Shown: one piece after another, positions 1 through 64,000 of the stretch
How positions within the stretch are numbered: position 1 is the first letter of the stretch
How the letters are laid out: each line of letters starts with the position of its first letter
NCBI RefSeq assembly: GCF_001476815.1
Contig: NZ_LDSL01000130.1
Span: 1 to 64,000 of the forward strand
Source of the DNA: Pseudacidovorax intermedius
GTDB lineage: Bacteria > Pseudomonadota > Gammaproteobacteria > Burkholderiales > Burkholderiaceae_C
Reading direction: 5' to 3'
Length of the DNA stretch: 64,000 nt
The notes under the pieces: model-generated
What the model saw: only the letters and a program-made list of their open reading frames with translations
Databases searched by the model: none
Told to the model about the DNA's origin: nothing
Made by a program: the position numbers and the translations under genes

Positions 1-391
1 CGTCGCCGGCCTGCAGCGCCGTCAGCTGCGCATGCATGGCCGCCACGCGGTCCGCGTCCACGGCGGCGCCGCCCTGCGTGGCGTCGATCTGGTCGCGCAG
101 CACGTCGGCGGCCTGCAGCAGCACGTCCACCGCCTGCTGGTTCAGCGGGCGCTCGCCGCGGCGCATCTGGTCCAGCAGCGACTCCATGACGTGGGCCAGG
201 CCGATCACGTCGTTCAGGCCGAAAGTGGCCGCGCCGCCCTTGATGGAATGCGCGGCGCGGAACACGGCGTTTAGCGCCTCGGCCCCGGGCGCCGCGATGT
301 CGATCGACAGCAGCTCGCCTTCGAGCGCCGACAGGTGCTCGCGCGCCTCTTCGACGAAGAGGGCGACGAATTCGCTCAGGTCCAGGTCCAT
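1..391 (-). CDS. cheA: Chemotaxis histidine kinase CheA, N-terminal part (cut by window edge)
   Basis: The 130 visible residues form the Hpt (P1) domain of CheA, the cytoplasmic kinase that takes receptor signals and phosphorylates CheY and CheB. The phosphorylated histidine is His48 in the motif HSIKGGAATFGL, at the position usual for CheA. The start is ATG at 391 (MDLDLSEFV). The rest of the protein (dimerisation, ATPase and CheW-like domains) lies to the left of the window. It is the last visible gene of a minus-strand chemotaxis operon and follows the response regulator at 417-794 after about 25 bases. Identity as CheA is secure from the Hpt motif plus context; kinase activity cannot be judged. 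Confidence 0.92.
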   Translation of the reverse strand, partial: MDLDLSEFVALFVEEAREHLSALEGELLSIDIAAPGAEALNAVFRAAHSIKGGAATFGLNDVIGLAHVMESLLDQMRRGERPLNQQAVDVLLQAADVLRDQIDATQGGAAVDADRVAAMHAQLTALQAGD

Positions 392-416
392 GGCAGTCGG
401 GACGTGCGTCAGCGCG

Positions 417-794
417 TCAGCGGGGGGTGTTGAGGAGCCGCTCCACCACCGACAGCAGCGTCTGCGGCTCGAAGGGCTTGACCATCCAGCCCGACAGGCC
501 GGCGGCGCGGCCCAGGGCCTTCATCTCGGCGCTGGATTCGGTGGTGAGCATCAGGATCGGCATGCCGGCATGCTCCGGCTTGGCGCGCAGCTCGCGCGTG
601 AGCGTCAGGCCGTCCATGTTGGGCATGTTCTGGTCGGTCAGCACCAGGTCCACCGTGGCGTCCTGGCTCAGCTGCTGGAGGGCGTCCTCGCCGTCGACGG
701 CGGCGCGCACGCTGTAGCCGCCCAGGCGCAGGGTCACGGTCAGCATCTGGCGGATGGACGGCGAGTCGTCCACCGTCATGATGGTCTTGGTCAT
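417..794 (-). CDS. CheY-like single-domain response regulator
   Basis: A 125-residue receiver domain with nothing attached, as in CheY. It has the acidic pair Asp9-Asp10, the phosphoacceptor Asp54 (LTDQNMPNMDG), a Thr-Thr at the end of beta-4 and the conserved Lys106 (MVKPF). It should be phosphorylated by the adjacent CheA and either act at the flagellar motor or serve as a phosphate sink. ATG at 794 was chosen because MTKTIMTVDDS is the usual start of this family; an in-frame ATG at 803 adds three residues, and neither has a strong ribosome site. It sits between the chemoreceptor and cheA. A second CheY-like gene (3378-3740) opens the same operon, so which one controls the motor is open. 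Confidence 0.9.
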   Translation of the reverse strand: MTKTIMTVDDSPSIRQMLTVTLRLGGYSVRAAVDGEDALQQLSQDATVDLVLTDQNMPNMDGLTLTRELRAKPEHAGMPILMLTTESSAEMKALGRAAGLSGWMVKPFEPQTLLSVVERLLNTPR

Positions 795-820
795 GGCTTG
801 CATGGGTGGGGCGGCGTGGC

Positions 821-2560
821 TCAGAACGATTCCCAGCCTTCCTGCAGTGCACCGCCGCCGGCGGGCGCCAGGCGCGGCGTGCGCGGGGCGGCGCCTGCGC
901 CGGCCATGTGCGCGTGCGAATGGGCATGCGAGACCATGGCCGGCTGCGCCTGCGCCACGTGCGCCCGGGCGGCCAGCATGTCGGGCGCGGGCATGGCATG
1001 GGCCGCGGCGGCGCTGTCGTTCGCGCTCAGGCGGAAGGTGGACACGCTGCGCACCAGCTGCTCGGCCTGGTCCTGCAGGCCGGCGGCGGCGGCCGACAGC
1101 TGCTCGACCATGGCGGCGTTCTGCTGCGTGGTCTGGTCCATCTGCGTCACGGCTTCGCTGACCTGGGCCACGCCCACGCTCTGCTCCTTGCTGGCGGTGG
1201 TGATCTCGTGGGTGATCTGCGAGACGCCCTGGATCGCGCTGACCACCTGCTCCATGGTCTGGCCGGCCTGGTCGACCAGCGCCGAGCCCTGGCGCACGCG
1301 CTGCACGCTGGCGGTGATCAGGTCCTTGATCTCCTTGGCGGCCTGCGACGAGCGCTGGGCCAGCTGGCGCACTTCGGCGGCCACCACGGCGAAACCGCGG
1401 CCCTGCTCGCCGGCACGCGCCGCCTCGACGGCGGCGTTGAGCGCCAGGATGTTGGTCTGGAAGGCGATGCCGTCGATCACGGCAATGATGTCCGAGATGC
1501 GCTTGGAGCTGTCGTCGATGGTGTGCATGGTCTCCACCACGCGCGCCACCAGCGCGCCGGCCGACTGGGCCACGCCCGTGGCCTGCTGGGCCAGGTCGTG
1601 CAGGCGGCGGGCATGCTCGGCGTTCTGGCTCACCGTGGTGTTGAGTTCCTCCATCGAGGCGGCGGTCTGCTGCAGGGCCGAGGCCTGCTGCTCGGTGCGC
1701 GAGGCCAGGTCGCCGCTGCCGGCGGCGATCTCGCGGCTGGTGACGGCCAGGCCGTCGGCATTGCGGCGCACCTCGCCCACCACCTCCACCAGGCGCAGGC
1801 GCATCTGCGACAGGCTGCCCAGCAGCTGGGCCATCTCGTCGCGGCCGGTGGCCTGCACCTCGCGCGTCAGGTCGCCGGTGGAGACCGCCTGGGCCACCAT
1901 CGCCGCCTTGTGGGCCGGGCCGGTGATGGAGCGGGTGACGACCACCGCCGCCGCCGTGCCGATGCCCAGCGCCAGCAGGGCGCCGGCCACGATCAGCCAC
2001 TTGCTCTGCGTCAGCAGGCCGACCAGTTCGCTGCGGCCGGTGGCGGCACTGCTGGTGATGACGCGCTGCACCTCGCCCACCGCCTCGGTGTAGCTGCCGC
2101 CCAGCGCCTGCAGGCGCTTTTCCTGCTCCTCGGGCAGGTCGCGGCCGGAAGCGCGCGCGGCCAGCATGTTGTTCAGGAAGGGCAGGAACTCGGCGCGGCG
2201 GGCCTCGGCCTTGTCCAGCGCCTGGCGCACCGCCGGGTCGTCGTTGATGCCCGACAGCGCCCGCACCGCCTGCGCCGCGCGCTCCTTGGCGCCGTTGATC
2301 TCGGCGACCACGTTGCGCTCGTAGTTGGGGTCGTTGGTGTGGATGAAGGCCTCGGCCAGCAGCACCTCGGTGTGGATCTCGTCGGCCCACTGGTTGGCGG
2401 CCTGCACGCGCGGCGTGACCACCTCCGCGCCGTAGTCCAGCGCGTCGCGCAGCTGGCCCATGCGCAGCAGCGAGACGACCGAGATCAGTGCCGTGATCAG
2501 CAGCACCAGGATGAAGGCGAGCCACAGCCGGCGGCCGGTGGAGAGATTGTTCAGGGACAT
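821..2560 (-). CDS. Methyl-accepting chemotaxis protein (4HB sensor, HAMP, signalling domain)
   Basis: A 579-residue inner-membrane chemoreceptor. It has a short cytoplasmic N-terminus, a first membrane helix at about residues 13-32, a periplasmic four-helix-bundle region, a second membrane helix at about 185-207, a HAMP linker and the cytoplasmic coiled coil. The signalling hairpin tip is very conserved ([20 protein letters not shown]). After the coiled coil comes an Ala/His-rich linker (HAHSHAHM), and the protein ends in GWESF, resembling the NWETF pentapeptide that tethers CheR and CheB on E. coli Tar. ATG at 2560 is preferred for its AGG six bases upstream; ATG at 2581 would add seven residues and overlap the preceding gene. 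The ligand cannot be inferred. Confidence 0.93.
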
Positions 2561-2573
2561 GGCAGACCTGTTG

Positions 2574-2894
2574 TCAAGCATTCGATTCGGAGGGGGCGGC
2601 GGCCGTGCCGGGCCGGCCGGCGCGCAGGCGGCAGGCCAGCCGGCCCTGCTGCAGCGACAGGGCGGTGAGCCGCTGGCCCAGCGTGTCCTCGGACTGCAGG
2701 GCGACCAGGGTGCGCGTCACGCGGCCGTCGTCCAGCCCGGCGGGCGCCAGGGCCATCAGCGACATGAAGTCCTCCCGCAGCACGGACAGGGTGGCATCCA
2801 GGTCGGTGCGCAGCTGGGCCAGCTCGGCCGCGTTCGCCTGCAGTTGCGACGCCAGGCCGTCCGTGTCCAGGTCGGTCGGCGCCGGTTGCGTCAT
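2574..2894 (-). CDS. Small helical protein of the chemotaxis operon with a CheZ-like DxxGQ motif
   Basis: A 106-residue protein, predicted mostly helical, with no family I can name. Its start overlaps the stop of the CheX-like gene (ATGA at 2891-2894), so translation is probably coupled. Around residues 67-76 it reads [11 protein letters not shown]. The Asp70-x-x-x-Gln74 spacing, with Gly before Gln, resembles the catalytic helix of the CheY phosphatase CheZ (DLTGQ). That resemblance is short and is inference only. The C-terminus ([16 protein letters not shown]) is low-complexity, unlike the CheY-binding helix of true CheZ. Coupled expression with a CheX-like protein and two CheY-like proteins suggests a role in signal termination or receptor control. 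Confidence 0.75.
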
Positions 2895-3355
2895 GCCACC
2901 GCCCAGAGCGAGAACATGCCGCTGCCGTAGCCCTCGATCTCCACCGAGAACAGGGCCTGCTTGGTGCCGGTGGCCAGCGGCGCCAGTTCGCCCGGCACGG
3001 CGGCCGGGTCGACGATGGCCTTGAGCAGCGCCACGCGGCCGTCCAGCGGCCGGGTGAACAGGCGCGAGATGACGTTGAGCACCTCGGCGAAGTTCTCGGC
3101 CAGGATCTCGTCCAGGCGGCCGGCGCGGATCGCATCCTGCGCCACCTCGGAGGGCATGATCGACAGGCAGGCGCCCAGGCATGCGGCCAGCGGCAGGTCG
3201 GCCGCGCAGGCGGCGATCACGCGGCCGTCGCCGCCGTGGTACAGGCCCGCGGCGACCGGCTTGATGGGGCTCTTGGGCGGCTTGGCGGCACAGCTCACCT
3301 CGCGGTGCACCAGCTTGTGCAGATGGCGTTCGATTTCGATGGCGGTGGGCAGCAT
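2891..3355 (-). CDS. CheX/CheC-like chemotaxis protein (putative CheY-P phosphatase fold)
   Basis: A 154-residue protein whose middle reads LAENFAEVLNVISRL. Glu91 and Asn94 (E-x-x-N), with an acidic residue four positions earlier (Glu87), fit the ExxN active-site pattern of the CheC/CheX/FliY phosphatases, although those usually have Asp or Ser at the first place. CheX-type enzymes remove phosphate from CheY in the cytoplasm. The length matches CheX (about 155). A strong ribosome site (AGGAGA) precedes ATG 3355. It lies directly downstream of a CheY-like gene and overlaps the next gene by four bases. Only one ExxN motif is present. The family call rests on motif, length and context, so an unrelated chemotaxis accessory protein remains possible. 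Confidence 0.7.
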   Translation of the reverse strand: MLPTAIEIERHLHKLVHREVSCAAKPPKSPIKPVAAGLYHGGDGRVIAACAADLPLAACLGACLSIMPSEVAQDAIRAGRLDEILAENFAEVLNVISRLFTRPLDGRVALLKAIVDPAAVPGELAPLATGTKQALFSVEIEGYGSGMFSLWAVA

Positions 3356-3377
3356 GGCGTCTCCTCGGTTCTTCTTG

Positions 3378-3740
3378 TCAGTCGAGGATCGGGCCCAGGG
3401 CCTTCTCGAAGTCCTCGGGCGAGAAAGGCTTGCCGATCACGAACTTGGCGCCCAGGGCGGTCGCCTGCTGGCGCATCTCGCTGCTGACTTCCGTGGTCAC
3501 GAAGCCGAAGGGCGTGTCGATTTCGGCCTCGCGCAGCTTCTGCAGGAACTCGATGCCGGTCATGTTGGGCATGTTCCAGTCCGAGATGATCAGGCCGAAG
3601 TGTTCGCTGGTGGCCAGCTCCAGGGCCTTGGCGCCATCGGGCGCCTCCATCGTCTCGTGGCCGCGGAATCCGGCCTGGCGGATGGCGTGGGCCACCACCA
3701 TGCGCATGGCCCGGCTGTCGTCTGCGATGAGTATCTTCAT
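3378..3740 (-). CDS. CheY-like response regulator, first gene of the chemotaxis operon
   Basis: A 120-residue stand-alone receiver domain with Asp7-Asp8, phosphoacceptor Asp54 (IISDWNMPNMTG), Thr-Thr at 82-83 and Lys104 (VIGKPF). The WNMPNMTG segment is close to that of classical CheY. ATG at 3740 has a good ribosome site (AGGGGTG). It is the first gene of a six-gene minus-strand operon ending in cheA; gaps to the next genes are 22 bases or less. Being first in the operon and next to the CheX-like gene, it is a plausible substrate of that putative phosphatase. The 283 bases upstream (3741-4023) hold no gene and should contain the operon promoter, but I could not pick a convincing -35/-10 pair. 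Confidence 0.9.
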   Translation of the reverse strand: MKILIADDSRAMRMVVAHAIRQAGFRGHETMEAPDGAKALELATSEHFGLIISDWNMPNMTGIEFLQKLREAEIDTPFGFVTTEVSSEMRQQATALGAKFVIGKPFSPEDFEKALGPILD

Positions 3741-4023
3741 GTGCACCCCTGTCGCCGCATGCGGCGGTCTTGGTATGTCGTTGAACAAGCGGGCCTTCGG
3801 CACCGCGCCGGCCCCGGTCGGGCGGCGGCGGCCTCCCCGGCTGGCGAAACACTGCTTACATTTCGTTAAGCCTTATTTCGTCGGATCGGCGCGTTTCTGA
3901 AGCGCTATTTGCGACGGGGTTGTAACGGGCGCGGGCCGGGCGACGCGGGTCGACCGGGGGTGTGCATACCTTCGACTTAAAGCGCGCTACCGCAGGCGCG
4001 GGGCGGGCCGGTGCGCGGCCAGC

Positions 4024-5136
4024 TCAGAGCCGCAGGGCCTGGGCGTAGCCCGTCATCTCCAGGTAGCCGGCGCCCAGCCGCCGTCCCTGGGCGTCGCGCA
4101 GTTCGCTCAGGCCTTCCCAGTAGATGGCGCCGGTGGAACCGCGGCTGTCCAGCTCCTGGTCGTCGAGCAGGCTGGCGACCTCGAAGCGGCCCGCGGGCGT
4201 CTCCACCGTCCAGGCGACGGGATAGGTGGCGCGGGAGGCCGGGCTGGTCCAGCGGCGCCGCGGCGTGAAGCGAACGGTGTCGGCGCCGAAGGCCTGCACC
4301 GGCGCATCGCCCGCCGCGCGCCAGGAGCCGCCGGCCCACAGCGCGCTGCCGTCCGCGCGGCGCAGGCGGAAGGCGGTGAGGGCCGCGCCGTCGTCCAGGT
4401 TCATGCCGATCCAGTCCCAGCCGACGGCCTCGGGATGCATCAGGGCCTCGCTCCATTCGTGGTCCAGCCAGGCGCGGCCGCGCACGGGGCGCGGCGGCTG
4501 GCCGGCGACGGCGATGCGGCCCTGCACCGCCAGCTGCGGCTGGCTGTAGTAGTAGCTGGCCTGGCTGGCATCGGGCCCCTTGCGCGACAGGCCGGCCTGG
4601 CCCTGCAGCAGCGGCGGCTGGGTGGGTGCGAGCCGCAGCGAGAGCCCGAAGTCGGCGCCCGGCGCCTCGGCCGCGTAGGCGCCGCTGGCCGCATCGCGGC
4701 GCAGGGACCAGTCGCGCAGCCGCACCCGCGCGTCGTCCTCGGCCGCCTCGGCGATGCCGAAGCCGGCGCGGGCGATGCGCTGGTCGTGGTGCAGCCGGCC
4801 GGCCCGCAGGTCGCTCAGGGCGGCATGCGCAAAGATGAGTTGCCTGGCGGCGAAGGCCGAGCGCAGGGCCTGGGTGCCGTCCACCCGCGAGCGGAAAAAG
4901 GTGAGCTGGAAGCCGAAGACGGCGCCATCCTCGGCCTCGAGCCGGCCGGTGGCGTACCACCATTCGGTGCGCAGTTCGGGGTGGCTGCCGTGGTCGCGCG
5001 GGAACCGGAGCGTGCGCGGCGCCAGCGCCAGGGCCGGCAGCGCAGGCAACAGGCCGGCCGCCAGGGCGCCGAGCAGCCGCCGGCGGCGCAGCGGCGGCGC
5101 GGCAAGGGCGAAGTGCGGCAAGAGGGCGGGCGGCAT
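4024..5136 (-). CDS. AttH/CrtC-like lipocalin-fold secreted protein
   Basis: A 370-residue protein with an N-terminal export signal that looks Tat-like (four arginines then LLGALAAGLLPAL, residues 17-33). After it comes the hallmark of the AttH / hydroxyneurosporene-synthase family (HPELRTEWWYATG), and later DHEWSE and WDWIGMNL. These proteins fold as two lipocalin-like barrels. CrtC members hydrate carotenoids; AttH members are usually encoded with LolCDE-like ABC transporter genes (attEFG). No such genes and no carotenoid genes are near, so this is an orphan copy of unknown substrate. It probably acts in the periplasm or at the outer membrane. The start at 5136 gives a sensible signal peptide. 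Confidence 0.85.
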   Translation of the reverse strand: MPPALLPHFALAAPPLRRRRLLGALAAGLLPALPALALAPRTLRFPRDHGSHPELRTEWWYATGRLEAEDGAVFGFQLTFFRSRVDGTQALRSAFAARQLIFAHAALSDLRAGRLHHDQRIARAGFGIAEAAEDDARVRLRDWSLRRDAASGAYAAEAPGADFGLSLRLAPTQPPLLQGQAGLSRKGPDASQASYYYSQPQLAVQGRIAVAGQPPRPVRGRAWLDHEWSEALMHPEAVGWDWIGMNLDDGAALTAFRLRRADGSALWAGGSWRAAGDAPVQAFGADTVRFTPRRRWTSPASRATYPVAWTVETPAGRFEVASLLDDQELDSRGSTGAIYWEGLSELRDAQGRRLGAGYLEMTGYAQALRL

Positions 5137-5172
5137 CGGCGCATGATCGCCGATGGCGCATGCCCCCTTCGT

Positions 5173-6249
5173 TCAGCCGTTCAACGCCGCCTCGATGCCG
5201 CGCACCGCCTCGGCGCAATCGCCGAAGCGCTCGTCCACCCAGCGCGCGTCGTGGTACGTGCCCAGGTAGCGCTCGCCCGCGTCGCACAGCAGCGACAGCA
5301 CCGAGCCGCGCCGGCCCTGCTCGCGCATCTCGTGCGCCAGCGCCAGCATGCCGACGAAGTTGGTGCCGGTCGACGGGCCCACCTTGCGGCCGAGCAGGGT
5401 CGACAGCACCCGCATGCCGGCGATGGAGGCCACGTCCGGCATCGGGATCATGCGGTCGACCACGCTGGGAATGAAGCTGGGCTCCACGCGCGGGCGGCCG
5501 ATGCCTTCGATGCGCGAGCCATCGCCCTCGCAGTCCCAGTCGCCGGTGGCGTGGAATTCGGCGAAGGCCGAGCCTTCCGGGTCCACCACCGCCAGTTGCG
5601 TCGGATGGCCGCGGAAGCGCAGGTAGCGGCCGATGGTGGCGCTGGTGCCGCCCGTGCCGGCGCCCACCACGATCCAGGCCGGCACCGGATGCCGTTCCTC
5701 GCCCATCTGCTGGAACATGCTCTCGGCGATGTTGTTGTTGCCGCGCCAGTCGGTCGCCCGCTCGGCGTAGGTGAACTGGTCCATGTAGTGGCCGCCGCAT
5801 TCGCGGGCCAGGTCTTCCGCTTCCTCGTAAACCTCCCAGGCATGGTCCACGAAATGGCAGCGCCCGCCGTAGAAGGCGATCTGCGCCACCTTCTCGGCCG
5901 AGGTGCTGCGCGGCATCACGGCCACGAAGGGCAGGCCCAGCAGGCGGGCGAAGTAGGCCTCGCTCACGGCGGTGGAGCCGCTGGAGGCCTCGATGATGGT
6001 CGTGCCCTCGCGCACCCAGCCGTTGACCAGCGCATGCAGGAACAGCGAGCGCGCCAGCCGGTGCTTGAGGCTGCCGGTCGGGTGGGTCGATTCGTCCTTG
6101 AGGTAGAGGTCGATGCCCGCGCATTCGAAGGCGGGCAGCGGCAGCGGGATCAGGTGGGTGTCGGCGCTGCGCTGGTAGTCGGCCTCGATGCGGCGCATGG
6201 CGCCCTGCAGCCAGCCGCGGCCGGTGTCGTCGTCGGTGAAATGACTCAT
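5173..6249 (-). CDS. PLP-dependent cysteine synthase/cystathionine beta-synthase family enzyme
   Basis: A 358-residue fold-type II PLP enzyme. The cofactor lysine is in [12 protein letters not shown] (about residues 55-66), and a typical substrate loop follows ([12 protein letters not shown]). The phosphate-binding stretch is [15 protein letters not shown]. The family makes or breaks carbon-sulfur or related beta-substituted amino acids. The sequence differs from housekeeping CysK/CysM (GSTAVSEA in place of the classical SGNTG loop), so the true substrate is not known. It starts at ATG 6249, directly next to the stop of the small lipoprotein gene, and probably forms an operon with that gene and ridA. 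RidA proteins clear reactive enamines/imines released by PLP enzymes, which makes the pairing sensible. Confidence 0.88.
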
Positions 6250-6564
6250 TTACTTGGGGGCGGGGCGGCAGAAGGCCTGGAAGCCTTCGAGCGTGTTGGG
6301 GAAGCCCTTCTCGCGTGCCAGCTCCCAAGGCCGCACGCAGCGCCTGGCGCTGTCGCACCAGATGTAGCCGGTGGAGGGCTTGCAGCTGGCCGGCCCCTCG
6401 GTGGCCAGCGGGTCGCCGTCGTTGCCGACGATGCGCGGCGGGGGCGGCGCCAGCGGCACCGGGGCCACGGGCGGCGGGCCTTCCTCGGGCGCGGCGCAGG
6501 CGGCGAGATTCGCCGCGAGGACGGCCATGGCGGCCAGGGCCAGAACGCGGGTGGGCGCGTGCAT
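6250..6564 (-). CDS. Small predicted lipoprotein, unknown function
   Basis: A 104-residue protein with a lipoprotein signal: short basic n-region, hydrophobic core and lipobox LAAC with Cys23, followed by a Pro-rich linker (PPPVAPVPLAPPPPR). The mature domain has four Cys-containing spots (SCKP, WCDS, RRCVRP, FCRP) that could form disulfides. I do not recognise the family. ATG 6564 was chosen because it begins the signal peptide; the longer reading upstream overlaps ridA and lacks a signal. It sits between ridA (four bases upstream) and the PLP enzyme (abutting), so co-transcription is very likely. The mature protein should be anchored in a membrane facing the periplasm. Confidence 0.78.
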   Translation of the reverse strand: MHAPTRVLALAAMAVLAANLAACAAPEEGPPPVAPVPLAPPPPRIVGNDGDPLATEGPASCKPSTGYIWCDSARRCVRPWELAREKGFPNTLEGFQAFCRPAPK

Positions 6565-6568
6565 GGGC

Positions 6569-7024
6569 TCAGTCCACTTCGGCGACGAGTTCGATCTCGA
6601 CGCAGGCGCCCATGGGGATCTGCGCCACGCCGAAGGCGCTGCGGGCATGGGCGCCGCGCTCGCCGAAGACCTCGGCGAACAGCTCGCTGGCGCCGTTGGT
6701 CACCAGGTGCTGCTCGGTGAAGGTGGGGGCGGAATTGACCAGGCTCATCACCTTGACGATGCGGCGCACGCGCTCCAGGTCGCCCAGGGCGGCCTGGAGG
6801 GTGCCCAGCAGGTCGATGGCGACGGCGCGCGCGGCCTGCTTGCCTTCGTCGGTGCCCAGGTTCACGCCCAGCTGGCCGACCCAGACCTTGCCGTCCTTCT
6901 TGGCGATGTGGCCGGACAGGAACACCAGGTTGCCGGTGCGCACGAAGGGCACGTAGGCGGCGGCGGGCACGGCCACGGGCGGCAGTTCGATGCCGAGTTG
7001 CTGGAGCTTGGCTTGGATGGACAT
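6569..7024 (-). CDS. RidA (YjgF/YER057c) family enamine/imine deaminase
   Basis: A 151-residue cytoplasmic protein of the RidA family, which forms trimers and hydrolyses reactive enamine/imine intermediates released by PLP-dependent enzymes. Family signs are LVFLSGHIAK near residue 33, the arginine in HARSAFGV, and the end GACVEIELVAEVD, where the VEIE strand is typical. It belongs to the longer (about 150-residue) subgroup rather than the 128-residue archetype. It is the first gene of a likely operon with the small lipoprotein and the cysteine-synthase-like enzyme, fitting the clean-up role of RidA. ATG 7024 follows a purine-poor region, so expression may depend on a leader that I could not define. 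Confidence 0.9.
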   Translation of the reverse strand: MSIQAKLQQLGIELPPVAVPAAAYVPFVRTGNLVFLSGHIAKKDGKVWVGQLGVNLGTDEGKQAARAVAIDLLGTLQAALGDLERVRRIVKVMSLVNSAPTFTEQHLVTNGASELFAEVFGERGAHARSAFGVAQIPMGACVEIELVAEVD

Positions 7025-7113
7025 GGAAGGCTTTCCGAAGTCGTTCGTGAGAGGGTGAAAAGAAGCGGCGGCGCGGGGCGCGCCGCCGGCAGCCGCCGGA
7101 GGGCGGCGGCGGA

Positions 7114-8133
7114 TCAGCGATTGTCCGGCATGGCGCCGGAGCGGCCCGGGCCGGGCACCGGCGCGCCGTCGGCCGGCACCAGGGCCGGTGCCAGGCGCTC
7201 GCGCTGCGCGGCGGGCAGCTCGTCGAAGGGCTGGACGGTGACGCCCACGTCCAGCACGTGGCGCGCGCCGCCGTGCAGCACGCCGCGCATCGGCGACACG
7301 TCGGCGAAGTCGCGGCCCATGGCCAGCACGACATAGTCCTCGCCCGGCTGGCGGCCGTTGGTGGGGTCGAAGCCCACCCATTCGCCGACCCCGGCGGCCG
7401 GCACGCCGGCCTCGTCGCCCGGGCCGGGCAGGTAGACCTCGACCCAGGCGTGCGAGGCATCGGCGCCCACCAGCCGCGGCTGGCCGGGCGGCGGCTGCGT
7501 CAGCAGGTAGCCGCTGACGTAGCGCGCCGGCAGGCCCAGGGCGCGGCAGCAGGCAATCATGATGTGGGCGAAGTCCTGGCACACGCCGCGGCGTTGCGCC
7601 AGCGCGGTGACGGCGGGCGTGCTGATCTCGGTGCTGCCGCTGTCGTAGTCGAAGTCGCGGTAGATGCGCAGCGTCAGGTCCATGGCCGCCTCGAACAGCG
7701 GCCGGCCGGCGCCGAAGCTGGTGCGGGCATAGGCGACGAAGTCGTCGTGCTGCGGCACGTGGCGCGAGGGGAAGACGAAGTCGGAGGCCGGGTCGTCGTG
7801 CCGGCCGGCGCGGTAGCGGAAGCGCTCGCGCACCGGCTCCCAGGCGATGGCCGCCAGCGCCGCGGCGGGCGCGTCGGGCACGGCGGTGCGCACCAGGCTG
7901 CGGGCCGTCACCACCAGCTGTTCGTGCGTGGATTCGAAAGCGAAGAAGGTGCGGCGGTTGCCGTACAGGTCGTCCGACTCGCGTCGGTGCGCGGGCTCGG
8001 GCGAGATGGCGAGCCGGTGGTCCAGCACCGCCTGCCAGGGCAGCTCGCGCGGGCGCAGGTGGGCCAGATGCTGGGCGGTCTGCACCGCCGGCGCGTAGTC
8101 GTAGCAGGTTTCGTGGGTGACGTGCAGCAGCAT
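7114..8133 (-). CDS. Transglutaminase-like cysteine protease family protein
   Basis: A 339-residue protein with the bacterial transglutaminase N-terminal beta region (MLLHVTHETCYDY) and a transglutaminase-like papain-fold core. The catalytic triad is visible: Cys in RRGVCQDFAH, His in ASHAWVEVY, Asp in VGFDPTNG. Such proteins hydrolyse or transfer amide bonds. It is the third gene of a minus-strand locus after the giant transglutaminase-DUF2126 protein and the ATP-grasp/alpha-E fusion, with a 16-base gap to the latter. This set is known from comparative genomics as a predicted peptide-synthesis or peptide-tagging system (amidoligase plus transglutaminase, Iyer and co-workers); no product is known. 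The Pro-rich C-terminal tail has no assigned role. Confidence 0.9.
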   Translation of the reverse strand: MLLHVTHETCYDYAPAVQTAQHLAHLRPRELPWQAVLDHRLAISPEPAHRRESDDLYGNRRTFFAFESTHEQLVVTARSLVRTAVPDAPAAALAAIAWEPVRERFRYRAGRHDDPASDFVFPSRHVPQHDDFVAYARTSFGAGRPLFEAAMDLTLRIYRDFDYDSGSTEISTPAVTALAQRRGVCQDFAHIMIACCRALGLPARYVSGYLLTQPPPGQPRLVGADASHAWVEVYLPGPGDEAGVPAAGVGEWVGFDPTNGRQPGEDYVVLAMGRDFADVSPMRGVLHGGARHVLDVGVTVQPFDELPAAQRERLAPALVPADGAPVPGPGRSGAMPDNR

Positions 8134-8149
8134 GGGGCGTGCTGGCCTC

Positions 8150-10876
8150 TCAGACGCCGACGGACCGCACGGTCTCGAAGGTGAGGGTGAAGTAGCGCAC
8201 GCCGATGGCGTCGGACACGTGGTAGGCGGCGCTGGCGCAGCGGTTGAGCGTCTGCATCAGGGCGGCATAGCGGCCGTCCTCGCCGGGCGCGCACAGCGTC
8301 TCCAGCGACCAGTGGTCCGGATCGGGCAGCTCGTGCGAGAGCGCCGTGAGGCGGTCGGGCGCGCTGCCGGCCAGCTTGGCGATGCGCTTGCGCAGCGTGT
8401 GCGCCACCCAGGCCAGCGAGCGCGGGTTGTCGCCGTCGAGCACCAGCAGGTCCACCAGCGAGGCCACGTCGCGCCGCTGCTGGTAGCGGGCATGGAAGGT
8501 GATGGTGCTGTCGAACAGGCCGACCACGGCCTCGAAGCCGCTGGCCTCGTGCACGCTGCCGTGCTCGAAGCCGGCCGCCAGCGCATTGGCCAGGAAGGAC
8601 AGGCGCTCGATGTGGCGGCCGATGGACAGCAGCCGCCAGGCGTCGTCGCGCGTCATGCGGTCGGTCTGCGCGCCGGTGATGGCGCTGAGCATCGCGCTGG
8701 TGGCCTCCAGCGTGCGCAGCATGGCGCCGACGGCATAGCGGCCCTCGCCGCTCTCGCCTGCCTGCTCCTGGCTGCGGCGCACGAGGTCGGCCTCGGCGCG
8801 CACGATGTGGTTCCAGTGCTCCTGCGACAGCCGCTCGCGCACGGCCTGGGCCGCCTCGCGCAGGCAGCGCAGGTTGAAGCCCACGCTGCGCCCGTTCTGC
8901 GTGTCGCCGAGCTGGGCGATGAGCGCGCGCTCGAACAGGCGCCGGCTGTGGGCCGCGCGCGCGCCTTCCTGCGGACGCGCGAGGCCGGGCACCTCGCGCG
9001 GCACCAGCGAATTGCGCAGCGCCATCTCGTGCAGCCAGGCCACCAGCGGACGGGAGAACTGGTCCTCGCCGCTGAGGTTCTCGAGCGTCAGGCGCGCCAG
9101 GCGCAGCGTGTTCTCGGCCCGCTCGGTGTAGCGGCCCAGCCAGTACATGTTCTCGGCCGCGCGGCTGGTGACGGGCGCGCGGTGGCGCTGCAGCGAGGCC
9201 GGCGTGGCCTGCGGCGCCAGGCGGGTGCTGCGATCCACCTCGCCCGGGGTCTGCACCCACACGTCGGCGCTGCTGCCGCCACGCTGCATGGAGGCGATCT
9301 GCGCATCGGGCCCCGCCAGCCGCGCCAGGCCGCCGGGCAGCACGCGCCAGCTCTGCGGCCCGTCGTTGACGGCGAACACGCGCAGCAGCACGGCCTTGGG
9401 CGCGATGCGGCCGGGGCCGAGTTCCTGCGACCAGGTGGGCATCTGCGCCAGCGGCAGGTAGCTCTGCACGGTATGGGCATCGCTCTGGCGCAGGATGCGG
9501 CCGGCCCATTCGTCGAGCGCGCGGCGGTCCAGCCGGGTGCCGAGCACGGCCTCGAAGCTGGGATGGATGTCCGAGCCCGTGTAGGTAGGCTTGATGGCGC
9601 ATTCGCCCAGCCGGGGCAGCGCGGCCTCCATGGCGGCGCGCTCGCCGCACCACCAGGTGGGCAGGGCGGGCAGGGCCAGTTCCTCGCCGATCAGCCGGCA
9701 GGCCAGGGCCGGCAGAAAGCCCAGCAGCGCCGGCGATTCGAGGAAGGCCGAGCCCGGCATGTTGGCCACCAGCAGGTTGCCCGCGCGGATCACCTGCAGC
9801 AGGCCGGGCACGCCCAGGGTGGAGTCGGGCCGCAGCTCCAGCGGGTCGAGGAAGGGATCGTCCAGCCGCTTGATGAGCCCGTGCACCGGCCGCAGGCCCT
9901 GCAGCGTCTTGAGGTACAGGCGCTCGTCGCGCACGGTGAGGTCGTTGCCCTCGACCAGCGTCACGCCCAGGTAGCGCGCCAGGTAGGCATGCTCGAAGTA
10001 GGTCTCGTTGTAGGGGCCGGGCGTGAGCAGCGCGATGTGCGGCGGCGCGCCGGCCGGGCACATGCGCTGCAGGCCTTCCATCATGGCGGTGTAGGTGGCG
10101 GCCAGGCGCTGCACCTGCAGCGACTCGAAGGCCTGCGGGAACTGGCGCGACACGGCCAGCCGGTTCTCCAGCAGGTAGCCCAGGCCCGAGGGCGCCTGGG
10201 TGCGCTGGGAGACCACCCACCAGTTGCCGTCCGGCCCGCGCGCCAGGTCGAAGGCGGCGATGCGCAGCCAGGTGTCGCCGGGCGGCTGCACGCCGTGCAT
10301 CTGGCGCAGGTAGCCGGGATGGCCACGCACCAGGGCGGCGGGCAGCAGGCCCTCGCGCAGCAGCGCCTGCGGGCCGTAGACGTCGGCCATCACGCGGTCG
10401 AGGATGCGCACGCGCTGCAGCACGCCGGTCTCGATCTGCGCCCAGCTGGCGGGCGGCACGATCAGCGGGAACAGGTCCAGCGACCAGGGCCGCTGCTGGC
10501 CGTCGGCGTCGGCATAGACGTTGTAGGTGACGCCGTTGTCGCGGATCTGCCGCTCCAGGCTCAGGGCGCGGCGAGGCAGGTCGGCGAAGCCCTCGGGGCC
10601 CAGTTCCTCGAAGAACTGCGTCCAGGCGGGCGTGAGCGGGCCGGCGGGTGCCGCGGCGGGCGCGGGTCCTTCATCGATATCGGGCGCGGGCAGGCTGGCG
10701 TCGGCCAGCACCGGCGCGGCGGGCGCAGCCGGGGCCGCCGGCGCCACGGCCGGGCTGGCGAGGCCGCGCAGCTCGTCGAAATGGCCAGGCTGCGCCGACG
10801 GCGCCAGGGCGGCGGCGAAGGCGGCCGGCGATTCCGCGGCCTGGGCGTCGAAGAGGGAGTCGTTCAGCGGGTCCAC
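8150..10876 (-). CDS. Circularly permuted ATP-grasp amidoligase fused to an alpha-E domain
   Basis: A 908-residue fusion. Residues 1-90 are Ala/Pro-rich and probably disordered. About 90-550 match the circularly permuted type 2 ATP-grasp (DUF404/DUF407) family, with LEGNDLTVRDERLYLKT and the DPLELRPDSTLGVPGLL stretch. About 570-905 are an alpha-E (DUF403) helical domain beginning SRAAENMYWLGRYTERAENT. The ATP-grasp part is predicted to ligate amino acids or peptides; alpha-E is its constant partner. The start is GTG at 10876 and is uncertain because no good ribosome site is present and the N-terminus is not conserved. A second, unfused version of the same two proteins is encoded at 17166-19713, and the sequences clearly differ. 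Confidence 0.88.
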   Translation of the reverse strand: MDPLNDSLFDAQAAESPAAFAAALAPSAQPGHFDELRGLASPAVAPAAPAAPAAPVLADASLPAPDIDEGPAPAAAPAGPLTPAWTQFFEELGPEGFADLPRRALSLERQIRDNGVTYNVYADADGQQRPWSLDLFPLIVPPASWAQIETGVLQRVRILDRVMADVYGPQALLREGLLPAALVRGHPGYLRQMHGVQPPGDTWLRIAAFDLARGPDGNWWVVSQRTQAPSGLGYLLENRLAVSRQFPQAFESLQVQRLAATYTAMMEGLQRMCPAGAPPHIALLTPGPYNETYFEHAYLARYLGVTLVEGNDLTVRDERLYLKTLQGLRPVHGLIKRLDDPFLDPLELRPDSTLGVPGLLQVIRAGNLLVANMPGSAFLESPALLGFLPALACRLIGEELALPALPTWWCGERAAMEAALPRLGECAIKPTYTGSDIHPSFEAVLGTRLDRRALDEWAGRILRQSDAHTVQSYLPLAQMPTWSQELGPGRIAPKAVLLRVFAVNDGPQSWRVLPGGLARLAGPDAQIASMQRGGSSADVWVQTPGEVDRSTRLAPQATPASLQRHRAPVTSRAAENMYWLGRYTERAENTLRLARLTLENLSGEDQFSRPLVAWLHEMALRNSLVPREVPGLARPQEGARAAHSRRLFERALIAQLGDTQNGRSVGFNLRCLREAAQAVRERLSQEHWNHIVRAEADLVRRSQEQAGESGEGRYAVGAMLRTLEATSAMLSAITGAQTDRMTRDDAWRLLSIGRHIERLSFLANALAAGFEHGSVHEASGFEAVVGLFDSTITFHARYQQRRDVASLVDLLVLDGDNPRSLAWVAHTLRKRIAKLAGSAPDRLTALSHELPDPDHWSLETLCAPGEDGRYAALMQTLNRCASAAYHVSDAIGVRYFTLTFETVRSVGV

Positions 10877-11038
10877 AGCCGGCGGATTGTCACATCGGAT
10901 TCATGGCCATCCGGCAGAGGCCCGAAGACCCGGCGCCGACCGTGAACGATTGCACAACCCGCGCGGCCGGCGGGCGACCTGTGCCGTGCCCTGGCCGCTG
11001 CACCTGGCACCGGTGGCGCCCGGGCGCGGCCAGTGGCT

Positions 11039-14000
11039 TCACCGCCGCAGGTCCAGCGTGAACGGGAACTCGCGGCTGCCCACCACCTCGATGTTGGCCG
11101 GCGGCGTGCGCAGCACGCCGGGCGTGTGGCCCATGCGCGAGAAGCGCGCCAGGCGCCGGCTCTCGGCCTCGTAGGCGTTGACCGGGAAGGTGGTGTAGTT
11201 GCGTCCGCCCGGGTGGGCGACGTGGTACTGGCAGCCGCCCAGCGAGCGCTTCATCCAGGTGTCGACGATGTCGAAGGTGAGCGGCGCGTGCGGATGGATG
11301 GTCGGGTGCAGCGACGACGGCGGATTCCAGGCCTTGTAGCGCACGCCCGCCACGTACTCGCCGGCCACGCCGGTGGGCTGCAGCGGCAGCACCTTGCCGT
11401 TGACGGTGACGGCATAGCGGCTCTGGTTGAGGCCGGTGACACGCACCTCGACCCGCTCCAGCGAAGAATCCACGTAGCGCACCGTGCCGCCGATGGCGCC
11501 CTGCTCGCCCATCACGTGCCAGGGCTCCAGCGCATTGCGCAGCGACAGCTCGACGCCCATGGCCTGCACCTCGCCCACGAGCGGGAAGCGGAACTCGAAA
11601 TGCGGCGCGAACCATTCCGCCTCGAAGGCGAAGCCGGCCTGGCGCATCTCGGCGATCACGTCGTCGAAATCCATCTTCACGAAGGTGGGCAGCAGGAAGC
11701 GGTCGTGCAGCTCGGTGCCCCAACGGGTGGCCGGCGCCTGGTAGGGCGTGTCCCAGAAGCGGGCGATGAGCGCGCGCAGCAGCAGCTGCTGCACGATGCT
11801 CATGCGGGCATGGGGCGGCATCTCGAAGGCGCGCAGCTCCAGCAGGCCCAGGCGGCCGGTGGGACCGTCGGGCGAGTAGAGCTTGTCGATGCAGAACTCG
11901 CTGCGGTGCGTGTTGCCGGTGACGTCGATCAGGATGTTGCGCAGCGTGCGGTCCACCAGCCACGGCGGCATGCCCTGGCCGTAGAGCTCGCGGTTGCGCA
12001 CGATCTCCTTGATGGCGATCTCCAGCTCGTAGAGCTGGTCGTTGCGGGCCTCGTCCACGCGCGGCGCCTGGCTGGTCGGGCCGATGAACATGCCCGAGAA
12101 CAGGTACGACAGCGAGGGATGGTTGTGCCAGTACAGCACCAGGCTGGCCAGCAGCTCGGGCCGGCGCAGGAAGGGGCTGTCGGCCGGCGTGGCGCCGCCC
12201 AGCACGAAGTGGTTGCCGCCGCCGGTGCCGGTGTGGCGGCCGTCGGTCATGAACTTCTCGGCCGTCAGGCGCGTCTGGAAGGCCGCGTCGTAGAGGAACT
12301 CGGTGTGCTGGACCAGCTCGCCCCAGTTGTGCGCGGGGTGGATGTTGACCTCGATCACGCCCGGGTCGGGCGTCACCTGCAGCAGCTTGAGGCGGGCGTC
12401 GCGCGGCGGCGGGTAGCCTTCCAGCACGATCTGCATGCCCAGCTCCTCGGCTGTGGACTCGACGGCCGCGAGCAGGTCGAGGTAGTCCTCCAGGAAGGCC
12501 AGCGGCGGCATGAAGACGTAGAGCACGCCCGAGGCATTGCCGACCTTCTCGGCGGCCGGGCCGTTGGCGCGGCGCGGGTCGCGCGCTTCCACGCACAGCG
12601 CGGTGCGGGTGATCCAGTGGGCGGATTCGCCGCGCGAGGGGAAGCGCACGTTGGCGCCGTCCGCCACATGGCGGGCGCTGCCGTCGCCGGGGGCCACGTC
12701 GTCGCCGGTCGTGCCGGCCGCGCCCGGTGGCTGCAGACGCACGGTGGCCGACGCAGCGCTGGGCATGGCCTGGCCGTAGGGGACGTCACCCGTGCCCACG
12801 CCCTGGCCCCAGGCGGCCGCATAGCGGGCGCGCAGGTCGGCGGCGGCGGGCAGGGCATCCTGCGGGCCGTGGGGGTCGCGGTCGATCAGGAAGGGGTACT
12901 GGCCCTTGGCCACCCAGGGCTGCGAATCCAGCGGCAGGCGGTAGCCCATGGGCGAGTCGCCGGGCACGAGGTACAGGCGGTCGTCGCGCATGAACCAGGG
13001 GCCGGTCTTCCAGCCGGCGCCGGCCAGCTGAGGATTGCCGCTGGCGTTGGACGAGGGCTCCAGCGGCAGCACGTAGCCGATCACGGCGTCGAGCTTCTGC
13101 GTGAACACGCGGCGCAGGCGGGCGCGCTCCAGTTCGTCGTCCAGCTTGGACTCGAAGGGGTCGACGTTGACCGGCAGGCGGCGCTCGCGCCAGAGGTAGT
13201 AGTAGACGTCTTCGTAGCCCGGCTGGATGAAGCGCTCGGACAGGCCGAGCTTGCCGGCCAGGGTGCGGGTGAAGCGGTCGGCGTCGGCGCTGGTGTAGCT
13301 GGCGGGCTGGCGCTCGTCGGCGAACAGGGCCGGGTTGTGCCAGATCGGCTGGCCGTCGGCGCGCCAGAAGATCGACAGCGCCCAGCGCGGCAACTGCTCG
13401 CCCGGGTACCACTTGCCCTGGCCGAAGTGCAGGAAGCCGCCCTCGCCGTATTCGGCACGCAGGCGGTCGACCAGCTCGGTGGCGTAGCCGCGCTTGGTGG
13501 GGCCGAGCGCGTCGGTGTTCCATTCGGCGGCGTCGCGGTCGCTGTTGGCCACGTAGGTGGGCTCGCCGCCCATGGTCAGGCGCACGTCGCCGGCGGCCAG
13601 GCGGGCATCGACCGCGTCGCCCAGGGCCAGGACGTCGGCCCACTGGTCGTCGGTGTAGGGCTTGGTGACGCGCGGCGATTCGTAGATGCGGCTGACCACC
13701 ATCTCGTGGTCGAACTCGACCTCGGCCTCGTCGACCAGGCCCTCGATGGGCGCGGCACTCGACGGGCTGGGCGTGCAGGCCAGCGGGATGTGGCCCTCGC
13801 CGGCCAGCAGGCCCGAGGTGGCGTCCAGGCCGATCCAGCCGGCGCCGGGCAGGTAGACCTCGCACCAGGCATGCAGGTCGGTGAAGTCGACCTCGGTGCC
13901 GCTCGGACCGTCGAGCGACTTGACGTCGGGCGTGAGCTGGATCAGGTAGCCCGACACGAAGCGCGCCGCCAGGCCCAGGTGGCGCATCAGCTGCACCAGC

Positions 14001-14557
14001 AGCCAGCCGGAGTCGCGGCAGGAGCCGCTGGCCTTCTCGAGCGTCTCCTCGGGCGTCTGCACGCCCGGTTCCATGCGGATCAGGTACTTGACGTCCTGCT
14101 GCACCTGCTGGTTGAGCTGGACCAGGAAGTCGATGGTGCGCTGCTCGCGGCGGTCGACCTTTTCGAGGTAGGCCGCCACCAGCGGCGTGACCGGCTCGGT
14201 CACGAGGTAGGGCGCCAGCTCCTCCGCCTGGGCCGGCGTGTACTTGAAGGGAACCGTCTCCGCGTGCGGTTCGAGGAAGAAGTCGAAGGGGTTGTAGACC
14301 GCCATCTCGACCACGAGGTCCACCGTCACGGTGAACTCGGTGGTCTTCTTGGGAAAGACCAGCCGCGCCTGGTAGTTGGCGAACGGGTCCTGCTGCCAGT
14401 TGACGAAATGCTCGGCCGGCTCGACGCGCAGCGAATACGAGATCACGTTGCTGCGGCAGTGCGGCGCGGGGCGCAGCCGCACGACCTGCGGGCCCAGCTG
14501 GACGGGCCGGTCGTACTTGTAGCGTGTGACGTGATGGAGGGCGGCGTGGATCGACAT
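11039..14557 (-). CDS. Giant transglutaminase-like protein with C-terminal DUF2126
   Basis: A 1172-residue protein. The first 300 residues hold a transglutaminase N-terminal region and core with catalytic Cys in GSCRDSGWLL, His in DLHAWCEVYLPG and Asp in IGLDATSG. The remainder is DUF2126, a large domain found only with this type of transglutaminase, including the stretch GTGGGNHFVLGGA, which resembles a glutamine-synthetase-type ligase loop. The family is predicted to act in synthesis or modification of an unknown peptide. It opens the three-gene minus-strand locus; 162 bases separate it from the ATP-grasp/alpha-E gene, and that gap holds nothing I recognise. ATG 14557 begins the conserved MSIHAALHHVTRYKYDRPV-type N-terminus. 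Divergent from comEC with 142 bases between. Confidence 0.9.
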   Translation of the reverse strand: MSIHAALHHVTRYKYDRPVQLGPQVVRLRPAPHCRSNVISYSLRVEPAEHFVNWQQDPFANYQARLVFPKKTTEFTVTVDLVVEMAVYNPFDFFLEPHAETVPFKYTPAQAEELAPYLVTEPVTPLVAAYLEKVDRREQRTIDFLVQLNQQVQQDVKYLIRMEPGVQTPEETLEKASGSCRDSGWLLVQLMRHLGLAARFVSGYLIQLTPDVKSLDGPSGTEVDFTDLHAWCEVYLPGAGWIGLDATSGLLAGEGHIPLACTPSPSSAAPIEGLVDEAEVEFDHEMVVSRIYESPRVTKPYTDDQWADVLALGDAVDARLAAGDVRLTMGGEPTYVANSDRDAAEWNTDALGPTKRGYATELVDRLRAEYGEGGFLHFGQGKWYPGEQLPRWALSIFWRADGQPIWHNPALFADERQPASYTSADADRFTRTLAGKLGLSERFIQPGYEDVYYYLWRERRLPVNVDPFESKLDDELERARLRRVFTQKLDAVIGYVLPLEPSSNASGNPQLAGAGWKTGPWFMRDDRLYLVPGDSPMGYRLPLDSQPWVAKGQYPFLIDRDPHGPQDALPAAADLRARYAAAWGQGVGTGDVPYGQAMPSAASATVRLQPPGAAGTTGDDVAPGDGSARHVADGANVRFPSRGESAHWITRTALCVEARDPRRANGPAAEKVGNASGVLYVFMPPLAFLEDYLDLLAAVESTAEELGMQIVLEGYPPPRDARLKLLQVTPDPGVIEVNIHPAHNWGELVQHTEFLYDAAFQTRLTAEKFMTDGRHTGTGGGNHFVLGGATPADSPFLRRPELLASLVLYWHNHPSLSYLFSGMFIGPTSQAPRVDEARNDQLYELEIAIKEIVRNRELYGQGMPPWLVDRTLRNILIDVTGNTHRSEFCIDKLYSPDGPTGRLGLLELRAFEMPPHARMSIVQQLLLRALIARFWDTPYQAPATRWGTELHDRFLLPTFVKMDFDDVIAEMRQAGFAFEAEWFAPHFEFRFPLVGEVQAMGVELSLRNALEPWHVMGEQGAIGGTVRYVDSSLERVEVRVTGLNQSRYAVTVNGKVLPLQPTGVAGEYVAGVRYKAWNPPSSLHPTIHPHAPLTFDIVDTWMKRSLGGCQYHVAHPGGRNYTTFPVNAYEAESRRLARFSRMGHTPGVLRTPPANIEVVGSREFPFTLDLRR

Positions 14558-14699
14558 GTGGCTCGGTGGTTTGGGCTTATTCTGGTGACGGCGCGCGTTC
14601 AGCGATGACGGGCCCGGGGGCGCATGCTAGCCGAGAAGGAAGCAAGGACTGCGCCATCGGCCGCCCCTTCGGCTGCGCCATTCAGGGGGAAACAACAGC

Positions 14700-17090
14700 T
14701 TGAACACAGGCGAGACGAGGGCGCCGGACGCAGCATGCCCGCGCGTCGTGACGAGGGCATGGCGCGGCGCCGGCTGGGGTGGCGTGCTGGCCGCGCTGGC
14801 CGGCTCGGTGGCCGGCGTGGCGCTGCAGCTGCAGCAGGCGGCGCTGTGGCCGGCGGGCATCTACGCGGCCAGCCTGATCGCGGGCCTGCTGCTCTGGCCG
14901 TGCGCAGGACTGGCCGCGGGCCGCCACCGGATGCCGGGCCTCGTGCTGGCCATGCTGGTCGGCCTGCTGCTCGGCGCCGGCCAGACCGGCGCGCGGGCCG
15001 GTCTGCGGGCGCACGACGCGCTGGCACCGGCGCTGGAAGGCCGCGAGATCGTCGTCGAAGGCCGCATCGACCGCATGCCCCAGCACCGCGACGGCGGCCT
15101 GCGCTTCGCCTTCGACCTGGACGGCGCCGCCGGCCTGCCGGGCCGGGCGATGCTGTTCTGGCCCGAGGCCGTGCCCGCTGCCGAAGCGCCGCACGCCGGC
15201 GAGCGCTGGCGCCTGGCGGTGCGCCTGCGGGCGCCGCACGGCAACCTCAATCCCCACGGCTTCGACTACGAGCTGTGGCTGTACGAACAGGACATCCAGG
15301 CCACCGGCACCGTGCGTGCCTCGCCCGCGCCCGAGCGACTGGCCCGACCCGACTTCTGGGCGCTGCCGCTGGAACGCGCCAGCGAATGGGTGCGCGACCG
15401 CATCCTGGCCCGCACCGACGGCAGCAGCGCCGGCCGTGTCGTGGCCGCCCTGGTGACCGGCGACCAGTCCGCCATCGCCCCCGCCGACTGGGAGGTGTTC
15501 CGCGCCACCGGCGTGGCCCACCTGATGAGCATCTCGGGCCTGCACGTGACCATGTTCGCGTGGCTGGCCGCCGCCGTCGTCGGCCGGCTCTGGCGGCTGA
15601 GCCCGCGGCTGATGCTGCGCTGGCCGGCCCCCCATGCCGGCCTGGTCGGCGGGCTGCTGCTGGCGGCGCTCTATGCCGGCTTCAGCGGCTGGGGACTGCC
15701 CTCGCAGCGCACCGTGTGGATGCTGGCGGTGGCCGTGTTGCTGCGGCTGTCGGCGCGGCGCTGGCCGTGGCCGGTCGCCTGGCTGGTGGTGCTGGCGCTG
15801 GTGGTGGCGCTCGACCCGTGGGGGCTGCTGCAGGCGGGCTTCTGGCTGAGCTTCGTGGCCGTCGCGGCGCTGTTCGCCACCGACGCCGGCCCGCTCGCCG
15901 GTGCCGCGGCCAGCAAGCGCGGCGGGGCCGTGCGGCGACTGCTGCGGGAGCAGATGGTGGTCACGCTGGCGCTGGCACCGCTCGGGCTGCTGCTGTTCCA
16001 GCAGGTCTCGCTGGTGGGGCTGGCGGCCAACCTGCTGGCCATTCCGGTCGTCACGCTGGTCGTCACGCCGCTGGGCATGCTCGGCATCGTGCTGCCGCCG
16101 GCCTGGGACGCCGCGGCCTTCGTGGTGGAGGCGCTGCGCGGTGGGCTGGCCTGGGCGGCACAGATGCCCGGTGCCACCTTCAGCGCCGCCGCACCGCCGC
16201 TGTGGGCGGCAGCAGCAGGCGTGGCCGGCGGCGCGCTGATGGCCGCGCCCGGGCCGCTGGCCTGGCGGCTGATGGGCCTGCCGCTGCTGCTGCCGGTGCT
16301 GCTGTGGCGGGCCGAGCCGGTGGCGGCGGGCGAGTTCGAGGTGCTGGCCGCCGACGTGGGGCAGGGCGGCGCGGTGATCGTGCGCACCGCCGGCCATGTG
16401 CTGCTCTTCGATGCCGGCCCGCGCTACGGCGCACGCGCGGACGCCGGCACGCGCGTGCTGGTGCCGCTGCTGCGGGCACAGGGCCTGCGGCTCGACCGCC
16501 TGCTGCTCAGCCACCGCGATGCCGACCACACCGGCGGCGCCGCCGCCGTGCGCGCCGCCCATCCGGCCGTGGGCGAGGCCGGGCCGCCCTGCGCGCGCGG
16601 CCTTCGCTGGCAGTGGGACGGCGTGGACTTCGAGGTGCTGCATCCCGCGCCGGAGGACGCCCGGCCCCTCGCCCCGCACAACGCCACCTCCTGCGTGCTG
16701 CGCATCGGCAACGGCCGGGCGAGCGCGCTGCTGACCGGCGACATCGAGCAGCCGCAGGAACTGCAACTCGTTGCTGACCACGGCGAAGCGCTGCGGGCCG
16801 ACCTGCTGCTGGTGGCCCACCACGGCAGCCGCAGTTCGTCCGCCGAGCCCTGGCTGCGCGCGGTGCGGCCCGCCGTGGCCGTGGCGCAGAACGGCTGGCG
16901 CAATCCCTTCGGCCATCCGGCGCCGGAGGTGCGCGCGCGCTTCCGCCGGCTCGGCATTCCGCTGCACGAGTCGGCGGTCTGCGGTGCCGCGCAGTGGCGC
17001 AGCCGTGCGCCCGCCGCCCTGGTGTGCGAGCGGCAGGCCGCGGCGCGCTACTGGCACCACCGCCCGTCGCCGCCGGCCGGTGAGGAATGA
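14700..17090 (+). CDS. comEC: DNA internalisation/competence protein ComEC/Rec2
   Basis: A 796-residue inner-membrane channel protein that moves single-stranded DNA into the cytoplasm during natural transformation. Order: N-terminal membrane helices and a beta-rich DUF4131 region (to about 190), the Competence membrane domain (GVAHLMSISGLHVTMF, then many helices to about 530), and a C-terminal metallo-beta-lactamase-like domain with SHRDADHTGG near residue 605 and LLTGDIE and VAHHGSRSS later. The start is TTG at 14700, supported by the strong ribosome site AGGGGGA nine bases upstream; no ATG fits. It lies between the two ATP-grasp/alpha-E loci and is divergent from the first. Other competence genes are not in the window. 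Confidence 0.92.
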   Translation: MNTGETRAPDAACPRVVTRAWRGAGWGGVLAALAGSVAGVALQLQQAALWPAGIYAASLIAGLLLWPCAGLAAGRHRMPGLVLAMLVGLLLGAGQTGARAGLRAHDALAPALEGREIVVEGRIDRMPQHRDGGLRFAFDLDGAAGLPGRAMLFWPEAVPAAEAPHAGERWRLAVRLRAPHGNLNPHGFDYELWLYEQDIQATGTVRASPAPERLARPDFWALPLERASEWVRDRILARTDGSSAGRVVAALVTGDQSAIAPADWEVFRATGVAHLMSISGLHVTMFAWLAAAVVGRLWRLSPRLMLRWPAPHAGLVGGLLLAALYAGFSGWGLPSQRTVWMLAVAVLLRLSARRWPWPVAWLVVLALVVALDPWGLLQAGFWLSFVAVAALFATDAGPLAGAAASKRGGAVRRLLREQMVVTLALAPLGLLLFQQVSLVGLAANLLAIPVVTLVVTPLGMLGIVLPPAWDAAAFVVEALRGGLAWAAQMPGATFSAAAPPLWAAAAGVAGGALMAAPGPLAWRLMGLPLLLPVLLWRAEPVAAGEFEVLAADVGQGGAVIVRTAGHVLLFDAGPRYGARADAGTRVLVPLLRAQGLRLDRLLLSHRDADHTGGAAAVRAAHPAVGEAGPPCARGLRWQWDGVDFEVLHPAPEDARPLAPHNATSCVLRIGNGRASALLTGDIEQPQELQLVADHGEALRADLLLVAHHGSRSSSAEPWLRAVRPAVAVAQNGWRNPFGHPAPEVRARFRRLGIPLHESAVCGAAQWRSRAPAALVCERQAAARYWHHRPSPPAGEE

Positions 17091-17165
17091 AAACTTTTGC
17101 TTGCGATGGGCCCGGAAGATGGCCTTGAACTTGCTAAGCTATGGCTCAAGGAGATTGGTCGTTCC

Positions 17166-18722
17166 ATGCACAAGTTCGATGAAATGTATGAGCGGCTCCC
17201 CTACGAAGGGGCCGCGATCCGACAGCACTACCAGCGATACGACCAATGGCTCGCGAAGCAACCTCCCGAGGTGATGCGTTCGCGCCGTGAAGAGGCGGAA
17301 ATGATCTTCCGCCGGGTCGGCATCACCTTTGCCGTGTACGGCGCCAAGGACGAGGACGGCTCGGGCACCGAGCGCCTGATTCCCTTCGACCTGCTGCCGC
17401 GCATCATCCCGGCCGACGAATGGGCGTCGATGGAGAAGGGGCTGGTGCAGCGCGTCACGGCGCTCAACCGCTTCATCCACGACATCTACCACGACCAGGA
17501 GATCGTCAAGGCCGGCATCGTCCCGGCCGAGCAGATCCAGGGCAACGCCCAGTTCCGCCCCGAGATGATGGGCGTGACGGTGCCCAACGACATCTACTCC
17601 AACATCGCCGGCATCGACATCGTCCGCGCGCCCGACAGCGCCGGCAAGGGCGAGTACTACGTGCTCGAGGACAACCTGCGCGTGCCCAGTGGCGTGAGCT
17701 ACATGCTCGAGAACCGCAAGATGATGATGCGGCTCTTTCCCGAGCTGTTTGCGCAGAACCGCGTGGCGCCGGTGGCCCACTATCCCGACCTGCTGCTCGA
17801 GACGCTGCGCGCCAGTGCGCCGCCGGCCACCGCCGAGCCCACGGTGGTGGTGCTCACGCCCGGCATGTACAACAGCGCCTACTTCGAGCATGCCTTCCTG
17901 GCCCAGCAGATGGGCGTGGAACTGGTCGAGGGCCAGGACCTGTTCGTCAAGGACGACTTCGTCTACATGCGCACCACGCGCGGCCCGAAGCGGGTCGACG
18001 TCATCTACCGCCGGGTGGACGACGACTTCCTGGATCCCGAGGTCTTCCGCCCCAATTCAACGCTCGGCTGCGCCGGCCTGATGCGCGCCTACAAGGCCGG
18101 CAATGTGGTCATCTGCAATGCCGTGGGCACGGGCATCGCGGACGACAAGTCCATCTATCCCTACGTGCCGAAGATGGTGGAGTTCTACCTCGGCGAGAAG
18201 CCCATCCTCAAGAACGTGCCCACCTGGATGTGCCGCAACAAGGACGACCTGGACTACGTGCTCGCGCACATGGAAGACCTGGTCGTCAAGGAAGTGCACG
18301 GCGCCGGCGGCTACGGCATGCTGATCGGCCCGGCCTCCACCAAGGCCGAGATCGACGAGTTCCGCGAGGTGGTGCGCGCCAAGCCCGACGGCTACATCGC
18401 GCAGCCCACGCTGAGCCTGTCGTCCTCGCCCACCTTCGTGGACGCCGGCATCGCGCCGCGCCACATCGACCTGCGGCCCTTCGTGCTGTCGGCCAAGGAG
18501 GTGCAGATGGTGCCCGGCGGCCTGACGCGCGTGGCGCTCAAGGAAGGCTCGCTGGTCGTCAACTCCTCGCAGGGCGGCGGCACCAAGGACACCTGGGTGC
18601 TGGAGTCCGACCGCCGCTTCGCCGGCAAGAACGGCCAGAGCCAGTCGCAGACGCAGACCGGCCAGTCGCAGACGCAATCGCAGTCGCAGACGTCCTCGAC
18701 GAACTCGGCCCCCACGGCCTGA
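17166..18722 (+). CDS. Circularly permuted type 2 ATP-grasp protein (stand-alone)
   Basis: A 518-residue protein of the DUF404/DUF407 family, a predicted ATP-dependent amidoligase. Conserved stretches include YVLEDNLRVPSGVSYMLENR, DPEVFRPNSTLGCAGLMRAY, VVKEVHGAGGYGML (nucleotide-binding loop) and SLSSSPTFVDAG. ATG 17166 (MHKFDEMYERL) is the usual start of the family and has AAGGAG 12 bases upstream; the ORF could extend to 17097 but only by atypical residues. The last 35 residues are a Gln/Ser/Thr-rich tail encoded by repeats (see 18634-18695) and are absent from the fused homologue at 8150-10876. It is followed after 34 bases by the alpha-E gene, its usual partner. Confidence 0.92.
   Translation: MHKFDEMYERLPYEGAAIRQHYQRYDQWLAKQPPEVMRSRREEAEMIFRRVGITFAVYGAKDEDGSGTERLIPFDLLPRIIPADEWASMEKGLVQRVTALNRFIHDIYHDQEIVKAGIVPAEQIQGNAQFRPEMMGVTVPNDIYSNIAGIDIVRAPDSAGKGEYYVLEDNLRVPSGVSYMLENRKMMMRLFPELFAQNRVAPVAHYPDLLLETLRASAPPATAEPTVVVLTPGMYNSAYFEHAFLAQQMGVELVEGQDLFVKDDFVYMRTTRGPKRVDVIYRRVDDDFLDPEVFRPNSTLGCAGLMRAYKAGNVVICNAVGTGIADDKSIYPYVPKMVEFYLGEKPILKNVPTWMCRNKDDLDYVLAHMEDLVVKEVHGAGGYGMLIGPASTKAEIDEFREVVRAKPDGYIAQPTLSLSSSPTFVDAGIAPRHIDLRPFVLSAKEVQMVPGGLTRVALKEGSLVVNSSQGGGTKDTWVLESDRRFAGKNGQSQSQTQTGQSQTQSQSQTSSTNSAPTA
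18634..18695 (+). repeat. Imperfect tandem repeat encoding a Q/S/T-rich tail
   Basis: Inside the 3' end of the ATP-grasp gene, the 12-mer CAGTCGCAGACG occurs three times (18642-18653, 18663-18674, 18681-18692) with related CAGACGCAG and CAATCGCAG units between. It encodes the alternating Ser-Gln/Thr-Gln tail of that protein. The in-frame repeat could change length by slippage without breaking the reading frame. Confidence 0.85.
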
Positions 18723-18756
18723 GGCAGCACCACCCGATTCCAGAAAGACAAGACCC

Positions 18757-19713
18757 ATGCTGTCCCGTACCGCCGACCACCTCTACTGGATGTCGCGCTA
18801 CACCGAGCGGGCCGAGAACACGGCGCGCATGCTCGACGTCAACTACCAGACCTCCCTGCTGCCCCAGTCGGCCGAAGTGGCCCAGCTGGGCTGGCAGGGC
18901 GTGCTGTCCATCAGCGAACTGCGGCCCGCCTACTTCCAGAAGCACGACGCCATCACGCCCGAGGGCGTCATGGAGTTCATGGTGAAGGACGAGAGCAATC
19001 CGTCCTCCATCGTGTCCTGCCTCAAGGCTGCGCGCGAGAACGCCCGCGCCGTGCGCGGCGCGCTGACCACCGAGTCGTGGGAAACGCAGAACACCACCTG
19101 GCTGGACGTGGTGCGCATGCTGCGCCAGGGCGAGTTCGAACGCGACCCGGGCCAGTTCTTCGAATGGGTGAAGTTCCGCTCGCACCTGTCGCGCGGCGTC
19201 ACGCAGGGCACCATGCTGCAGGACGAGGCCTACCACTTCCTGCGCCTGGGCACCTTCCTCGAACGTGCCGACAACACGGCCCGGCTGGTGGACGTGAAGT
19301 TCCACGCCATGAACAGCGAGTTCTTCGGCGGCGGCACCGAGGAACACCAGGAGTACGACTTCTACCACTGGAGCGCCATCCTGCGCAGCGTCTCCGCCTT
19401 CGAGGTCTACCGCAAGGTCTACCGCAACGTGATCAAGCCGGAGCGCGTGGCTGAGTTGCTGATCCTGCGCGCAGACATGCCGCGCTCGCTGCACGCCAGC
19501 CTGGTCGAGGTGGTCAACAACCTGAGCAAGGTGGCCAACGACCAGAGCGCCGAGACCCTGCGCCGCGCCGGCAAGCTGCTGGCCGAGCTGCAGTACGGCC
19601 GCGTGGACGAGATCCTCGCCACCGGGCTGCATGCGTACCTGACGCAGTTCCTGGACCGCATCAACGAATTGGGGATGCGCGTGAGCCAGGACTTTTTGGT
19701 GCCGACGAACTGA
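18757..19713 (+). CDS. Alpha-E domain protein (DUF403)
   Basis: A 318-residue all-helical protein of the alpha-E family, starting with the very conserved MLSRTADHLYWMSRYTERAE. Alpha-E proteins always travel with circularly permuted ATP-grasp amidoligases and transglutaminases and are thought to help make or attach a peptide; no biochemical function is proven. It follows the ATP-grasp gene by 34 bases and so forms a two-gene operon. Many genomes have a transglutaminase and a proteasome-like hydrolase next in line; here the operon ends, with a hexamer repeat and a long inverted repeat before glpK on the other strand. The fused alpha-E copy at 8150-10876 is a separate paralogue. Confidence 0.92.
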   Translation: MLSRTADHLYWMSRYTERAENTARMLDVNYQTSLLPQSAEVAQLGWQGVLSISELRPAYFQKHDAITPEGVMEFMVKDESNPSSIVSCLKAARENARAVRGALTTESWETQNTTWLDVVRMLRQGEFERDPGQFFEWVKFRSHLSRGVTQGTMLQDEAYHFLRLGTFLERADNTARLVDVKFHAMNSEFFGGGTEEHQEYDFYHWSAILRSVSAFEVYRKVYRNVIKPERVAELLILRADMPRSLHASLVEVVNNLSKVANDQSAETLRRAGKLLAELQYGRVDEILATGLHAYLTQFLDRINELGMRVSQDFLVPTN

Positions 19714-19717
19714 AAGT

Positions 19718-19756
<39 letters not shown>

Positions 19757-19770
19757 CGCAGGCCGTTGGC

Positions 19771-19832
19771 CCGTTCGCCCTGAGCCTGCCGAAGGGCTTG
19801 CGTCCCGGCTTCGACGGGCTCAGCCCGAACGG
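19771..19832. repeat. Long imperfect inverted repeat between convergent genes
   Basis: Arms 19771-19794 and 19809-19832 pair at 20 of 24 positions around a 14-base loop. The core CCTGAGCCTGCCGAAG / CTTCGACGGGCTCAG is of the GAGCCTGTCGAAG type of dispersed intergenic repeat I associate with Comamonadaceae genomes (recollection, not searched). It lies between the convergent alpha-E and glpK genes and could end transcription from both sides, although no T-run follows either arm. Only one copy of this element is in the window. Confidence 0.8.
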
Positions 19833-19886
19833 TCTTGGATCAACTGATTTGCGTCGCTCCCTGGCGCGCCGATTCGAGGCGTTCGC

Positions 19887-21455
19887 TCAATCCGCCGTCG
19901 CCTGCCGCACGGCGTGTTCCCAACGTTGCATCGCCGCTTCGGCCTGCGTTCTGCTGAGCGTGGGCAGGAAGCGGCGCTCGGCCTTCCACAGGGCCGAGAG
20001 TTCGTCGGTGCCGGCGTAGACGCCGCTCGACAGGCCCGCCAGGAAGGCGGCGCCCAGGGCCGTGGTCTCGACCACGGCAGGGCGGACCACCGGAATGCCC
20101 AGCAGGTCCGCCTGGAACTGCATCAGCAGGTCGTTGACGCAGGCGCCGCCGTCCACGCGCAGTTCGGCGACGGGGGTGCCGCCGGCGGCTTCCACGTCGA
20201 GGCTCATGGCGGCGAGCAGGGCGGCGCTCTGGTAGGCGATGCTCTCCAGCGCGGCGCGGGCGATGTGGGCCACGGTCGTGCCGCGGGTCAGGCCGGTGAT
20301 GGTGCCGCGGGCCTCGGCATGCCAGTAGGGCGCGCCCAGGCCGGTGAAGGCCGGCACCATCATCACGCCGCCGGCATCGGGCACGCTCTCGGCCAGGGCC
20401 TGGACTTCGGCGCTGCCCTTGATGGCCTGCAGGCCGTCGCGCAGCCACTGCACCACGGCGCCACCGACGAAGACGCTGCCTTCCATGGCGTACTGGGCCG
20501 CGGCGCCGGCCAAGCCGTTCTGGATCTCGATGCCGCGCGATGCGTTGTCCGGGCCGGCGAAGGGCGAGGCCAGCTGCGCCGCGCTCGTCACCACCAGCCC
20601 GTTGCTCGAGGGCTGGAAGCGCTCGCCGGTGTGCATCAGCAGGAAGCAGCCGGTGCCGTAGGTGTTCTTGGCCATGCCGGCGTTGAAGCAGGCCTGGCCG
20701 AAGAGGGCGGCCTGCTGGTCGCCGGCGACGCCGCCGATGGGCAGGGCGCCGCCCAGCAGGGCCGCATCCGTCTCGCCGAACAGGCTGCTGGAGGGTTGCA
20801 CCTGCGGCAGCAGCGCGGCGGGAATGTCGAGCGCGGCCAGCAACTCGTCGTCCCAGGCGTTGCGGTGCACGTCGAAGAGCATGGTCCGCGACGCATTGGT
20901 CACGTCCGTCGCATGCACCCGGCCGCCGGTCAGCTGCCAGATCAGCCAGCTGTCCACGGTGCCGAAGGCCAGGTCGCCGGCCTCGGCCTGGGCGCGCAGG
21001 CCGGGCACCTCGTCCAGCAGCCAGCGCAGCTTGGTGGCGGAGAAGTAGGCGTCGATGACCAGGCCGGTCTTGCGCTGGATCACGTCCTGCATGCCACGCG
21101 CACGCAGTTCGGCGCACAGCGGCTCGGCGCGGCGGTCCTGCCAGACGATGGCGTGGTGCACCGGCTGGCCGGTGCGGCGGTGCCACAGCACGGTGGTCTC
21201 GCGCTGGTTCGTGATGCCGATGGCGCGCACGTCGGTGGCCTGCAGGCCGGCCTTGGCCAGGGCGTCGCGCGCGGTGGCGAGCTGGCCGCGCCAGATCTCC
21301 ATCGGGTCGTGCTCCACCCAGCCGGGCTGCGGATAGATCTGCGGCAGCTCGCGCTGGGCCATGGCGACGATGCGCCCGCCCCGGTCGAACACGATGCTGC
21401 GCGAGCTGGAGGTGCCCTGGTCGAGGGCGAGCAGGTAGTCGGTGCGGGATGCCAT
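19887..21455 (-). CDS. glpK: Glycerol kinase
   Basis: A 522-residue FGGY-family sugar kinase that phosphorylates glycerol to glycerol-3-phosphate in the cytoplasm. The N-terminus ([18 protein letters not shown]) is the ATPase phosphate-1 motif; [27 protein letters not shown], the [10 protein letters not shown] stretch and the late [15 protein letters not shown] are typical of GlpK. ATG 21455 has GGAG seven bases upstream. The gene follows glpR on the same strand after 58 bases, and glpD is divergent, so all three form a glycerol utilisation regulon. No glycerol facilitator (glpF) is visible. The few extra C-terminal residues compared with E. coli (502) are unremarkable. Confidence 0.95.
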
Positions 21456-21513
21456 CGGTGTCTCCGTCGTGATGAGTGGCGCGAAGCCGTCGTGGGATTG
21501 TGTCGCCGTGCCG

Positions 21514-22278
21514 TCAGGCGATGTCGCAGCGCACCTGCGCCTGCGCCAGCAGGGCGGGGAAGGGCGCCGGCGGCTCGGCGTTGGTGAACAGCCGGTCGAT
21601 GGCCGCGAGCGGCGCCACCTGCACCATGGCCGGCCGGTTGAACTTGCTGGCATCGGCCGCCAGCCACACCTCGCGGCCCTGGCCGATGATGGCCTGCGCC
21701 ACCTTCACCTCGCGCAGGTCGTAGTCGCGCACGGTGCCGTCCTGCTCGATGCCCGAGCAGCCGATGAGGGCAATGTCGACCTTGAACTGGCGGATGAAAT
21801 CCATGGTGGCCTCGCCGACGACGGCGCGGTCGCGGGCGCGCACGGTGCCGCCGGCCACGGTGACCTCGCAGGCCGCGTTGCTGGCCAGGATGTGGGCCAC
21901 GTGCAGGTCGTTGGTGATCACGCGCAGGCCGCGATGCCGCAGCAGGGCATGGGCGATGGCCTGGGTCGTGGTGCCGATGTTGAGGATCAGCGAGCAGTCG
22001 TGCGGCACCTGCGCCGCCACGGCGCGCGCGATGCGGGCCTTGGCCTCGGCATGGAGCATCTGCCGCTGCGGATGCGCGATGTTCTCGATGGTGGACACGG
22101 GCACCCGCACGCCGCCGTGGAAGCGCGCCAGCAGGCCGGCGTCCGCCAGGCGCTGCACGTCGCGGCGCACCGTCTGCAGCGTCACGCCCAATTCGTCCGC
22201 CAGCTGCTCCACGGTCACGCTGCCGCGGGCGCGGACGGTGTCCAGCAAGGTCACCTGGCGAGGATTGGAGTGGTTCAC
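21514..22278 (-). CDS. glpR: DeoR-family repressor of the glycerol regulon
   Basis: A 254-residue DeoR-type repressor. The N-terminal winged helix-turn-helix ([20 protein letters not shown], then [12 protein letters not shown]) is followed by the sugar-phosphate-sensing domain with [10 protein letters not shown], where the ribose-phosphate-isomerase-like loop binds the effector, expected to be glycerol-3-phosphate. GTG 22278 (VNHSNPRQ) was chosen because it matches the usual GlpR start; an ATG at 22329 would add residues that overlap the glpD promoter region and look non-native. It lies between glpK and divergent glpD, and probably represses both by binding in 22279-22351. It would be released when glycerol-3-phosphate accumulates. 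Confidence 0.92.
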
Positions 22279-22351
22279 GCGCGTCGATCCGAAAACAAGC
22301 GAAATGATAAGGGCAAGAATATGCGGCAAAATCGCGCAAAAAGGAATCGAA
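22279..22351. promoter_or_regulatory. glpR-glpD divergent control region
   Basis: Only 73 bases separate the two start codons, so both promoters and any GlpR operator must overlap here. The stretch is AT-richer than its surroundings and contains CGAAAACAAGCGAAATGA (22290-22307), a tandem of two CGAAA half-sites, with another CGAAAT at 22348 touching the glpD start. These are candidate GlpR half-sites by inference only. The glpD ribosome site AAGGA is at 22341-22345. Confidence 0.5.
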
Positions 22352-23962
22352 ATGAACGAATCCGAACATGCTCAAGGCGCGAGCTTCGACCTCGACGCCA
22401 TCGAATGCGACGTGCTGGTGGTCGGCGGCGGCATCAACGGCTGCGGCATCGCGCGCGACCTGGCCGGACGCGGCTACAGCGTGGTGCTGTGCGAGCAGGA
22501 CGACCTGGCGGCGCACACCTCCTCGGCCTCCACCAAGCTGATCCACGGCGGGCTGCGCTACCTGGAGTACCGCGAGTTCTCGCTGGTGCGCAAGGCGCTG
22601 GCCGAGCGCGAGGTGCTGCTCAAGAGCGCGCCGCACATCATGTGGCCGCTGCGCTTCGTCATGCCGCACGACCCGGCCATGCGGCCGGCCTGGATGATCC
22701 GGCTGGGCCTCTTCCTCTACGACCACCTGGCCAGGCGCGAGGTGCTGCCGGGTTCCCATGGCGTGGACCTGCGCCAGCATCCGGCCGGCGTGCCGCTCAA
22801 GCCGCAGTACCGGCGCGGTTTCGTCTACTCGGATGGCTGGGTGGACGATGCGCGCCTCGTGGTGCTGAACGCGCTCGACGCGCGCGAGCGCGGCGCCCGC
22901 ATCTTCACCGGCGCGCGCTGCGTGCAGGCGCGCCGCGGCGCCGACGGCTGGAACTGCACGCTGGAGACGGCCGGCCATGCGTCGCGCGCCGTGCGGGCGC
23001 GGGCGCTGGTCAATGCCGCCGGCCCCTGGGCCGAGTCCTTCCTGCGCGGCGCCGCCCGCCCCGCGCACGGCGAGTCGCTGGCCACGCGCAGCCTGCGCCT
23101 GGTGCAGGGCAGCCACATCGTCGTGCCGCGGCTGTTCGCGCACGACCATGCCTACATCTTCCAGAACCCCGACCAGCGCATCATCTTCGCCATCCCCTAC
23201 CAGCAGGACTTCACGCTGATCGGCACCACCGACCTGGAACTGGACGGCGGCGACCCCCGCGCCGGTCGCATCACGCCGGGCGAGATCGACTACCTGTGCG
23301 AGCAGGCGAGCCGCTACTTCGAGCGGCCGGTGACGCCGGCCGACGTGGTGTGGACGTATTCCGGCGTGCGCCCGCTGCTCGACGACGCCTCGGGCAATGC
23401 CTCGGCCGTCACCCGCGACTATTTTCTGGAGCGCCACACCGACGCCGCGCCGCTGCTGTCGGTGTGGGGCGGCAAGATCACCACCTTCCGCAAGCTGGCC
23501 GAGGACGCGGCCGACGCCATCGGCCAGATGCTGCGCGACCCGCGCCCGGCCTGGACCGAGGGCGCGGCCCTCGCCGGTGGCGACCTGCGCACCTGGCTGG
23601 ACGAGGCCGGCCGGCGCGCCTTGCCCGCGGACCAGTTCGAGCGCTTCGTCGTGGAACTGCAGCGGCGCCATCCCTGGCTGGATGCGACGCTGGCCCGCCG
23701 CTGGGCGCGCGCCTACGGCACGCGCGTGGCACTGCTGCTGGGCGATGCGGCCGGGCCGCAGGACCTGGGTGCGGAGGTCGCACCGGGCGTGTTCGAGCGC
23801 GAACTGCGCTACCTGTGCGACGAGGAATGGGCCCGCACCGGCGAGGACGTGCTGTGGCGCCGCTCAAAGCTGGGCCTGCGGCTGTCGGAGGCGCAGCGGG
23901 CGCAGGTGGCGGCCTGGATGCAGGCCCATGCGCCGGCACCGAGCCTGAGCGACGCGGCCTGA
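22352..23962 (+). CDS. glpD: Aerobic glycerol-3-phosphate dehydrogenase
   Basis: A 536-residue FAD enzyme of the inner-membrane face that oxidises glycerol-3-phosphate to dihydroxyacetone phosphate and passes electrons to quinone. The FAD dinucleotide fold is at residues 20-45 (VLVVGGGINGCGIARDLAGR), followed by SSASTKLIHGGLRYLE, the middle FAIPYQQDFTLIGTTD and WGGKITTFRKLAEDA, and a C-terminal helical domain, all standard for GlpD. ATG 22352 has AAGGA with good spacing. It works with GlpK in glycerol breakdown and is under the divergent repressor GlpR. The frame is open further upstream into glpR territory, but that part has no family similarity. Confidence 0.96.
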   Translation: MNESEHAQGASFDLDAIECDVLVVGGGINGCGIARDLAGRGYSVVLCEQDDLAAHTSSASTKLIHGGLRYLEYREFSLVRKALAEREVLLKSAPHIMWPLRFVMPHDPAMRPAWMIRLGLFLYDHLARREVLPGSHGVDLRQHPAGVPLKPQYRRGFVYSDGWVDDARLVVLNALDARERGARIFTGARCVQARRGADGWNCTLETAGHASRAVRARALVNAAGPWAESFLRGAARPAHGESLATRSLRLVQGSHIVVPRLFAHDHAYIFQNPDQRIIFAIPYQQDFTLIGTTDLELDGGDPRAGRITPGEIDYLCEQASRYFERPVTPADVVWTYSGVRPLLDDASGNASAVTRDYFLERHTDAAPLLSVWGGKITTFRKLAEDAADAIGQMLRDPRPAWTEGAALAGGDLRTWLDEAGRRALPADQFERFVVELQRRHPWLDATLARRWARAYGTRVALLLGDAAGPQDLGAEVAPGVFERELRYLCDEEWARTGEDVLWRRSKLGLRLSEAQRAQVAAWMQAHAPAPSLSDAA

Positions 23963-23970
23963 TCGCGGCC

Positions 23971-24016
23971 CCATCGTTGCCGGAGCTGCGCGCGGGCGCC
24001 AGCGCGCCGGCGATGG
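23971..24016. terminator. GC-rich hairpin between convergent glpD and the histidine kinase gene
   Basis: CCATCG...CCGG pairs with CCGGCGATGG across an inner GCGCGC stem. There is no T-run on either side, so intrinsic termination is doubtful. It occupies almost the whole 64-base gap between two convergent stop codons. Confidence 0.4.
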
Positions 24017-24026
24017 CAGCCTGTGT

Positions 24027-25466
24027 TCAGGAGGCGGCCGATCCGGCGTCGTGCCCCGCCGCCGGGCGCGTGCGCGCCGCCGCACTTCTTCGCCGCGGGC
24101 GCCGGTCGGGCCAGCGGATCAGCACCTCCGTGCCCACGTCCACCAGGCTGTTCACCCGCAGTTCGCCGCCGCCCTCGTTGGCGAATTGCTGCGCAATGGC
24201 CAGGCCCAGCCCCGTGCTGTGCGCCCGGCCCTTGCCGTTGCTGTAGCCGCGCTCGGTGCAGCGGGCGACCTCGTCGGGCGTCATGCCCACGCCTTCGTCG
24301 CGCACCGACATCCAGACCCAGCCGGGCTGCGCGTCGCGGCCGCTGGCCAGCGTGACGGTGCCGCCCTGCCGGCTGAACTTCATGGCGTTGTTGAGCAGGT
24401 TGCCCGCCACGCGCAGCAGCTCGCCCCGGCCCACCGCCACCTGGCCGCCGCTGGCCAGCACGGTGTGCAGCCGCAGGCCGTCGCGCGCGGCGATGGGCTC
24501 GACCATGCGGGCCACGTCCACCAGCACGGCATCCAGGTCCAGCACCGAGGTGTCGCTGGTCCCGGCGCCTGGCCAGGCACCGTCGCCGGCCGGCGTGCCC
24601 ATGCCGGCCGGCAGGAGGCTGCCCCCGGCATCGGGTGCATTCGCCGTGGCGCGACCCAGCTGGCGGCCGTTGAGTCCGCTGACCAGTTCGCGCAGCATCT
24701 CGGTGGCATGGCCCAGGCCGGCCAGCGCCTCGGCCTCGCCGGGATGGCGCTTGCGCAGCATCGCCAGGCTCAGCTGCAGCGACAGCATGGGCGTGGCGAG
24801 GTCGTGCAGCACGTTGGCCACCAGCGTCTCGCGCTGCAGCACCAGCTCGGCCTGGCGCTCGGCGTCGGCGCGGGCGGCCTGCAGCGCGGCGCGCAGCGCC
24901 AGTTCGCGCTCGATGGACTGGGCCATGGCCTCGAGCAGGTCGATTTCCTTGTCGCCCCAGCGGCGCGGCTGCATGTCGATGGCGCACAGGCTGCCCACCA
25001 CGTGGCCGCCATGGCGCACCGGTACGCCCAGGTAGGCGGTCACGCCCAGGCTCTGCACCGTGGGCACGTCGCGCCAGGGCGAGGCCGCGCGCGTGTCCTC
25101 GATGGCCAGTGTGCGGCCCAGCGCATGGGTGTAGTGGCAGAAGGTACGGCCGGCGATGACGCGCGTGTCGGCCAGCGGCGGGCCGGCCCCTTCGATGGCC
25201 TTGTAGTGGTCCGCCTCCGGGCCGACGGCGCCGAAGAAGGACACCGGGGCGCCGGTGAGCCGCCGCACGAGCGCGACGGCATGGCGCACGGCCTCGTCCA
25301 CGTCGCGGTCGAGCAGGCCGAGGGCAGCCGTGAGGGCCAGGCGTGCCGGCGTGCGGACGACGCCGTCGAGGGCGTCTTCCGACGGGCACAGCCCCGCGGC
25401 CACGTCGCCGCTGATGCGCTCGGGCGGCCGTTCGGGCATGAGGGAAGACGGGGCTGGCGTGCTCAT
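24027..25466 (-). CDS. GAF-domain sensor histidine kinase
   Basis: A 479-residue kinase with no membrane helix. About residues 40-185 form a GAF sensor (VSFFGAVGPEADHYKAIEG, FCHYTHALG, YLGVPVRHGGHVVGSLCAID). A coiled linker leads to the phosphorylation helix with His221 in HDLATPMLSLQL, then the ATP-binding domain with N-box GNLLNNAMKF, G1 RDEGVGM and G2 STGLGLAIAQQF. A Gly/Ala-rich insert sits between the helix and the ATPase part. It should sense a small ligand or redox cue in the cytoplasm. No response regulator is adjacent, so it is an orphan kinase. ATG 25466 has CAGGA upstream; ATG 25502 lacks one. Confidence 0.88.
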   Translation of the reverse strand: MSTPAPSSLMPERPPERISGDVAAGLCPSEDALDGVVRTPARLALTAALGLLDRDVDEAVRHAVALVRRLTGAPVSFFGAVGPEADHYKAIEGAGPPLADTRVIAGRTFCHYTHALGRTLAIEDTRAASPWRDVPTVQSLGVTAYLGVPVRHGGHVVGSLCAIDMQPRRWGDKEIDLLEAMAQSIERELALRAALQAARADAERQAELVLQRETLVANVLHDLATPMLSLQLSLAMLRKRHPGEAEALAGLGHATEMLRELVSGLNGRQLGRATANAPDAGGSLLPAGMGTPAGDGAWPGAGTSDTSVLDLDAVLVDVARMVEPIAARDGLRLHTVLASGGQVAVGRGELLRVAGNLLNNAMKFSRQGGTVTLASGRDAQPGWVWMSVRDEGVGMTPDEVARCTERGYSNGKGRAHSTGLGLAIAQQFANEGGGELRVNSLVDVGTEVLIRWPDRRPRRRSAAARTRPAAGHDAGSAAS

Positions 25467-25603
25467 CGGCGGGGTTCCTGGTGAGAAATGGCTCACTTCC
25501 ATGTAGGAGGATGCCGTGGGCCGCGTACGCGCGCAGGCCGTTGAGAACCAAAGTTCGAGTGGGACAACAGGCCGTCGCGCACATCGCGGCGGGCCGGTGG
25601 CGC

Positions 25604-26242
25604 TCAGCGGAGGGCGCCGGCCAGGTTGATGCGGGCCTGCGCCTCGCGTCGCGCCCGCAGGGCTGCGGTGCGGTAGAGCGGCGTGCGGGCCAGGAAGCCG
25701 GCCATCAGCTGGCGGCGGCGGGGCTCGAACACCGCGGCGGGCACGTGGGCATATTCGGCGCGGATCTGCCGCTCGTACTCGGCATAGCGCCCGGCCGGCG
25801 CGCCCAGGATGGCGAGGTCAATGTCCAGCAGCAGTCGGGTGTCGGCGTCCATCGGCGGCGCGGCTTCCGGCCGGCCGTGGCAGGTGACCATGACGAGGGC
25901 ATGTACCCGTCCAGCCTCCGCCGCGGCCACGCCGGCCGCCTGCAGCGCATCGCGGGCCCAGTCGGCACTGCGGGCTTCGTTGTCGGCGGCCTGCACGTCG
26001 TACACCGCGTCGTGGAACCAGAGCGCGAGCGCCACCTCATGCGGGTGGGCGGCCTGGCCGCAGTGCTCGGCCAGCAGCGTCAGGCATTCGTTCAGGTGCT
26101 GCAGCGTGTGGTAGTGGCGATGGGGCTCTGCGTAGGCGGCGCACAGCCGGGGCAGCAACGCAGCCGGCGGCTGGGCGCCGAGGCCGGCCCAGGCCTGGTG
26201 CCAGCCGTCGGCATGGCGGGCGAGGAAGGTGTCGGCGGTCAT
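25604..26242 (-). CDS. HD-superfamily phosphohydrolase-like protein
   Basis: A 212-residue protein with the metal-binding HD signature: RHYHTLQHLNECL (first histidines), ALWFHDAVYD (the HD pair) and a later DIDLAILG. It resembles the predicted metal-dependent HD phosphohydrolases of about 210 residues that occur widely with unknown substrate; some relatives act on nucleotides. It starts at ATG 26242 and ends 137 bases upstream of the histidine kinase gene. Its start is 25 bases downstream of the mltB stop, so it may be co-transcribed with mltB. Activity is inferred from motif only. Confidence 0.85.
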   Translation of the reverse strand: MTADTFLARHADGWHQAWAGLGAQPPAALLPRLCAAYAEPHRHYHTLQHLNECLTLLAEHCGQAAHPHEVALALWFHDAVYDVQAADNEARSADWARDALQAAGVAAAEAGRVHALVMVTCHGRPEAAPPMDADTRLLLDIDLAILGAPAGRYAEYERQIRAEYAHVPAAVFEPRRRQLMAGFLARTPLYRTAALRARREAQARINLAGALR

Positions 26243-26267
26243 GGGGGCCAGGGCCTGGAAGCGCGCC

Positions 26268-27383
26268 TCAGGGCGCCATGGCGGCGCGCACCGCCGCGCC
26301 CAGTTCGAGCACGGCCATGGCGTAGTAGCTGCTCCAGTTGTAGCGGGTGATGACGTAGAAATTCTGCGTGCCCGCCACATAGCTGGGCGGTGCGCCGGGG
26401 CCGTTCTGCAGCTCGATCAGCGCCAGCAGACCGCGGTGGCGCAGCCCGTCGGCGTCGAGCTGCGCGCCGCCGGCGACGAAGGCGTCGGTGCTGAAGCTGG
26501 GCACGATGTCCGGCGCCAGCAGCACGGGCAGCTGGGCGCGGGCCGCGTCGATGCGCACGCCGTAGGTGGCCGGCAGGCCCGGCTGCCAGCCGAAGGCCTT
26601 GAAGTAGTTGGCGACGGAGCCGATCACGTCCTCGGGGTCGTTCACGAGGTCGATGCGGCCGTCGCCGTCGTAATCCACCGCGTACTTGGCGATGCTGCTG
26701 GGCATGAACTGCGGCATGCCCATGGCGCCGGCGTAGCTGCCCAGGGGCGCCGTGGGGTCGGCATGGGTGCGGCCTTCCTGGGTGAGGAAGTTCTCCAGCT
26801 CGCCGCGGAAGAAGGCCTCGCGCTGCGCCGCGCGCGGATGGGCCTGCGGAAAGTCGAAGGCCAGGGTGGCCAGCGCGTCCAGCACGCGGAAGCCGCCCAT
26901 CTGGCGGCCGTAGATGGTCTCGACGCCGATGATGCCCACGATGATGTCCGCCGGCACGCCGAAGTCGCGCTCGGCGCGTGCCAGGGTGGCGGCGTTGTCG
27001 CGCCAGAAGCGCACGCCGGCGCCGATGCGGATGGGTTCGACGAAGCGGCTGCGGTAGGCGGCCCAATTCTTGGCGCCGCTGCCGGGCGGACCCGGCAGCA
27101 TCAGCCGCGGCACGTTGGGCAGCATGCGGGCCTGGCCGAGCGTGGCGCGGACCCAGGCCGGGTCCAGGTTCTGGCGTGCGGCGATCTCGTCGGCGAAGGC
27201 CATGGCCTCGGCGCGGCCGGCGTAGCTGTCGCCCGTGGCGGCGGTGCGCTTGGTGGCGGCCTGCTTGCCGCCCTGCTTGGCGGTGCGTGGGGCTTCGCCG
27301 CGCTTGGAGGTGGCGCCGGCGTCGAAGGCCGGCAGGGCCAGCGACGCGCACAGCGCGAGCGGCAGGAACGGGAAGGGGCGCAT
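26268..27383 (-). CDS. mltB: Membrane-bound lytic murein transglycosylase B
   Basis: A 371-residue periplasmic enzyme that cleaves the glycan chain of peptidoglycan with formation of an anhydro-muramic product. After a signal peptide (about 24 residues, ending AFDAGA) and a Lys/Thr-rich linker comes the SLT_2 domain: catalytic Glu in GIIGVETIYGRQMG, then YAGAMGMPQFMPSS and the DYDGDGRIDL calcium-like loop, all diagnostic of MltB. No lipobox is visible, so it is probably soluble in the periplasm or signal-anchored rather than lipidated. It is encoded next to, and in the same direction as, the TgpA-DUF58-MoxR set. Confidence 0.93.
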   Translation of the reverse strand: MRPFPFLPLALCASLALPAFDAGATSKRGEAPRTAKQGGKQAATKRTAATGDSYAGRAEAMAFADEIAARQNLDPAWVRATLGQARMLPNVPRLMLPGPPGSGAKNWAAYRSRFVEPIRIGAGVRFWRDNAATLARAERDFGVPADIIVGIIGVETIYGRQMGGFRVLDALATLAFDFPQAHPRAAQREAFFRGELENFLTQEGRTHADPTAPLGSYAGAMGMPQFMPSSIAKYAVDYDGDGRIDLVNDPEDVIGSVANYFKAFGWQPGLPATYGVRIDAARAQLPVLLAPDIVPSFSTDAFVAGGAQLDADGLRHRGLLALIELQNGPGAPPSYVAGTQNFYVITRYNWSSYYAMAVLELGAAVRAAMAP

Positions 27384-27432
27384 CGGGGCGATTGTGCCGA
27401 AGGGTGAAGACGGGGCCAGGCGGCGCGCGGCC

Positions 27433-29433
27433 TCACACCGGCCAGCGCAGGCGCCGGAAGTCGCGCCGCAGCGCGGCCAGGCCTTCGGCGGGATCGCGTG
27501 CGTAGCGCTGGGCCTCCAGCCGCAGCAACCAGTCGTGCGTCGGCGCGGCGGCGTCGCCGAAACGCGCCGCCAGCAGTTCCGCCATGCGCCGCGGCGCGCT
27601 GTCGGGCGGCACGGCCACGCCGGCGCTTGCGAGCCGGGCGCGTGCCCGGGCCAGCAGCCGCAGCCAGGGATCGGTGCGGCGGCGTTCGCGCCACGCCCAG
27701 GCGGCGCCGCCCAGGCTGGCCGCCACCAGCGCGAAGAGCAGCACCCGCGCCAGATCGGCGGGGCTGGGGCTGTCCATGCCCAGGGCCTTGAGCAGGTCCA
27801 ACTGGCGGCTCTGGGTGTAGTTGAGCACCCGCTGGTTCCAGGCGTTGTTGACCGCCTCCCACAGCGCGCGGGCATGCTGCATGAGCGTGGGGCTCATGGC
27901 GCCGATGGCGCCGGCGAAGAAGCCGGGCGGCGGCGAAAGGCGGCGGAACTGGCCCACCCGCTCGGGCGAGACGGCGGCCGTCGGGTCCACGCGCCACCAG
28001 CCCTTGCCTTCCTCCCACACCTCGGCCCAGGCATGGGCGTCGCTGTTGCGCAGCGTCCAGTAGCCGTCCACCGGGTTGATCTCGCCGCCCTGGAAGCCGG
28101 TGACGATGCGCGCCGGCACGCCTGCCGCCCGCATCAGGATGACGAAGGACGAGGCGATGTGTTCGCAGAAGCCGGCCTTGCGGTCGAACCAGAACTCGTC
28201 GGCGGTCTGCGCGCCGTAGACGCCCGGCTCCAGCGTGTAGACGTAGCCGCCGGTGCGCAGCCGCTGCAGGGCGGCGTCGACCAGCGCCGGCGTGCTGCCG
28301 CCGGTCTGCGCCTGCAGCTGGCGGGCGAGTTCGACGGTGCGCGGATTGCTGCCCGGCGGCAGTTCGAGGCCGACCCCCAGCAGGCCGCTGCGGCGCACCG
28401 GGCCGCTGTCGAAGTCCAGGTAGCTCTGGCCGCGGTAGCGCAGCAGGTCGCCGATGGGGCGGTTGACGCTCCATTGCAGGTCGCCGCCCTGCAGGGCGCG
28501 CAGGCCATCGGGCAGGGCGGGGGCCGTGCGCATGGCGTCCAGCGCCAGCAGCCACGGGCGGTTGCTGGGTTCCAGCGTCAGCTCGTAGCCGACCGGTTCG
28601 CCGCGCGGGCGCAGTTGTGGCAGGCCGCGCTCCCAGGGTTGGGGCTGCGTCCATTCGGCGCCATCGAAGCGCGACAGCACCGGGCCGCGGAAATAGAGGG
28701 TGTTGCGTGGCGGCGCCTCGCCCCCGTCGAATCGCACCCGGGCGGCGATGCCGTCGTCCAGCGCCAGCTGCGCGACGCTGCCCACCCGCATGCTGGACGA
28801 CAGGCCGCTGCGGCCGGTCATGCCGTCGTTGGGCGTGCCCCACAGCGGCGACAGGCGCGGGAAGAAGAGGAACAGCGCCAGCATGACTGGCGCGCCCGCC
28901 AGCGTCATGAAGGCGGCGATGCGCGCGGCCTGCGCCAGCGGCGGCCGGCCGACCGGCATGTGGGCGTTGACCAGGGCGGTGAGCAGGCCCAGCAGCGCCA
29001 CCAGCATCAGCACCGCCGTCAGCAGCGACTGCGACTGGAAGAAGCTGGTGAGCATGACGAAGAAGCTGAGGAAGAATACGACGAAGGCATCGCGCCGGGC
29101 CCGCAGCTCCAGCGTCTTGAGCGCCAGCAGCACCACCACCAGCGTGACGCCGGCCTCGCGGCCGATCAGCGTGCGGTGGCTGAGCCAGGTGGCGGCGATG
29201 GCCAGCGCCAGCATGCCGATGCGCCACCCCCGGCCCGGCAGCGGCGCCGAACGCCCGGCCAGCCGCCCGCGCCAGAGCAGCACGACGGCGGCCAGCGCGC
29301 CCGTCCACAGGGGCAGGGTGGGCAGCTGCGGCAGCAGCACGACGGCGATGACGGCGAGCAGGAAGAGCGTGTCGCGCGCATCGCGCGGCAGGCTGGCGGC
29401 GCGGGTGCGCAGGCGCGAGGGCAGGGCGGTCAT
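27433..29433 (-). CDS. TgpA-type transglutaminase (DUF3488, membrane-anchored)
   Basis: A 666-residue inner-membrane protein. The N-terminal third has several membrane helices (DUF3488), a periplasmic transglutaminase core follows, and a membrane helix is near residue 560 before a C-terminal cytoplasmic DUF4129-like part. The triad is visible as Cys in KAGFCEHIASSF, His in SDAHAWAEVW and Asp in WRVDPTAA. TgpA of Pseudomonas is essential and acts in the periplasm, but its substrate is unknown. This gene, DUF58 and MoxR stand in the conserved order seen in many proteobacteria. It is the third transglutaminase-fold protein in this window but belongs to a different subfamily from those at 7114 and 11039. 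Confidence 0.92.
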   Translation of the reverse strand: MTALPSRLRTRAASLPRDARDTLFLLAVIAVVLLPQLPTLPLWTGALAAVVLLWRGRLAGRSAPLPGRGWRIGMLALAIAATWLSHRTLIGREAGVTLVVVLLALKTLELRARRDAFVVFFLSFFVMLTSFFQSQSLLTAVLMLVALLGLLTALVNAHMPVGRPPLAQAARIAAFMTLAGAPVMLALFLFFPRLSPLWGTPNDGMTGRSGLSSSMRVGSVAQLALDDGIAARVRFDGGEAPPRNTLYFRGPVLSRFDGAEWTQPQPWERGLPQLRPRGEPVGYELTLEPSNRPWLLALDAMRTAPALPDGLRALQGGDLQWSVNRPIGDLLRYRGQSYLDFDSGPVRRSGLLGVGLELPPGSNPRTVELARQLQAQTGGSTPALVDAALQRLRTGGYVYTLEPGVYGAQTADEFWFDRKAGFCEHIASSFVILMRAAGVPARIVTGFQGGEINPVDGYWTLRNSDAHAWAEVWEEGKGWWRVDPTAAVSPERVGQFRRLSPPPGFFAGAIGAMSPTLMQHARALWEAVNNAWNQRVLNYTQSRQLDLLKALGMDSPSPADLARVLLFALVAASLGGAAWAWRERRRTDPWLRLLARARARLASAGVAVPPDSAPRRMAELLAARFGDAAAPTHDWLLRLEAQRYARDPAEGLAALRRDFRRLRWPV

Positions 29434-29445
29434 GGCGGCGTCTTC

Positions 29446-30414
29446 TCAGGGTGCCAGGGCAAGGGCTTCGAGGCAGGCGCGCCGGTGCGCCTCGCCGCGT
29501 GCCGGCCCCAGGCTGCGCCCGCCGATGCGCAGGCCGTAGTCCAGCTCCAGCCGGTCGGCCTGCAGCACCCAGGCCGCCAGGCGCGACAGCCGCGCCTCGG
29601 CATCGGGCAGGCCGGTGGCGGCGGCGTCCAGCCACAGCGAATGGCGCGAAGACTGCTGGCTGTCGCGGCTGACCAGTTCCTCGGAGCCGGCCGCCTGCGC
29701 CCGCGCCACGCGCTTCCACACCAGCTGGCGCAGCGGATCGCCCCGCTGGTAGGCGCGCACGCCCTCGAAGCCGCTGCCGCCGGCCTGGCGCCGCGCCGGG
29801 CTGGTGTTGTCGGCATCGGCCGGGCCGGTGGGCAGCGGCGGCGCGCCGACTTCAGGGGCGGGCCACACCAGCAGCTGCGCCGCTGGCCGCCATACGGTCC
29901 AGACGCGGAAGGCGCCCATCGGGAAGCGGGTTTCTGCCGTGAGCGTGGGCACGGCGTGCAGGCCACGGCGCGGCGGCAGGAAGGCGATGTCCACCGTGGC
30001 CTCGCCCTGCGCCGGCACGTCCGTCCAGGCCCAGTGGCCGCTGCCGCGCACTGCCAGGCCGATGCCGAAGCGGGTGCGCCGGCCCGGGTTGTGCATCACC
30101 ACGCGCAGGGTGGCCGCCGCGCCGGCGTGGCCGGGCAGGGGCGGCAGCAGGTGCAGTTGCAGGCCGCGCAGCGTGGCGTGGCCCACGTGCATGCCGGCCG
30201 CTACGCAGCCGGCGATCAGGAAGGTCAGCAGGTAGCCGAGGTTGAGCTGGTAGTTGATGGCGGCCACCAGCAGCACCAGCAGCGTGGCCGCCAGCATCAG
30301 CCCGGCGCGGGTCGGCAGGATGTAGACCTGCCGCTGGGTGAGCGTGAGCTGGTCGCTGGGCGGACGGCGCGCCAGCAGCCAGGTCTCCACGCGCTGGCGC
30401 AGGGCGATGGGCAT
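29446..30414 (-). CDS. DUF58 domain protein
   Basis: A 322-residue protein with two membrane helices near residues 35-75 and the DUF58 signature GSGFEGVRAYQRGDPLRQLVWK (as GFEGVRAYQRGD then WKRVAR) near residue 225. DUF58 proteins are encoded with MoxR AAA+ ATPases and are thought to be their clients or adaptors, possibly through an altered von Willebrand A fold. The function is unproven. ATG 30414 (MPIALRQRVETWLL) is a natural start after the MoxR gene stop, with a 14-base gap; the TgpA gene begins 12 bases after this gene ends, so the three are surely one operon. Confidence 0.9.
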   Translation of the reverse strand: MPIALRQRVETWLLARRPPSDQLTLTQRQVYILPTRAGLMLAATLLVLLVAAINYQLNLGYLLTFLIAGCVAAGMHVGHATLRGLQLHLLPPLPGHAGAAATLRVVMHNPGRRTRFGIGLAVRGSGHWAWTDVPAQGEATVDIAFLPPRRGLHAVPTLTAETRFPMGAFRVWTVWRPAAQLLVWPAPEVGAPPLPTGPADADNTSPARRQAGGSGFEGVRAYQRGDPLRQLVWKRVARAQAAGSEELVSRDSQQSSRHSLWLDAAATGLPDAEARLSRLAAWVLQADRLELDYGLRIGGRSLGPARGEAHRRACLEALALAP

Positions 30415-30428
30415 CGGCGTCGGGGGAC

Positions 30429-31361
<933 letters not shown>

Positions 31362-31426
31362 CCGCAGAAGATAGCGCATGCGCCCCGGCCGGCCGCCGCC
31401 TGGGGCCATGCACGAGAAGACGAGAC

Positions 31427-32386
31427 ATGGGCAACACCGGCTACTACACGCACCGCGATTTCTGGAAGCATGAAATGGGGCGCGGCCACCCGGAATGCCC
31501 CGAGCGCCTCGACGCCATCGAGGACCGCCTGCTCGCCACCGGCGTCGCCGATGCGCTGGAGCGCCACGACGACGACATCCCGCTGGCCACGCTGGCGCAG
31601 ATCACCCGGGCCCACAGCGCCAACCACATGGAGACGCTGGAAGCGCTGTCGCAGCGCCTGGTGGCCGATGCGCCCGCCGGCGGTCCTGCCCACGCGCCCT
31701 TGGACCCCGACACCTCCCTCTGCCGCGGCACGCTGCTGGCGGCACGCCGCGCGGCCGGCGCCGCCATTGCCGCCACCGACGCGGTGATGGCCGGCCGGCT
31801 GCAGAACGCCTTCTGCGCCGTGCGTCCGCCCGGCCACCATGCCTGCCGGGAGCAGGCCATGGGCTTCTGCTTCCTGAACAACGTCGCCATTGCCGCCCGC
31901 CATGCGCTGGACGAGCATGGCATCTCGCGCGTGGCGGTGGTGGACTTCGACGTGCACCACGGCAACGGCACCGAGGACATCCTGGCCGGCGACCCGCGGG
32001 TGCTGATGGTGGGCATCTTCCAGCATCCCTTCTACCCCTTCAGCGGCACCGACCATCCGGCCGACAACATGGTCAACGTGCCCATCCCGGCCTACACCCG
32101 CGGCATGGACGTGCGCGAGATGATCGAGGCCGTCTGGATGCCCCGGCTGGAGGCCTTCCGGCCCGAGCTGGTGATCGTGAGCGCCGGCTTCGACGCCCAT
32201 CGCGAGGACGACCTGGGCCAGCTCGGCCTCAACGAGAACGACTACGTCTGGATCACCAGCCGCATCCGCGAGGTGGCCGACCGGCATGCCAAGGGCCGCA
32301 TCGTCTCGCTGCTGGAAGGCGGCTACAACCTCGACGCGCTGGCGCGCAGCGTCGAGGCGCACGTGCGGGTGCTGGCCGATCTCTGA
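31427..32386 (+). CDS. Histone deacetylase-like (class II / AcuC-type) amidohydrolase
   Basis: A 319-residue zinc amidohydrolase of the arginase/deacetylase fold. Signatures are RPPGHHACREQAMGFCFLNN (active-site His pair), DFDVHHGNGTED (zinc-binding Asp and His), VSAGFDAHREDDLG and the C-terminal LLEGGYNLDALARS. Bacterial members remove acetyl groups from lysines, polyamines or other amides; the substrate cannot be told from sequence. The order of motifs is complete, so it should be active. ATG 31427 with GACGAGAC upstream is a fair start. The gene stands alone, with moxR divergent and the GIY-YIG-like gene convergent, 15 bases past its stop. Confidence 0.92.
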   Translation: MGNTGYYTHRDFWKHEMGRGHPECPERLDAIEDRLLATGVADALERHDDDIPLATLAQITRAHSANHMETLEALSQRLVADAPAGGPAHAPLDPDTSLCRGTLLAARRAAGAAIAATDAVMAGRLQNAFCAVRPPGHHACREQAMGFCFLNNVAIAARHALDEHGISRVAVVDFDVHHGNGTEDILAGDPRVLMVGIFQHPFYPFSGTDHPADNMVNVPIPAYTRGMDVREMIEAVWMPRLEAFRPELVIVSAGFDAHREDDLGQLGLNENDYVWITSRIREVADRHAKGRIVSLLEGGYNLDALARSVEAHVRVLADL

Positions 32387-32401
32387 GTTTCAGGCATCGC
32401 A

Positions 32402-32737
32402 TCAGGCCTGCCACACGCCGTAGCCCGCCTCGCGCAGGCCGATGGCCAGTTCCACTTCCATCTCGGCGGCCGCCCGGTAGGGCATGGGGTTGTAGGCCTC
32501 GTACAGCTCGGGCATGAGCCGCACGCCGTACTTCAGCACGAAGCGGTTGGCCTGCACGCCGGCCATGTGCCGGTCGAAGCGCAGGTCCGGGTCCAGGCCC
32601 GTCATGCCGACGTAGACGCAGGGCTTGAGGATGTCGTGGTCGGGATTGGCGCGGCGGAAGGCCGGCTCGTTCCACACGCGCTCGGACAGCAGCACGACGT
32701 AGACGTGGTGGTGGTCGCGTGAGCGTCGGCGCGGCAT
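32402..32737 (-). CDS. Small GIY-YIG-like protein, degenerate
   Basis: A 111-residue protein that I place tentatively near the GIY-YIG nucleases. HVYVVLL (residues 11-17) could stand for GIY, and CVYVGMTG (40-47) is a good match for the YIG strand. Arg53 and His57 (RFDRHMAG) lie where the catalytic arginine and next conserved residue fall, and acidic residues follow (Glu80, Glu94). The first GIY strand lacks the glycine, so catalysis is doubtful. The N-terminus is Arg/His-rich. Convergent with the deacetylase gene and divergent from the MscS gene. It could be an uncharacterised Burkholderiales-conserved protein with no nuclease activity. Confidence 0.65.
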   Translation of the reverse strand: MPRRRSRDHHHVYVVLLSERVWNEPAFRRANPDHDILKPCVYVGMTGLDPDLRFDRHMAGVQANRFVLKYGVRLMPELYEAYNPMPYRAAAEMEVELAIGLREAGYGVWQA

Positions 32738-32877
32738 GGGCCGGCGATTGTGCGTCGGCGCCGTGCCGTGCGGCGCGGCCGGCCGTCGGCGCTCGATGGC
32801 GCAGGCGACACGGCTTGGTACCCTCGCCGATTCCGCAACTCCCGTGACCTTTCCCCTGGAGGGAAAGCCGCCAGCGC

Positions 32878-34191
32878 ATGCTCGACTGGAATGGATTCGT
32901 ACAGCGCCTCTCCGAGGTGCATGCCCGCACGCTGTGGATCGAGATCGCCGCCCTGGCCCTGTGCCTGCTGCTGGCCTGGGGCGTGACCCGCTGGTTCGGC
33001 CGCGACCAGCCGGCGGACTCGATCTGGTTCGGCGAACGCAGCTTCGACGGCCTGCTCTTCCCGCTGCTGGCGCTGGCCTTCACCGACCTGGCCCGCCGGC
33101 TGCTGCTCACGGTGCAGCCCACGCTGCTCTTGCGGGTGGCGGTGTCGATCTTCCTGGCGCTGCTCGCCATCCGCCTCTTCGCGCGGGTGCTGCGGCGCGT
33201 GTTTCCGGCTTCGGCGCTGGTGCGGCTGGTGGAGCGCACCATCTCCTGGGTCGCCTGGGCGGCGGCCATCCTGTGGATCGTCGGGCTGCTGCCGCCGGTG
33301 CTGGCCGAACTGGAGGCCATCAACCTGGGCTTCGGCAAGACGCGCGTCAGCCTGCGCACGCTGTTCGAAGGCGTGCTGTCGTGCGGCGTGGTGCTGATGA
33401 TCACGCTGTGGATCTCGTCCACCATCGAGAAGCGGCTGCTCACGCCGGCGGTGAGCGACCTGTCGATGCGCAAGGTGGCCTCGAACGCGGTGCGCGCGGG
33501 CCTGCTGCTGATCGGCCTGCTGTTCGCGCTGTCGGCCGTGGGCGTGGACCTGACGGCGCTGTCGGTGCTCGGCGGCGCGCTGGGCGTCGGCCTGGGCCTG
33601 GGCCTGCAGAAGCTGGCGGCCAATTACGTGAGCGGCTTCGTGATCCTGCTGGAGCGCTCCATCCGCATCGGCGACAGCGTGAAGGTGGACACCTTCGAGG
33701 GCCGCATCACGGACATCAAGACCCGCTACACGCTCATCCGCGCGGGCAACGGCCGCCAAGCCATCGTGCCCAACGAGACGATCATCACCAACCGCGTCGA
33801 GAACCTGACGCAGGCCGACCTGAAGACCAACCTCAACACCGTGATCGCCGTCGGCTACGACAGCGACGTGGCGCAGGTGCAGGCCATCCTGTGCGAGGCA
33901 GCCGCCGCCCAGGACCGGGTGCTGGAGGACCCCAGGCCCGTGGCCTTTCTCACCAACTTCGCGGCCGACGGGCTGGAGTTCACGCTCAATTACTGGATCA
34001 GCGACCCGGACAAGGGCAAGGACAGCGTGCGCTCGGCGGTCAACGTCGCGGTGCTGCAGGGTTTGCGGCAGGCGGGGGTGGACATTCCCTATCCGCAGCG
34101 CGTGGTGCATGTGGCGTCGGTGCCGCCGGGCGCTGGTTTGCCGATGCGTGACGCGGCGGACGGAAGCGGCAGCCGCGCGGAGGCGGCGTAG
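32878..34191 (+). CDS. MscS-family mechanosensitive ion channel
   Basis: A 437-residue inner-membrane protein. Four to five membrane helices occupy the N-terminal half. The pore helix is the Gly/Ala-rich LGGALGVGLGLGLQKLAANY (near 220-240), followed by the beta domain (GRITDIKTRYTLIRAGNGRQ, IVPNETIITNRVENLTQ) and the C-terminal alpha/beta cage. MscS channels open on membrane stretch to release solutes during osmotic downshock. A strong but distant ribosome site (GGAGGG, 14 bases before ATG 32878) is present. It is transcribed alone, ending in a hairpin that overlaps the stop codon. The short C-terminal tail is low-complexity. Confidence 0.93.
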   Translation: MLDWNGFVQRLSEVHARTLWIEIAALALCLLLAWGVTRWFGRDQPADSIWFGERSFDGLLFPLLALAFTDLARRLLLTVQPTLLLRVAVSIFLALLAIRLFARVLRRVFPASALVRLVERTISWVAWAAAILWIVGLLPPVLAELEAINLGFGKTRVSLRTLFEGVLSCGVVLMITLWISSTIEKRLLTPAVSDLSMRKVASNAVRAGLLLIGLLFALSAVGVDLTALSVLGGALGVGLGLGLQKLAANYVSGFVILLERSIRIGDSVKVDTFEGRITDIKTRYTLIRAGNGRQAIVPNETIITNRVENLTQADLKTNLNTVIAVGYDSDVAQVQAILCEAAAAQDRVLEDPRPVAFLTNFAADGLEFTLNYWISDPDKGKDSVRSAVNVAVLQGLRQAGVDIPYPQRVVHVASVPPGAGLPMRDAADGSGSRAEAA

Positions 34192-34210
34192 CGCCAGGCG
34201 CGCCGCCTTT
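34181..34210 (+). terminator. Hairpin overlapping the stop of the MscS gene
   Basis: AGGCGGCG (34181-34188) pairs with CGCCGCCT (34201-34208) with a 12-base loop that contains the TAG stop codon and a further small GCGCC/GGCGC pairing. Only TTT follows, so it is a weak or partial terminator. Confidence 0.5.
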
Positions 34211-34267
34211 CGGGCTTTGCCCCTCGGCGCCTGTCGCCAATGCTGCAGCGCCAGGCGATTGCGTCAC

Positions 34268-34300
34268 TATAATCTTCAAAAAAGCACGATCGTTCTTTTT
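34268..34300 (+). promoter_or_regulatory. etfBA promoter -10 box and 22-bp palindromic operator
   Basis: A perfect TATAAT (34268-34273) is followed at 34279-34300 by a palindrome: AAAAAG-C-ACGATCGT-T-CTTTTT, with 20 of 22 positions symmetrical. The operator covers the expected transcription start, a classical repressor position. Its form (long, ACGATCGT core) is like sites of TetR-family repressors, which in beta-proteobacteria (FadP type) are known to control fatty-acid oxidation and etf genes. No clear -35 box is visible. The binding protein is not encoded nearby. A second -10-like TAGAAT occurs at 34371-34376. Confidence 0.75.
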
Positions 34301-34429
34301 CGATTGTTGCCCGTCGCACTCGCTCGGCAGCAGCCCGACCCGCATCGGGCATGCGCGCAAGGGCGAGTCCTAGAATGTTGAGTTGGGTTGCACTGCAACA
34401 CGCCTTTTGCCATCAACGGAGTCAAACCA

Positions 34430-35179
34430 ATGAAGATCCTGGTCCCCGTCAAGCGGGTCGTCGACTACAACGTGAAAGTGCGCGTCAAGAGCGACGGCAG
34501 CGGGGTGGACATCGCCAACGTCAAGATGAGCATGAACCCCTTCGACGAGATCGCCGTGGAAGAGGCGGTGCGTCTGAAGGAAAAGGGCGTGGCCACAGAA
34601 GTCATCGCCGTCAGCTGCGGCGAAGCCAAGTGCCAGGAGACCCTGCGCACCGCCATGGCCATCGGTGCCGACCGCGGCATCCTGGTCGAGACCACCGAAG
34701 AGCTGCAGCCCCTGGCCGTCGCCAAGCTGCTCAAGGCCCTGGTCGACAAGGAGCAGCCCTCGCTCATCATCCTGGGCAAGCAGGCCATCGACGACGACGC
34801 CAACCAGACCGGCCAGATGCTCGCCGCCCTGGCCGACCTGCCGCAAGCCGCCTTCGCCAGCAAGGTCGAGGTCGAAGGCGACAAGGCCAAGGTCACGCGC
34901 GAAGTCGACGGCGGCCTGGAAACCCTGAGCATCGGCCTGCCGGCCGTGGTCACCACCGACCTGCGCCTGAACGAGCCGCGCTACGTCACGCTGCCCAACA
35001 TCATGAAGGCCAAGAAGAAGCCGCTGGACACCGTCAAGCCCGAGGACCTGGGCGTGGACGTGAAGCCGCGCCTGAAGACCCTGAAGGTCAGCGAGCCGCC
35101 CAAGCGCGGCGCCGGCGTGAAGGTGCCCGACGTCGCCGCACTGGTCGACAAGCTCAAGAACGAAGCCAAGGTGATCTGA
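34430..35179 (+). CDS. etfB: Electron transfer flavoprotein beta subunit
   Basis: A 249-residue cytoplasmic protein that binds AMP and, with EtfA, carries electrons from acyl-CoA dehydrogenases to ETF-ubiquinone oxidoreductase. Starts [20 protein letters not shown], typical of group I EtfB; the adenine-binding stretch [20 protein letters not shown] and the ETF-beta signature region ([20 protein letters not shown]) are intact. ATG 34430 has CGGAGT upstream; the longer frame from 34388 is not conserved. etfA follows after two bases. The next plus-strand gene is an acyl-CoA dehydrogenase, a natural electron donor. Transcription likely starts at the palindrome-covered promoter 130 bases upstream. 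Confidence 0.96.
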
Positions 35180-35181
35180 AC

Positions 35182-36114
35182 ATGTCCGCACTCGTCATTG
35201 CCGAACACGACAACCAGTCGATCAAGCCCGCCACGCTGAACACCGTCACGGCCGCCGCTGCCTGCGGCGGCGAGGTGCACGTGCTGGTGGCCGGCCAGAA
35301 CGCCGGCGCCGCCGCCCAGGCCGCCGCGCAGATCGCCGGCGTGGCCAAGGTGATCCATGCCGACGGCGCGAGTCTGGCCGACGGCCTGGCCGAGAACGTC
35401 GCGGCCCAGGTACTGGCGCTGGCCGGCGACTACAGCCACATCCTGTTCCCGGCCACCGCCGCCGGCAAGAACGTGGCCCCCCGCGTGGCCGCCAAGCTGG
35501 ACGTGGCCCAGATCAGCGACATCACCAAGGTGGACAGCCCCGACACCTTCGAGCGCCCGATCTACGCCGGCAACGCCATCGCCACCGTGCAATCGGCCGA
35601 TGCCAAGAAGGTGATCACCGTGCGCACCACCGGCTTCGATGCGGCGGCTGCCACCGGCGGCAGCGCGCAGGTCGAGACCAAGGACGCCGCGGCCGACAGC
35701 GGCAAGAGCGCCTTCGTGGGCCGCGAGGTGAGCAAGAGCGACCGCCCCGAACTGACCGCCGCCAAGATCATCGTCTCGGGTGGCCGCGCCCTGGGCAGCA
35801 GCGAGAAGTTCCAGGAAGTGATGACGCCGCTGGCCGACAAGCTGGGCGCTGCCATCGGTGCCAGCCGCGCCGCGGTGGACGCGGGCTACGCGCCCAACGA
35901 CCTGCAGGTCGGCCAGACGGGCAAGATCGTGGCGCCGCAACTGTACGTGGCCGCGGGCATCTCGGGCGCCATCCAGCACTTGGCGGGCATGAAGGACTCC
36001 AAGGTGATCGTGGCGATCAACAAGGACCCCGAGGCGCCGATCTTCAGCGTGGCCGACTACGGCCTCGAAGCCGACCTGTTCACGGCCGTGCCGGAGCTGG
36101 TGAAGGCGCTCTGA
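35182..36114 (+). CDS. etfA: Electron transfer flavoprotein alpha subunit
   Basis: A 310-residue subunit that carries the FAD of ETF. The N-terminal domain ([20 protein letters not shown]) pairs with EtfB; the C-terminal FAD domain has [49 protein letters not shown] and [11 protein letters not shown], all complete. It starts two bases after the etfB stop and must be co-translated with it. A strong intrinsic terminator lies 30 bases downstream, so etfBA is a two-gene unit separated from the acyl-CoA dehydrogenase gene that follows. Confidence 0.96.
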
Positions 36115-36143
36115 GGCCCGGCCCCGCGCCAGCGCACTGACGC

Positions 36144-36172
36144 AAGGGCATCGTTCGCGATGCCCTTTTTTC
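36144..36172 (+). terminator. Intrinsic terminator after etfBA
   Basis: AAGGGCATCG (36144-36153) and CGATGCCCTT (36158-36167) form a perfect 10-bp stem with a TTCG tetraloop, followed by a T-run to 36171. This is a textbook rho-independent terminator. Confidence 0.93.
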
Positions 36173-36263
36173 TTCGCTGCGGGCCGACGGGCGCCGCGTG
36201 CAGCTTCGTCGTCCGAATGCTCGGCCGACGCTTCCATCCGCCATCGCCATTCGAGGAGACACC

Positions 36264-38054
36264 ATGAGCTACACCGCGCCCATCAAGGACATGCTGTTCG
36301 ACATCCAGCATCTGGCGCGCATCGACGAGATTGCCCGGATGCCGGGATTCGGCGACGCGGGCCTGGACACCGCCGCCGCCGTGCTGGAGGAATGCGCCAA
36401 GCTGACGCAGGACGTGATCGCGCCGCTGAACGTGGCGGGCGACCGCGACCCCTCGTCCTTCAAGGACGGCGCGGTGCGCACCACGCCCGGCTTCAAGGAG
36501 GCCTTCCGCCAGTACGCCGAGGGCGGCTGGCAGGGCCTGCAGCATCCCGTCGACTTCGGCGGCCAGGGCCTGCCCAAGACCATCGGCGCGGCCTGCGGCG
36601 AGATGGTCAACAGCGCCAACCTCAGCTTCGCGCTGTGCCCGCTGCTGACTGACGGCGCCATCGAGGCGCTGCTCACTGCTGGCTCCGACCAGCTCAAGAG
36701 CACCTACCTCGAGAAGCTGGTGAGCGGCGAATGGACCGGCACCATGAACCTGACCGAGCCCCAGGCCGGCAGCGACCTGGCGCTGGTGCGCACCCGCGCC
36801 GAGCCGCAGGCCGACGGCAGCTACAAGGTCTTCGGCACCAAGATCTACATCACCTACGGCGAGCACGACATGGCGCCGAACATCGTGCACCTGGTGCTGG
36901 CCCGCGTGAGCGGCGCGCCGGAGGGCGTCAAGGGCATCAGCCTGTTCGTGGTGCCCAAGTTCATGGTCAATGACGATGGCTCGCTGGGCGCGCGCAACGA
37001 CGTTCACTGCGTCAGCATCGAGCACAAGCTGGGCATCAAGGCCAGCCCCACCGCCGTGCTCCAGTACGGGGACCACGGCGGTGCCATCGGCTACCTGGTC
37101 GGCGAGGAAAACCGCGGCCTGGAGTACATGTTCATCATGATGAACGCCGCCCGCTATGCCGTGGGCGTGCAGGGCATCGCGGTGGCCGAGCGGGCCTACC
37201 AGCACGCCGTGGCCTATGCGCGCGAACGCGTACAGAGCCGGCCGGTCGACGGGTCGATGATGAAGAGCGCGCCGATCATCCATCACCCCGACGTGCGCCG
37301 CATGCTGATGACCATGCGTGCCTTCACCGAAGGCTGCCGCGCCATGGCAACCGTGGCCGCCGCCGCCTACGACGCCGCGCACCACCATGAAGACGCGGAG
37401 GTGCGCAGGCAGAACCAGGCCTTCTATGAATTCCTGGTGCCGCTGGTCAAGGGCTACAGCACCGAGATGAGCCTGGAAGTGACCAGCCTGGGCGTGCAGG
37501 TGCATGGCGGCATGGGCTTCATCGAGGAGACGGGCGCCGCCCAGTACTACCGCGACGCCAAGATCCTGACCATCTACGAAGGCACGACCGCCATCCAGGC
37601 CAACGACCTGGTGGGCCGCAAGACGGCCCGCGACGGCGGCCAGGCCGCACGCGCCATCGCCGCGCAGGTCGAGACGACCGAGGCCGAGCTGCTGGCCAGC
37701 CCCAGCGACGATGCCAAGGCCGTGGCCCTGCGCCTGAAGGCCGCCCGCCAGGCCTACCTGGACGTGGTGGACTTCATCGCCAGCCAGGCCAAGGCCGACC
37801 CCAATGCCGCGTACGCGGGCAGCGTCCCCTACCTGATGCTGGCCGGCAACCTGGTGGCGGGCTGGCAGCTCGCCCGTTCGCTGCTGGTGGCGCTGACGCC
37901 CGAGGCGCAGGCGCAGGACGCGGCCTTCATGCAGGCCAAGGTGGCCACCGCGCGCTTCTATGCCGAGCACATCCTGGTGAAGGCCGGCGCCACGCGCGAT
38001 GCCATCGTCGGCGGCGCCGCCAGCGTCACGGCCCTGCCGCTCGACGCCTTCTGA
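36264..38054 (+). CDS. Acyl-CoA dehydrogenase (long type with C-terminal extension)
   Basis: A 596-residue FAD enzyme that introduces the alpha-beta double bond into acyl-CoA and passes electrons to ETF. Middle domain: [18 protein letters not shown] and [11 protein letters not shown]-terminal domain: [20 protein letters not shown] and [10 protein letters not shown], with the catalytic-base glutamate at residue 439. The extra C-terminal 130 residues place it with the long (about 600-residue) subfamily that includes DmdC. It has a strong ribosome site (GAGGAGA) before ATG 36264. It is encoded after etfBA but has its own leader, since a terminator lies between. Substrate chain length cannot be read from the sequence. 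Confidence 0.94.
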
Positions 38055-38159
38055 GTCCGCCGCCGGCGATGCCCGCCTGTCGCCCATCGGACGGCAGGCG
38101 CGGCGGCCGGCCCCTATAACTTGCCCCGAACCATCGATTCACCCGAGAGGAGACTTCCC

Positions 38160-39122
38160 ATGTCCAGACTGCCCGGCGCGCTCGCGCACCTGCCGCTGCC
38201 CATCATCGGCTCGCCCCTGTTCATCATCAGCAATCCCCAGCTGGTGATCGCGCAATGCAAGGCCGGCGTGGTCGGCTCGATGCCCGCCCTCAACGCGCGC
38301 CCGGCGGCGCAGCTGGACGAATGGCTGGCCGAGATCACCGAAGCGCTGGCGGCCCACAACAAGGCCAACCCCGACAAGCCGGCCGCGCCCTTCGCCATCA
38401 ACCAGATCGTGCACAAGAGCAACGACCGGCTCGAGCACGACATGGAACTGGTGGTGAAGTACAAGGTGCCGATCATCATCACGTCCCTCGGCGCGCGCAC
38501 CGACGTCAATGACGCGGTGCACAGCTACGGCGGCGTGACGCTGCACGACGTGATCAACAACAGCTTCGCGAAGAAGGCGATCGAGAAGGGCGCCGACGGC
38601 CTGATCGCCGTGGCGGCCGGTGCCGGCGGCCATGCGGGCGTGAAGAGCCCCTTCGCGCTGGTCCAGGAAATCCGGGAATGGTTCGACGGCCCGGTGGCGC
38701 TGTCGGGTTCCATCGCCACGGGCAGTGCCGTGCTGGCCGCGCAGGCCATGGGTGCCGACTTCGCCTACATCGGCAGCGCCTTCATCGCCACCGAGGAAGC
38801 GCGCGCCAGCGAGGCCTACAAGCAGGGCATCGTCGACGGCACCTCGGACGACATCGTCTATTCGAACCTGTTCACCGGCGTGCACGGCAACTACCTGGCG
38901 CCCAGCATCGTGGCGGCCGGCATGGACCCGGCCAATCTGCCGGAAGGCGACGTCAAGACCATGAACTTCGCCACCGGCGAAGGCAGCAAGGCCAAGGCCT
39001 GGAAGGACATCTGGGGTTCGGGGCAGGGCATCGGCGCCATCAAGAAGGTGCAGCCGGCGGCCGACTTCATCGCGCAGCTGCGCAAGGAGTACGAGGACGC
39101 GCGCCGCCGCCTGGTGGCCTGA
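38160..39122 (+). CDS. NAD(P)H-dependent flavin oxidoreductase / nitronate monooxygenase-like
   Basis: A 320-residue TIM-barrel flavoprotein of the 2-nitropropane dioxygenase family. IIGSPLFIISNPQLVIAQCK at the start, the FMN phosphate loops AAGAGGHAGVKSPFAL and ALSGSIATGSAVLAAQAMGA, and AYIGSAFIATEEARASEAYK are characteristic. Members oxidise alkyl nitronates or act as NADH:quinone reductases (as PA1024 in Pseudomonas). ATG 38160 has AGGAGA upstream. It follows the acyl-CoA dehydrogenase gene by 105 bases and a good terminator follows it. The physiological substrate is unknown; its frequent neighbourhood with acyl-CoA genes in Burkholderiales suggests a link to lipid or nitro-compound breakdown. 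Confidence 0.93.
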   Translation: MSRLPGALAHLPLPIIGSPLFIISNPQLVIAQCKAGVVGSMPALNARPAAQLDEWLAEITEALAAHNKANPDKPAAPFAINQIVHKSNDRLEHDMELVVKYKVPIIITSLGARTDVNDAVHSYGGVTLHDVINNSFAKKAIEKGADGLIAVAAGAGGHAGVKSPFALVQEIREWFDGPVALSGSIATGSAVLAAQAMGADFAYIGSAFIATEEARASEAYKQGIVDGTSDDIVYSNLFTGVHGNYLAPSIVAAGMDPANLPEGDVKTMNFATGEGSKAKAWKDIWGSGQGIGAIKKVQPAADFIAQLRKEYEDARRRLVA

Positions 39123-39150
39123 CCCGACGTCGCTCCCGCATCGACGCGCC

Positions 39151-39181
39151 CGCCCGCCGGCTCCGGCCGGCGGGCGTTTTT
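39151..39181 (+). terminator. Intrinsic terminator after the nitronate monooxygenase-like gene
   Basis: CGCCCGCCGG (39151-39160) pairs with CCGGCGGGCG (39167-39176) around a 6-base loop and is followed by TTTTT. It ends plus-strand transcription before the convergent IclR gene. Confidence 0.92.
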
Positions 39182-39203
39182 CATGGGGCCGTGCGAGCTG
39201 CCG

Positions 39204-40073
39204 TCAGATGAGGTTGCGCATCGCCTGGGCCGCCTCGCGCAGCACGGGCAGCACGCGGGCCACGGCGGCCTCGCTGCCCTCCTGGCCCATCGGCATCGTG
39301 ACGTTGAGTGCGCCGTGCACCTCGCCGTGGTGGTCGCGCAGCGGCACGGCGATGCCGCGCGAGTTCAGGTCCAGCTGCTGCTCGGACAGGGCCCAGTCCT
39401 GGGCACGGATGCGCGCCATCTCGCGCTGCAGGGCGTCCGGGTCGGCCAGCGTGAACGAGGTGAACACCTGCAGCTTGCGGCCCGCCCACCAGGCCTGCGC
39501 CGCGGCGTCCGGCAGCAAGGCCAGCATGAGCAGGCCCGCGGCCGTGGTCTGCGCCGGCACGCGCGCGCCCAGCACGTAGCCGGTGCTCATCTGCCGCTGC
39601 GGGCCGTTGCGGGCGATGTAGACCACGTCGTCGCCGTCCAGCACGCTGAGGTAGGCCGTCTCGTGCGTGCCCACCGCCACGCGCTGCAGGAAGGGCTGCG
39701 CGATGCGCGGCAGCCGCGCCGAATCCAGGTAGGACTGGCCCAGCCGCAGCACCCGTGGCGTGAGCCAGAACAGCTTGCCGTCGCTCGCCACGTAGCCCAT
39801 GTGCTGCAGCGTCAGCAGGTAGCGGCGCGCGGCGGTGCGGGTGAGCCCGGTGCGCTGGCCGGCCTCGCTGGCGGTCATGCGCGGATGGGCGTCGTCGAAG
39901 GCTTCGATGATGCCGACGCCGCGCTCCAGGCCGGCGATCCAGTCGCGGCGGTCGAGGCCGGCGGGCGCGTGCTCGTCCTGCCCCAGGGCGTCGGCGGAGG
40001 GCGGAGAATCGACGCTGTCGTCCGCGTGCAGCGATTCGGCGGCGGGTGCAGGTGCACGGCGTTGGGAGACCAC
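39204..40073 (-). CDS. IclR-family transcriptional regulator (PcaR/PobR-like)
   Basis: A 289-residue regulator. After a 40-residue polar N-terminus come the winged helix-turn-helix (VGIIEAFDDAHPRMTASEAG, GLTRTAARRYLLTL) and the GAF-like effector domain (SVLDGDDVVYIARNGPQRQM, TTAAGLLMLAL, LRDHHGEVHGALNV). This layout matches the PcaR/PobR/PcaU branch, which senses aromatic acids such as protocatechuate, beta-ketoadipate or 4-hydroxybenzoate. GTG 40073 was chosen because AAGGG lies seven bases upstream; a TTG at 40079 is too close to it. It is divergent from two aroE-like genes, and a PcaU-type operator lies between, so it most likely controls them, probably in answer to a shikimate- or quinate-type compound. 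Confidence 0.9.
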   Translation of the reverse strand: MVSQRRAPAPAAESLHADDSVDSPPSADALGQDEHAPAGLDRRDWIAGLERGVGIIEAFDDAHPRMTASEAGQRTGLTRTAARRYLLTLQHMGYVASDGKLFWLTPRVLRLGQSYLDSARLPRIAQPFLQRVAVGTHETAYLSVLDGDDVVYIARNGPQRQMSTGYVLGARVPAQTTAAGLLMLALLPDAAAQAWWAGRKLQVFTSFTLADPDALQREMARIRAQDWALSEQQLDLNSRGIAVPLRDHHGEVHGALNVTMPMGQEGSEAAVARVLPVLREAAQAMRNLI

Positions 40074-40090
40074 GTACAAACCCTTAAGAC

Positions 40091-40126
40091 GTTCGTTGAT
40101 CGTTCAGTGTTGGGCGATTATCGAAC
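40091..40126. promoter_or_regulatory. Putative IclR-type operator (inverted pair of half-sites)
   Basis: On the minus strand 40126-40112 reads GTTCGATAATCGCCC, one base away from the PcaU/PcaR-type consensus GTTCGATAATCGCAC as I recall it. On the plus strand 40091-40102 reads GTTCGTTGATCG, matching 10 of 12 bases of the other arm. The two face each other as an inverted repeat of 36 bases in the gap between the divergent regulator and aroE-like genes. Site identity is by motif and position; no binding data. Confidence 0.8.
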
Positions 40127-40244
40127 GCGATACCCCGCCGCTGCCTGACGCGCGGCCGACCTGCCTTCTACAGTCGCGGCCGTTGTTCTGCGGCCGTGAT
40201 CCCGTTTCCACTGGCGCATCCCGACCCCTGGAGTGAACGACCCG

Positions 40245-41156
40245 ATGGCTTCCATCACCGGCAAGACCGACCTCTACCTCATCCCTGGCGACCCCGTCAC
40301 CAACGTGCGCCTGCCGCGCATGTTCAACGCCGTCTTCGAGCGCTGCGGCATCGACGCCGTGATGGTGCCGGTGCAGGTGCGCGCACGCGACTTCGCGGTG
40401 TGGCTCAAGGCAAGCTTCCTGGGCCACAACGTCCGCGGCATGCTGATCGCGCCGCCGCACAAGCCGCTGGCGGTGGACCTGCTCGACGGCTGCGGCCTGT
40501 TCGCGCGCGTGGCGGGCTCGGTCAACATCGTGCGGCGCACGAAGAGCGGCGAACTCGAAGGCGATCTGTTCGACGGCGAAGGCATCGTCGGTGCGCTGGA
40601 CTGGTTCGGCATTCCCTTCCGCGGGCAGCGCGTGCTGATCCTGGGCGCGGGCGTGAGCGCGGCCGCCATCGGGGTCTCGCTGGCGGAAGGCGGCGGCGAC
40701 GATGGCGCACGCCACATCGCCTTCTACGACCCGGCGGCGGGCAAGGCGGCGGGCACCGCGGCGCGCATCGACGCCGCCTTCGATGCCGAGGTGGTCGCTG
40801 CGGCCTCGGCCGATCCGTCGGGCTATGACCTGGTCATCAATGCCACCCAGGTGGGCCTGCAGGGCGAAGAGACCTTGCCCTGCGACGTGGCCCGCCTGGC
40901 GCCGCATGCGGCCGTCTTCGACATCCTGCTGCGCGGCCAGCCCACGCCCCTGGTGCGCGCCGCGCGTGCGCGCGGGCTGCAGGCGCAGCCGGGCTTCGAG
41001 ATGCTGATCCAGCAGATGGCCCACTACTTCGACTACTTCGACCTGCCGCAGGCCGCGGCCCTCGTGCGCGAGGACGCCGGCTTCCTGCGGCAGATCATCT
41101 ACCCGGCCGAACTCCAGGCCGAGATCGCCCAGGCGCCCCGGGGCCGCCAGGGCTGA
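40245..41156 (+). CDS. Shikimate/quinate dehydrogenase-like protein 1 (AroE family, divergent)
   Basis: A 303-residue AroE-family protein. Lys73 in IAPPHKP is the catalytic lysine of the PHK motif, GDLFDGEG holds the catalytic Asp, LGAGVSAAAIG is the NAD(P) loop, and NATQVGL replaces the usual NATPLGM. The substrate-binding S-x-S motif of true AroE near residue 15 is replaced by PGDPVTN, so it is probably not the biosynthetic enzyme. ATG 40245 has GGAG 11 bases upstream; an in-frame GTG at 40233 lacks a site. It is the first gene of a two-gene operon under a PcaR-like regulator, which suggests catabolism of a shikimate-, quinate- or other cyclic-acid substrate. Confidence 0.85.
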   Translation: MASITGKTDLYLIPGDPVTNVRLPRMFNAVFERCGIDAVMVPVQVRARDFAVWLKASFLGHNVRGMLIAPPHKPLAVDLLDGCGLFARVAGSVNIVRRTKSGELEGDLFDGEGIVGALDWFGIPFRGQRVLILGAGVSAAAIGVSLAEGGGDDGARHIAFYDPAAGKAAGTAARIDAAFDAEVVAAASADPSGYDLVINATQVGLQGEETLPCDVARLAPHAAVFDILLRGQPTPLVRAARARGLQAQPGFEMLIQQMAHYFDYFDLPQAAALVREDAGFLRQIIYPAELQAEIAQAPRGRQG

Positions 41157-41194
41157 TCGCTTTCAGCGTTTTCCGCCCCCCCACGACTGCATCC

Positions 41195-42028
41195 ATGATT
41201 TCCGGCAAGACCACCCTCATCGCCCACATCGGCTATCCCACCGAGAGCTTCAAGGCTCCGATGATCTATAACCCCTGGTTCGACAAGAAGGGCATCGATG
41301 CGGTGGTGGTGCCGATGGGCGTGAAGCCCGAGGACTATGCGGCCTTCCTGCCGCTGCTGTTCCGCATGAGCAACATCCGCGGCGCGCTGGTCACCATGCC
41401 GCACAAGGTCACGACCATGTCGCTGGTGCACGAGACCACGCCCACCGCGCGAATCGCGGGTGCGTGCAATGCCGTGCTGCTGCGTGCGGACGGCACGCTC
41501 CTGGGCGACCAGTTCGATGGGGCCGGCTTCGTGCGCGGCGTGGAGCGCAAGGGCCGAAGCTTCCGCGGTGCGCGCGTGCTGGTCTCGGGTTCGGGTGGCG
41601 TGGGCTGCGCCATCGCTGCCTCCATCGCTGCAGCGGGTGCGGCGCACCTGTCGCTGTTCGACCTGAACACGGCCTCGGTCGAAGGCCTGGCCGAACGGCT
41701 GCGAGCGCACTATCCCCAACTGACGGTGAGCACCGGCTCCAACGACCCGGCGGGTTACGACGTGGTGGTCAACGCCACGCCGCTCGGCATGAAGGAAGGC
41801 GACCCGCTGCCCTTCGACGTCGAGCGCATCGCGCCCACCACCTTCGTCGGCGAGGTCGTGATGAAGACCGAATACACGCCGCTGCTCAAGGCCGCCATGG
41901 CGCGCGGTTGCCAGGTGCAGGTGGGCACGGACATGCTGTTCGAGATGATTCCGGCCTACCTGGAGTTCTTCGGCTTCGGCACGGCAACGGCCGAGGAACT
42001 GCGGGAAAGTGCGACGCTGAAATACTGA
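41195..42028 (+). CDS. Shikimate/quinate dehydrogenase-like protein 2 (AroE family)
   Basis: A 277-residue AroE-family protein, closer to the canonical form than its neighbour: Lys71 in VTMPHK, GDQFDGAGF with the catalytic Asp, the nucleotide loop VSGSGGVGCAIA and NATPLGM. The substrate-binding motif near residue 15 reads GYPTESFKAP instead of the standard SxS form, so the substrate may again be altered. It begins 38 bases after gene 1 and ends at a strong terminator. The two proteins are clearly paralogues but well diverged. They could act on successive or related compounds or form a mixed dimer. Regulation is probably by the divergent IclR protein. Confidence 0.88.
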   Translation: MISGKTTLIAHIGYPTESFKAPMIYNPWFDKKGIDAVVVPMGVKPEDYAAFLPLLFRMSNIRGALVTMPHKVTTMSLVHETTPTARIAGACNAVLLRADGTLLGDQFDGAGFVRGVERKGRSFRGARVLVSGSGGVGCAIAASIAAAGAAHLSLFDLNTASVEGLAERLRAHYPQLTVSTGSNDPAGYDVVVNATPLGMKEGDPLPFDVERIAPTTFVGEVVMKTEYTPLLKAAMARGCQVQVGTDMLFEMIPAYLEFFGFGTATAEELRESATLKY

Positions 42029-42050
42029 AGTCTGCGTGCTCGCGCCAGCG

Positions 42051-42087
42051 AAGGCCGCCGGTCCCACAGGGCCGGCGGCCTTTTTGT
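42051..42087 (+). terminator. Intrinsic terminator after the aroE-like operon
   Basis: AGGCCGCCGG (42052-42061) pairs perfectly with CCGGCGGCCT (42072-42081) around a 10-base loop and is followed by TTTTTGTTTT. It separates the aroE-like operon from the T6SS cluster. Confidence 0.94.
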
Positions 42088-42337
42088 TTTGGCGCCGGCA
42101 ACGGGCTTTTTCATGACGCTTCTGCGCCGCCTCGTGAGTCATTTCCGTGCGTTTTCACGAATGGGAAACGGTGTTCAACATGCTGCTGAGTGGGACACCA
42201 AGTGGTGATTGTTAAAGCCGTGCATTAAGTCACGGGATGCCTGGATTCTTCAGCGGCCAGGGCTGAAGGCGCCTTCTTCTCCGCTTAAATCGTGGCGTCG
42301 CCGAAGAGCGGCAACAACAAATCAGGGAGAAAACCAG
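42088..42337 (+). promoter_or_regulatory. Intergenic region upstream of the T6SS cluster
   Basis: About 250 bases, AT-richer than the surroundings, hold no protein gene I can support. As the only sizeable gap before a 21-kb same-strand cluster, this must hold the main T6SS promoter. I looked for a sigma-54 -24/-12 pair (GG-N10-GC) and for a good -35/-10 pair and saw neither convincingly. The strong ribosome site AGGGAGA at 42324-42330 marks the start of translated sequence. Confidence 0.5.
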
Positions 42338-42502
42338 GTGCGTGCTTCAACCAGGATCGTGGAGGTCCTCGTGCGGGCGGCCGTGGCCGTCGCAGAAGCC
42401 GGTGTCGATCACCGGCCCGTGTCGCGCAATGGCCCGCGGTCGGACGCCGGGTGCCGGATGTCCCCGCCTGGGCGGGCGCGTGTCGAAGGCGGGGCACGCT
42501 GA
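42338..42502 (+). CDS. Possible small leader ORF of the T6SS operon
   Basis: A 54-codon ORF from GTG 42338 (VRASTRIVEVLVRAAVAVAE) to TGA 42502, whose last base is the first of the clpV ATG (TGATG). It has a near-ideal ribosome site (AGGGAGA, seven bases before GTG), the same AGGGAG type used by tssB, tssC and hcp, whereas clpV itself has only a weak site. It may be a real micro-protein or simply a translated leader that couples ribosomes into clpV. No similarity is recognised; the second half is Arg/Gly/Pro-rich and looks non-selected. It could instead be a fortuitous reading frame. Confidence 0.45.
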   Translation: MRASTRIVEVLVRAAVAVAEAGVDHRPVSRNGPRSDAGCRMSPPGRARVEGGAR

Positions 42503-45225
42503 TGGCCATCTCCCGACGCGCCCTGTTCGGCAAGCTGAACACCACGCTGTTCCGCGCCATCGAGTCGGCAGCGGCCTTTGCCCGCTTGCGCGGCAATCCC
42601 TACGTCGAGGTGACGCACTGGCTGCACCAGCTCTGGCAGGCGGCGGACAGCGACATGCACCGGGTGGTGCGGCACTTCGACATCCGGCCCGACGAAGTGG
42701 ATGCGGGGCTGGCCGCCGCCCTCGCCGCGCTGCCCGCCGGCGCCAGTTCGCTCACCGACATCTCGCACCACGTGAGCGAGGCGGTCGAACAGGCGTGGGT
42801 GGTCGCCAGCCTGGAATTCGGCGGCGAGAGCATCCGCAGTGCCTGGCTGCTGGTGGCCATGCTCCAGGCGCCGGAGCGGCGTGCCCAGCTGTTGCGCATC
42901 GTGCCGGCGCTGCGCCGCATCGATGCACAGCGGCTGGTCGAGGCGCTGCCGGCCATCACGCAAGATTCGCCCGAGAGCCGCGAAGGCGCGCAGGCCGGCG
43001 GGGCTGCGGCCACCGAGCCCGCCGCTGCGGATGGCCCGGCGCTGGCCGGCGCCACGGGCGGTGGCGCCTCGGCGCTGGACCGCTACTGCACCGACCTCAC
43101 CGCGCGAGCCCGTGAGGGCAGGATCGATCCCGTCATCGGGCGCCAGCTGGAGGTGCGCGGCCTCGTCGACATCCTGCTGCGGCGCCGGCAGAACAATCCG
43201 CTGCTCACCGGCGAGGCGGGTGTGGGCAAGACGGCCGTGGTCGAAGGGCTGGCGCTAGCCATCGCCCGCGGCGAGGTGCCGCCCGCGCTGGCCAACCATC
43301 GCCTGCTGGGCGTGGACCTGGGCGCCATGCTGGCCGGGGCCGGGGTGCGCGGCGAATTCGAGTCCCGCCTCAAGGCTCTGCTCGAAGCCGCGACCCAGGC
43401 CGTGCCGCCGGTGATCCTGTTCGTGGACGAGGTCCACACGCTGGTGGGCGCCGGTGGCCAGGCCGGCACAGGCGACGCGGCCAACCTGCTCAAGCCCGCA
43501 TTGGCGCGTGGCGCATTGCGCACCATCGGGGCGACGACCTGGGCCGAGTACAAGCGCCACATCGAAAAGGATCCCGCGCTCACCCGGCGCTTCCAGGTGC
43601 TCCAGGTGGCCGAGCCCGGGGAGGAGCTGGCCATCGAGATGGTGCGCGGCCTTACCGGCGCCTTCGCCGCGCACCATGGGGTGCTGATCCTGGACGAAGC
43701 GATCCGCGCCGCGGTGACGCTCTCGCGCCGCTACCTGCCAGCGCGGCAGCTGCCCGACAAGGCGATCAGCCTGCTTGACACGGCCTGCGCCCGCGTGGCC
43801 CTGTCGGTCCATGCGCCGCCCGCCGCCGTGGAGCGCCTGCGCCACCGCGTGGCCGCGCTCGAAGCCGAGACCGCCTTGCTGGGCCAGCAGGCGGCGCTGG
43901 GTCTGGGCGGTGCCGAAGCGGCCGCGACGCTCGGCGTCGCCGAACAGGCCCTGGTGGCCGTCCGCACCGAACTGGCCCAGGCCCATGCCCGCTGGCAGCA
44001 GCAGGCCGATCTGGCCAGCCGCATCGCCGCCGTGCGCCAGACCCTGCTGGACAGTCCAGCCACGCCGCAGCCGGACACCAGGACGGCCGCTGCCGGCAGC
44101 CGCACCATGCTGGCCGATCTGGAACGGCAATGGCGCGACGCCGTGTCCGGCGAGCCGCTCGCCCTGGCGGAAGTGGGGCAGGCGGTGGTGGCGGATGTGC
44201 TCGCGGACTGGACCGGGATCCCGGTACGCCGCATGGTGCGCGACGACGTGCAGGCCGTCTTCGGGCTGCATCCGCAACTGGAGGCCCGTGTCATCGGCCA
44301 GCCTGCCGCCACGCGCGCCATCGCCGACCGGGTGCAGGCCGCCAAGGCGGGGCTCACCGACCCGGACAAGCCCGTGGGCGTGTTCCTGCTCGTCGGCCCT
44401 TCCGGTGTCGGCAAGACCGAGACGGCCCTGGCGCTCGCGGACGCGCTCTACGGTGGCCCGCAGAACATGGTGACCATCAACATGAGCGAGTTCCAGGAGC
44501 CGCACACCGTCTCCACGCTCAAGGGCTCGCCGCCGGGCTACGTGGGCTACGGCGAAGGCGGGGTGCTCACCGAGGCCGTGCGCCGCAGGCCCTACAGCGT
44601 GGTGCTGCTCGACGAGGTGGAGAAAGCCCATCCGGACGTGCACGAGCTGTTCTTCCAGGTCTTCGACAAAGGCTGGATGGAAGATGGCGAGGGCCGGCGC
44701 ATCGACTTCCGCAACTGCACCATCCTGCTGACCAGCAATGCGGGGGCCGAGGCATTGATGGACGCCCACGAACGCGGCGCCCTCGACCGGCCGCAGCGCG
44801 AACTGCAGGACCTGGTGCTGCCCTCGCTGCGCCGCGTGTTTCCCGCGGCCTTCCTGGGCCGCACGACCGTCATCCCGTACCGGCCGCTGGAGGATTCCGC
44901 GCTCGACACCATCGTCGGCCTGCAACTGGCGCGCGTCGCACGGCGCCTGCAGGAGCAGCACGGCATCGCCCTGAGGCACGACGCGGACGTGGCCGCGCAC
45001 CTGGTGCGCGCCTGCGGCGCCCACGAGACCGGCGTGCGCCGGCTCATCACGCTCATCGAGCAGGACCTGCTGCCCGAACTCGCGCGCTGCTGGCTCGAGG
45101 CCCTGGCCGAGGGGCGGGCGCTCGAAGCGATCGCCCTGGGCCTGGCCGAAGCCCCGACCCAGGACACGGCAACGGCCATGCCGCGCATCCGCTGCATGCC
45201 GCACTACGCCGACGTGCCCGGCTGA
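42502..45225 (+). CDS. clpV: T6SS disassembly ATPase ClpV
   Basis: A 907-residue AAA+ unfoldase that recycles the contracted TssB/TssC sheath in the cytoplasm. The N-terminal Clp-N domain starts MAISRRALFGKLNTTLF and GNPYVEVTHWLHQL, typical of ClpV. First ATPase: GEAGVGKTAVVEG, VILFVDEVHTLVGAG. Second ATPase: GPSGVGKTETALALAD, VVLLDEVEKAHPDVHELFFQ. All motifs are intact. ATG 42502 was chosen because it begins the conserved N-terminus; upstream in-frame residues are not conserved. Its start overlaps the stop of the leader ORF. It opens the T6SS cluster, an unusual but known position. tssB follows after 78 bases. Confidence 0.96.
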   Translation: MAISRRALFGKLNTTLFRAIESAAAFARLRGNPYVEVTHWLHQLWQAADSDMHRVVRHFDIRPDEVDAGLAAALAALPAGASSLTDISHHVSEAVEQAWVVASLEFGGESIRSAWLLVAMLQAPERRAQLLRIVPALRRIDAQRLVEALPAITQDSPESREGAQAGGAAATEPAAADGPALAGATGGGASALDRYCTDLTARAREGRIDPVIGRQLEVRGLVDILLRRRQNNPLLTGEAGVGKTAVVEGLALAIARGEVPPALANHRLLGVDLGAMLAGAGVRGEFESRLKALLEAATQAVPPVILFVDEVHTLVGAGGQAGTGDAANLLKPALARGALRTIGATTWAEYKRHIEKDPALTRRFQVLQVAEPGEELAIEMVRGLTGAFAAHHGVLILDEAIRAAVTLSRRYLPARQLPDKAISLLDTACARVALSVHAPPAAVERLRHRVAALEAETALLGQQAALGLGGAEAAATLGVAEQALVAVRTELAQAHARWQQQADLASRIAAVRQTLLDSPATPQPDTRTAAAGSRTMLADLERQWRDAVSGEPLALAEVGQAVVADVLADWTGIPVRRMVRDDVQAVFGLHPQLEARVIGQPAATRAIADRVQAAKAGLTDPDKPVGVFLLVGPSGVGKTETALALADALYGGPQNMVTINMSEFQEPHTVSTLKGSPPGYVGYGEGGVLTEAVRRRPYSVVLLDEVEKAHPDVHELFFQVFDKGWMEDGEGRRIDFRNCTILLTSNAGAEALMDAHERGALDRPQRELQDLVLPSLRRVFPAAFLGRTTVIPYRPLEDSALDTIVGLQLARVARRLQEQHGIALRHDADVAAHLVRACGAHETGVRRLITLIEQDLLPELARCWLEALAEGRALEAIALGLAEAPTQDTATAMPRIRCMPHYADVPG

Positions 45226-45303
45226 CGCGCGCGACGCGCCGCATTCCGTCTTCCGCTTTTCTTCCACCCACCGACGCTTCGTCACCAACCCTCAAGGGAG
45301 CCT

Positions 45304-45822
45304 ATGAGCAACAGCAGCCAGAAGTTCATCGCGCGCAACCGCGCGCCCCGCGTGCAGATCGAGTACGACGTGGAAATCTACGGGTCCGAGAAGAAGGTCG
45401 AGTTGCCCTTCGTGATGGGCGTGCTCGCCGACCTCTCCGGCAAGCCGGTCGAGCCGCTGCCCGCCGTCGGCGAGCGCAAGTTCCTCGACATCGACATCGA
45501 CAACTTCGACGAGCGCATGAAGGCCATCCAGCCGCGCGTGGCCTTCTCGGTCCCCAACACGCTGACGGGCGAAGGTCAACTGATGGTCGACATCAGCTTC
45601 GACAGCATCGAGGACTTTTCGCCGGCCGCCGTGGCGCGCCAGGTCGAACCGCTGCGCCGCCTGCTGGAGGCCCGTACCCAGCTGGCCAATCTGCAGACCT
45701 ACATGGACGGCAAGGCCGGCGCCGAAAGCCTGATCAACCAGCTGATGCAGGACCCGGCGCTGCTCAAGGCCCTGGTGGCCGCGCCCAAGCGCACCGAGGC
45801 CGAACCCGCCGCCGAGCGTTGA
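45304..45822 (+). CDS. tssB: T6SS contractile sheath small subunit TssB
   Basis: A 172-residue protein that with TssC forms the contractile sheath. It has the conserved opening SSQKFIARNRAPRVQIEYDV, the LPFVMGVLADLSG stretch and RKFLDIDIDNFDERM, all diagnostic for TssB (VipA/ImpB). Ribosome site AAGGGAG precedes ATG 45304. tssC follows after 55 bases, and the two proteins must be made in equal amounts. The length equals the family norm. The C-terminal tail, rich in Glu/Ala, is variable in the family. Confidence 0.97.
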   Translation: MSNSSQKFIARNRAPRVQIEYDVEIYGSEKKVELPFVMGVLADLSGKPVEPLPAVGERKFLDIDIDNFDERMKAIQPRVAFSVPNTLTGEGQLMVDISFDSIEDFSPAAVARQVEPLRRLLEARTQLANLQTYMDGKAGAESLINQLMQDPALLKALVAAPKRTEAEPAAER

Positions 45823-45877
45823 GCCACCGCCCGTTTTCCACACCTTCGCCAAGAACCCTCAGGGAGAACCCATCGCC

Positions 45878-47377
45878 ATGAGTACCGCCACCCTCGAATC
45901 CCCCGCCGGCACGCGCGAGCTGCTGGCCGACCCGAACGAATTCGCCTCGCTGCTGGACCGCGAATTCAAGCCCAAGACCGACGAGGCCCGCGAGGCCGTC
46001 GAAGCCGCCGTCCGCACGCTGGCCGAGCAGGCGCTGGTCAACGCCGTCACCATCTCCGACGATGCCTACAGCAGCATCGAGGCCGTCATCGCCGAGATCG
46101 ACCGCAAGCTGTCCGAGCAGATCAACCTGGTGCTGCACAAGGAGGAGTTCCAGAAGCTGGAGTCGGCCTGGCGCGGCATGCACCACCTGGTCTCCAACAC
46201 CGAAACCGACGAGAAGCTGAAGATCCGCTTCCTCGACATCTCCAAGGACGAGGTGCGGCGCACGCTGCGGCGCCACAAGGGCGTGGCCTGGGACCAAAGC
46301 CCCATCTTCAAGCGCGTGTACGAAGAGGAATACGGCCAGCTGGGCGGCGAGCCCTACGGCTGCCTGGTGGCCGACTACTACTTCGACCACACGCCGCCGG
46401 ACGTCGAACTGCTGAGCGCCATGGCCAAGGTGTCGGCCGCAGCGCACACGCCCTTCATCGCCGGCGCCTCGCCCTCGCTGCTGGGCATGGAGTCGTGGCA
46501 GGAGCTGGCCAATCCGCGCGACCTGGCCAAGATCACGTCGAACCTGGAGCATGCGCCCTGGAACTCGCTGCGCGACACCGAGGACTCGCGCTACGTCGGC
46601 CTGGCCATGCCGCGCTTCCTGGCGCGCCTGCCCTACGGCGCCAAGACCAACCCCGTCGATGAGTTCGATTTCGAGGAAGAGACCGACGGTGCCGATCACC
46701 GCCACTACGTGTGGAGCAATGCGGCCTATGCCATGGCCGTCAACATCAACCGCAGCTTCAAGCTCTACGGCTGGTGCACCATGATCCGCGGCGTGGAGTC
46801 GGGCGGCACCGTGCAGAACCTGCCCTGCCACACCTTCCCCACGGACGACGGCGGCATCGACATGAAGTGCCCGACCGAGATCGCCATCTCCGACCGGCGC
46901 GAGGCCGAACTGGCCAAGGCCGGCCTGATCCCGCTGGTGCACCGCAAGAACACCGACCACGCGGCCTTCATCGGCGCGCAGTCGCTGCAGCGGCCGCAGG
47001 AGTACCACGACCCCGATGCGACGGCCAACGCGAACCTGTCGGCGCGCCTGCCGTACCTGTTCGCGACCACGCGCTTCGCGCATTACCTCAAGTGCATCGT
47101 GCGCGACAAGATCGGCACCTTCAAGGAGCGCGACGACATGCAGCGCTGGCTGAACGGCTGGATCATGAATTACGTCGACGCCGACCCGTCCAACTCCTCG
47201 CAGGACACCAAGGCCCGCCGACCCCTGGCTGCTGCCGAGGTGGTGGTTGAGGAGCTGGAGGGCAACCCCGGCTACTACAACGCCAAGTTCTTCCTGCGGC
47301 CGCACTTCCAGCTGGAGGGGCTGACGGTGTCGCTGCGGCTGGTGGCGAAGCTGCCGTCACTGCGCGAGGCCGGCTGA
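45878..47377 (+). CDS. tssC: T6SS contractile sheath large subunit TssC
   Basis: A 499-residue sheath protein (VipB/ImpC). Landmarks: LNKEEFQKLESAWRG-type segment (VLHKEEFQKLESAWRGM), GEPYGCLVADYYFDH, PFIAGASPSLLGMESW, WNSLRDTEDSRYVGLAMPRF and, near the end, NPGYYNAKFFLRPHFQLEGL. The N-terminal helix that ClpV pulls on is inside the first 40 residues. It has an AGGGAGAACCC ribosome site. Partner TssB lies just upstream; hcp is next after a 69-base gap that carries a hairpin. A normal, complete member of the family. Confidence 0.97.
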   Translation: MSTATLESPAGTRELLADPNEFASLLDREFKPKTDEAREAVEAAVRTLAEQALVNAVTISDDAYSSIEAVIAEIDRKLSEQINLVLHKEEFQKLESAWRGMHHLVSNTETDEKLKIRFLDISKDEVRRTLRRHKGVAWDQSPIFKRVYEEEYGQLGGEPYGCLVADYYFDHTPPDVELLSAMAKVSAAAHTPFIAGASPSLLGMESWQELANPRDLAKITSNLEHAPWNSLRDTEDSRYVGLAMPRFLARLPYGAKTNPVDEFDFEEETDGADHRHYVWSNAAYAMAVNINRSFKLYGWCTMIRGVESGGTVQNLPCHTFPTDDGGIDMKCPTEIAISDRREAELAKAGLIPLVHRKNTDHAAFIGAQSLQRPQEYHDPDATANANLSARLPYLFATTRFAHYLKCIVRDKIGTFKERDDMQRWLNGWIMNYVDADPSNSSQDTKARRPLAAAEVVVEELEGNPGYYNAKFFLRPHFQLEGLTVSLRLVAKLPSLREAG

Positions 47378-47420
47378 GCACGCGCGCTTTCCCTTTCGTC
47401 GTCTTTCGTTTTTCACAACA

Positions 47421-47434
47421 GGGCGAAATCGCCC
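47421..47434 (+). other. Short hairpin directly before the hcp ribosome site
   Basis: GGGCG-AAAT-CGCCC forms a 5-bp GC stem with a 4-base loop, ending two bases or so before the AGGGAG ribosome site of hcp. It could protect the 5' end of a processed hcp transcript. It is short and could arise by chance in GC-rich DNA. Confidence 0.5.
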
Positions 47435-47446
47435 AGGGAGTAAACC

Positions 47447-47932
47447 ATGTCTCAGGACATCTTTCTGAAGATCAACGGCATCGAAGGCGAGGCCCTCGAC
47501 GCCGACCACAAGAACGAGATCGAGGTGCTCGCCTTCGAATGGAAGGTGATGCAGGAATCGATGATGCATTCGGGCTCCGGCGGTGGTGCAGGCAAGGCCA
47601 CGGTCGAAGACCTGGAGTTCACGCACTATGTCGACCGCGCCAGTCCCAACCTCATGAAGTACTGCCTGACCGGCAAGCACGTGCCCGAGGCCAAACTGGT
47701 AGTTCGCAAGGCGGGCGGCAGTCCGCTCGAGTACCTGAAGTTCACCTTCACCGACGTGATCATCACGAGCGTGCAGCCCCACGGCTCCAACACGGACGAC
47801 CTGCGCGTGCGCGAGCGCGTTGGCCTGTCCTTCACCAAGGTGAAGCAGGAGTACGCCGTGCAGAACGCGCAGGGTGGCAGCGGCGGCGCTGTTACCGCGG
47901 GCTATGACATCAAGGCCAACAAGGAAATGTAA
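47447..47932 (+). CDS. hcp: T6SS inner tube protein Hcp
   Basis: A 161-residue protein that forms hexameric rings stacked into the secreted tube inside the sheath. Typical stretches: MSQDIFLKINGIEGEALD, IEVLAFEWKVMQESMMHSG, TVEDLEFTHYVDRASPNLMK and KLVVRKAGGSPLEYLKFTF. Length is normal. The ribosome site AGGGAG stands before ATG 47447. Hairpins lie just upstream (47421-47434) and just downstream (47946-47970), fitting a stable, abundant message for a protein needed in large amounts. tssJ follows after 113 bases. Confidence 0.97.
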   Translation: MSQDIFLKINGIEGEALDADHKNEIEVLAFEWKVMQESMMHSGSGGGAGKATVEDLEFTHYVDRASPNLMKYCLTGKHVPEAKLVVRKAGGSPLEYLKFTFTDVIITSVQPHGSNTDDLRVRERVGLSFTKVKQEYAVQNAQGGSGGAVTAGYDIKANKEM

Positions 47933-47945
47933 GGCCCGGAGAACG

Positions 47946-47970
47946 GCGCCGCCACGGCACGTGGCGGCGC
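47946..47970 (+). terminator. Strong hairpin after hcp (attenuator or RNA-stabilising, no T-run)
   Basis: GCGCCGCCAC (47946-47955) pairs perfectly with GTGGCGGCGC (47961-47970) with a 5-base loop GGCAC. No T-run follows, so full intrinsic termination is unlikely. It lies 13 bases after the hcp stop, where a processing or partial-termination element would raise hcp over the downstream genes. Confidence 0.75.
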
Positions 47971-48045
47971 TGCCGCGGTCCTGGGCGGTGGGGATGCTGC
48001 ATCTCCTGCGCCTGGGGCCGTCTCGTAGACAGCAATGGGTATCAC

Positions 48046-48576
48046 ATGCTCGCATTTCCTGCGTTCTTCCTTTTGCGCGCGCGCCTGCTGGGCGGCGCAC
48101 TTCTTCTGGCCTTGGCCGGTACGGCCACTGCCCAGTTCGCCCATGCCCGCGAACAGACCCGCCTCGAGCTGCGCATCGCTGCGGCGGACGACGTCAACCA
48201 GGACGAGAAAGGGCAGGGCGCGCCCATTGCCGTGCGCATCTACGAACTCAAGTCGGAGGGCACTTTTCAGTCCACCGACTATTTCTCGCTGCAGAAGAAC
48301 GACAAGGCCGTGCTCGGGGACGACCTGCTGGTGCGCGACGAATTCGTGATGCGCCCTGGCGAGGTGCGTGTGGTGCGCCGCTGGTCGCACCCGGACGTCG
48401 CCGCCATCGGCGTGATCGCGGGCTACAAGAACCTGGCGCAGTCCGACTGGCGAGCCGTCCAGAAGATCGACCCGGCCCCCGAAGCCGCGTGGTATCGGGC
48501 CGTGCTGCCCGCCAACAAGGCCAAGCTGCAGATCCAGTTGCAGGCCCGCGGCATCCGCATCGTTCCGCTGGACTAG
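48046..48576 (+). CDS. tssJ: TssJ-family T6SS protein lacking the lipobox cysteine
   Basis: A 176-residue protein. TssJ is normally an outer-membrane lipoprotein that binds TssM in the periplasm. The body fits TssJ: TRLELRIAAADDVNQDEKGQ, PIAVRIYELKSEGTF, STDYFSLQKNDKAVLGDDL and REFVMRPGE-like RDEFVMRPGEVRVV. The N-terminus is a signal peptide (LLGGALLLALAGTATA) that ends in a peptidase-I-type AxA site. There is no cysteine in the whole protein, so it cannot be lipidated in the usual way. Other frames in the first 100 bases give no lipobox either. It sits in the usual place before tssK. Either the anchor is lost and replaced, or a second TssJ exists elsewhere. Confidence 0.88.
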   Translation: MLAFPAFFLLRARLLGGALLLALAGTATAQFAHAREQTRLELRIAAADDVNQDEKGQGAPIAVRIYELKSEGTFQSTDYFSLQKNDKAVLGDDLLVRDEFVMRPGEVRVVRRWSHPDVAAIGVIAGYKNLAQSDWRAVQKIDPAPEAAWYRAVLPANKAKLQIQLQARGIRIVPLD

Positions 48577-48606
48577 CGGCTCCCCCAAAGTTTCACGGAT
48601 GTCCCG

Positions 48607-49962
48607 ATGAGTTGGTACAACAAGGTCGCATGGAGCGAAGGCCTGTTTCTTCGCCCCCAGCTGTTTCAGCAGCAGGAGCGTTACCTCGAGCATGTGGCGC
48701 ACCGCCGCGCGGCGACGCTGACTGCATTCTTCTGGGGCTTCAGCCATTTCGCCATCGACAGCGAATCGCTGGCGCTGGGCAAAGTGGTGCTCGCGGGCGC
48801 GAGTGGCGTCTTTGCGGATGGCACGCCGTTCGAGACACCGGCGCATGCGCCGCTGCCACCGCCCCTGACCATCCGGCCTGAGCACCTCGAGCAGGTCATT
48901 CATCTGGCCGTTCCCATCCGCATGCCCAATGGCGAGGAGACGGCATTCGAGGACCCAGGCAACGCGGGGACGTCGCTCGCTCGCTTCGCGGTCTTCGACA
49001 CCGAACTGCGTGATTCCAATTCCTTCGGCCAGGGCCCGAAGACGGTCCAGCTTTCGCATCTCCGGCTGCGCCTGCTGCCCGAGCGCGAACTTACCGAAGG
49101 CTGGATCGGCCTGCCGCTCGCCCGTGTCACGCAGATCCGCTCGGACGGCAGCATCGCGCTCGATCCCGACCTCATTCCGCCGGTGACGGGCTACGGCGCC
49201 AGCGGCCTGCTGACCGACTGGATCGTTCACCTGCATGGACTGTGCCGGCTGCGCGCGCAATCGCTGGCCCACCGTTTGACGGCCAGCGATGGCAAGGCGT
49301 CGCAGGCGGCCGAGGTTTCCGACTTCCTGCTGTTGCAGATCCTCAACCGCTACGAGCCGCTGCTGGAGCACTGGACGCTGGTGCGCGAAACCGCGCCGGA
49401 GCAGATTCACACCGCGCTGCGGATGATGAGCGGCGAGCTGTCGACCTATGTGCGTGGCGCGACGCGCCGGCCGGCCGTACTGCCGTCGTATGCGCATCTG
49501 CAGCCCTATGCGTCGTTCCGCCACCTCATTTCGGACCTGCAGTCGCAGCTCAACGATGTGCTGGTGCGCAGCGCGCAGAGCATCGCGCTGGAGCCGCGGC
49601 CCAACGGCGTGCGGGTGGCGAGCATCGAGCCGACGCAGTTGAAGGAATACGCGGCCCTGGTCCTCGCCGTGGCGGCGCACCTGCCCGCCGACCAGTTGGC
49701 CGCGCAGTTCGCGGCGCGCTGCAAGGTCGGGCCGAGCGACCGGCTGACCGAGTTGCTGCGCTCGCATCTGCCGGGTATCGCGTTGCAGGGCTTGCCCGTT
49801 GCGCCGCGCCAGATCCCGTTCAACGCGGGATTCGTCTACTTCCAACTCGACGGCAGAGGACCTTTGTGGGACCAGTTGCTCAAGTCGGGCGGCCTGGCGC
49901 TGCACCTGGCGGGTGAGTTCCCTGGGCTGCAGCTCGAGTTGTGGGGCGTTCGGGAGCGTTGA
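48607..49962 (+). CDS. tssK: T6SS baseplate protein TssK
   Basis: A 451-residue baseplate component that links the baseplate to the TssJLM membrane complex. The start MSWYNKVAWSEGLFLRPQLF is a hallmark, followed by QQERYLEHVAHRR and, near the C-terminus, IPFNAGFVYFQLDGRGPLW. Length is normal. It starts 30 bases after tssJ and is followed after 49 bases by the beta-helix gene, which is inserted between tssK and tssL. Confidence 0.96.
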   Translation: MSWYNKVAWSEGLFLRPQLFQQQERYLEHVAHRRAATLTAFFWGFSHFAIDSESLALGKVVLAGASGVFADGTPFETPAHAPLPPPLTIRPEHLEQVIHLAVPIRMPNGEETAFEDPGNAGTSLARFAVFDTELRDSNSFGQGPKTVQLSHLRLRLLPERELTEGWIGLPLARVTQIRSDGSIALDPDLIPPVTGYGASGLLTDWIVHLHGLCRLRAQSLAHRLTASDGKASQAAEVSDFLLLQILNRYEPLLEHWTLVRETAPEQIHTALRMMSGELSTYVRGATRRPAVLPSYAHLQPYASFRHLISDLQSQLNDVLVRSAQSIALEPRPNGVRVASIEPTQLKEYAALVLAVAAHLPADQLAAQFAARCKVGPSDRLTELLRSHLPGIALQGLPVAPRQIPFNAGFVYFQLDGRGPLWDQLLKSGGLALHLAGEFPGLQLELWGVRER

Positions 49963-50011
49963 TGGTCCGGCACCACGCTCCTCACGCCCGGTCGCAGCGC
50001 GGAGGCGGCGC

Positions 50012-50665
50012 ATGAGCACGCCCATCACGGCCATGGCCAAGGAATATGCCGTGCTGTCTGCCGGCGGCGGCGGCATCACCGTGGCTGGTGCCGACATGAC
50101 GCCCGGCATGTTCTCCGGCATCGCCTGGAGCGACATCAGCTTCGTCGACTGCGTCTTCGGGGGCGACGGCAATGTGGCCCTCGCGGCCATGAGCGGCTGC
50201 AAATTCATGAACTGCCGCTTCACCGGCCCGGACCACGATTTCGGCGTCATGACGGCGGTGAAGTTCATGGACTGCAGCAGCCAGGGCCGTTCGGTCTTCT
50301 GCGGCCGCGACGGCAGCAGCGATGTCCTGTTCCAGAACTGCAGTTTCAACGGCGGCTCAGCGGCACCGCAGTCTTTCCGCGGCATCGGCTGCACCGGCGA
50401 AGTCGTCTTTCGCAACTGCACAGGCAGCGGCGAGGTGCTGGTCGGAGGGACGGCCATGTCGCTGGAAGGCTGCCGCTTCTCGGACATGAGCTTCGCCATA
50501 GGTCGTCGGGCAGGGCGCGGGGCCCCGCTGGCGGCGACGCTGGTGATCGACGGCTGCCAAGGCAGCGGGCTCTGGCGAATGGTCGAGGGCCGCATGAAGA
50601 CCAGCCACATCCGCAACAGCCGTTTCGGTCGGATCGTCAATGACGGCTCCGAATGCGCTGCATGA
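50012..50665 (+). CDS. Cys-rich pentapeptide/right-handed beta-helix-like protein inside the T6SS cluster
   Basis: A 217-residue protein of no core T6SS family. It is built of short irregular repeats with a recurring aromatic-x-(D/N)-C-x-F pattern: SFVDCVF, KFMNCRF, KFMDCSS, LFQNCSF, VFRNCTG, LEGCRFSDMSF, LVIDGC. Eleven cysteines are present. This looks like a small beta-helix or pentapeptide-repeat-like solenoid. It has no signal peptide or membrane helix. ATG 50012 has a strong GGAGG site. It lies between tssK and tssL in the same direction and is likely co-expressed. Pentapeptide-repeat accessory proteins (TagAB type) are known in some Burkholderia T6SS clusters; whether this is one of them is inference. 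It could be a structural accessory, a regulator or a secreted cargo. Confidence 0.8.
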   Translation: MSTPITAMAKEYAVLSAGGGGITVAGADMTPGMFSGIAWSDISFVDCVFGGDGNVALAAMSGCKFMNCRFTGPDHDFGVMTAVKFMDCSSQGRSVFCGRDGSSDVLFQNCSFNGGSAAPQSFRGIGCTGEVVFRNCTGSGEVLVGGTAMSLEGCRFSDMSFAIGRRAGRGAPLAATLVIDGCQGSGLWRMVEGRMKTSHIRNSRFGRIVNDGSECAA

Positions 50666-50724
50666 CCCTCGAGTTGTCGGGCCGGCACTGTAGCGCGCTC
50701 CTTTCTTCCGTTGATCCGTGATTT

Positions 50725-52212
50725 ATGCAATCGAACGATTCCTTTCCAGAGACTGATGACGTTCGGCATGCCGAGACAGACAGCGACGGTGCTGCGCCGG
50801 GCCGAGGCAAGGAACCGGGCCGCGCGTCCGACGCCTTCGTCGGCTTCGAGCCGGGGCCCGTGCCTGCCGAGCGTCTGCATGCCGTGCGCTCCGCGCCCAA
50901 CCCGCTGCTGGAAGCCGCGCAGCCGCTGCTTCGCATGCTCACGGACATGCCCGAGACGCTCGAGCCTGAAGGCGTGGACCTTCTGCGCAAGCTGCTGGAG
51001 CGCGAGGTGGCAAGCTTTCAGGCGCTGTGCAGCGATGCGCGCATCCGGCACGAGCATGCGGTGGCGGCGAGCTATGCGCTCTGTACGGCGCTGGACGAAG
51101 CGGCCAGCAGCACAGCCTGGGGCGGTGCCGTGACGAGCCACGCCGGCGTATGGGCCGCAGACCCCCTGGCCGACCAGTTCCATGGCGACACCAAGGGCGG
51201 CGACAAGTTCTTCCTGCTCATCGGCCGGCTGGCGGCGAGTCCGCAGGACCATGCCGATCTGCTCGAACTCATGTACCAGTTGCTCGGACTGGGTTTCGAA
51301 GGCCGCTTCAGCACGCCCGGCAACGGGCCGCGGCAGCTGGAGACCATCCGCCAGCGGCTGTACAGCCAGCTGACGGCGACCCGCGGCGAAGTGCCTCAGG
51401 CGCTGTCCCCGCACTGGCGTGGCGAGGCTGCCGGCCAGCTTGGCCTTCTGCGCCGGATTCCCGTCTGGCTCACGGCCATGGCAGCCTGTGCAGCGGCCAT
51501 GGGGCTTTTCGCGTGGTACCGCTACCAGCTGGAGCACCGCATCCAGGCGGTCGAGCAGCGCATCTCGTCCGTGCGCGTGGCCGAGGGGGAGGCCGCCGCG
51601 CAGCCGGGGGTGCCGGCCGTGGCGCCGCTGCGGCTGCGGCAGCTTCTGGCTTCGGAGATCACCGCGGGCCTCGTCAGCGTCCAGGAGGAGCGCAACCACA
51701 GTGCCGTGAGCTTCGCCGGCGACGGCATGTTCATGCCCGGCCGGGCCCTGCTGACGGCGCAGATCCAGCCGGTGTTGAACAAGGTCGCCGACGAGATCCG
51801 GCGCGTGCCCGGCACGGTGCAGATCATCGGCCACACGGACAGCGTGCCGATCCGCACCTCCGAATTCGCCAGCAACCAGGTGCTCAGCGAGCGGCGCGCA
51901 CAGGCGGTGGCCGCGCTGTTCAAGCAGCGCGGCGTCGAGTCCGCCCGCATCCGCGTCGAGGGCCGTGGCGACAGCCAGCCTGTGGCGGACAACGCCACGC
52001 CTTCGGGCCGGGCCAAGAACCGCCGGGTCGACATCGTGGTGGATGAAGTGCGGGTGCCGACGGCGACGGCGCCCGCCACCGACGCAGCGCGGACGCCAGT
52101 ATCCGCCGCATCGGTCACTACGAAGACGCCTGCGTCGGGTTCCACGGTGCGTACGACCGGCCCGGTGCCGGGCAGTGCCGCAGGGCTGGCACCCGCGGCG
52201 GTCCCGCGCTGA
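50725..52212 (+). CDS. tssL: T6SS membrane protein TssL with C-terminal OmpA-like domain
   Basis: A 495-residue inner-membrane protein. About 60-240 are the DotU/IcmH cytoplasmic domain (RHEHAVAASYALCTALDEAA, FFLLIGRLAAS). One membrane helix is at about 250-270 (PVWLTAMAACAAAMGLFAW). The periplasmic OmpA-like domain follows (VQIIGHTDSVPIRTSEFAS, LSERRAQAV, SGRAKNRRVDIVV), with the Asp and Arg that hold peptidoglycan diaminopimelate. This is the evolved TssL type that anchors the system to the cell wall itself. A Thr/Ala/Pro-rich tail of about 50 residues ends the protein. The ribosome site before ATG 50725 is weak. Partner TssM follows after 17 bases. Confidence 0.94.
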   Translation: MQSNDSFPETDDVRHAETDSDGAAPGRGKEPGRASDAFVGFEPGPVPAERLHAVRSAPNPLLEAAQPLLRMLTDMPETLEPEGVDLLRKLLEREVASFQALCSDARIRHEHAVAASYALCTALDEAASSTAWGGAVTSHAGVWAADPLADQFHGDTKGGDKFFLLIGRLAASPQDHADLLELMYQLLGLGFEGRFSTPGNGPRQLETIRQRLYSQLTATRGEVPQALSPHWRGEAAGQLGLLRRIPVWLTAMAACAAAMGLFAWYRYQLEHRIQAVEQRISSVRVAEGEAAAQPGVPAVAPLRLRQLLASEITAGLVSVQEERNHSAVSFAGDGMFMPGRALLTAQIQPVLNKVADEIRRVPGTVQIIGHTDSVPIRTSEFASNQVLSERRAQAVAALFKQRGVESARIRVEGRGDSQPVADNATPSGRAKNRRVDIVVDEVRVPTATAPATDAARTPVSAASVTTKTPASGSTVRTTGPVPGSAAGLAPAAVPR

Positions 52213-52229
52213 AAAAGACATCCACATCC

Positions 52230-55200
52230 ATGCAACAGCTCATTCAGTTTCTCAAGTTCCTGGTCAGCCGCCAGGTCCTCGGCTTCCTCGTGGTGGCTGC
52301 GCTGGCGCTCGCCATCTGGTTCGTCGGTCCGCTGCTGGTCTTCGCCGGTGCCCGCCCCTTGGCATCGCCCATGCTGCGCGTGGCGCTCATCCTGATGCTG
52401 CTGCTCACGCTCGGCCTGTGGCTGGCGGCCTGGCCGGTCAGGCTGGCAGCCATTCCCGCGCTCTGCCTGCTCGTGTGGGAAGTCGGACCCTTGCTCGCCC
52501 TTGGCAACGTGGCGCCGTTGAAGGCCGTAGGGCCCAGGCTGGGCCTCATCGGGCTGATCCTTGGCCTGTGCCTGCTGTACGGCATCTATCGGCTCTGGCA
52601 GGCCATGCGGACCGACACCGAGTTCCTGAAGAAGGTGTTGAACTTCGGCTCCGGCGCCAGTGCGGCGGAGCAGGGCACCGAAGGGCTGAAGGCGGTCAAC
52701 GAATCGGTCTACCAGGCGCTGCGACAGCTCAAGGGCTTGCAGTTGCGCGGCGGCTTCCTGCGCCGCGTCTTCGAGGCCCGGCGATTCGTCTACGAGTTGC
52801 CCTGGTACATGATCGTGGGCAGTCCGGGCGCCGGCAAGACCACGGCGCTGTTGAACGCCGGCCTGCAGTTCCCTGCCTCGCGACAGACGGGGCACATCAC
52901 ACGGGCCGCGGCGCTGAGTGCCAACAGCGGGACGATGAACTGCAGCTGGTGGATCGCCAACGAGGCGGTCTTCATCGACACCGCCGGCCGCTACACGACG
53001 CAGCAGAGCGACAGGCAGCGGGATGCGGCGGAGTGGGGCGGCTTCCTCGCCTTGCTGCGCAAGCACCGGCCCCGTGCGCCGATCAACGGCGTCATCGTGG
53101 TGCTGAGCGTGAAGGAGCTCAGGCGCCTCAGTCCCGACGAGCGCATCGACCATGCGGCCCAGCTGCGCGACCGGCTTGCCGAGTTGCGCAGCGAGCTCGG
53201 CATCCGTTTCCCGGTCTATGTCATGGTCACCATGGCGGATCAGCTCGGTGGCTTCGAGGAATATTTCCAGTCGCTCACCAGCGAAGGCCGCGCACAGGTC
53301 TGGGGCTTCACCTTGCCCTTTGCCGCGGCCCGTCCGGCTCGCCGGACGTCCGACGCGGAGGATGGCCGCTCGGCGATTCGACAGCAGGTGGAGGCCGAGT
53401 TCGACCTCATCCACCGCCGGGTTGCCGACGGGCTGCGCGGCCGGCTGGTGGAGGAGTTCGACGTCCAGCGGCGGCGGCGGCTCTTCGCCCTGCCGCAGGA
53501 ACTCGCGCAACTGCGCGAGCCACTGTTCGAGGTGCTGGACGGCATCTTCCTCGACTCTCGCTTCGACGACACCCAGGCCGGGGCCATGCTGCGGGGGGTC
53601 TACTTCACCAGTGCCGCCCAGGTGCAGTCGATGCCCTTGCCGGAGGGTGGCATTCTCAAGCGGTTGCTCGCGAGGATCGCCACGATCAAGGCCGCCGAGA
53701 AAGAAAGGCAGAAGCAAGGGCAGGGGACCGTCGACCAGAAAAAAACGACGGAGCAGGACGCCGGGTCAGCGCCGGTGCCGCCCGACGGCACAGGCACTTT
53801 TGTCCATCGCGGCTTTTTCCTGCAGGACCTGTTCGCACGCATCGTCATCCCCGAGGCCCATCTCGTCCGTCCAAACCTGCGGTGGGAAGTGCGCTTCCGC
53901 CTGCTGCAGACGCTGGGGCATGCGTTGTCGGTGGTCGTGTTGCTCTGGATCGCGGCAGCCCTCGCACTGAGCTTCCGCAGCAACGGCAACTACCTGCAGA
54001 CCATCGAGCAGAAGGCCAAGGCGTTGTCCGCCACGCTTGCGCAGGCCGGCCGTCCGGTGCCGCCTGCCGCCATGCCGCAGGTGCTGGACGACGCCTACGA
54101 TCTGCCGGCCTATCCAGGGCTGGACCTGTCGAATCCGCCGTCGACCTACCAGTACGGTCTCTACAGCGCGTCGCCGGTCGTCGATGCCTCCGGCAAGCTG
54201 TATGCACGCCTGGAGGACGAATTGCTGCTGCCGCTGGTGCTCGGCCGCATGGAGGACGAACTGTCGCGCAGCCTTCGGGAGCAGGATGCGCGCGCCGCCT
54301 ATGCCGCGCTGCGGGCCTACAAGCTGCTGCACGATCCGCAGCGCTACATGCAGGGCGGCGCGGCCGAGGTCCGGGCCTGGGTGCTCAAGGACTGGGAAAC
54401 ACGCGAGAGCGCAGCAGTGTTCGGCGGCCGGGCTGCCATGGTGGGCCATGTCGAGCGGCTCTTCTCGGGTGCGCGGCTCGTGCAGTCGCCATCGCTGCCC
54501 AAGGAGGTGCTGGTGCGCGAAGTCCAGGCCTTCCTGGGAAGCAGCACCTCGAGCCAGCGGGTCTACGAGCGTGCCAAGTCGGCCATGGCGCTGGAAGCGC
54601 CTGCCGAGTTCACCCTCGTCCGGGCGGTGGGCCCGCAGGTCGGCACAGTCTTTGCCAGGGCCGAGGGCGAGCCGCTGGAGAGCGGCATTCCCGGCCTCTT
54701 CACCTATGACGGCTACCACGGGGTATTCGACAAACGGCTGACCGAGTTCGTGGCCCGCGCCCAGCAGGACGACGCATGGGTGATGGGCCGGAGCATGGCG
54801 AATGGCAAGGCCGAGGCGTTGGGCGCCGATGGCCGACCGCCGCGCGATGCGGCGCTGCTGGAGGATGTACGCCGGCAGTACCTGAGCGAGTACGCCGCCC
54901 GCTGGACCACCTTCCTCGAATCGGTCCGCGTCGTGGGTGCCCAGGGGGGCGGCGGCAGTCTCGGCTTCGACCTCAGTGTGCTGCGTCAGCTGGCCGCGCC
55001 CGATTCGCCCCTGGCCCGCCTGGCGCGTGCCGCGGCGCGAGAAACCAGCCTGTCGCGACCGCTGGGGGGCGGGCCGCAGGACAACAAGGGCCTGCTGGAC
55101 AAGGCCACCGAGCAGATCGACCGCCAGACGCGCGAGCTCACCCGCAACCTGGGCATCCGTCCTGAAGAGCGCCTGGAGCGCCAGTTGGTCGACGACCGGT

Positions 55201-56318
55201 TCGCGGCACTGCGCGAGATCGTGACCGGCCAGCCCGACCTGACGGCGGTGGCCACCGGCCCGGGCACCGGCCGCGCGAGCCTGGACAGCATTCTGGGCGT
55301 GATCAACGAGCTCTACACAGTGCTGGTGGTGGCCGACACGGCCATGACTGCCGGCAGCCTGCCGCCAGGGGGCGCCGACGTGGGCGCACGCATGAAGCTG
55401 GAGGCCGGCAAATTGCCGGCCCCTTTTCGTGAGGTGCTCACCGCGCTCGCGACCAACGCCGCCGACAAGGTCCTGGATGGCACCACGGCCATTCTGCGCA
55501 AACAGGCCCAGCAGCAGTTCGACCGGCTGATGGGCCTGTTCGCATTGAACGTCACCGAGCCCTGCCGGCGCGGCATCCAGGGGCGCTATCCCTTCGTCGA
55601 CGCCGGCGAGGACGCGTCGGCCGAGGACGTGTCGCTGATGTTCAGTGCGGGCGGCGCCGTCGACAGCTATTTCACCAAGTACCTGGCGCCGTTCGTCGAC
55701 GCCAGCGTGCGCCCCTGGCGCTACAAGAATCCTGCAACGGGCAACGCGCTCGTCGGGGTGGAGAACGCCGCCGCCGGTGTGGCGCCGGCGCCGGCCGTCT
55801 CAGGCCCCACGCTGCTGGGCGAACTGCTCAAGCTGCTGGCGCAGGGCGGCCCGGACCTGGCGTTCTTCCAGCGCGCGCAGCAGGTCCGCGATCTGCTGTT
55901 CCGCGATGCGGATGGGCGCCGGCTGTCCTGGAAGATGGATCTGCGCGTGACGGAGCTCGAACCCAGCATCACTGAACTCATCATCGACATCGACGGCCAG
56001 GCGCAGCGCTACGTGCACGGGCCGGTAGAGCCGCTGGCGGTCAAGTGGCCGGGGCCGCGCGGGGGTGTGTCGGCGCAGATCACGGCGCAGCCGCGCATTT
56101 CCGCCGCCGGCTCGACCATCCTGGCCCAGGGCCCCTGGGCCATCGTCCGTCTGCTGCGCAAGGGGCGGATCGTGAGCACCGCGACGCCGGGCCACACGGC
56201 GGTGGAATACAACCTGGACGGCCGCCGGGCCGTGCTCGATGTCAGCAGCGGCAGCCAACCCAATCCCTTCAACAGCGATCTGCTGAGCGGCTTTCGCTGC
56301 CCCGGGGTGGCCGGCTGA
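52230..56318 (+). CDS. tssM: T6SS membrane protein TssM (IcmF family)
   Basis: A 1362-residue inner-membrane protein that forms the trans-envelope channel with TssL and TssJ. Three N-terminal membrane helices come before residue 130. The cytoplasmic GTPase-like domain has an intact Walker A (VGSPGAGKTTALLNAG, near residue 200) and Walker B-like VFIDTAGRYTTQQ. A further membrane helix (VVVLLWIAAALALSF) is near 570, and the large periplasmic part holds IcmF-related and DUF1215/ImcF C-terminal domains. Length is at the upper side of the family. Since TssJ here lacks a lipid anchor, TssM contacts to the outer membrane may differ. tagF begins two bases after the stop. Confidence 0.96.
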   Translation: MQQLIQFLKFLVSRQVLGFLVVAALALAIWFVGPLLVFAGARPLASPMLRVALILMLLLTLGLWLAAWPVRLAAIPALCLLVWEVGPLLALGNVAPLKAVGPRLGLIGLILGLCLLYGIYRLWQAMRTDTEFLKKVLNFGSGASAAEQGTEGLKAVNESVYQALRQLKGLQLRGGFLRRVFEARRFVYELPWYMIVGSPGAGKTTALLNAGLQFPASRQTGHITRAAALSANSGTMNCSWWIANEAVFIDTAGRYTTQQSDRQRDAAEWGGFLALLRKHRPRAPINGVIVVLSVKELRRLSPDERIDHAAQLRDRLAELRSELGIRFPVYVMVTMADQLGGFEEYFQSLTSEGRAQVWGFTLPFAAARPARRTSDAEDGRSAIRQQVEAEFDLIHRRVADGLRGRLVEEFDVQRRRRLFALPQELAQLREPLFEVLDGIFLDSRFDDTQAGAMLRGVYFTSAAQVQSMPLPEGGILKRLLARIATIKAAEKERQKQGQGTVDQKKTTEQDAGSAPVPPDGTGTFVHRGFFLQDLFARIVIPEAHLVRPNLRWEVRFRLLQTLGHALSVVVLLWIAAALALSFRSNGNYLQTIEQKAKALSATLAQAGRPVPPAAMPQVLDDAYDLPAYPGLDLSNPPSTYQYGLYSASPVVDASGKLYARLEDELLLPLVLGRMEDELSRSLREQDARAAYAALRAYKLLHDPQRYMQGGAAEVRAWVLKDWETRESAAVFGGRAAMVGHVERLFSGARLVQSPSLPKEVLVREVQAFLGSSTSSQRVYERAKSAMALEAPAEFTLVRAVGPQVGTVFARAEGEPLESGIPGLFTYDGYHGVFDKRLTEFVARAQQDDAWVMGRSMANGKAEALGADGRPPRDAALLEDVRRQYLSEYAARWTTFLESVRVVGAQGGGGSLGFDLSVLRQLAAPDSPLARLARAAARETSLSRPLGGGPQDNKGLLDKATEQIDRQTRELTRNLGIRPEERLERQLVDDRFAALREIVTGQPDLTAVATGPGTGRASLDSILGVINELYTVLVVADTAMTAGSLPPGGADVGARMKLEAGKLPAPFREVLTALATNAADKVLDGTTAILRKQAQQQFDRLMGLFALNVTEPCRRGIQGRYPFVDAGEDASAEDVSLMFSAGGAVDSYFTKYLAPFVDASVRPWRYKNPATGNALVGVENAAAGVAPAPAVSGPTLLGELLKLLAQGGPDLAFFQRAQQVRDLLFRDADGRRLSWKMDLRVTELEPSITELIIDIDGQAQRYVHGPVEPLAVKWPGPRGGVSAQITAQPRISAAGSTILAQGPWAIVRLLRKGRIVSTATPGHTAVEYNLDGRRAVLDVSSGSQPNPFNSDLLSGFRCPGVAG

Positions 56319-56319
56319 G

Positions 56320-57066
56320 ATGTGGGGCCGTTTCTTTCTTGCGCGGATCAGCCCGCCGGCCATCTGGGGCCGTCTTCCCGCGCATGCCGACTTCGTGCGC
56401 AGCGGCGTTCGCCATCGCGAAGCCGAGGCCTGGGAGGGCTGGTTGCGCGCCGTGCAGCCGGCGCCTTCGGAAGCGCCACCGGATGGCCTCGGCGTGACGC
56501 GGGCCGGCATCGCCGGGCTGCCGATCGCCTTCGTGCTTCCTGCCGCCAGCCTGGGCCTGGGTGCCGGTGGCGCCGTGCTGGGCGCGATGGTGGCGTCGCA
56601 GGACAAGGTGGGGCGCCAGCACCCGTTGATCGTGTACCGGCGGGCGTCCCGCCAGTGGCTGGTGCGGCACTTCTCGCAGGCGGATGGCGGCGCGCTTGGC
56701 TGGCAGTGGATGCTGGCGCGCCTGTTGGCCCGCCGCACACGGTCCGACGCCGGCTGCACGCTGAGCCTGCTGGCGGAAGAGGTCGAAGACCAGTGGCGCC
56801 TGTGGTCTGGCGGCTCTGGGCGGAGCCCAGGCCAGGTGCGTCCACCGGTTCCCGAAACAACCGCCATGCACCCGGGCACAGACGGCGAAGTGCTGGCGGA
56901 CGATCCGGCCGCGAGTCTGCACGGTGTGCAGCATCTGCCCTGGCCTGACTGGCCGCAGCGCCTCCATGGCGCCCAACCACGTGCGGCGTTCTGGCAGCAG
57001 GATGCACACGGGCGCATCGTCATGGCCGCGGAACGCCTGCAACCTCTGTGGAAGGTGGCCTCATGA
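56320..57066 (+). CDS. tagF: T6SS-associated protein TagF
   Basis: A 248-residue cytoplasmic TagF (DUF2094/ImpM). The conserved start is WGRLPAHADFVRSGVRHREA, and GRQHPLIVYRRAS and the late DWPQRLH segment are typical. In Pseudomonas, TagF represses T6SS assembly independently of the Fha/PppA kinase-phosphatase switch. No PpkA kinase or PppA phosphatase gene is in the window. The start at 56320 is one base after the tssM stop, and the stop overlaps the next start (ATGA), so translation is coupled on both sides. Confidence 0.92.
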   Translation: MWGRFFLARISPPAIWGRLPAHADFVRSGVRHREAEAWEGWLRAVQPAPSEAPPDGLGVTRAGIAGLPIAFVLPAASLGLGAGGAVLGAMVASQDKVGRQHPLIVYRRASRQWLVRHFSQADGGALGWQWMLARLLARRTRSDAGCTLSLLAEEVEDQWRLWSGGSGRSPGQVRPPVPETTAMHPGTDGEVLADDPAASLHGVQHLPWPDWPQRLHGAQPRAAFWQQDAHGRIVMAAERLQPLWKVAS

Positions 57067-58166
57067 CATCGCAGGCCACCCCCTGGCCGCATCACGTGGC
57101 CCCCATGCCGCTGCGCGTTCGGCTGCTTCACAGCTTCGGGCAAGCGCGCGACGCGGCGGTCGACCTTGGCGTCGACGGCATGGCCCTGGTGGACCTGCTG
57201 CACGCACTCGGCGAGCCGGCGCACGATGCGGAACTGGCGCTGCCGGGGGCCTGCCATCTGCGCTGGAATGCCGCCGAGGATGCGTGGCAATGGTGCGACG
57301 AGGGCGTTGCGCTCGTCTGCACCTTGAATGGACGGCGCCTGCGGCCGGGCGTGCTGCGCAGCCTGGTACCGGGTGACATCCTGGAAGTCGGCCTGCTGCG
57401 CCTGGCCATTGAGCGGGGAGAGGTGTGGCCGGCGGCCGTCGTTCCGGAGGCCTGGGCGCCGATGGCGCCGCAGGCCAGGGAGGCGCCGATCGACGACAGC
57501 GCATTCGACCTGCGTGACCTGGCGGGAACCGGCCAGCCCGGCCGCCGGGATTTCGACTCCATGCATGCCGCGGACGACGCCTTCGGGCTGATCGGCCTCG
57601 ACCGCAGGCAGGCGGGCCGGCCGGACGAGGTGCTCGCCTCGCTGCTTCAGCATGTCCAGCCCGATGCTGCGCCTGCAAGCGAGGACACGACGCCGTTGCC
57701 CGCTCCCGTGGCCCCGGTCGGTGGACAGCCCTCACTGCTTGATCGGCTCCATGAGGAGTTCGTGCGGGTCGTGCGCGATCCGTCGCAACTGGCAGGGCAG
57801 GCGGTGGATTCACCGGTCGCCGACCCGGCCGGCGGAACGCCCGTACCGTCTTTCGACGAGCTGAGGCGCGAGGCGCGCCAGTTCGCGTCGCTGCGCGACA
57901 TCCTGGAGCCGCGCGCTGAGTTCGATGCCTTTCTCGAGCAGTTCGCTTGCCCGGGGCAGGATGCGTTGACGGACCTCGGCGGCAGGGAGGACGTCTTGCG
58001 CCTGTTCGTCCCGGCCGCCAGCCTGCGCGTGCACACCGCGGCGCTGCCCACGCTCACCCGGCGCGAGCACCACGCCTTCTCACCCGACAGTCCCGCGGCA
58101 TTCGACAGGGCGACTGCGGCGCAGGCTAGCCGTGAGCCGCTGCCGCCGGAAGGGGGTCGCGAATGA
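57063..58166 (+). CDS. tagK: TagK-like T6SS-associated protein with FHA-like N-terminus
   Basis: A 367-residue protein. The N-terminal part (residues 30-130) has an FHA-like beta region (VALVCTLNGRRLRPGVLRSL, LVPGDILEVGLLRLAIERGE) without the usual phosphothreonine-binding GR-x-x-x-N core. The C-terminal part (residues 215-350) resembles the TagK domain: SLLDRLHEEFVRVVRDP, VLRLFVPAASLR and ALPTLTRREHHAFS, as I recall it from Burkholderiales T6SS clusters. The role of TagK is unknown; scaffold or regulatory functions are plausible. ATG 57063 overlaps the tagF stop and has GGAAGGTGG upstream; ATG 57048 is possible but lies inside tagF. tssE overlaps at the other end by ATGA. Confidence 0.65.
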   Translation: MTSQATPWPHHVAPMPLRVRLLHSFGQARDAAVDLGVDGMALVDLLHALGEPAHDAELALPGACHLRWNAAEDAWQWCDEGVALVCTLNGRRLRPGVLRSLVPGDILEVGLLRLAIERGEVWPAAVVPEAWAPMAPQAREAPIDDSAFDLRDLAGTGQPGRRDFDSMHAADDAFGLIGLDRRQAGRPDEVLASLLQHVQPDAAPASEDTTPLPAPVAPVGGQPSLLDRLHEEFVRVVRDPSQLAGQAVDSPVADPAGGTPVPSFDELRREARQFASLRDILEPRAEFDAFLEQFACPGQDALTDLGGREDVLRLFVPAASLRVHTAALPTLTRREHHAFSPDSPAAFDRATAAQASREPLPPEGGRE

Positions 58167-58882
58167 GCGGCACGGCATCGCTCGACGCGCACTCGGCGGC
58201 ACCCGGGCCTTCCGATCTGCCGACCGAGGCCGGCACGGTTGGCGCGCCGGCTGCACGGCCTGAGCCGGTATTCCGGCGAAGTGTCCCGGCCCGCGACCAT
58301 GAAGCCGGCGAGCGCGCCATGCACCCGGGCGTGCGGCTCACGCGCGCCCCGGCCGAGCGTCCCTGGCGCGCCGAAGCGCGGCTGCTGCCGACCCTGTTCG
58401 ACCGCCTGCGCGACGAGGCGCCCGGCCGGCGCCAGGGCACGTCGGCCACGCCCGCTGTCACCGTGGCGCAGTTGCGCGACATCGTCCAGCGCGACCTGGC
58501 CTATCTGCTCAACACCACCAACATCGAAAACCTGCTCGACCGCGAGCGGCATGCAGCGGCCGCGTCCTCGACGATCAATTTCGGCGTGCCGGCGCTGGCA
58601 GGCGGCTATGCCTCCGAGCGGCGCTGGGCCGCCATCGAAAAGATCATCCGCCGCGCCATCGCTGATTTCGAGCCGCGGCTGATTCCCGAGTCGGTGCAGG
58701 TGACGCCGCTGCGGCCCGCGGGCGGCGGCGACGACTACAACGTGCTGCTGTTCGAGATCCATGCCGTGATCGGCTGCAAGCCCTTTCCGGTGGAGCTCAC
58801 GGTGCGCAGCTCGCTCGACCTGGAGACCAGCCGCATGCGCGTGGCAGGCAGCCACCGCAGCGGCACCGACGCGGCCGATTGA
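58163..58882 (+). CDS. tssE: T6SS baseplate protein TssE (gp25-like) with long N-terminal extension
   Basis: A 239-residue protein. The gp25-like lysozyme-fold core starts near residue 72 (LLPTLFDRLRDEAP) with LRDIVQRDLAYLLNTTN, STINFGVPALAGGY and the helix EKIIRRAIADFEPRLIPES. TssE is the sheath-initiation part of the baseplate. Usual TssE proteins have about 140-170 residues; here about 65 residues, Pro/Ala-rich with the repeated word RPEP/RAPAERP, precede the core. ATG 58163 overlaps the preceding stop (ATGA); a later start at Met53 (about 58319) would give a normal length, so the extension might be untranslated. tssF begins 20 bases after the stop. Confidence 0.92.
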   Translation: MSGTASLDAHSAAPGPSDLPTEAGTVGAPAARPEPVFRRSVPARDHEAGERAMHPGVRLTRAPAERPWRAEARLLPTLFDRLRDEAPGRRQGTSATPAVTVAQLRDIVQRDLAYLLNTTNIENLLDRERHAAAASSTINFGVPALAGGYASERRWAAIEKIIRRAIADFEPRLIPESVQVTPLRPAGGGDDYNVLLFEIHAVIGCKPFPVELTVRSSLDLETSRMRVAGSHRSGTDAAD

Positions 58883-58902
58883 CCGCCTGACCCGAGACGT
58901 CC

Positions 58903-60783
58903 ATGGATCCGCAACTGCTCGACTACTACAACCGCGAACTCATCTACATGCGGGAGATGGCGCGCGAGTTCGCCGCCTCGCATCCCAAGATCGCCGGCCG
59001 GCTCGGCATGCATGGCGTGGAAATGGCCGACCCCTATGTGGAGCGGCTGGTGGAGGCCTTCTGCTTCATGTCGGCGCGCATGCAGATCAAGCTGGACGCC
59101 GAGTTTCCGAACTTCACCCAGCGGCTGCTGGAGGTGCTCTACCCCAACTACCTCAGTCCCACGCCGGCGATGGCCGTCGCGCAGCTGCATCCCAGCCAAC
59201 TGCAGGGGGACCTGGCGCGCGGGCTCGTGGTGCCGCGCGACACCGCCTTCCATACCCGCGTGCCCGATGGCGAGGAAACACCCTGCGAATTCCGCTCCAG
59301 CCAGGACGTGACGCTCTGGCCGGTGGAGATCGCCGATGCACGCCTGACCGGCGCGCCGCCCGACATGCCTGGCCTGGAACGCTTTCTTCCCGCCCATGTG
59401 CAGGTGGCGGGCGCGCTGCGGCTGCGTCTTCGCACGCAGAAGGGCCTGCGCTTCGAGGACCTGGGCGCGCTGGACACCTTGCCGATCTACCTGTGCGGCG
59501 ATCCGCAGCTGGCCTCGCATGTGTTCGAACTGCTCCATACCTCGGCCGTGGCCTCCTTCACCGGTGCCCCTGGCCGGCTGCTCGAGCAGCCGCATGTGGT
59601 GACGTCCCAGGCGCTGGGCCATCATGGCCTGGAGCCGGGCCAGGGGCTGCTGCCGCTGGAATGGCGTGGCTTCCATGGCCACAACCTGCTCCACGAATAC
59701 TTTGCCTGCCCGGAGCGCTTCTATTTCTTCGCGCTCAATGGGCTGGCCCCGGGCCTGCGGAAACTCGCTTCCGACGAAGCGGAAATCGTGGTGCTGCTCA
59801 GCCGCGCGCCAGGTGCTCTGGCGGCCGTGGTCGATGCGGCCCAGTTCGCGCTGTTTTGCACGCCCGTCGTCAACCTGTTCGAACGGCGCACAGACCGGCT
59901 GGAGATCAACGCCGCCCAGCCGGAATTCCACCTGGTGCCGGACCGTTCCCGGCCGATGGACTTCGAGGTCTATGCCGTCCGCGGCGTACAAGGCCATCAG
60001 GCGCGCACCGCCGACGGCGTCGAGTTCCGGCCGCTCTATCAGAGCCTGAACCAGGACGAAGGCAACCATGGCCGCTACTTCAGCATGCGGCGCGAAGCCC
60101 GCCTGGCGTCCGACACCGCCCGCCGGTACGGCACACGCACGCCCTATGTGGGAACGGAGGTCTTCCTGTCGCTGGTGGACCAGCACGAGGCGCCATATGC
60201 GGACACCATCCGCTACCTCTCCGTGCGGGCGCTGCTCACCAACCGGGACCTGCCGGCCCTCGTGCCGCGCGACGGGCGAGCCGACCTGCAGGTGGGGCAG
60301 TCGGTGCCGGTGGCGTCCGTGGGTCTCATTCGTCCCCCCAGCCTGCCGCGTCCGCCTTTTGCCGAACGCGAACTGGCGTGGCGGCTGATCCGCCAGCTCA
60401 ACTTCAACCACCTGCCGCTGGCCGACGTGGACCATCGCCAGGGTGCGCAGGGGCTGCGTGACCTGCTGCGCCTGTTCGCGGCCGCGGGCAACGACGCCCA
60501 GTCGCGGCAGATCGACAGTCTGGTCGGCTCCCGCATCGAGCCCGTCACACGCAGGCTGCCGGGTGGCGGTCCGCTGGTCTATGGCCGGGGCGTGCAATGC
60601 ACCCTGACGGTGGACGAGCAGGGATTTTCCGGCGGCAGTCCCTATTTGTTCGGCCTGGTGCTGGAGCACTACCTGGCCCGGCACGTGAGCATCAATGTGT
60701 TCACCCAGACACGCCTGACGTCGATGCAGCGCGGCCTGGTTGCGCAGTGGCCGGTGCGAATGGGAAGCCGCGGCGCCGTGTAG
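58903..60783 (+). CDS. tssF: T6SS baseplate protein TssF
   Basis: A 626-residue baseplate wedge protein. The opening DPQLLDYYNRELIYMREMA and AREFAASHPKIAGRLG are hallmarks; FPNFTQRLLEVLYPNYLSPT and PRPPFAERELAWRLIRQLNF are also typical. It normally forms a complex with TssG and TssE, and tssG almost always follows directly. Here no tssG follows: vgrG starts 40 bases after the stop. The gene itself is complete. Confidence 0.96.
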   Translation: MDPQLLDYYNRELIYMREMAREFAASHPKIAGRLGMHGVEMADPYVERLVEAFCFMSARMQIKLDAEFPNFTQRLLEVLYPNYLSPTPAMAVAQLHPSQLQGDLARGLVVPRDTAFHTRVPDGEETPCEFRSSQDVTLWPVEIADARLTGAPPDMPGLERFLPAHVQVAGALRLRLRTQKGLRFEDLGALDTLPIYLCGDPQLASHVFELLHTSAVASFTGAPGRLLEQPHVVTSQALGHHGLEPGQGLLPLEWRGFHGHNLLHEYFACPERFYFFALNGLAPGLRKLASDEAEIVVLLSRAPGALAAVVDAAQFALFCTPVVNLFERRTDRLEINAAQPEFHLVPDRSRPMDFEVYAVRGVQGHQARTADGVEFRPLYQSLNQDEGNHGRYFSMRREARLASDTARRYGTRTPYVGTEVFLSLVDQHEAPYADTIRYLSVRALLTNRDLPALVPRDGRADLQVGQSVPVASVGLIRPPSLPRPPFAERELAWRLIRQLNFNHLPLADVDHRQGAQGLRDLLRLFAAAGNDAQSRQIDSLVGSRIEPVTRRLPGGGPLVYGRGVQCTLTVDEQGFSGGSPYLFGLVLEHYLARHVSINVFTQTRLTSMQRGLVAQWPVRMGSRGAV

Positions 60784-60823
60784 TGCGCGGATGGCGCCAC
60801 CAAGCAAGAGGAGGGAGAACGTC

Positions 60824-63394
60824 ATGGCAACGACCAATGTCCACACGCTGCGGGTGAGCTCGCCCGCGCTGCCCGTTTTCGCCGGCGAGCCGCTGCTGCA
60901 TCCGGTGCGGCTCTGCGGTCACGAGGGCGTCAACACCCTCTTCTGCTACGAGCTGCTGCTGCAGACCCCGGATTCCCTGACCCCCGGCGCCCTGGCCGAG
61001 GCCTGCGCCAACCTCGACCTCGATGCGCTCATCGGCCGGGAGATCTGCTGCGAGATCGAACTCGACGGCTCGGGTTACTTTCTTCCTGGTGCGGTCGGTG
61101 AGGCAGTGGATGCCGTCGGCGCAGGCATCCGCCAGATCAACGCCCTCATCACCGAGGCTGCCTTGGTCGGCGAGGAAGGCCGCCACCTGCAGTACCGCCT
61201 CGTGCTGCGCCCCTGGCTGCACCTGGCCACCCTCAACGCCGACTGCCGCATCTTCCAGAACGCCACCGTCGTGGACATCCTCGACGCCGTCCTCGCCGAC
61301 TATCCCTTCCCCGTCGACAAGCGCCTGCTCGAGCGCTATCCCACCCGCGACTACCAGACCCAGTTCAACGAGAGCGACTTCGCCTTCTTCGAGCGCCTCT
61401 GCCAGGAATGGGGCATCAGCTACCACTTCGAGCATGCAGGCGGTGCGCACCGCCTGGTGCTCTCGGACCACCTGGGCGCCTACCTGCCCAACCCCAGCCA
61501 GGCCTACCGGCAGGTGGACTACCACCCGCCCGGCTGGAAGCTCGACGCCGAGTACCTGCATGCCTTCGTGCCGGACAGCCGCCTTACATCCGGGCGCTAC
61601 AGCAGCCGCGACTACGACTACACCCGCCCCCGCGCCGACCTGCGCGCCGGCCGCACCGATGCCCGGCCCACCGGTTTCGCCGATGCCGAGGTCTACGCCT
61701 GGCATGCCGGCCTGGGTGGCAGCCACTACGCTCAGCCGAACGCCGGGACAGCGTCCCCGAACGACCCGCGAGCCGAGGGCGACCTGATCGCCCGGCTGCG
61801 CATGCAGGCGCTGCGCACCGCGGGCGCCCGTGCCCGCGCCAGCGGCAACCTGCGCGCCATGGTGCCGGGTTTCACCTTCACCCTGCACAACCACCCCAGG
61901 GATGCGGCCAATGCCGACTACCTGATCCTGGAGACCGACCTGCTGGTGGAGGACACCGGGCCGGACAGCCAGGTCCGGGATGCCGCCCCTGAGCGCCAGC
62001 AGGACTGGCGGGTGAAAGTCGATCTGACGGCCCACCCGATCACCGAGCCGCTGCGCCCAGACATCACGCGGATCAAGCCGCACACGCACGGCCCGCAGAC
62101 GGCGCTGGTGTTGGGCCCCGAGGGGCAGAACCTGTGGACGGACGAACTGGGCCGCATCAAGGTGCAGTTCCCCTGGGACCGGCAGGGCCGGGAGAACCAG
62201 CACAGCAGTTGCTGGGTGCGTGTCTCCAGCCCGTGGGCGGGCAACCAGCTGGGCGGCGTGCACATCCCGCGCATCGGGCAGGAGGTCGTGGTCGATTTCA
62301 TCGCCGGCGATCCGGACCTGCCGATCTGCACGGGGCGGGTGCACAACCAGATGAACCTGCCGCCGTGGGCGTTGCCGGGCCAGAGCGCGCTGTCGGGCTT
62401 CAGAAGCCGGGAACTGAACGAAGGCGGCGGCAACAGCGCGGCAGGGCGCAGCAACCACCTGGTGATGGACGACACGGCCGGGCGCATCCAGGCGCAGCTC
62501 AAGAGCGACCACCAGCATTCGAGCCTGAGCCTGGGCAGCATCACGCGCATCGAAGACAACCAGGGGCGCCAAGAGGCACGGGGTGAAGGCTTCGAACTGC
62601 GCACCGATGGGCACGGCGTGCTGCGGGCGCAGGACGGCATGCTGATCTCCACCGAGGGGCGGGCCAACGCGGCCGGGCACGCCAAGAGCATGGGCGAGAC
62701 CGTCGCCCGGCTGACGTCGGCCGACGCGCAGCACGCCGGCCTGGCCGATGCCGCTGCGACGGCGGGCGCGCAGGAGCGTGCGGGCGATCAGACCGAGGTC
62801 GCGCGAGTCCTGGCCGGCCAGACCGCCGGCATCCGTGGCGACGGCCAGGCCAACGCCGCCGAACGTCGCTTTCCGGAACTGCAGAGTCCGCACCTGCTGC
62901 TCGCCAGTGCCGCGGGCCTGGCGGCCACCACGCCGGGATCGGTGCACCTTCAGGCGGCCGAGCATGCGGTGATCGACAGCGAGGGACACACCAGCCTGAG
63001 CGCCGGCAAGCGGTGGCTGGTGGCGGCCAAGCAGGGCATCCGGCTGTTCGTGCGGCGGGGTGGCATGAAGTGGATCGTGGGCCGCGGCGCCGTGCGCATC
63101 GACGCGCAGAAGGACGCCATGGAGGCCCTGGCGCGCCAGGGCGTGCACATCCGCAGCACGGCCGACCGCATCGTGATCTCCGCGCCGATCAGCGTGACCG
63201 TCAACGGCGGCGGCAGCTTCACCGAGTGGAGCAACGAGGGCATCGTCAACGGCACGCCCGGCGCGTGGGTGGAGCATGCGGCGAGCCATGTGCAGATGGG
63301 GCCGTTCAATCGACCTTTGCAGCCGCAGAACTTCAAGGCCTGCGACACCCAGGAGCGTGAAGCGGACGGCACCGCGGGGACAGTCTCGCGATGA
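60824..63394 (+). CDS. vgrG: T6SS spike protein VgrG with DUF2345 extension
   Basis: An 856-residue spike. The gp27/gp44-like region (FCYELLLQTPDSL, RDYQTQFNESDFAFFERLCQ) is followed by the gp5-like OB fold and spike (WTDELGRIKVQFPWDRQG, WVRVSSPWAGNQLGGVHIPR, GQEVVVDFIAGDPDLPICTG). The C-terminal DUF2345 (residues about 680-820, LLASAAGLAATTPGSVHLQA, VTVNGGGSFTEW) extends the needle. The last 35 residues form a tail (CDTQEREADGTAGTVSR) that may hold the adaptor. There is no known enzymatic domain, so cargo is likely delivered by the DUF4123 adaptor encoded next, whose start overlaps the vgrG stop (ATGA). Ribosome site GAGGAGGGAGA precedes ATG 60824. Confidence 0.96.
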   Translation: MATTNVHTLRVSSPALPVFAGEPLLHPVRLCGHEGVNTLFCYELLLQTPDSLTPGALAEACANLDLDALIGREICCEIELDGSGYFLPGAVGEAVDAVGAGIRQINALITEAALVGEEGRHLQYRLVLRPWLHLATLNADCRIFQNATVVDILDAVLADYPFPVDKRLLERYPTRDYQTQFNESDFAFFERLCQEWGISYHFEHAGGAHRLVLSDHLGAYLPNPSQAYRQVDYHPPGWKLDAEYLHAFVPDSRLTSGRYSSRDYDYTRPRADLRAGRTDARPTGFADAEVYAWHAGLGGSHYAQPNAGTASPNDPRAEGDLIARLRMQALRTAGARARASGNLRAMVPGFTFTLHNHPRDAANADYLILETDLLVEDTGPDSQVRDAAPERQQDWRVKVDLTAHPITEPLRPDITRIKPHTHGPQTALVLGPEGQNLWTDELGRIKVQFPWDRQGRENQHSSCWVRVSSPWAGNQLGGVHIPRIGQEVVVDFIAGDPDLPICTGRVHNQMNLPPWALPGQSALSGFRSRELNEGGGNSAAGRSNHLVMDDTAGRIQAQLKSDHQHSSLSLGSITRIEDNQGRQEARGEGFELRTDGHGVLRAQDGMLISTEGRANAAGHAKSMGETVARLTSADAQHAGLADAAATAGAQERAGDQTEVARVLAGQTAGIRGDGQANAAERRFPELQSPHLLLASAAGLAATTPGSVHLQAAEHAVIDSEGHTSLSAGKRWLVAAKQGIRLFVRRGGMKWIVGRGAVRIDAQKDAMEALARQGVHIRSTADRIVISAPISVTVNGGGSFTEWSNEGIVNGTPGAWVEHAASHVQMGPFNRPLQPQNFKACDTQEREADGTAGTVSR

Positions 63395-64000
63395 CGGACG
63401 CACAGATCGGTGTGAAGCACCCACCCCTCGCTGAACTGCTCGCACAGTTCCTGAATGCATGGGCGCAGTTCGATGCGTCGCCCGTTGCCCTCGACGTCAG
63501 CGAATCGATGGAGGAGACCGAATGCGCGGTGAACGCCTTTCTGCTTCTCAATCGGTGGGCCGACAACCCCGTTGCCGAAGCGATAGCTGCCCAGTTCCCC
63601 GAGATGGCAGAACGCCGTTGTGCCGTCCCGGACGAAGTATTCATTGATCGACTGGCTCAAGCGCCATGCCTCGTGCCCTTGACATCTGCCATGGCTCCTC
63701 ACGCCGCCGCTGACTTGCCAAAGACCTGCTCCGCACGCGCCGTGTTGGCAGGATGGCTGGCATTCGCGTGGAGCCAGGCTCTTACCAGACTTGGCCGCCA
63801 GGATTTGTGCGCCCTGGTGTTGAGCCGCCAGCCAGCCAGCCGCATCGCGTCCCATTGGGTGCGCCTTGGCAATCAGCAGCCACCGGACGGTGGCGACTCC
63901 GTGCTGTTTCGCTATCAAGACCCGCGCGTGATGCAGCGGATGTGGCCATCGCTCACGGCCGGGCAGCGATTGCGCTGGCTTGGCCCGGTCGAGCACTGGT
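63391..64000 (+). CDS. DUF4123-type T6SS effector adaptor (cut by window end)
   Basis: An open reading frame from ATG 63391 to the window edge, 203 residues visible, with no stop. The end of the visible part, VLFRYQDPRVMQRMWPSL then TAGQRLRWLGPVEHW, matches the FR-x-x-DPRVL...L-x-x-x-Q-x-x-x-LLGP core of DUF4123 adaptors (TEC/Tap-1). These load one cognate effector on one VgrG. The N-terminus overlaps the vgrG stop. Base composition looks lower in GC than the core T6SS genes, as often in effector modules. The effector gene should follow immediately to the right of the window. The N-terminal 120 residues are less typical, so the exact subfamily is open. Confidence 0.82.
   Translation, partial: MTDAQIGVKHPPLAELLAQFLNAWAQFDASPVALDVSESMEETECAVNAFLLLNRWADNPVAEAIAAQFPEMAERRCAVPDEVFIDRLAQAPCLVPLTSAMAPHAAADLPKTCSARAVLAGWLAFAWSQALTRLGRQDLCALVLSRQPASRIASHWVRLGNQQPPDGGDSVLFRYQDPRVMQRMWPSLTAGQRLRWLGPVEHW

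What the first reader, a model, noticed from the sequence alone, without database searches (positions are those of the whole stretch)
50012..50665. Non-core Cys-rich beta-helix protein embedded between tssK and tssL
Seen: a 217-residue, 11-cysteine solenoid with repeating F-x-(D/N)-C-x-F turns, a strong ribosome site, same strand and tight spacing inside a T6SS operon. Known: core T6SS order does not need a gene here; pentapeptide-repeat accessory genes occur in some Burkholderia clusters. Inference: a lineage-specific T6SS accessory, regulator or cargo. The very even repeat and cytoplasmic look despite many Cys residues are unusual.
Basis: partly seen in the sequence, partly recalled or inferred. 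Interest (0 to 1): 0.62.

Follow-up and report, generated by a model that had tools for sequence, protein, structure and literature searches.

The report
Leaderless immunity-like solenoid in T6SS operon
A small beta-solenoid protein sitting inside a bacterial toxin-injection operon turns out to be a relative of the presumed antidote proteins for one of that machine's likely toxins, but without the export signal, which suggests that it handles the toxin inside the attacking cell before firing.

Summary
In detail: 50012-50665 encodes a 217-aa, 11-Cys protein between tssK and tssL, predicted to be a solenoid. It is non-core: in 24 readable Variovorax loci of the same T6SS type the slot holds this gene in 8, nothing in 12, a vgrG in 4. 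Its relatives tell more. Its profile matches, over nearly its whole length (95-141 bits), the N-terminal half of predicted immunity proteins encoded behind T6SS effectors with a metallophosphoesterase domain, in unlinked vgrG modules; TvpB and TvpAB of the same genome reach only 16-18 bits. Those immunity proteins carry twin-arginine leaders; none was seen in 12 orthologues of our protein. A slot orthologue co-occurs with the effector (6 of 8 Variovorax slot genomes, 3 of 3 Pseudacidovorax; tree simulation about 0.002). The immunity genes also keep a start codon just behind the leader (22 of 23), as if they too made a cytosolic form. Best reading: a dedicated cytosolic, immunity-derived partner of the effector acting before export, as cytosolic Tli does for Tle in Enterobacter cloacae. 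Homology and lack of a leader are well supported; the activity is inferred and untested.

The parts
50012..50665 (+). P0001: leaderless 217-aa solenoid, homologous to the N-terminal half of predicted Metallophos-effector immunity proteins
50001..50005 (+). ribosome binding site GGAGG, 6 nt before the ATG
   Evidence: read
48607..49962 (+). tssK (baseplate), upstream edge of the variable slot
   Evidence: TIGR03353 437 bits
50725..52212 (+). tssL, long form with OmpA domain, downstream edge of the slot
   Evidence: TIGR03349 and TIGR03350
52230..56318 (+). tssM
   Evidence: TIGR03348 965 bits
60740..63394 (+). vgrG of the same cluster; 82% identical (685 of 838 aligned) to the VgrG of the unlinked effector module at G000:C254
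   Evidence: the name rests on my reading and on similarity, no family scan was run on it

Best explanation
P0001 is a cytosolic (leaderless), stand-alone copy of the N-terminal half of an immunity-type protein. The family it belongs to consists otherwise of predicted periplasmic antidotes for T6SS effectors with a calcineurin-like metallophosphoesterase domain. SHOWN by sequence: homology over nearly its whole length, no visible leader, slot position, purifying selection, co-occurrence with the unlinked effector. INFERRED: because the exported relatives point to a periplasmic target for the effector, a protein that stays in the cytosol cannot be the shield against incoming toxin; it most likely binds newly made effector in the producing cell, as a holdase, folding/activation partner or loader, before the T6SS built from the same operon exports it. 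This would be the job that the cytosolic isoform of Tli does for Tle in Enterobacter cloacae, done here by a separate gene kept with the machine.
For: A profile of 12 orthologues hits all 12 compared relatives at 95-141 bits, against 16-18 bits for TvpAB/TvpB of the same genome; the top match spans model positions 4-207 of 218. 18 columns are invariant in 24 sequences, six of them Cys. In 6 of 7 loci checked by similarity a full-sized effector relative lies directly ahead of the immunity gene (in the seventh, L104, only a 69-residue piece of it), and Pfam finds Metallophos in the two effectors scanned. Leaders, judged by eye: twin Arg plus hydrophobic stretch in the relatives, none in 12 of 12 orthologues. 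Co-occurrence: 6 of 8 slot genomes against 2 of 93 others in 101 Variovorax genomes (p 6e-7); within the 25 genomes with this T6SS type 6 of 8 against 1 of 17 (p 0.001); Pseudacidovorax 3 of 3 against 2 of 12 (p 0.022); simulations on the TssK tree 8 and 9 of 5000. The effector module's VgrG is 82% identical to the window's VgrG. In the immunity genes 22 of 23 have an in-frame start codon at the leader/mature boundary (20 ATG; 7% of control 5-codon windows hold an ATG), and 17 of the 20 ATGs have a ribosome-site trimer 5-10 nt upstream against 26 of 115 control ATGs. Precedent: cytosolic Tli made from alternative start codons activates Tle (passages of PMC10294624, and PMC11470151).
Against: No physical or functional link between P0001 and the effector was tested. 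Two slot genomes (G383, G388) have no detected effector. Four effector genomes lack the gene: G314 has the T6SS type; G359 has no TssK match at E 1e-100; G071's best TssK is 42% identical; G302 was not searched for TssK. The supported-branch test of independent pairs has only 2 pairs and no power. G324 carries two orthologues beside Rhs fragments with neither this T6SS type nor the effector detected. If the immunity genes make their own cytosolic form, a separate gene would be partly redundant. P0001 starts about nine residues later than that internal start. The immunity function itself is a prediction from position, leader and tandem arrays.
Confidence: 0.45

Rival explanations
1. Machine accessory: an immunity-derived solenoid recruited as a cytosolic adaptor of this T6SS itself, binding TssK, TssL or the VgrG tip and helping assembly or regulation, with no direct tie to the Metallophos effector.
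For: Position between tssK and tssL with short gaps; 70 invariant columns among the 12 orthologues, only 18 of which are shared by all relatives; pentapeptide TvpB is a known cytosolic accessory in Serratia (passages of PMC13373197); present without a detected effector in G383 and G388.
Against: Absent from 16 of 24 readable loci of the same T6SS type in Variovorax, so not generally needed by the machine; presence follows the effector rather than the T6SS type.
Confidence: 0.25
2. Orphan immunity gene: what is left of an effector-immunity cassette that entered the tssK-tssL slot, now a cytosolic antidote against some toxin of competitors.
For: The slot is a place where vgrG modules insert (4 of 24 Variovorax loci, also G162 and G177); two orthologues sit in Rhs debris in G324, each behind the same unnamed ORF; orphan T6SS immunity genes are known in other bacteria (search listing and starts of abstracts).
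Against: Conserved at full length and at a level like tssL in two genera with no effector remnant recognised beside it; a leaderless form would not guard the periplasm, where its relatives seem to be sent.
Confidence: 0.22
3. Plain pentapeptide-repeat protein with an unrelated job (for example DNA mimicry as in Qnr/MfpA) that happens to sit in the operon.
For: Sub-threshold pentapeptide, Qnr and HalA hits; the profile of all 24 sequences finds AlbG at E 3.9e-6, HalA at 3.2e-5 and MfpA at 4.4e-5 in PDB; structural similarity to HetL and AlbG.
Against: Matches to the immunity family are far stronger; the slot is kept in two genera; structural similarity to solenoids is generic.
Confidence: 0.05

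Closest known systems
Predicted Tat/lipoprotein immunity proteins of VgrG-DUF4123-Metallophos effector modules (unnamed family; example G000:C254, L016:8624-9865)
   Same: Common descent over residues about 4-207; predicted solenoid; six invariant Cys; P0001 starts about nine residues behind their internal start codon
   Different: They have a leader and a further C-half of about 190 residues, and lie next to an effector; P0001 has neither and lies in the core operon
Tli of Enterobacter cloacae (cytosolic isoform)
   Same: Immunity protein present in the producer's cytosol without a leader, acting on the effector before export (for P0001 this is proposed)
   Different: Tli is encoded with a phospholipase effector and makes both forms from one gene; a passage of PMC11470151 ties such effectors to ankyrin-repeat partners; no sequence comparison was made here
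TvpB / TagB pentapeptide-repeat T6SS accessory proteins
   Same: Cytosolic solenoid accessory linked to T6SS spikes
   Different: Encoded after vgrG with a DUF2169 partner (passages); the own genome has such a pair elsewhere (G000:C227), to which P0001 is only weakly similar
TslA (AsaA) of Acinetobacter
   Same: Non-core T6SS accessory
   Different: Periplasmic and bound to TssM according to PMC10564176 (passages); P0001 has no visible leader

Membership tests
Pentapeptide-repeat proteins (Pfam PF00805, PF13599, PF13576) | score above the curated Pfam cut-off | tested here: inconclusive
   Window protein: 22.7 (cut-off 27), 16.3 (38) and 10.4 (20.2) bits, all below. Of two orthologues scanned, L005 is below all and that of G400 (L072) passes PF13576 with 31.2 bits.
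Pentapeptide-repeat proteins (Pfam PF00805, PF13599, PF13576) | right-handed quadrilateral beta-solenoid | tested here: inconclusive
   Model is a solenoid; VIA-align HetL Z 15.7 (rmsd 2.9, 192 aligned), AlbG Z 14.1 (rmsd 3.5, 172 aligned), but pectate-lyase-type helices score much the same.
T6SS immunity protein (cognate, periplasmic) | homologous to proteins encoded directly behind a T6SS effector | tested here: met
   that these are T6SS effectors is itself inferred from the vgrG and DUF4123 genes beside them
T6SS immunity protein (cognate, periplasmic) | own gene lies next to the cognate effector | tested here: not met
   Neighbours are tssK and tssL; the effector is on another contig
T6SS immunity protein (cognate, periplasmic) | export signal for the compartment where the effector acts | tested here: not met
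   No leader seen in 12 of 12 orthologues, by eye; no signal-peptide program was available
T6SS immunity protein (cognate, periplasmic) | protects against the effector | not testable with these tools
   needs an experiment
Tvp class III (TvpB/TagB) | encoded beside vgrG with a DUF2169 protein | tested here: not met
   DUF2169 matches in the own genome are on contigs C227 and C275 only, the window on C36; neighbours of P0001 are tssK and tssL
Tvp class III (TvpB/TagB) | sequence similarity to a TvpB | tested here: inconclusive
   P0001 profile against own TvpB 17.8 bits and TvpAB 15.8 bits; BLASTP of P0001 E 0.06 for TvpB and 3.6e-4 for a 71-residue piece of TvpAB: weak, as between solenoids in general
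Works like cytosolic Tli (activation or loading before export) | cytosolic immunity-family protein in the effector-producing cell | tested here: met
   By sequence only: no visible leader, and effector present in 9 of 11 slot genomes on the tree
Works like cytosolic Tli (activation or loading before export) | needed for effector activity or export | not testable with these tools
   needs an experiment
TslA/AsaA | periplasmic protein that binds TssM | tested here: not met
   No visible leader in P0001; binding not testable; periplasmic location of TslA from PMC10564176 (passages); sequences were not compared

The most novel reading that the evidence does not exclude
A two-compartment immunity scheme: a Tat-exported solenoid antidote whose genes keep an internal start for a cytosolic form, and a lineage that fixed the cytosolic form as its own gene inside the T6SS core operon, where it acts in trans as activator or loader of unlinked Metallophos effectors.
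Probability: 0.3. Interest if true: 0.75.

Novelty: new variant of a known kind. Interest (0 to 1): 0.52.

Why it matters
Immunity proteins are usually seen as shields only. One case (Tli in Enterobacter cloacae) shows a cytosolic form helping the toxin mature. This locus offers a possible second, independent case in another fold and another toxin class, and here the cytosolic partner appears to be a separate gene that can be deleted without touching immunity. That would let the question 'do immunity proteins also prepare effectors for export?' be tested cleanly.

Tried and rejected

Fusion evidence: in Variovorax J22G73 (L008, the same genome as G390) the gene runs on in frame. It looked like a fusion to TssL, but it is a deletion that joins residues 1-153 to the middle of TssM and removes tssL. 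It is a decayed locus and not evidence of interaction; it is still counted as a slot genome unless said otherwise.

Repeat similarity alone: rejected because of the bit-score gap between the immunity proteins and genuine pentapeptide proteins.

Independent-pairs test on the TssK tree: only 2 supported pairs, uninformative. The model simulation relies on the best tree, 14 of whose 33 inner branches are open, and takes G162 as effector-free because no relative of P0001 was found there; G162 was not searched with the effector itself.

Foldseek against PDB: 0 matches at E 0.001 or better, low TM-scores; VIA-align matches are generic solenoids. The modelled immunity protein (mean pLDDT 86.3) was not searched.

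Co-occurrence variants: counting G324 as positive p 1.8e-6; leaving out the decayed G390 p 5.7e-6; within the T6SS type without G386 (slot not readable) p 0.0013, without G386 and G390 p 0.003. Fisher tests take genomes as independent, which they are not.

N-half as the one variable half: true for the three tandem copies of G400, but in G390 the three pairs give 41/95, 43/45 and 72/45% (N/C), and the single copies L102 and L105 give 84/36%. Both halves are exchanged.

VgrG link: no comparison was made with VgrG proteins of the genome's other T6SS loci (TssK matches on C108 and C170), so 82% identity is not shown to be exclusive.

Literature: T6SS with metallophosphoesterase, immunity protein and effector gave 0 papers; with 'metallophosph' and toxin 4, none on such an effector by title or start of abstract; calcineurin-like or DUF4123 with T6SS effectors 75 papers, 12 listed; pentapeptide repeat with immunity protein 9, 8 listed, of which passages of PMC13373197 and PMC11481896 were seen; pentapeptide repeat with TssK 9, 8 listed, passages of PMC6335564 seen; twin-arginine with immunity protein 29, 10 listed; Variovorax T6SS immunity 35, 10 listed. 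All in one open-access library.

Full report
THE GENE. The ORF is as described: 217 aa, ATG at 50012, GGAGG six bases upstream, 49 bp after tssK and 59 bp before tssL, same strand, no promoter-like or terminator-like site between. tssK, tssL, tssM, tagF, a TagK-domain gene and tssE were confirmed by family models, and tssG just outside the window, cut by the contig end. tssH, tssB, tssC, hcp, tssJ, tssF and vgrG in the window are named from my reading. The genome belongs to the genus of two records titled Pseudacidovorax: the places of L005 and L006 coincide with G307 and G303, which are 'same genus'.

FOLD. AlphaFold2 with 24 aligned sequences gives a solenoid, mean pLDDT 84.2, pTM 0.86, with most of the first 19 residues poorly defined. 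Structurally similar solved proteins are HetL (Z 15.7, rmsd 2.9, 192 aligned) and many right-handed beta-helices at similar Z; Foldseek had no match at E 0.001 or better. The solenoid is supported, but the fold alone says little about function.

DISTRIBUTION. With P0001 as query, strong orthologues were found in 3 of 15 genomes of its own genus counting itself. Among 101 genomes of the genus of G215 there were 9 full-length genes in 8 genomes plus one truncated gene; I take this genus to be Variovorax because two named Variovorax loci coincide with its members. In an even draw of 299 family genomes only the window itself was a strong hit, three others having weaker relatives. In 399 order genomes the P0001 profile found, besides the window's genome, only distant relatives in 2 genomes.

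THE SLOT. TssK at 69% identity or more marks this T6SS type in 25 of 101 Variovorax genomes. Behind tssK I read: an orthologue of P0001 in 8 (G319, G340, G348, G383, G388, G390, G400, G402; truncated in G390), tssL directly in 12, a vgrG in 4 (in G314 and G325 the locus ends inside it), and one (G386) ends before the slot. In G319 and G340 a fatty-acid-hydroxylase gene also lies in the slot. In G162 and in G177 (own genus) the slot holds a vgrG. So the place is a cargo site, and P0001 is not generally needed by the machine.

RELATIVES. P0001 also hits contig C254 of its own genome, in two neighbouring genes. They lie behind a vgrG, a DUF4123 gene and a 1052-aa protein with a Metallophos domain. 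The first is a 414-aa protein whose start overlaps the effector's stop; the second stands behind a duplicate of the effector's C-terminal part and is frameshifted. Of seven further loci checked by similarity, six have a full-sized effector relative directly ahead of the immunity gene; in L104 only a 69-residue piece of it precedes three immunity genes. L103 (G400) has vgrG, DUF4123, effector and three relatives in a row. In G255 the relatives lie in chimeric frames and no effector was detected. I read these relatives as immunity proteins; this is inference from position, leader and tandem arrays. A profile of 12 P0001 orthologues finds all 12 compared relatives at 95-141 bits; TvpB and TvpAB of the own genome reach 17.8 and 15.8 bits. 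Across 24 sequences 18 columns are invariant, including six Cys. The relation is thus specific, beyond a general likeness of repeats, although a profile of all 24 sequences also touches pentapeptide proteins in PDB (AlbG, E 3.9e-6).

WHAT P0001 LACKS. By eye, the relatives have twin-Arg leaders, many with a lipobox, and about 190 more residues at the C-terminus. P0001 corresponds to the N-half alone and starts about nine residues behind their internal start codon. None of 12 orthologues shows a hydrophobic leader; that of G383 has no start codon at the aligned place, and its frame can begin at an ATG a few codons upstream, again without a leader. No signal-peptide program was run. In G400 three tandem immunity genes share 94-95% in the C-half but 42-47% in the N-half; other pairs show the opposite (84% N, 36% C), so both halves recombine. 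P0001 is under purifying selection (dN/dS 0.13-0.40 in nine chosen pairs).

AN INTERNAL START IN THE IMMUNITY GENES. Of 53 distinct open frames found in the loci by similarity, 9 lack the Trp motif by which I placed the boundary and were not examined; 32 have RR upstream of it. I dropped 6 of these, from a list of 8 loci with slot-type or chimeric frames, leaving 26, and 23 after removing near-identical N-halves; one of the 23 is the frameshifted gene of C254. 22 of 23 have an in-frame start codon within the five codons at the leader/mature boundary (20 ATG, 2 GTG), against 7% of control 5-codon windows with an ATG and 23% with any start codon. 18 of the 22, and 17 of the 20 ATGs, have AGG, GGA or GAG 5-10 nt upstream; among ATGs inside the mature parts it is 26 of 115 (p 1.5e-7). 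The sequences are related, so the p-value is too small, but the N-halves are diverse and come from three family codes (f1, f8, f32). A Gly of the lipobox lies at this place, so part of the signal may come from the protein. I take it as good but indirect evidence for a second, cytosolic product.

CO-OCCURRENCE. The effector is present in 8 of 101 Variovorax genomes (E 1e-20 or better) and in 5 of 15 of the own genus. Six of the 8 Variovorax genomes with P0001 in the slot have it, and 3 of 3 of the own genus (Fisher p 6e-7; 0.001 within the 25 genomes with this T6SS type; 0.022). On the TssK tree of 29 ingroup rows 11 have P0001, 10 the effector, 9 both; simulating either trait alone on the tree reaches 9 in 8 or 9 of 5000 runs. 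Supported branches give only 2 independent pairs, which is no test. The two genes lie apart (on different contigs, or far apart on one, in the genomes listed), so neighbourhood does not explain this. The module's VgrG is 82% identical to the window's VgrG, which makes export by this T6SS plausible; other VgrG proteins of the genome were not compared.

MECHANISM. If the effector acts in the periplasm, as exported antidotes suggest, a cytosolic relative is useful only on the sending side. In Enterobacter cloacae, cytosolic Tli made from start codons behind the leader is required to activate Tle before export (passages of PMC10294624, and PMC11470151). I propose the same kind of role for P0001: binding new effector in the cytosol, keeping it soluble or helping it mature, and handing it to the machine. 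Binding, activation and loading are all untested. Rivals are a machine accessory and an orphan immunity gene; the two orthologues in Rhs debris of G324 and the two slot genomes without a detected effector are the main points in favour of those.

KNOWN OR NEW. Orphan immunity genes (listing), pentapeptide T6SS accessories (TvpB; passages of PMC13373197) and a dual-location immunity protein (Tli) are known. In the searches listed under Tried and rejected, of which I saw listings and a few passages, I met no report of this family, of its internal start, or of an immunity-derived gene inside the tssK-tssL slot. I rate it a new variant of a known kind.

Noticed in passing
L008:7953-10073 (same genome as G390): In-frame deletion joining the first 153 residues of the P0001 orthologue to mid-TssM, with loss of tssL: a decaying T6SS in Variovorax J22G73.
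   Followed up: yes
L142:8007-8087 (G370): A 27-residue remnant of the P0001 C-terminus, on the opposite strand next to a broken tssK: a relic of a lost T6SS locus.
   Followed up: partly
L138:7710-8861 and L139:7171-8322: A membrane protein gene between tssK and the P0001 orthologue in two Variovorax genomes (PF04116 fatty-acid hydroxylase, scanned in L138); possible further slot cargo.
   Followed up: partly
L140:3905-4441 and L141:8009-8544: A 179-aa ORF without Pfam match stands before both P0001 orthologues of G324, beside Rhs fragments; intact in one copy, frame broken in the other.
   Followed up: partly
L017:3392-11320 (contig C36, mostly beyond the window end): DUF4123 gene, VasX_N effector and a run of ORFs several of which end in much the same way (GPEEPL[KR]WTP), the first with a sub-threshold DUF6708 match, between vgrG and tssG: a likely immunity array.
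   Followed up: no
L179:6352-10037 (G000:C227): DUF2169-pentapeptide TvpAB and a TvpB-like protein behind a vgrG-like gene: a Tvp class III type pair in the same genome.
   Followed up: partly
L103:7583-11965: Three tandem immunity genes with nearly identical C-halves and diverged N-halves; other pairs show the reverse, so halves seem to be exchanged by recombination.
   Followed up: partly
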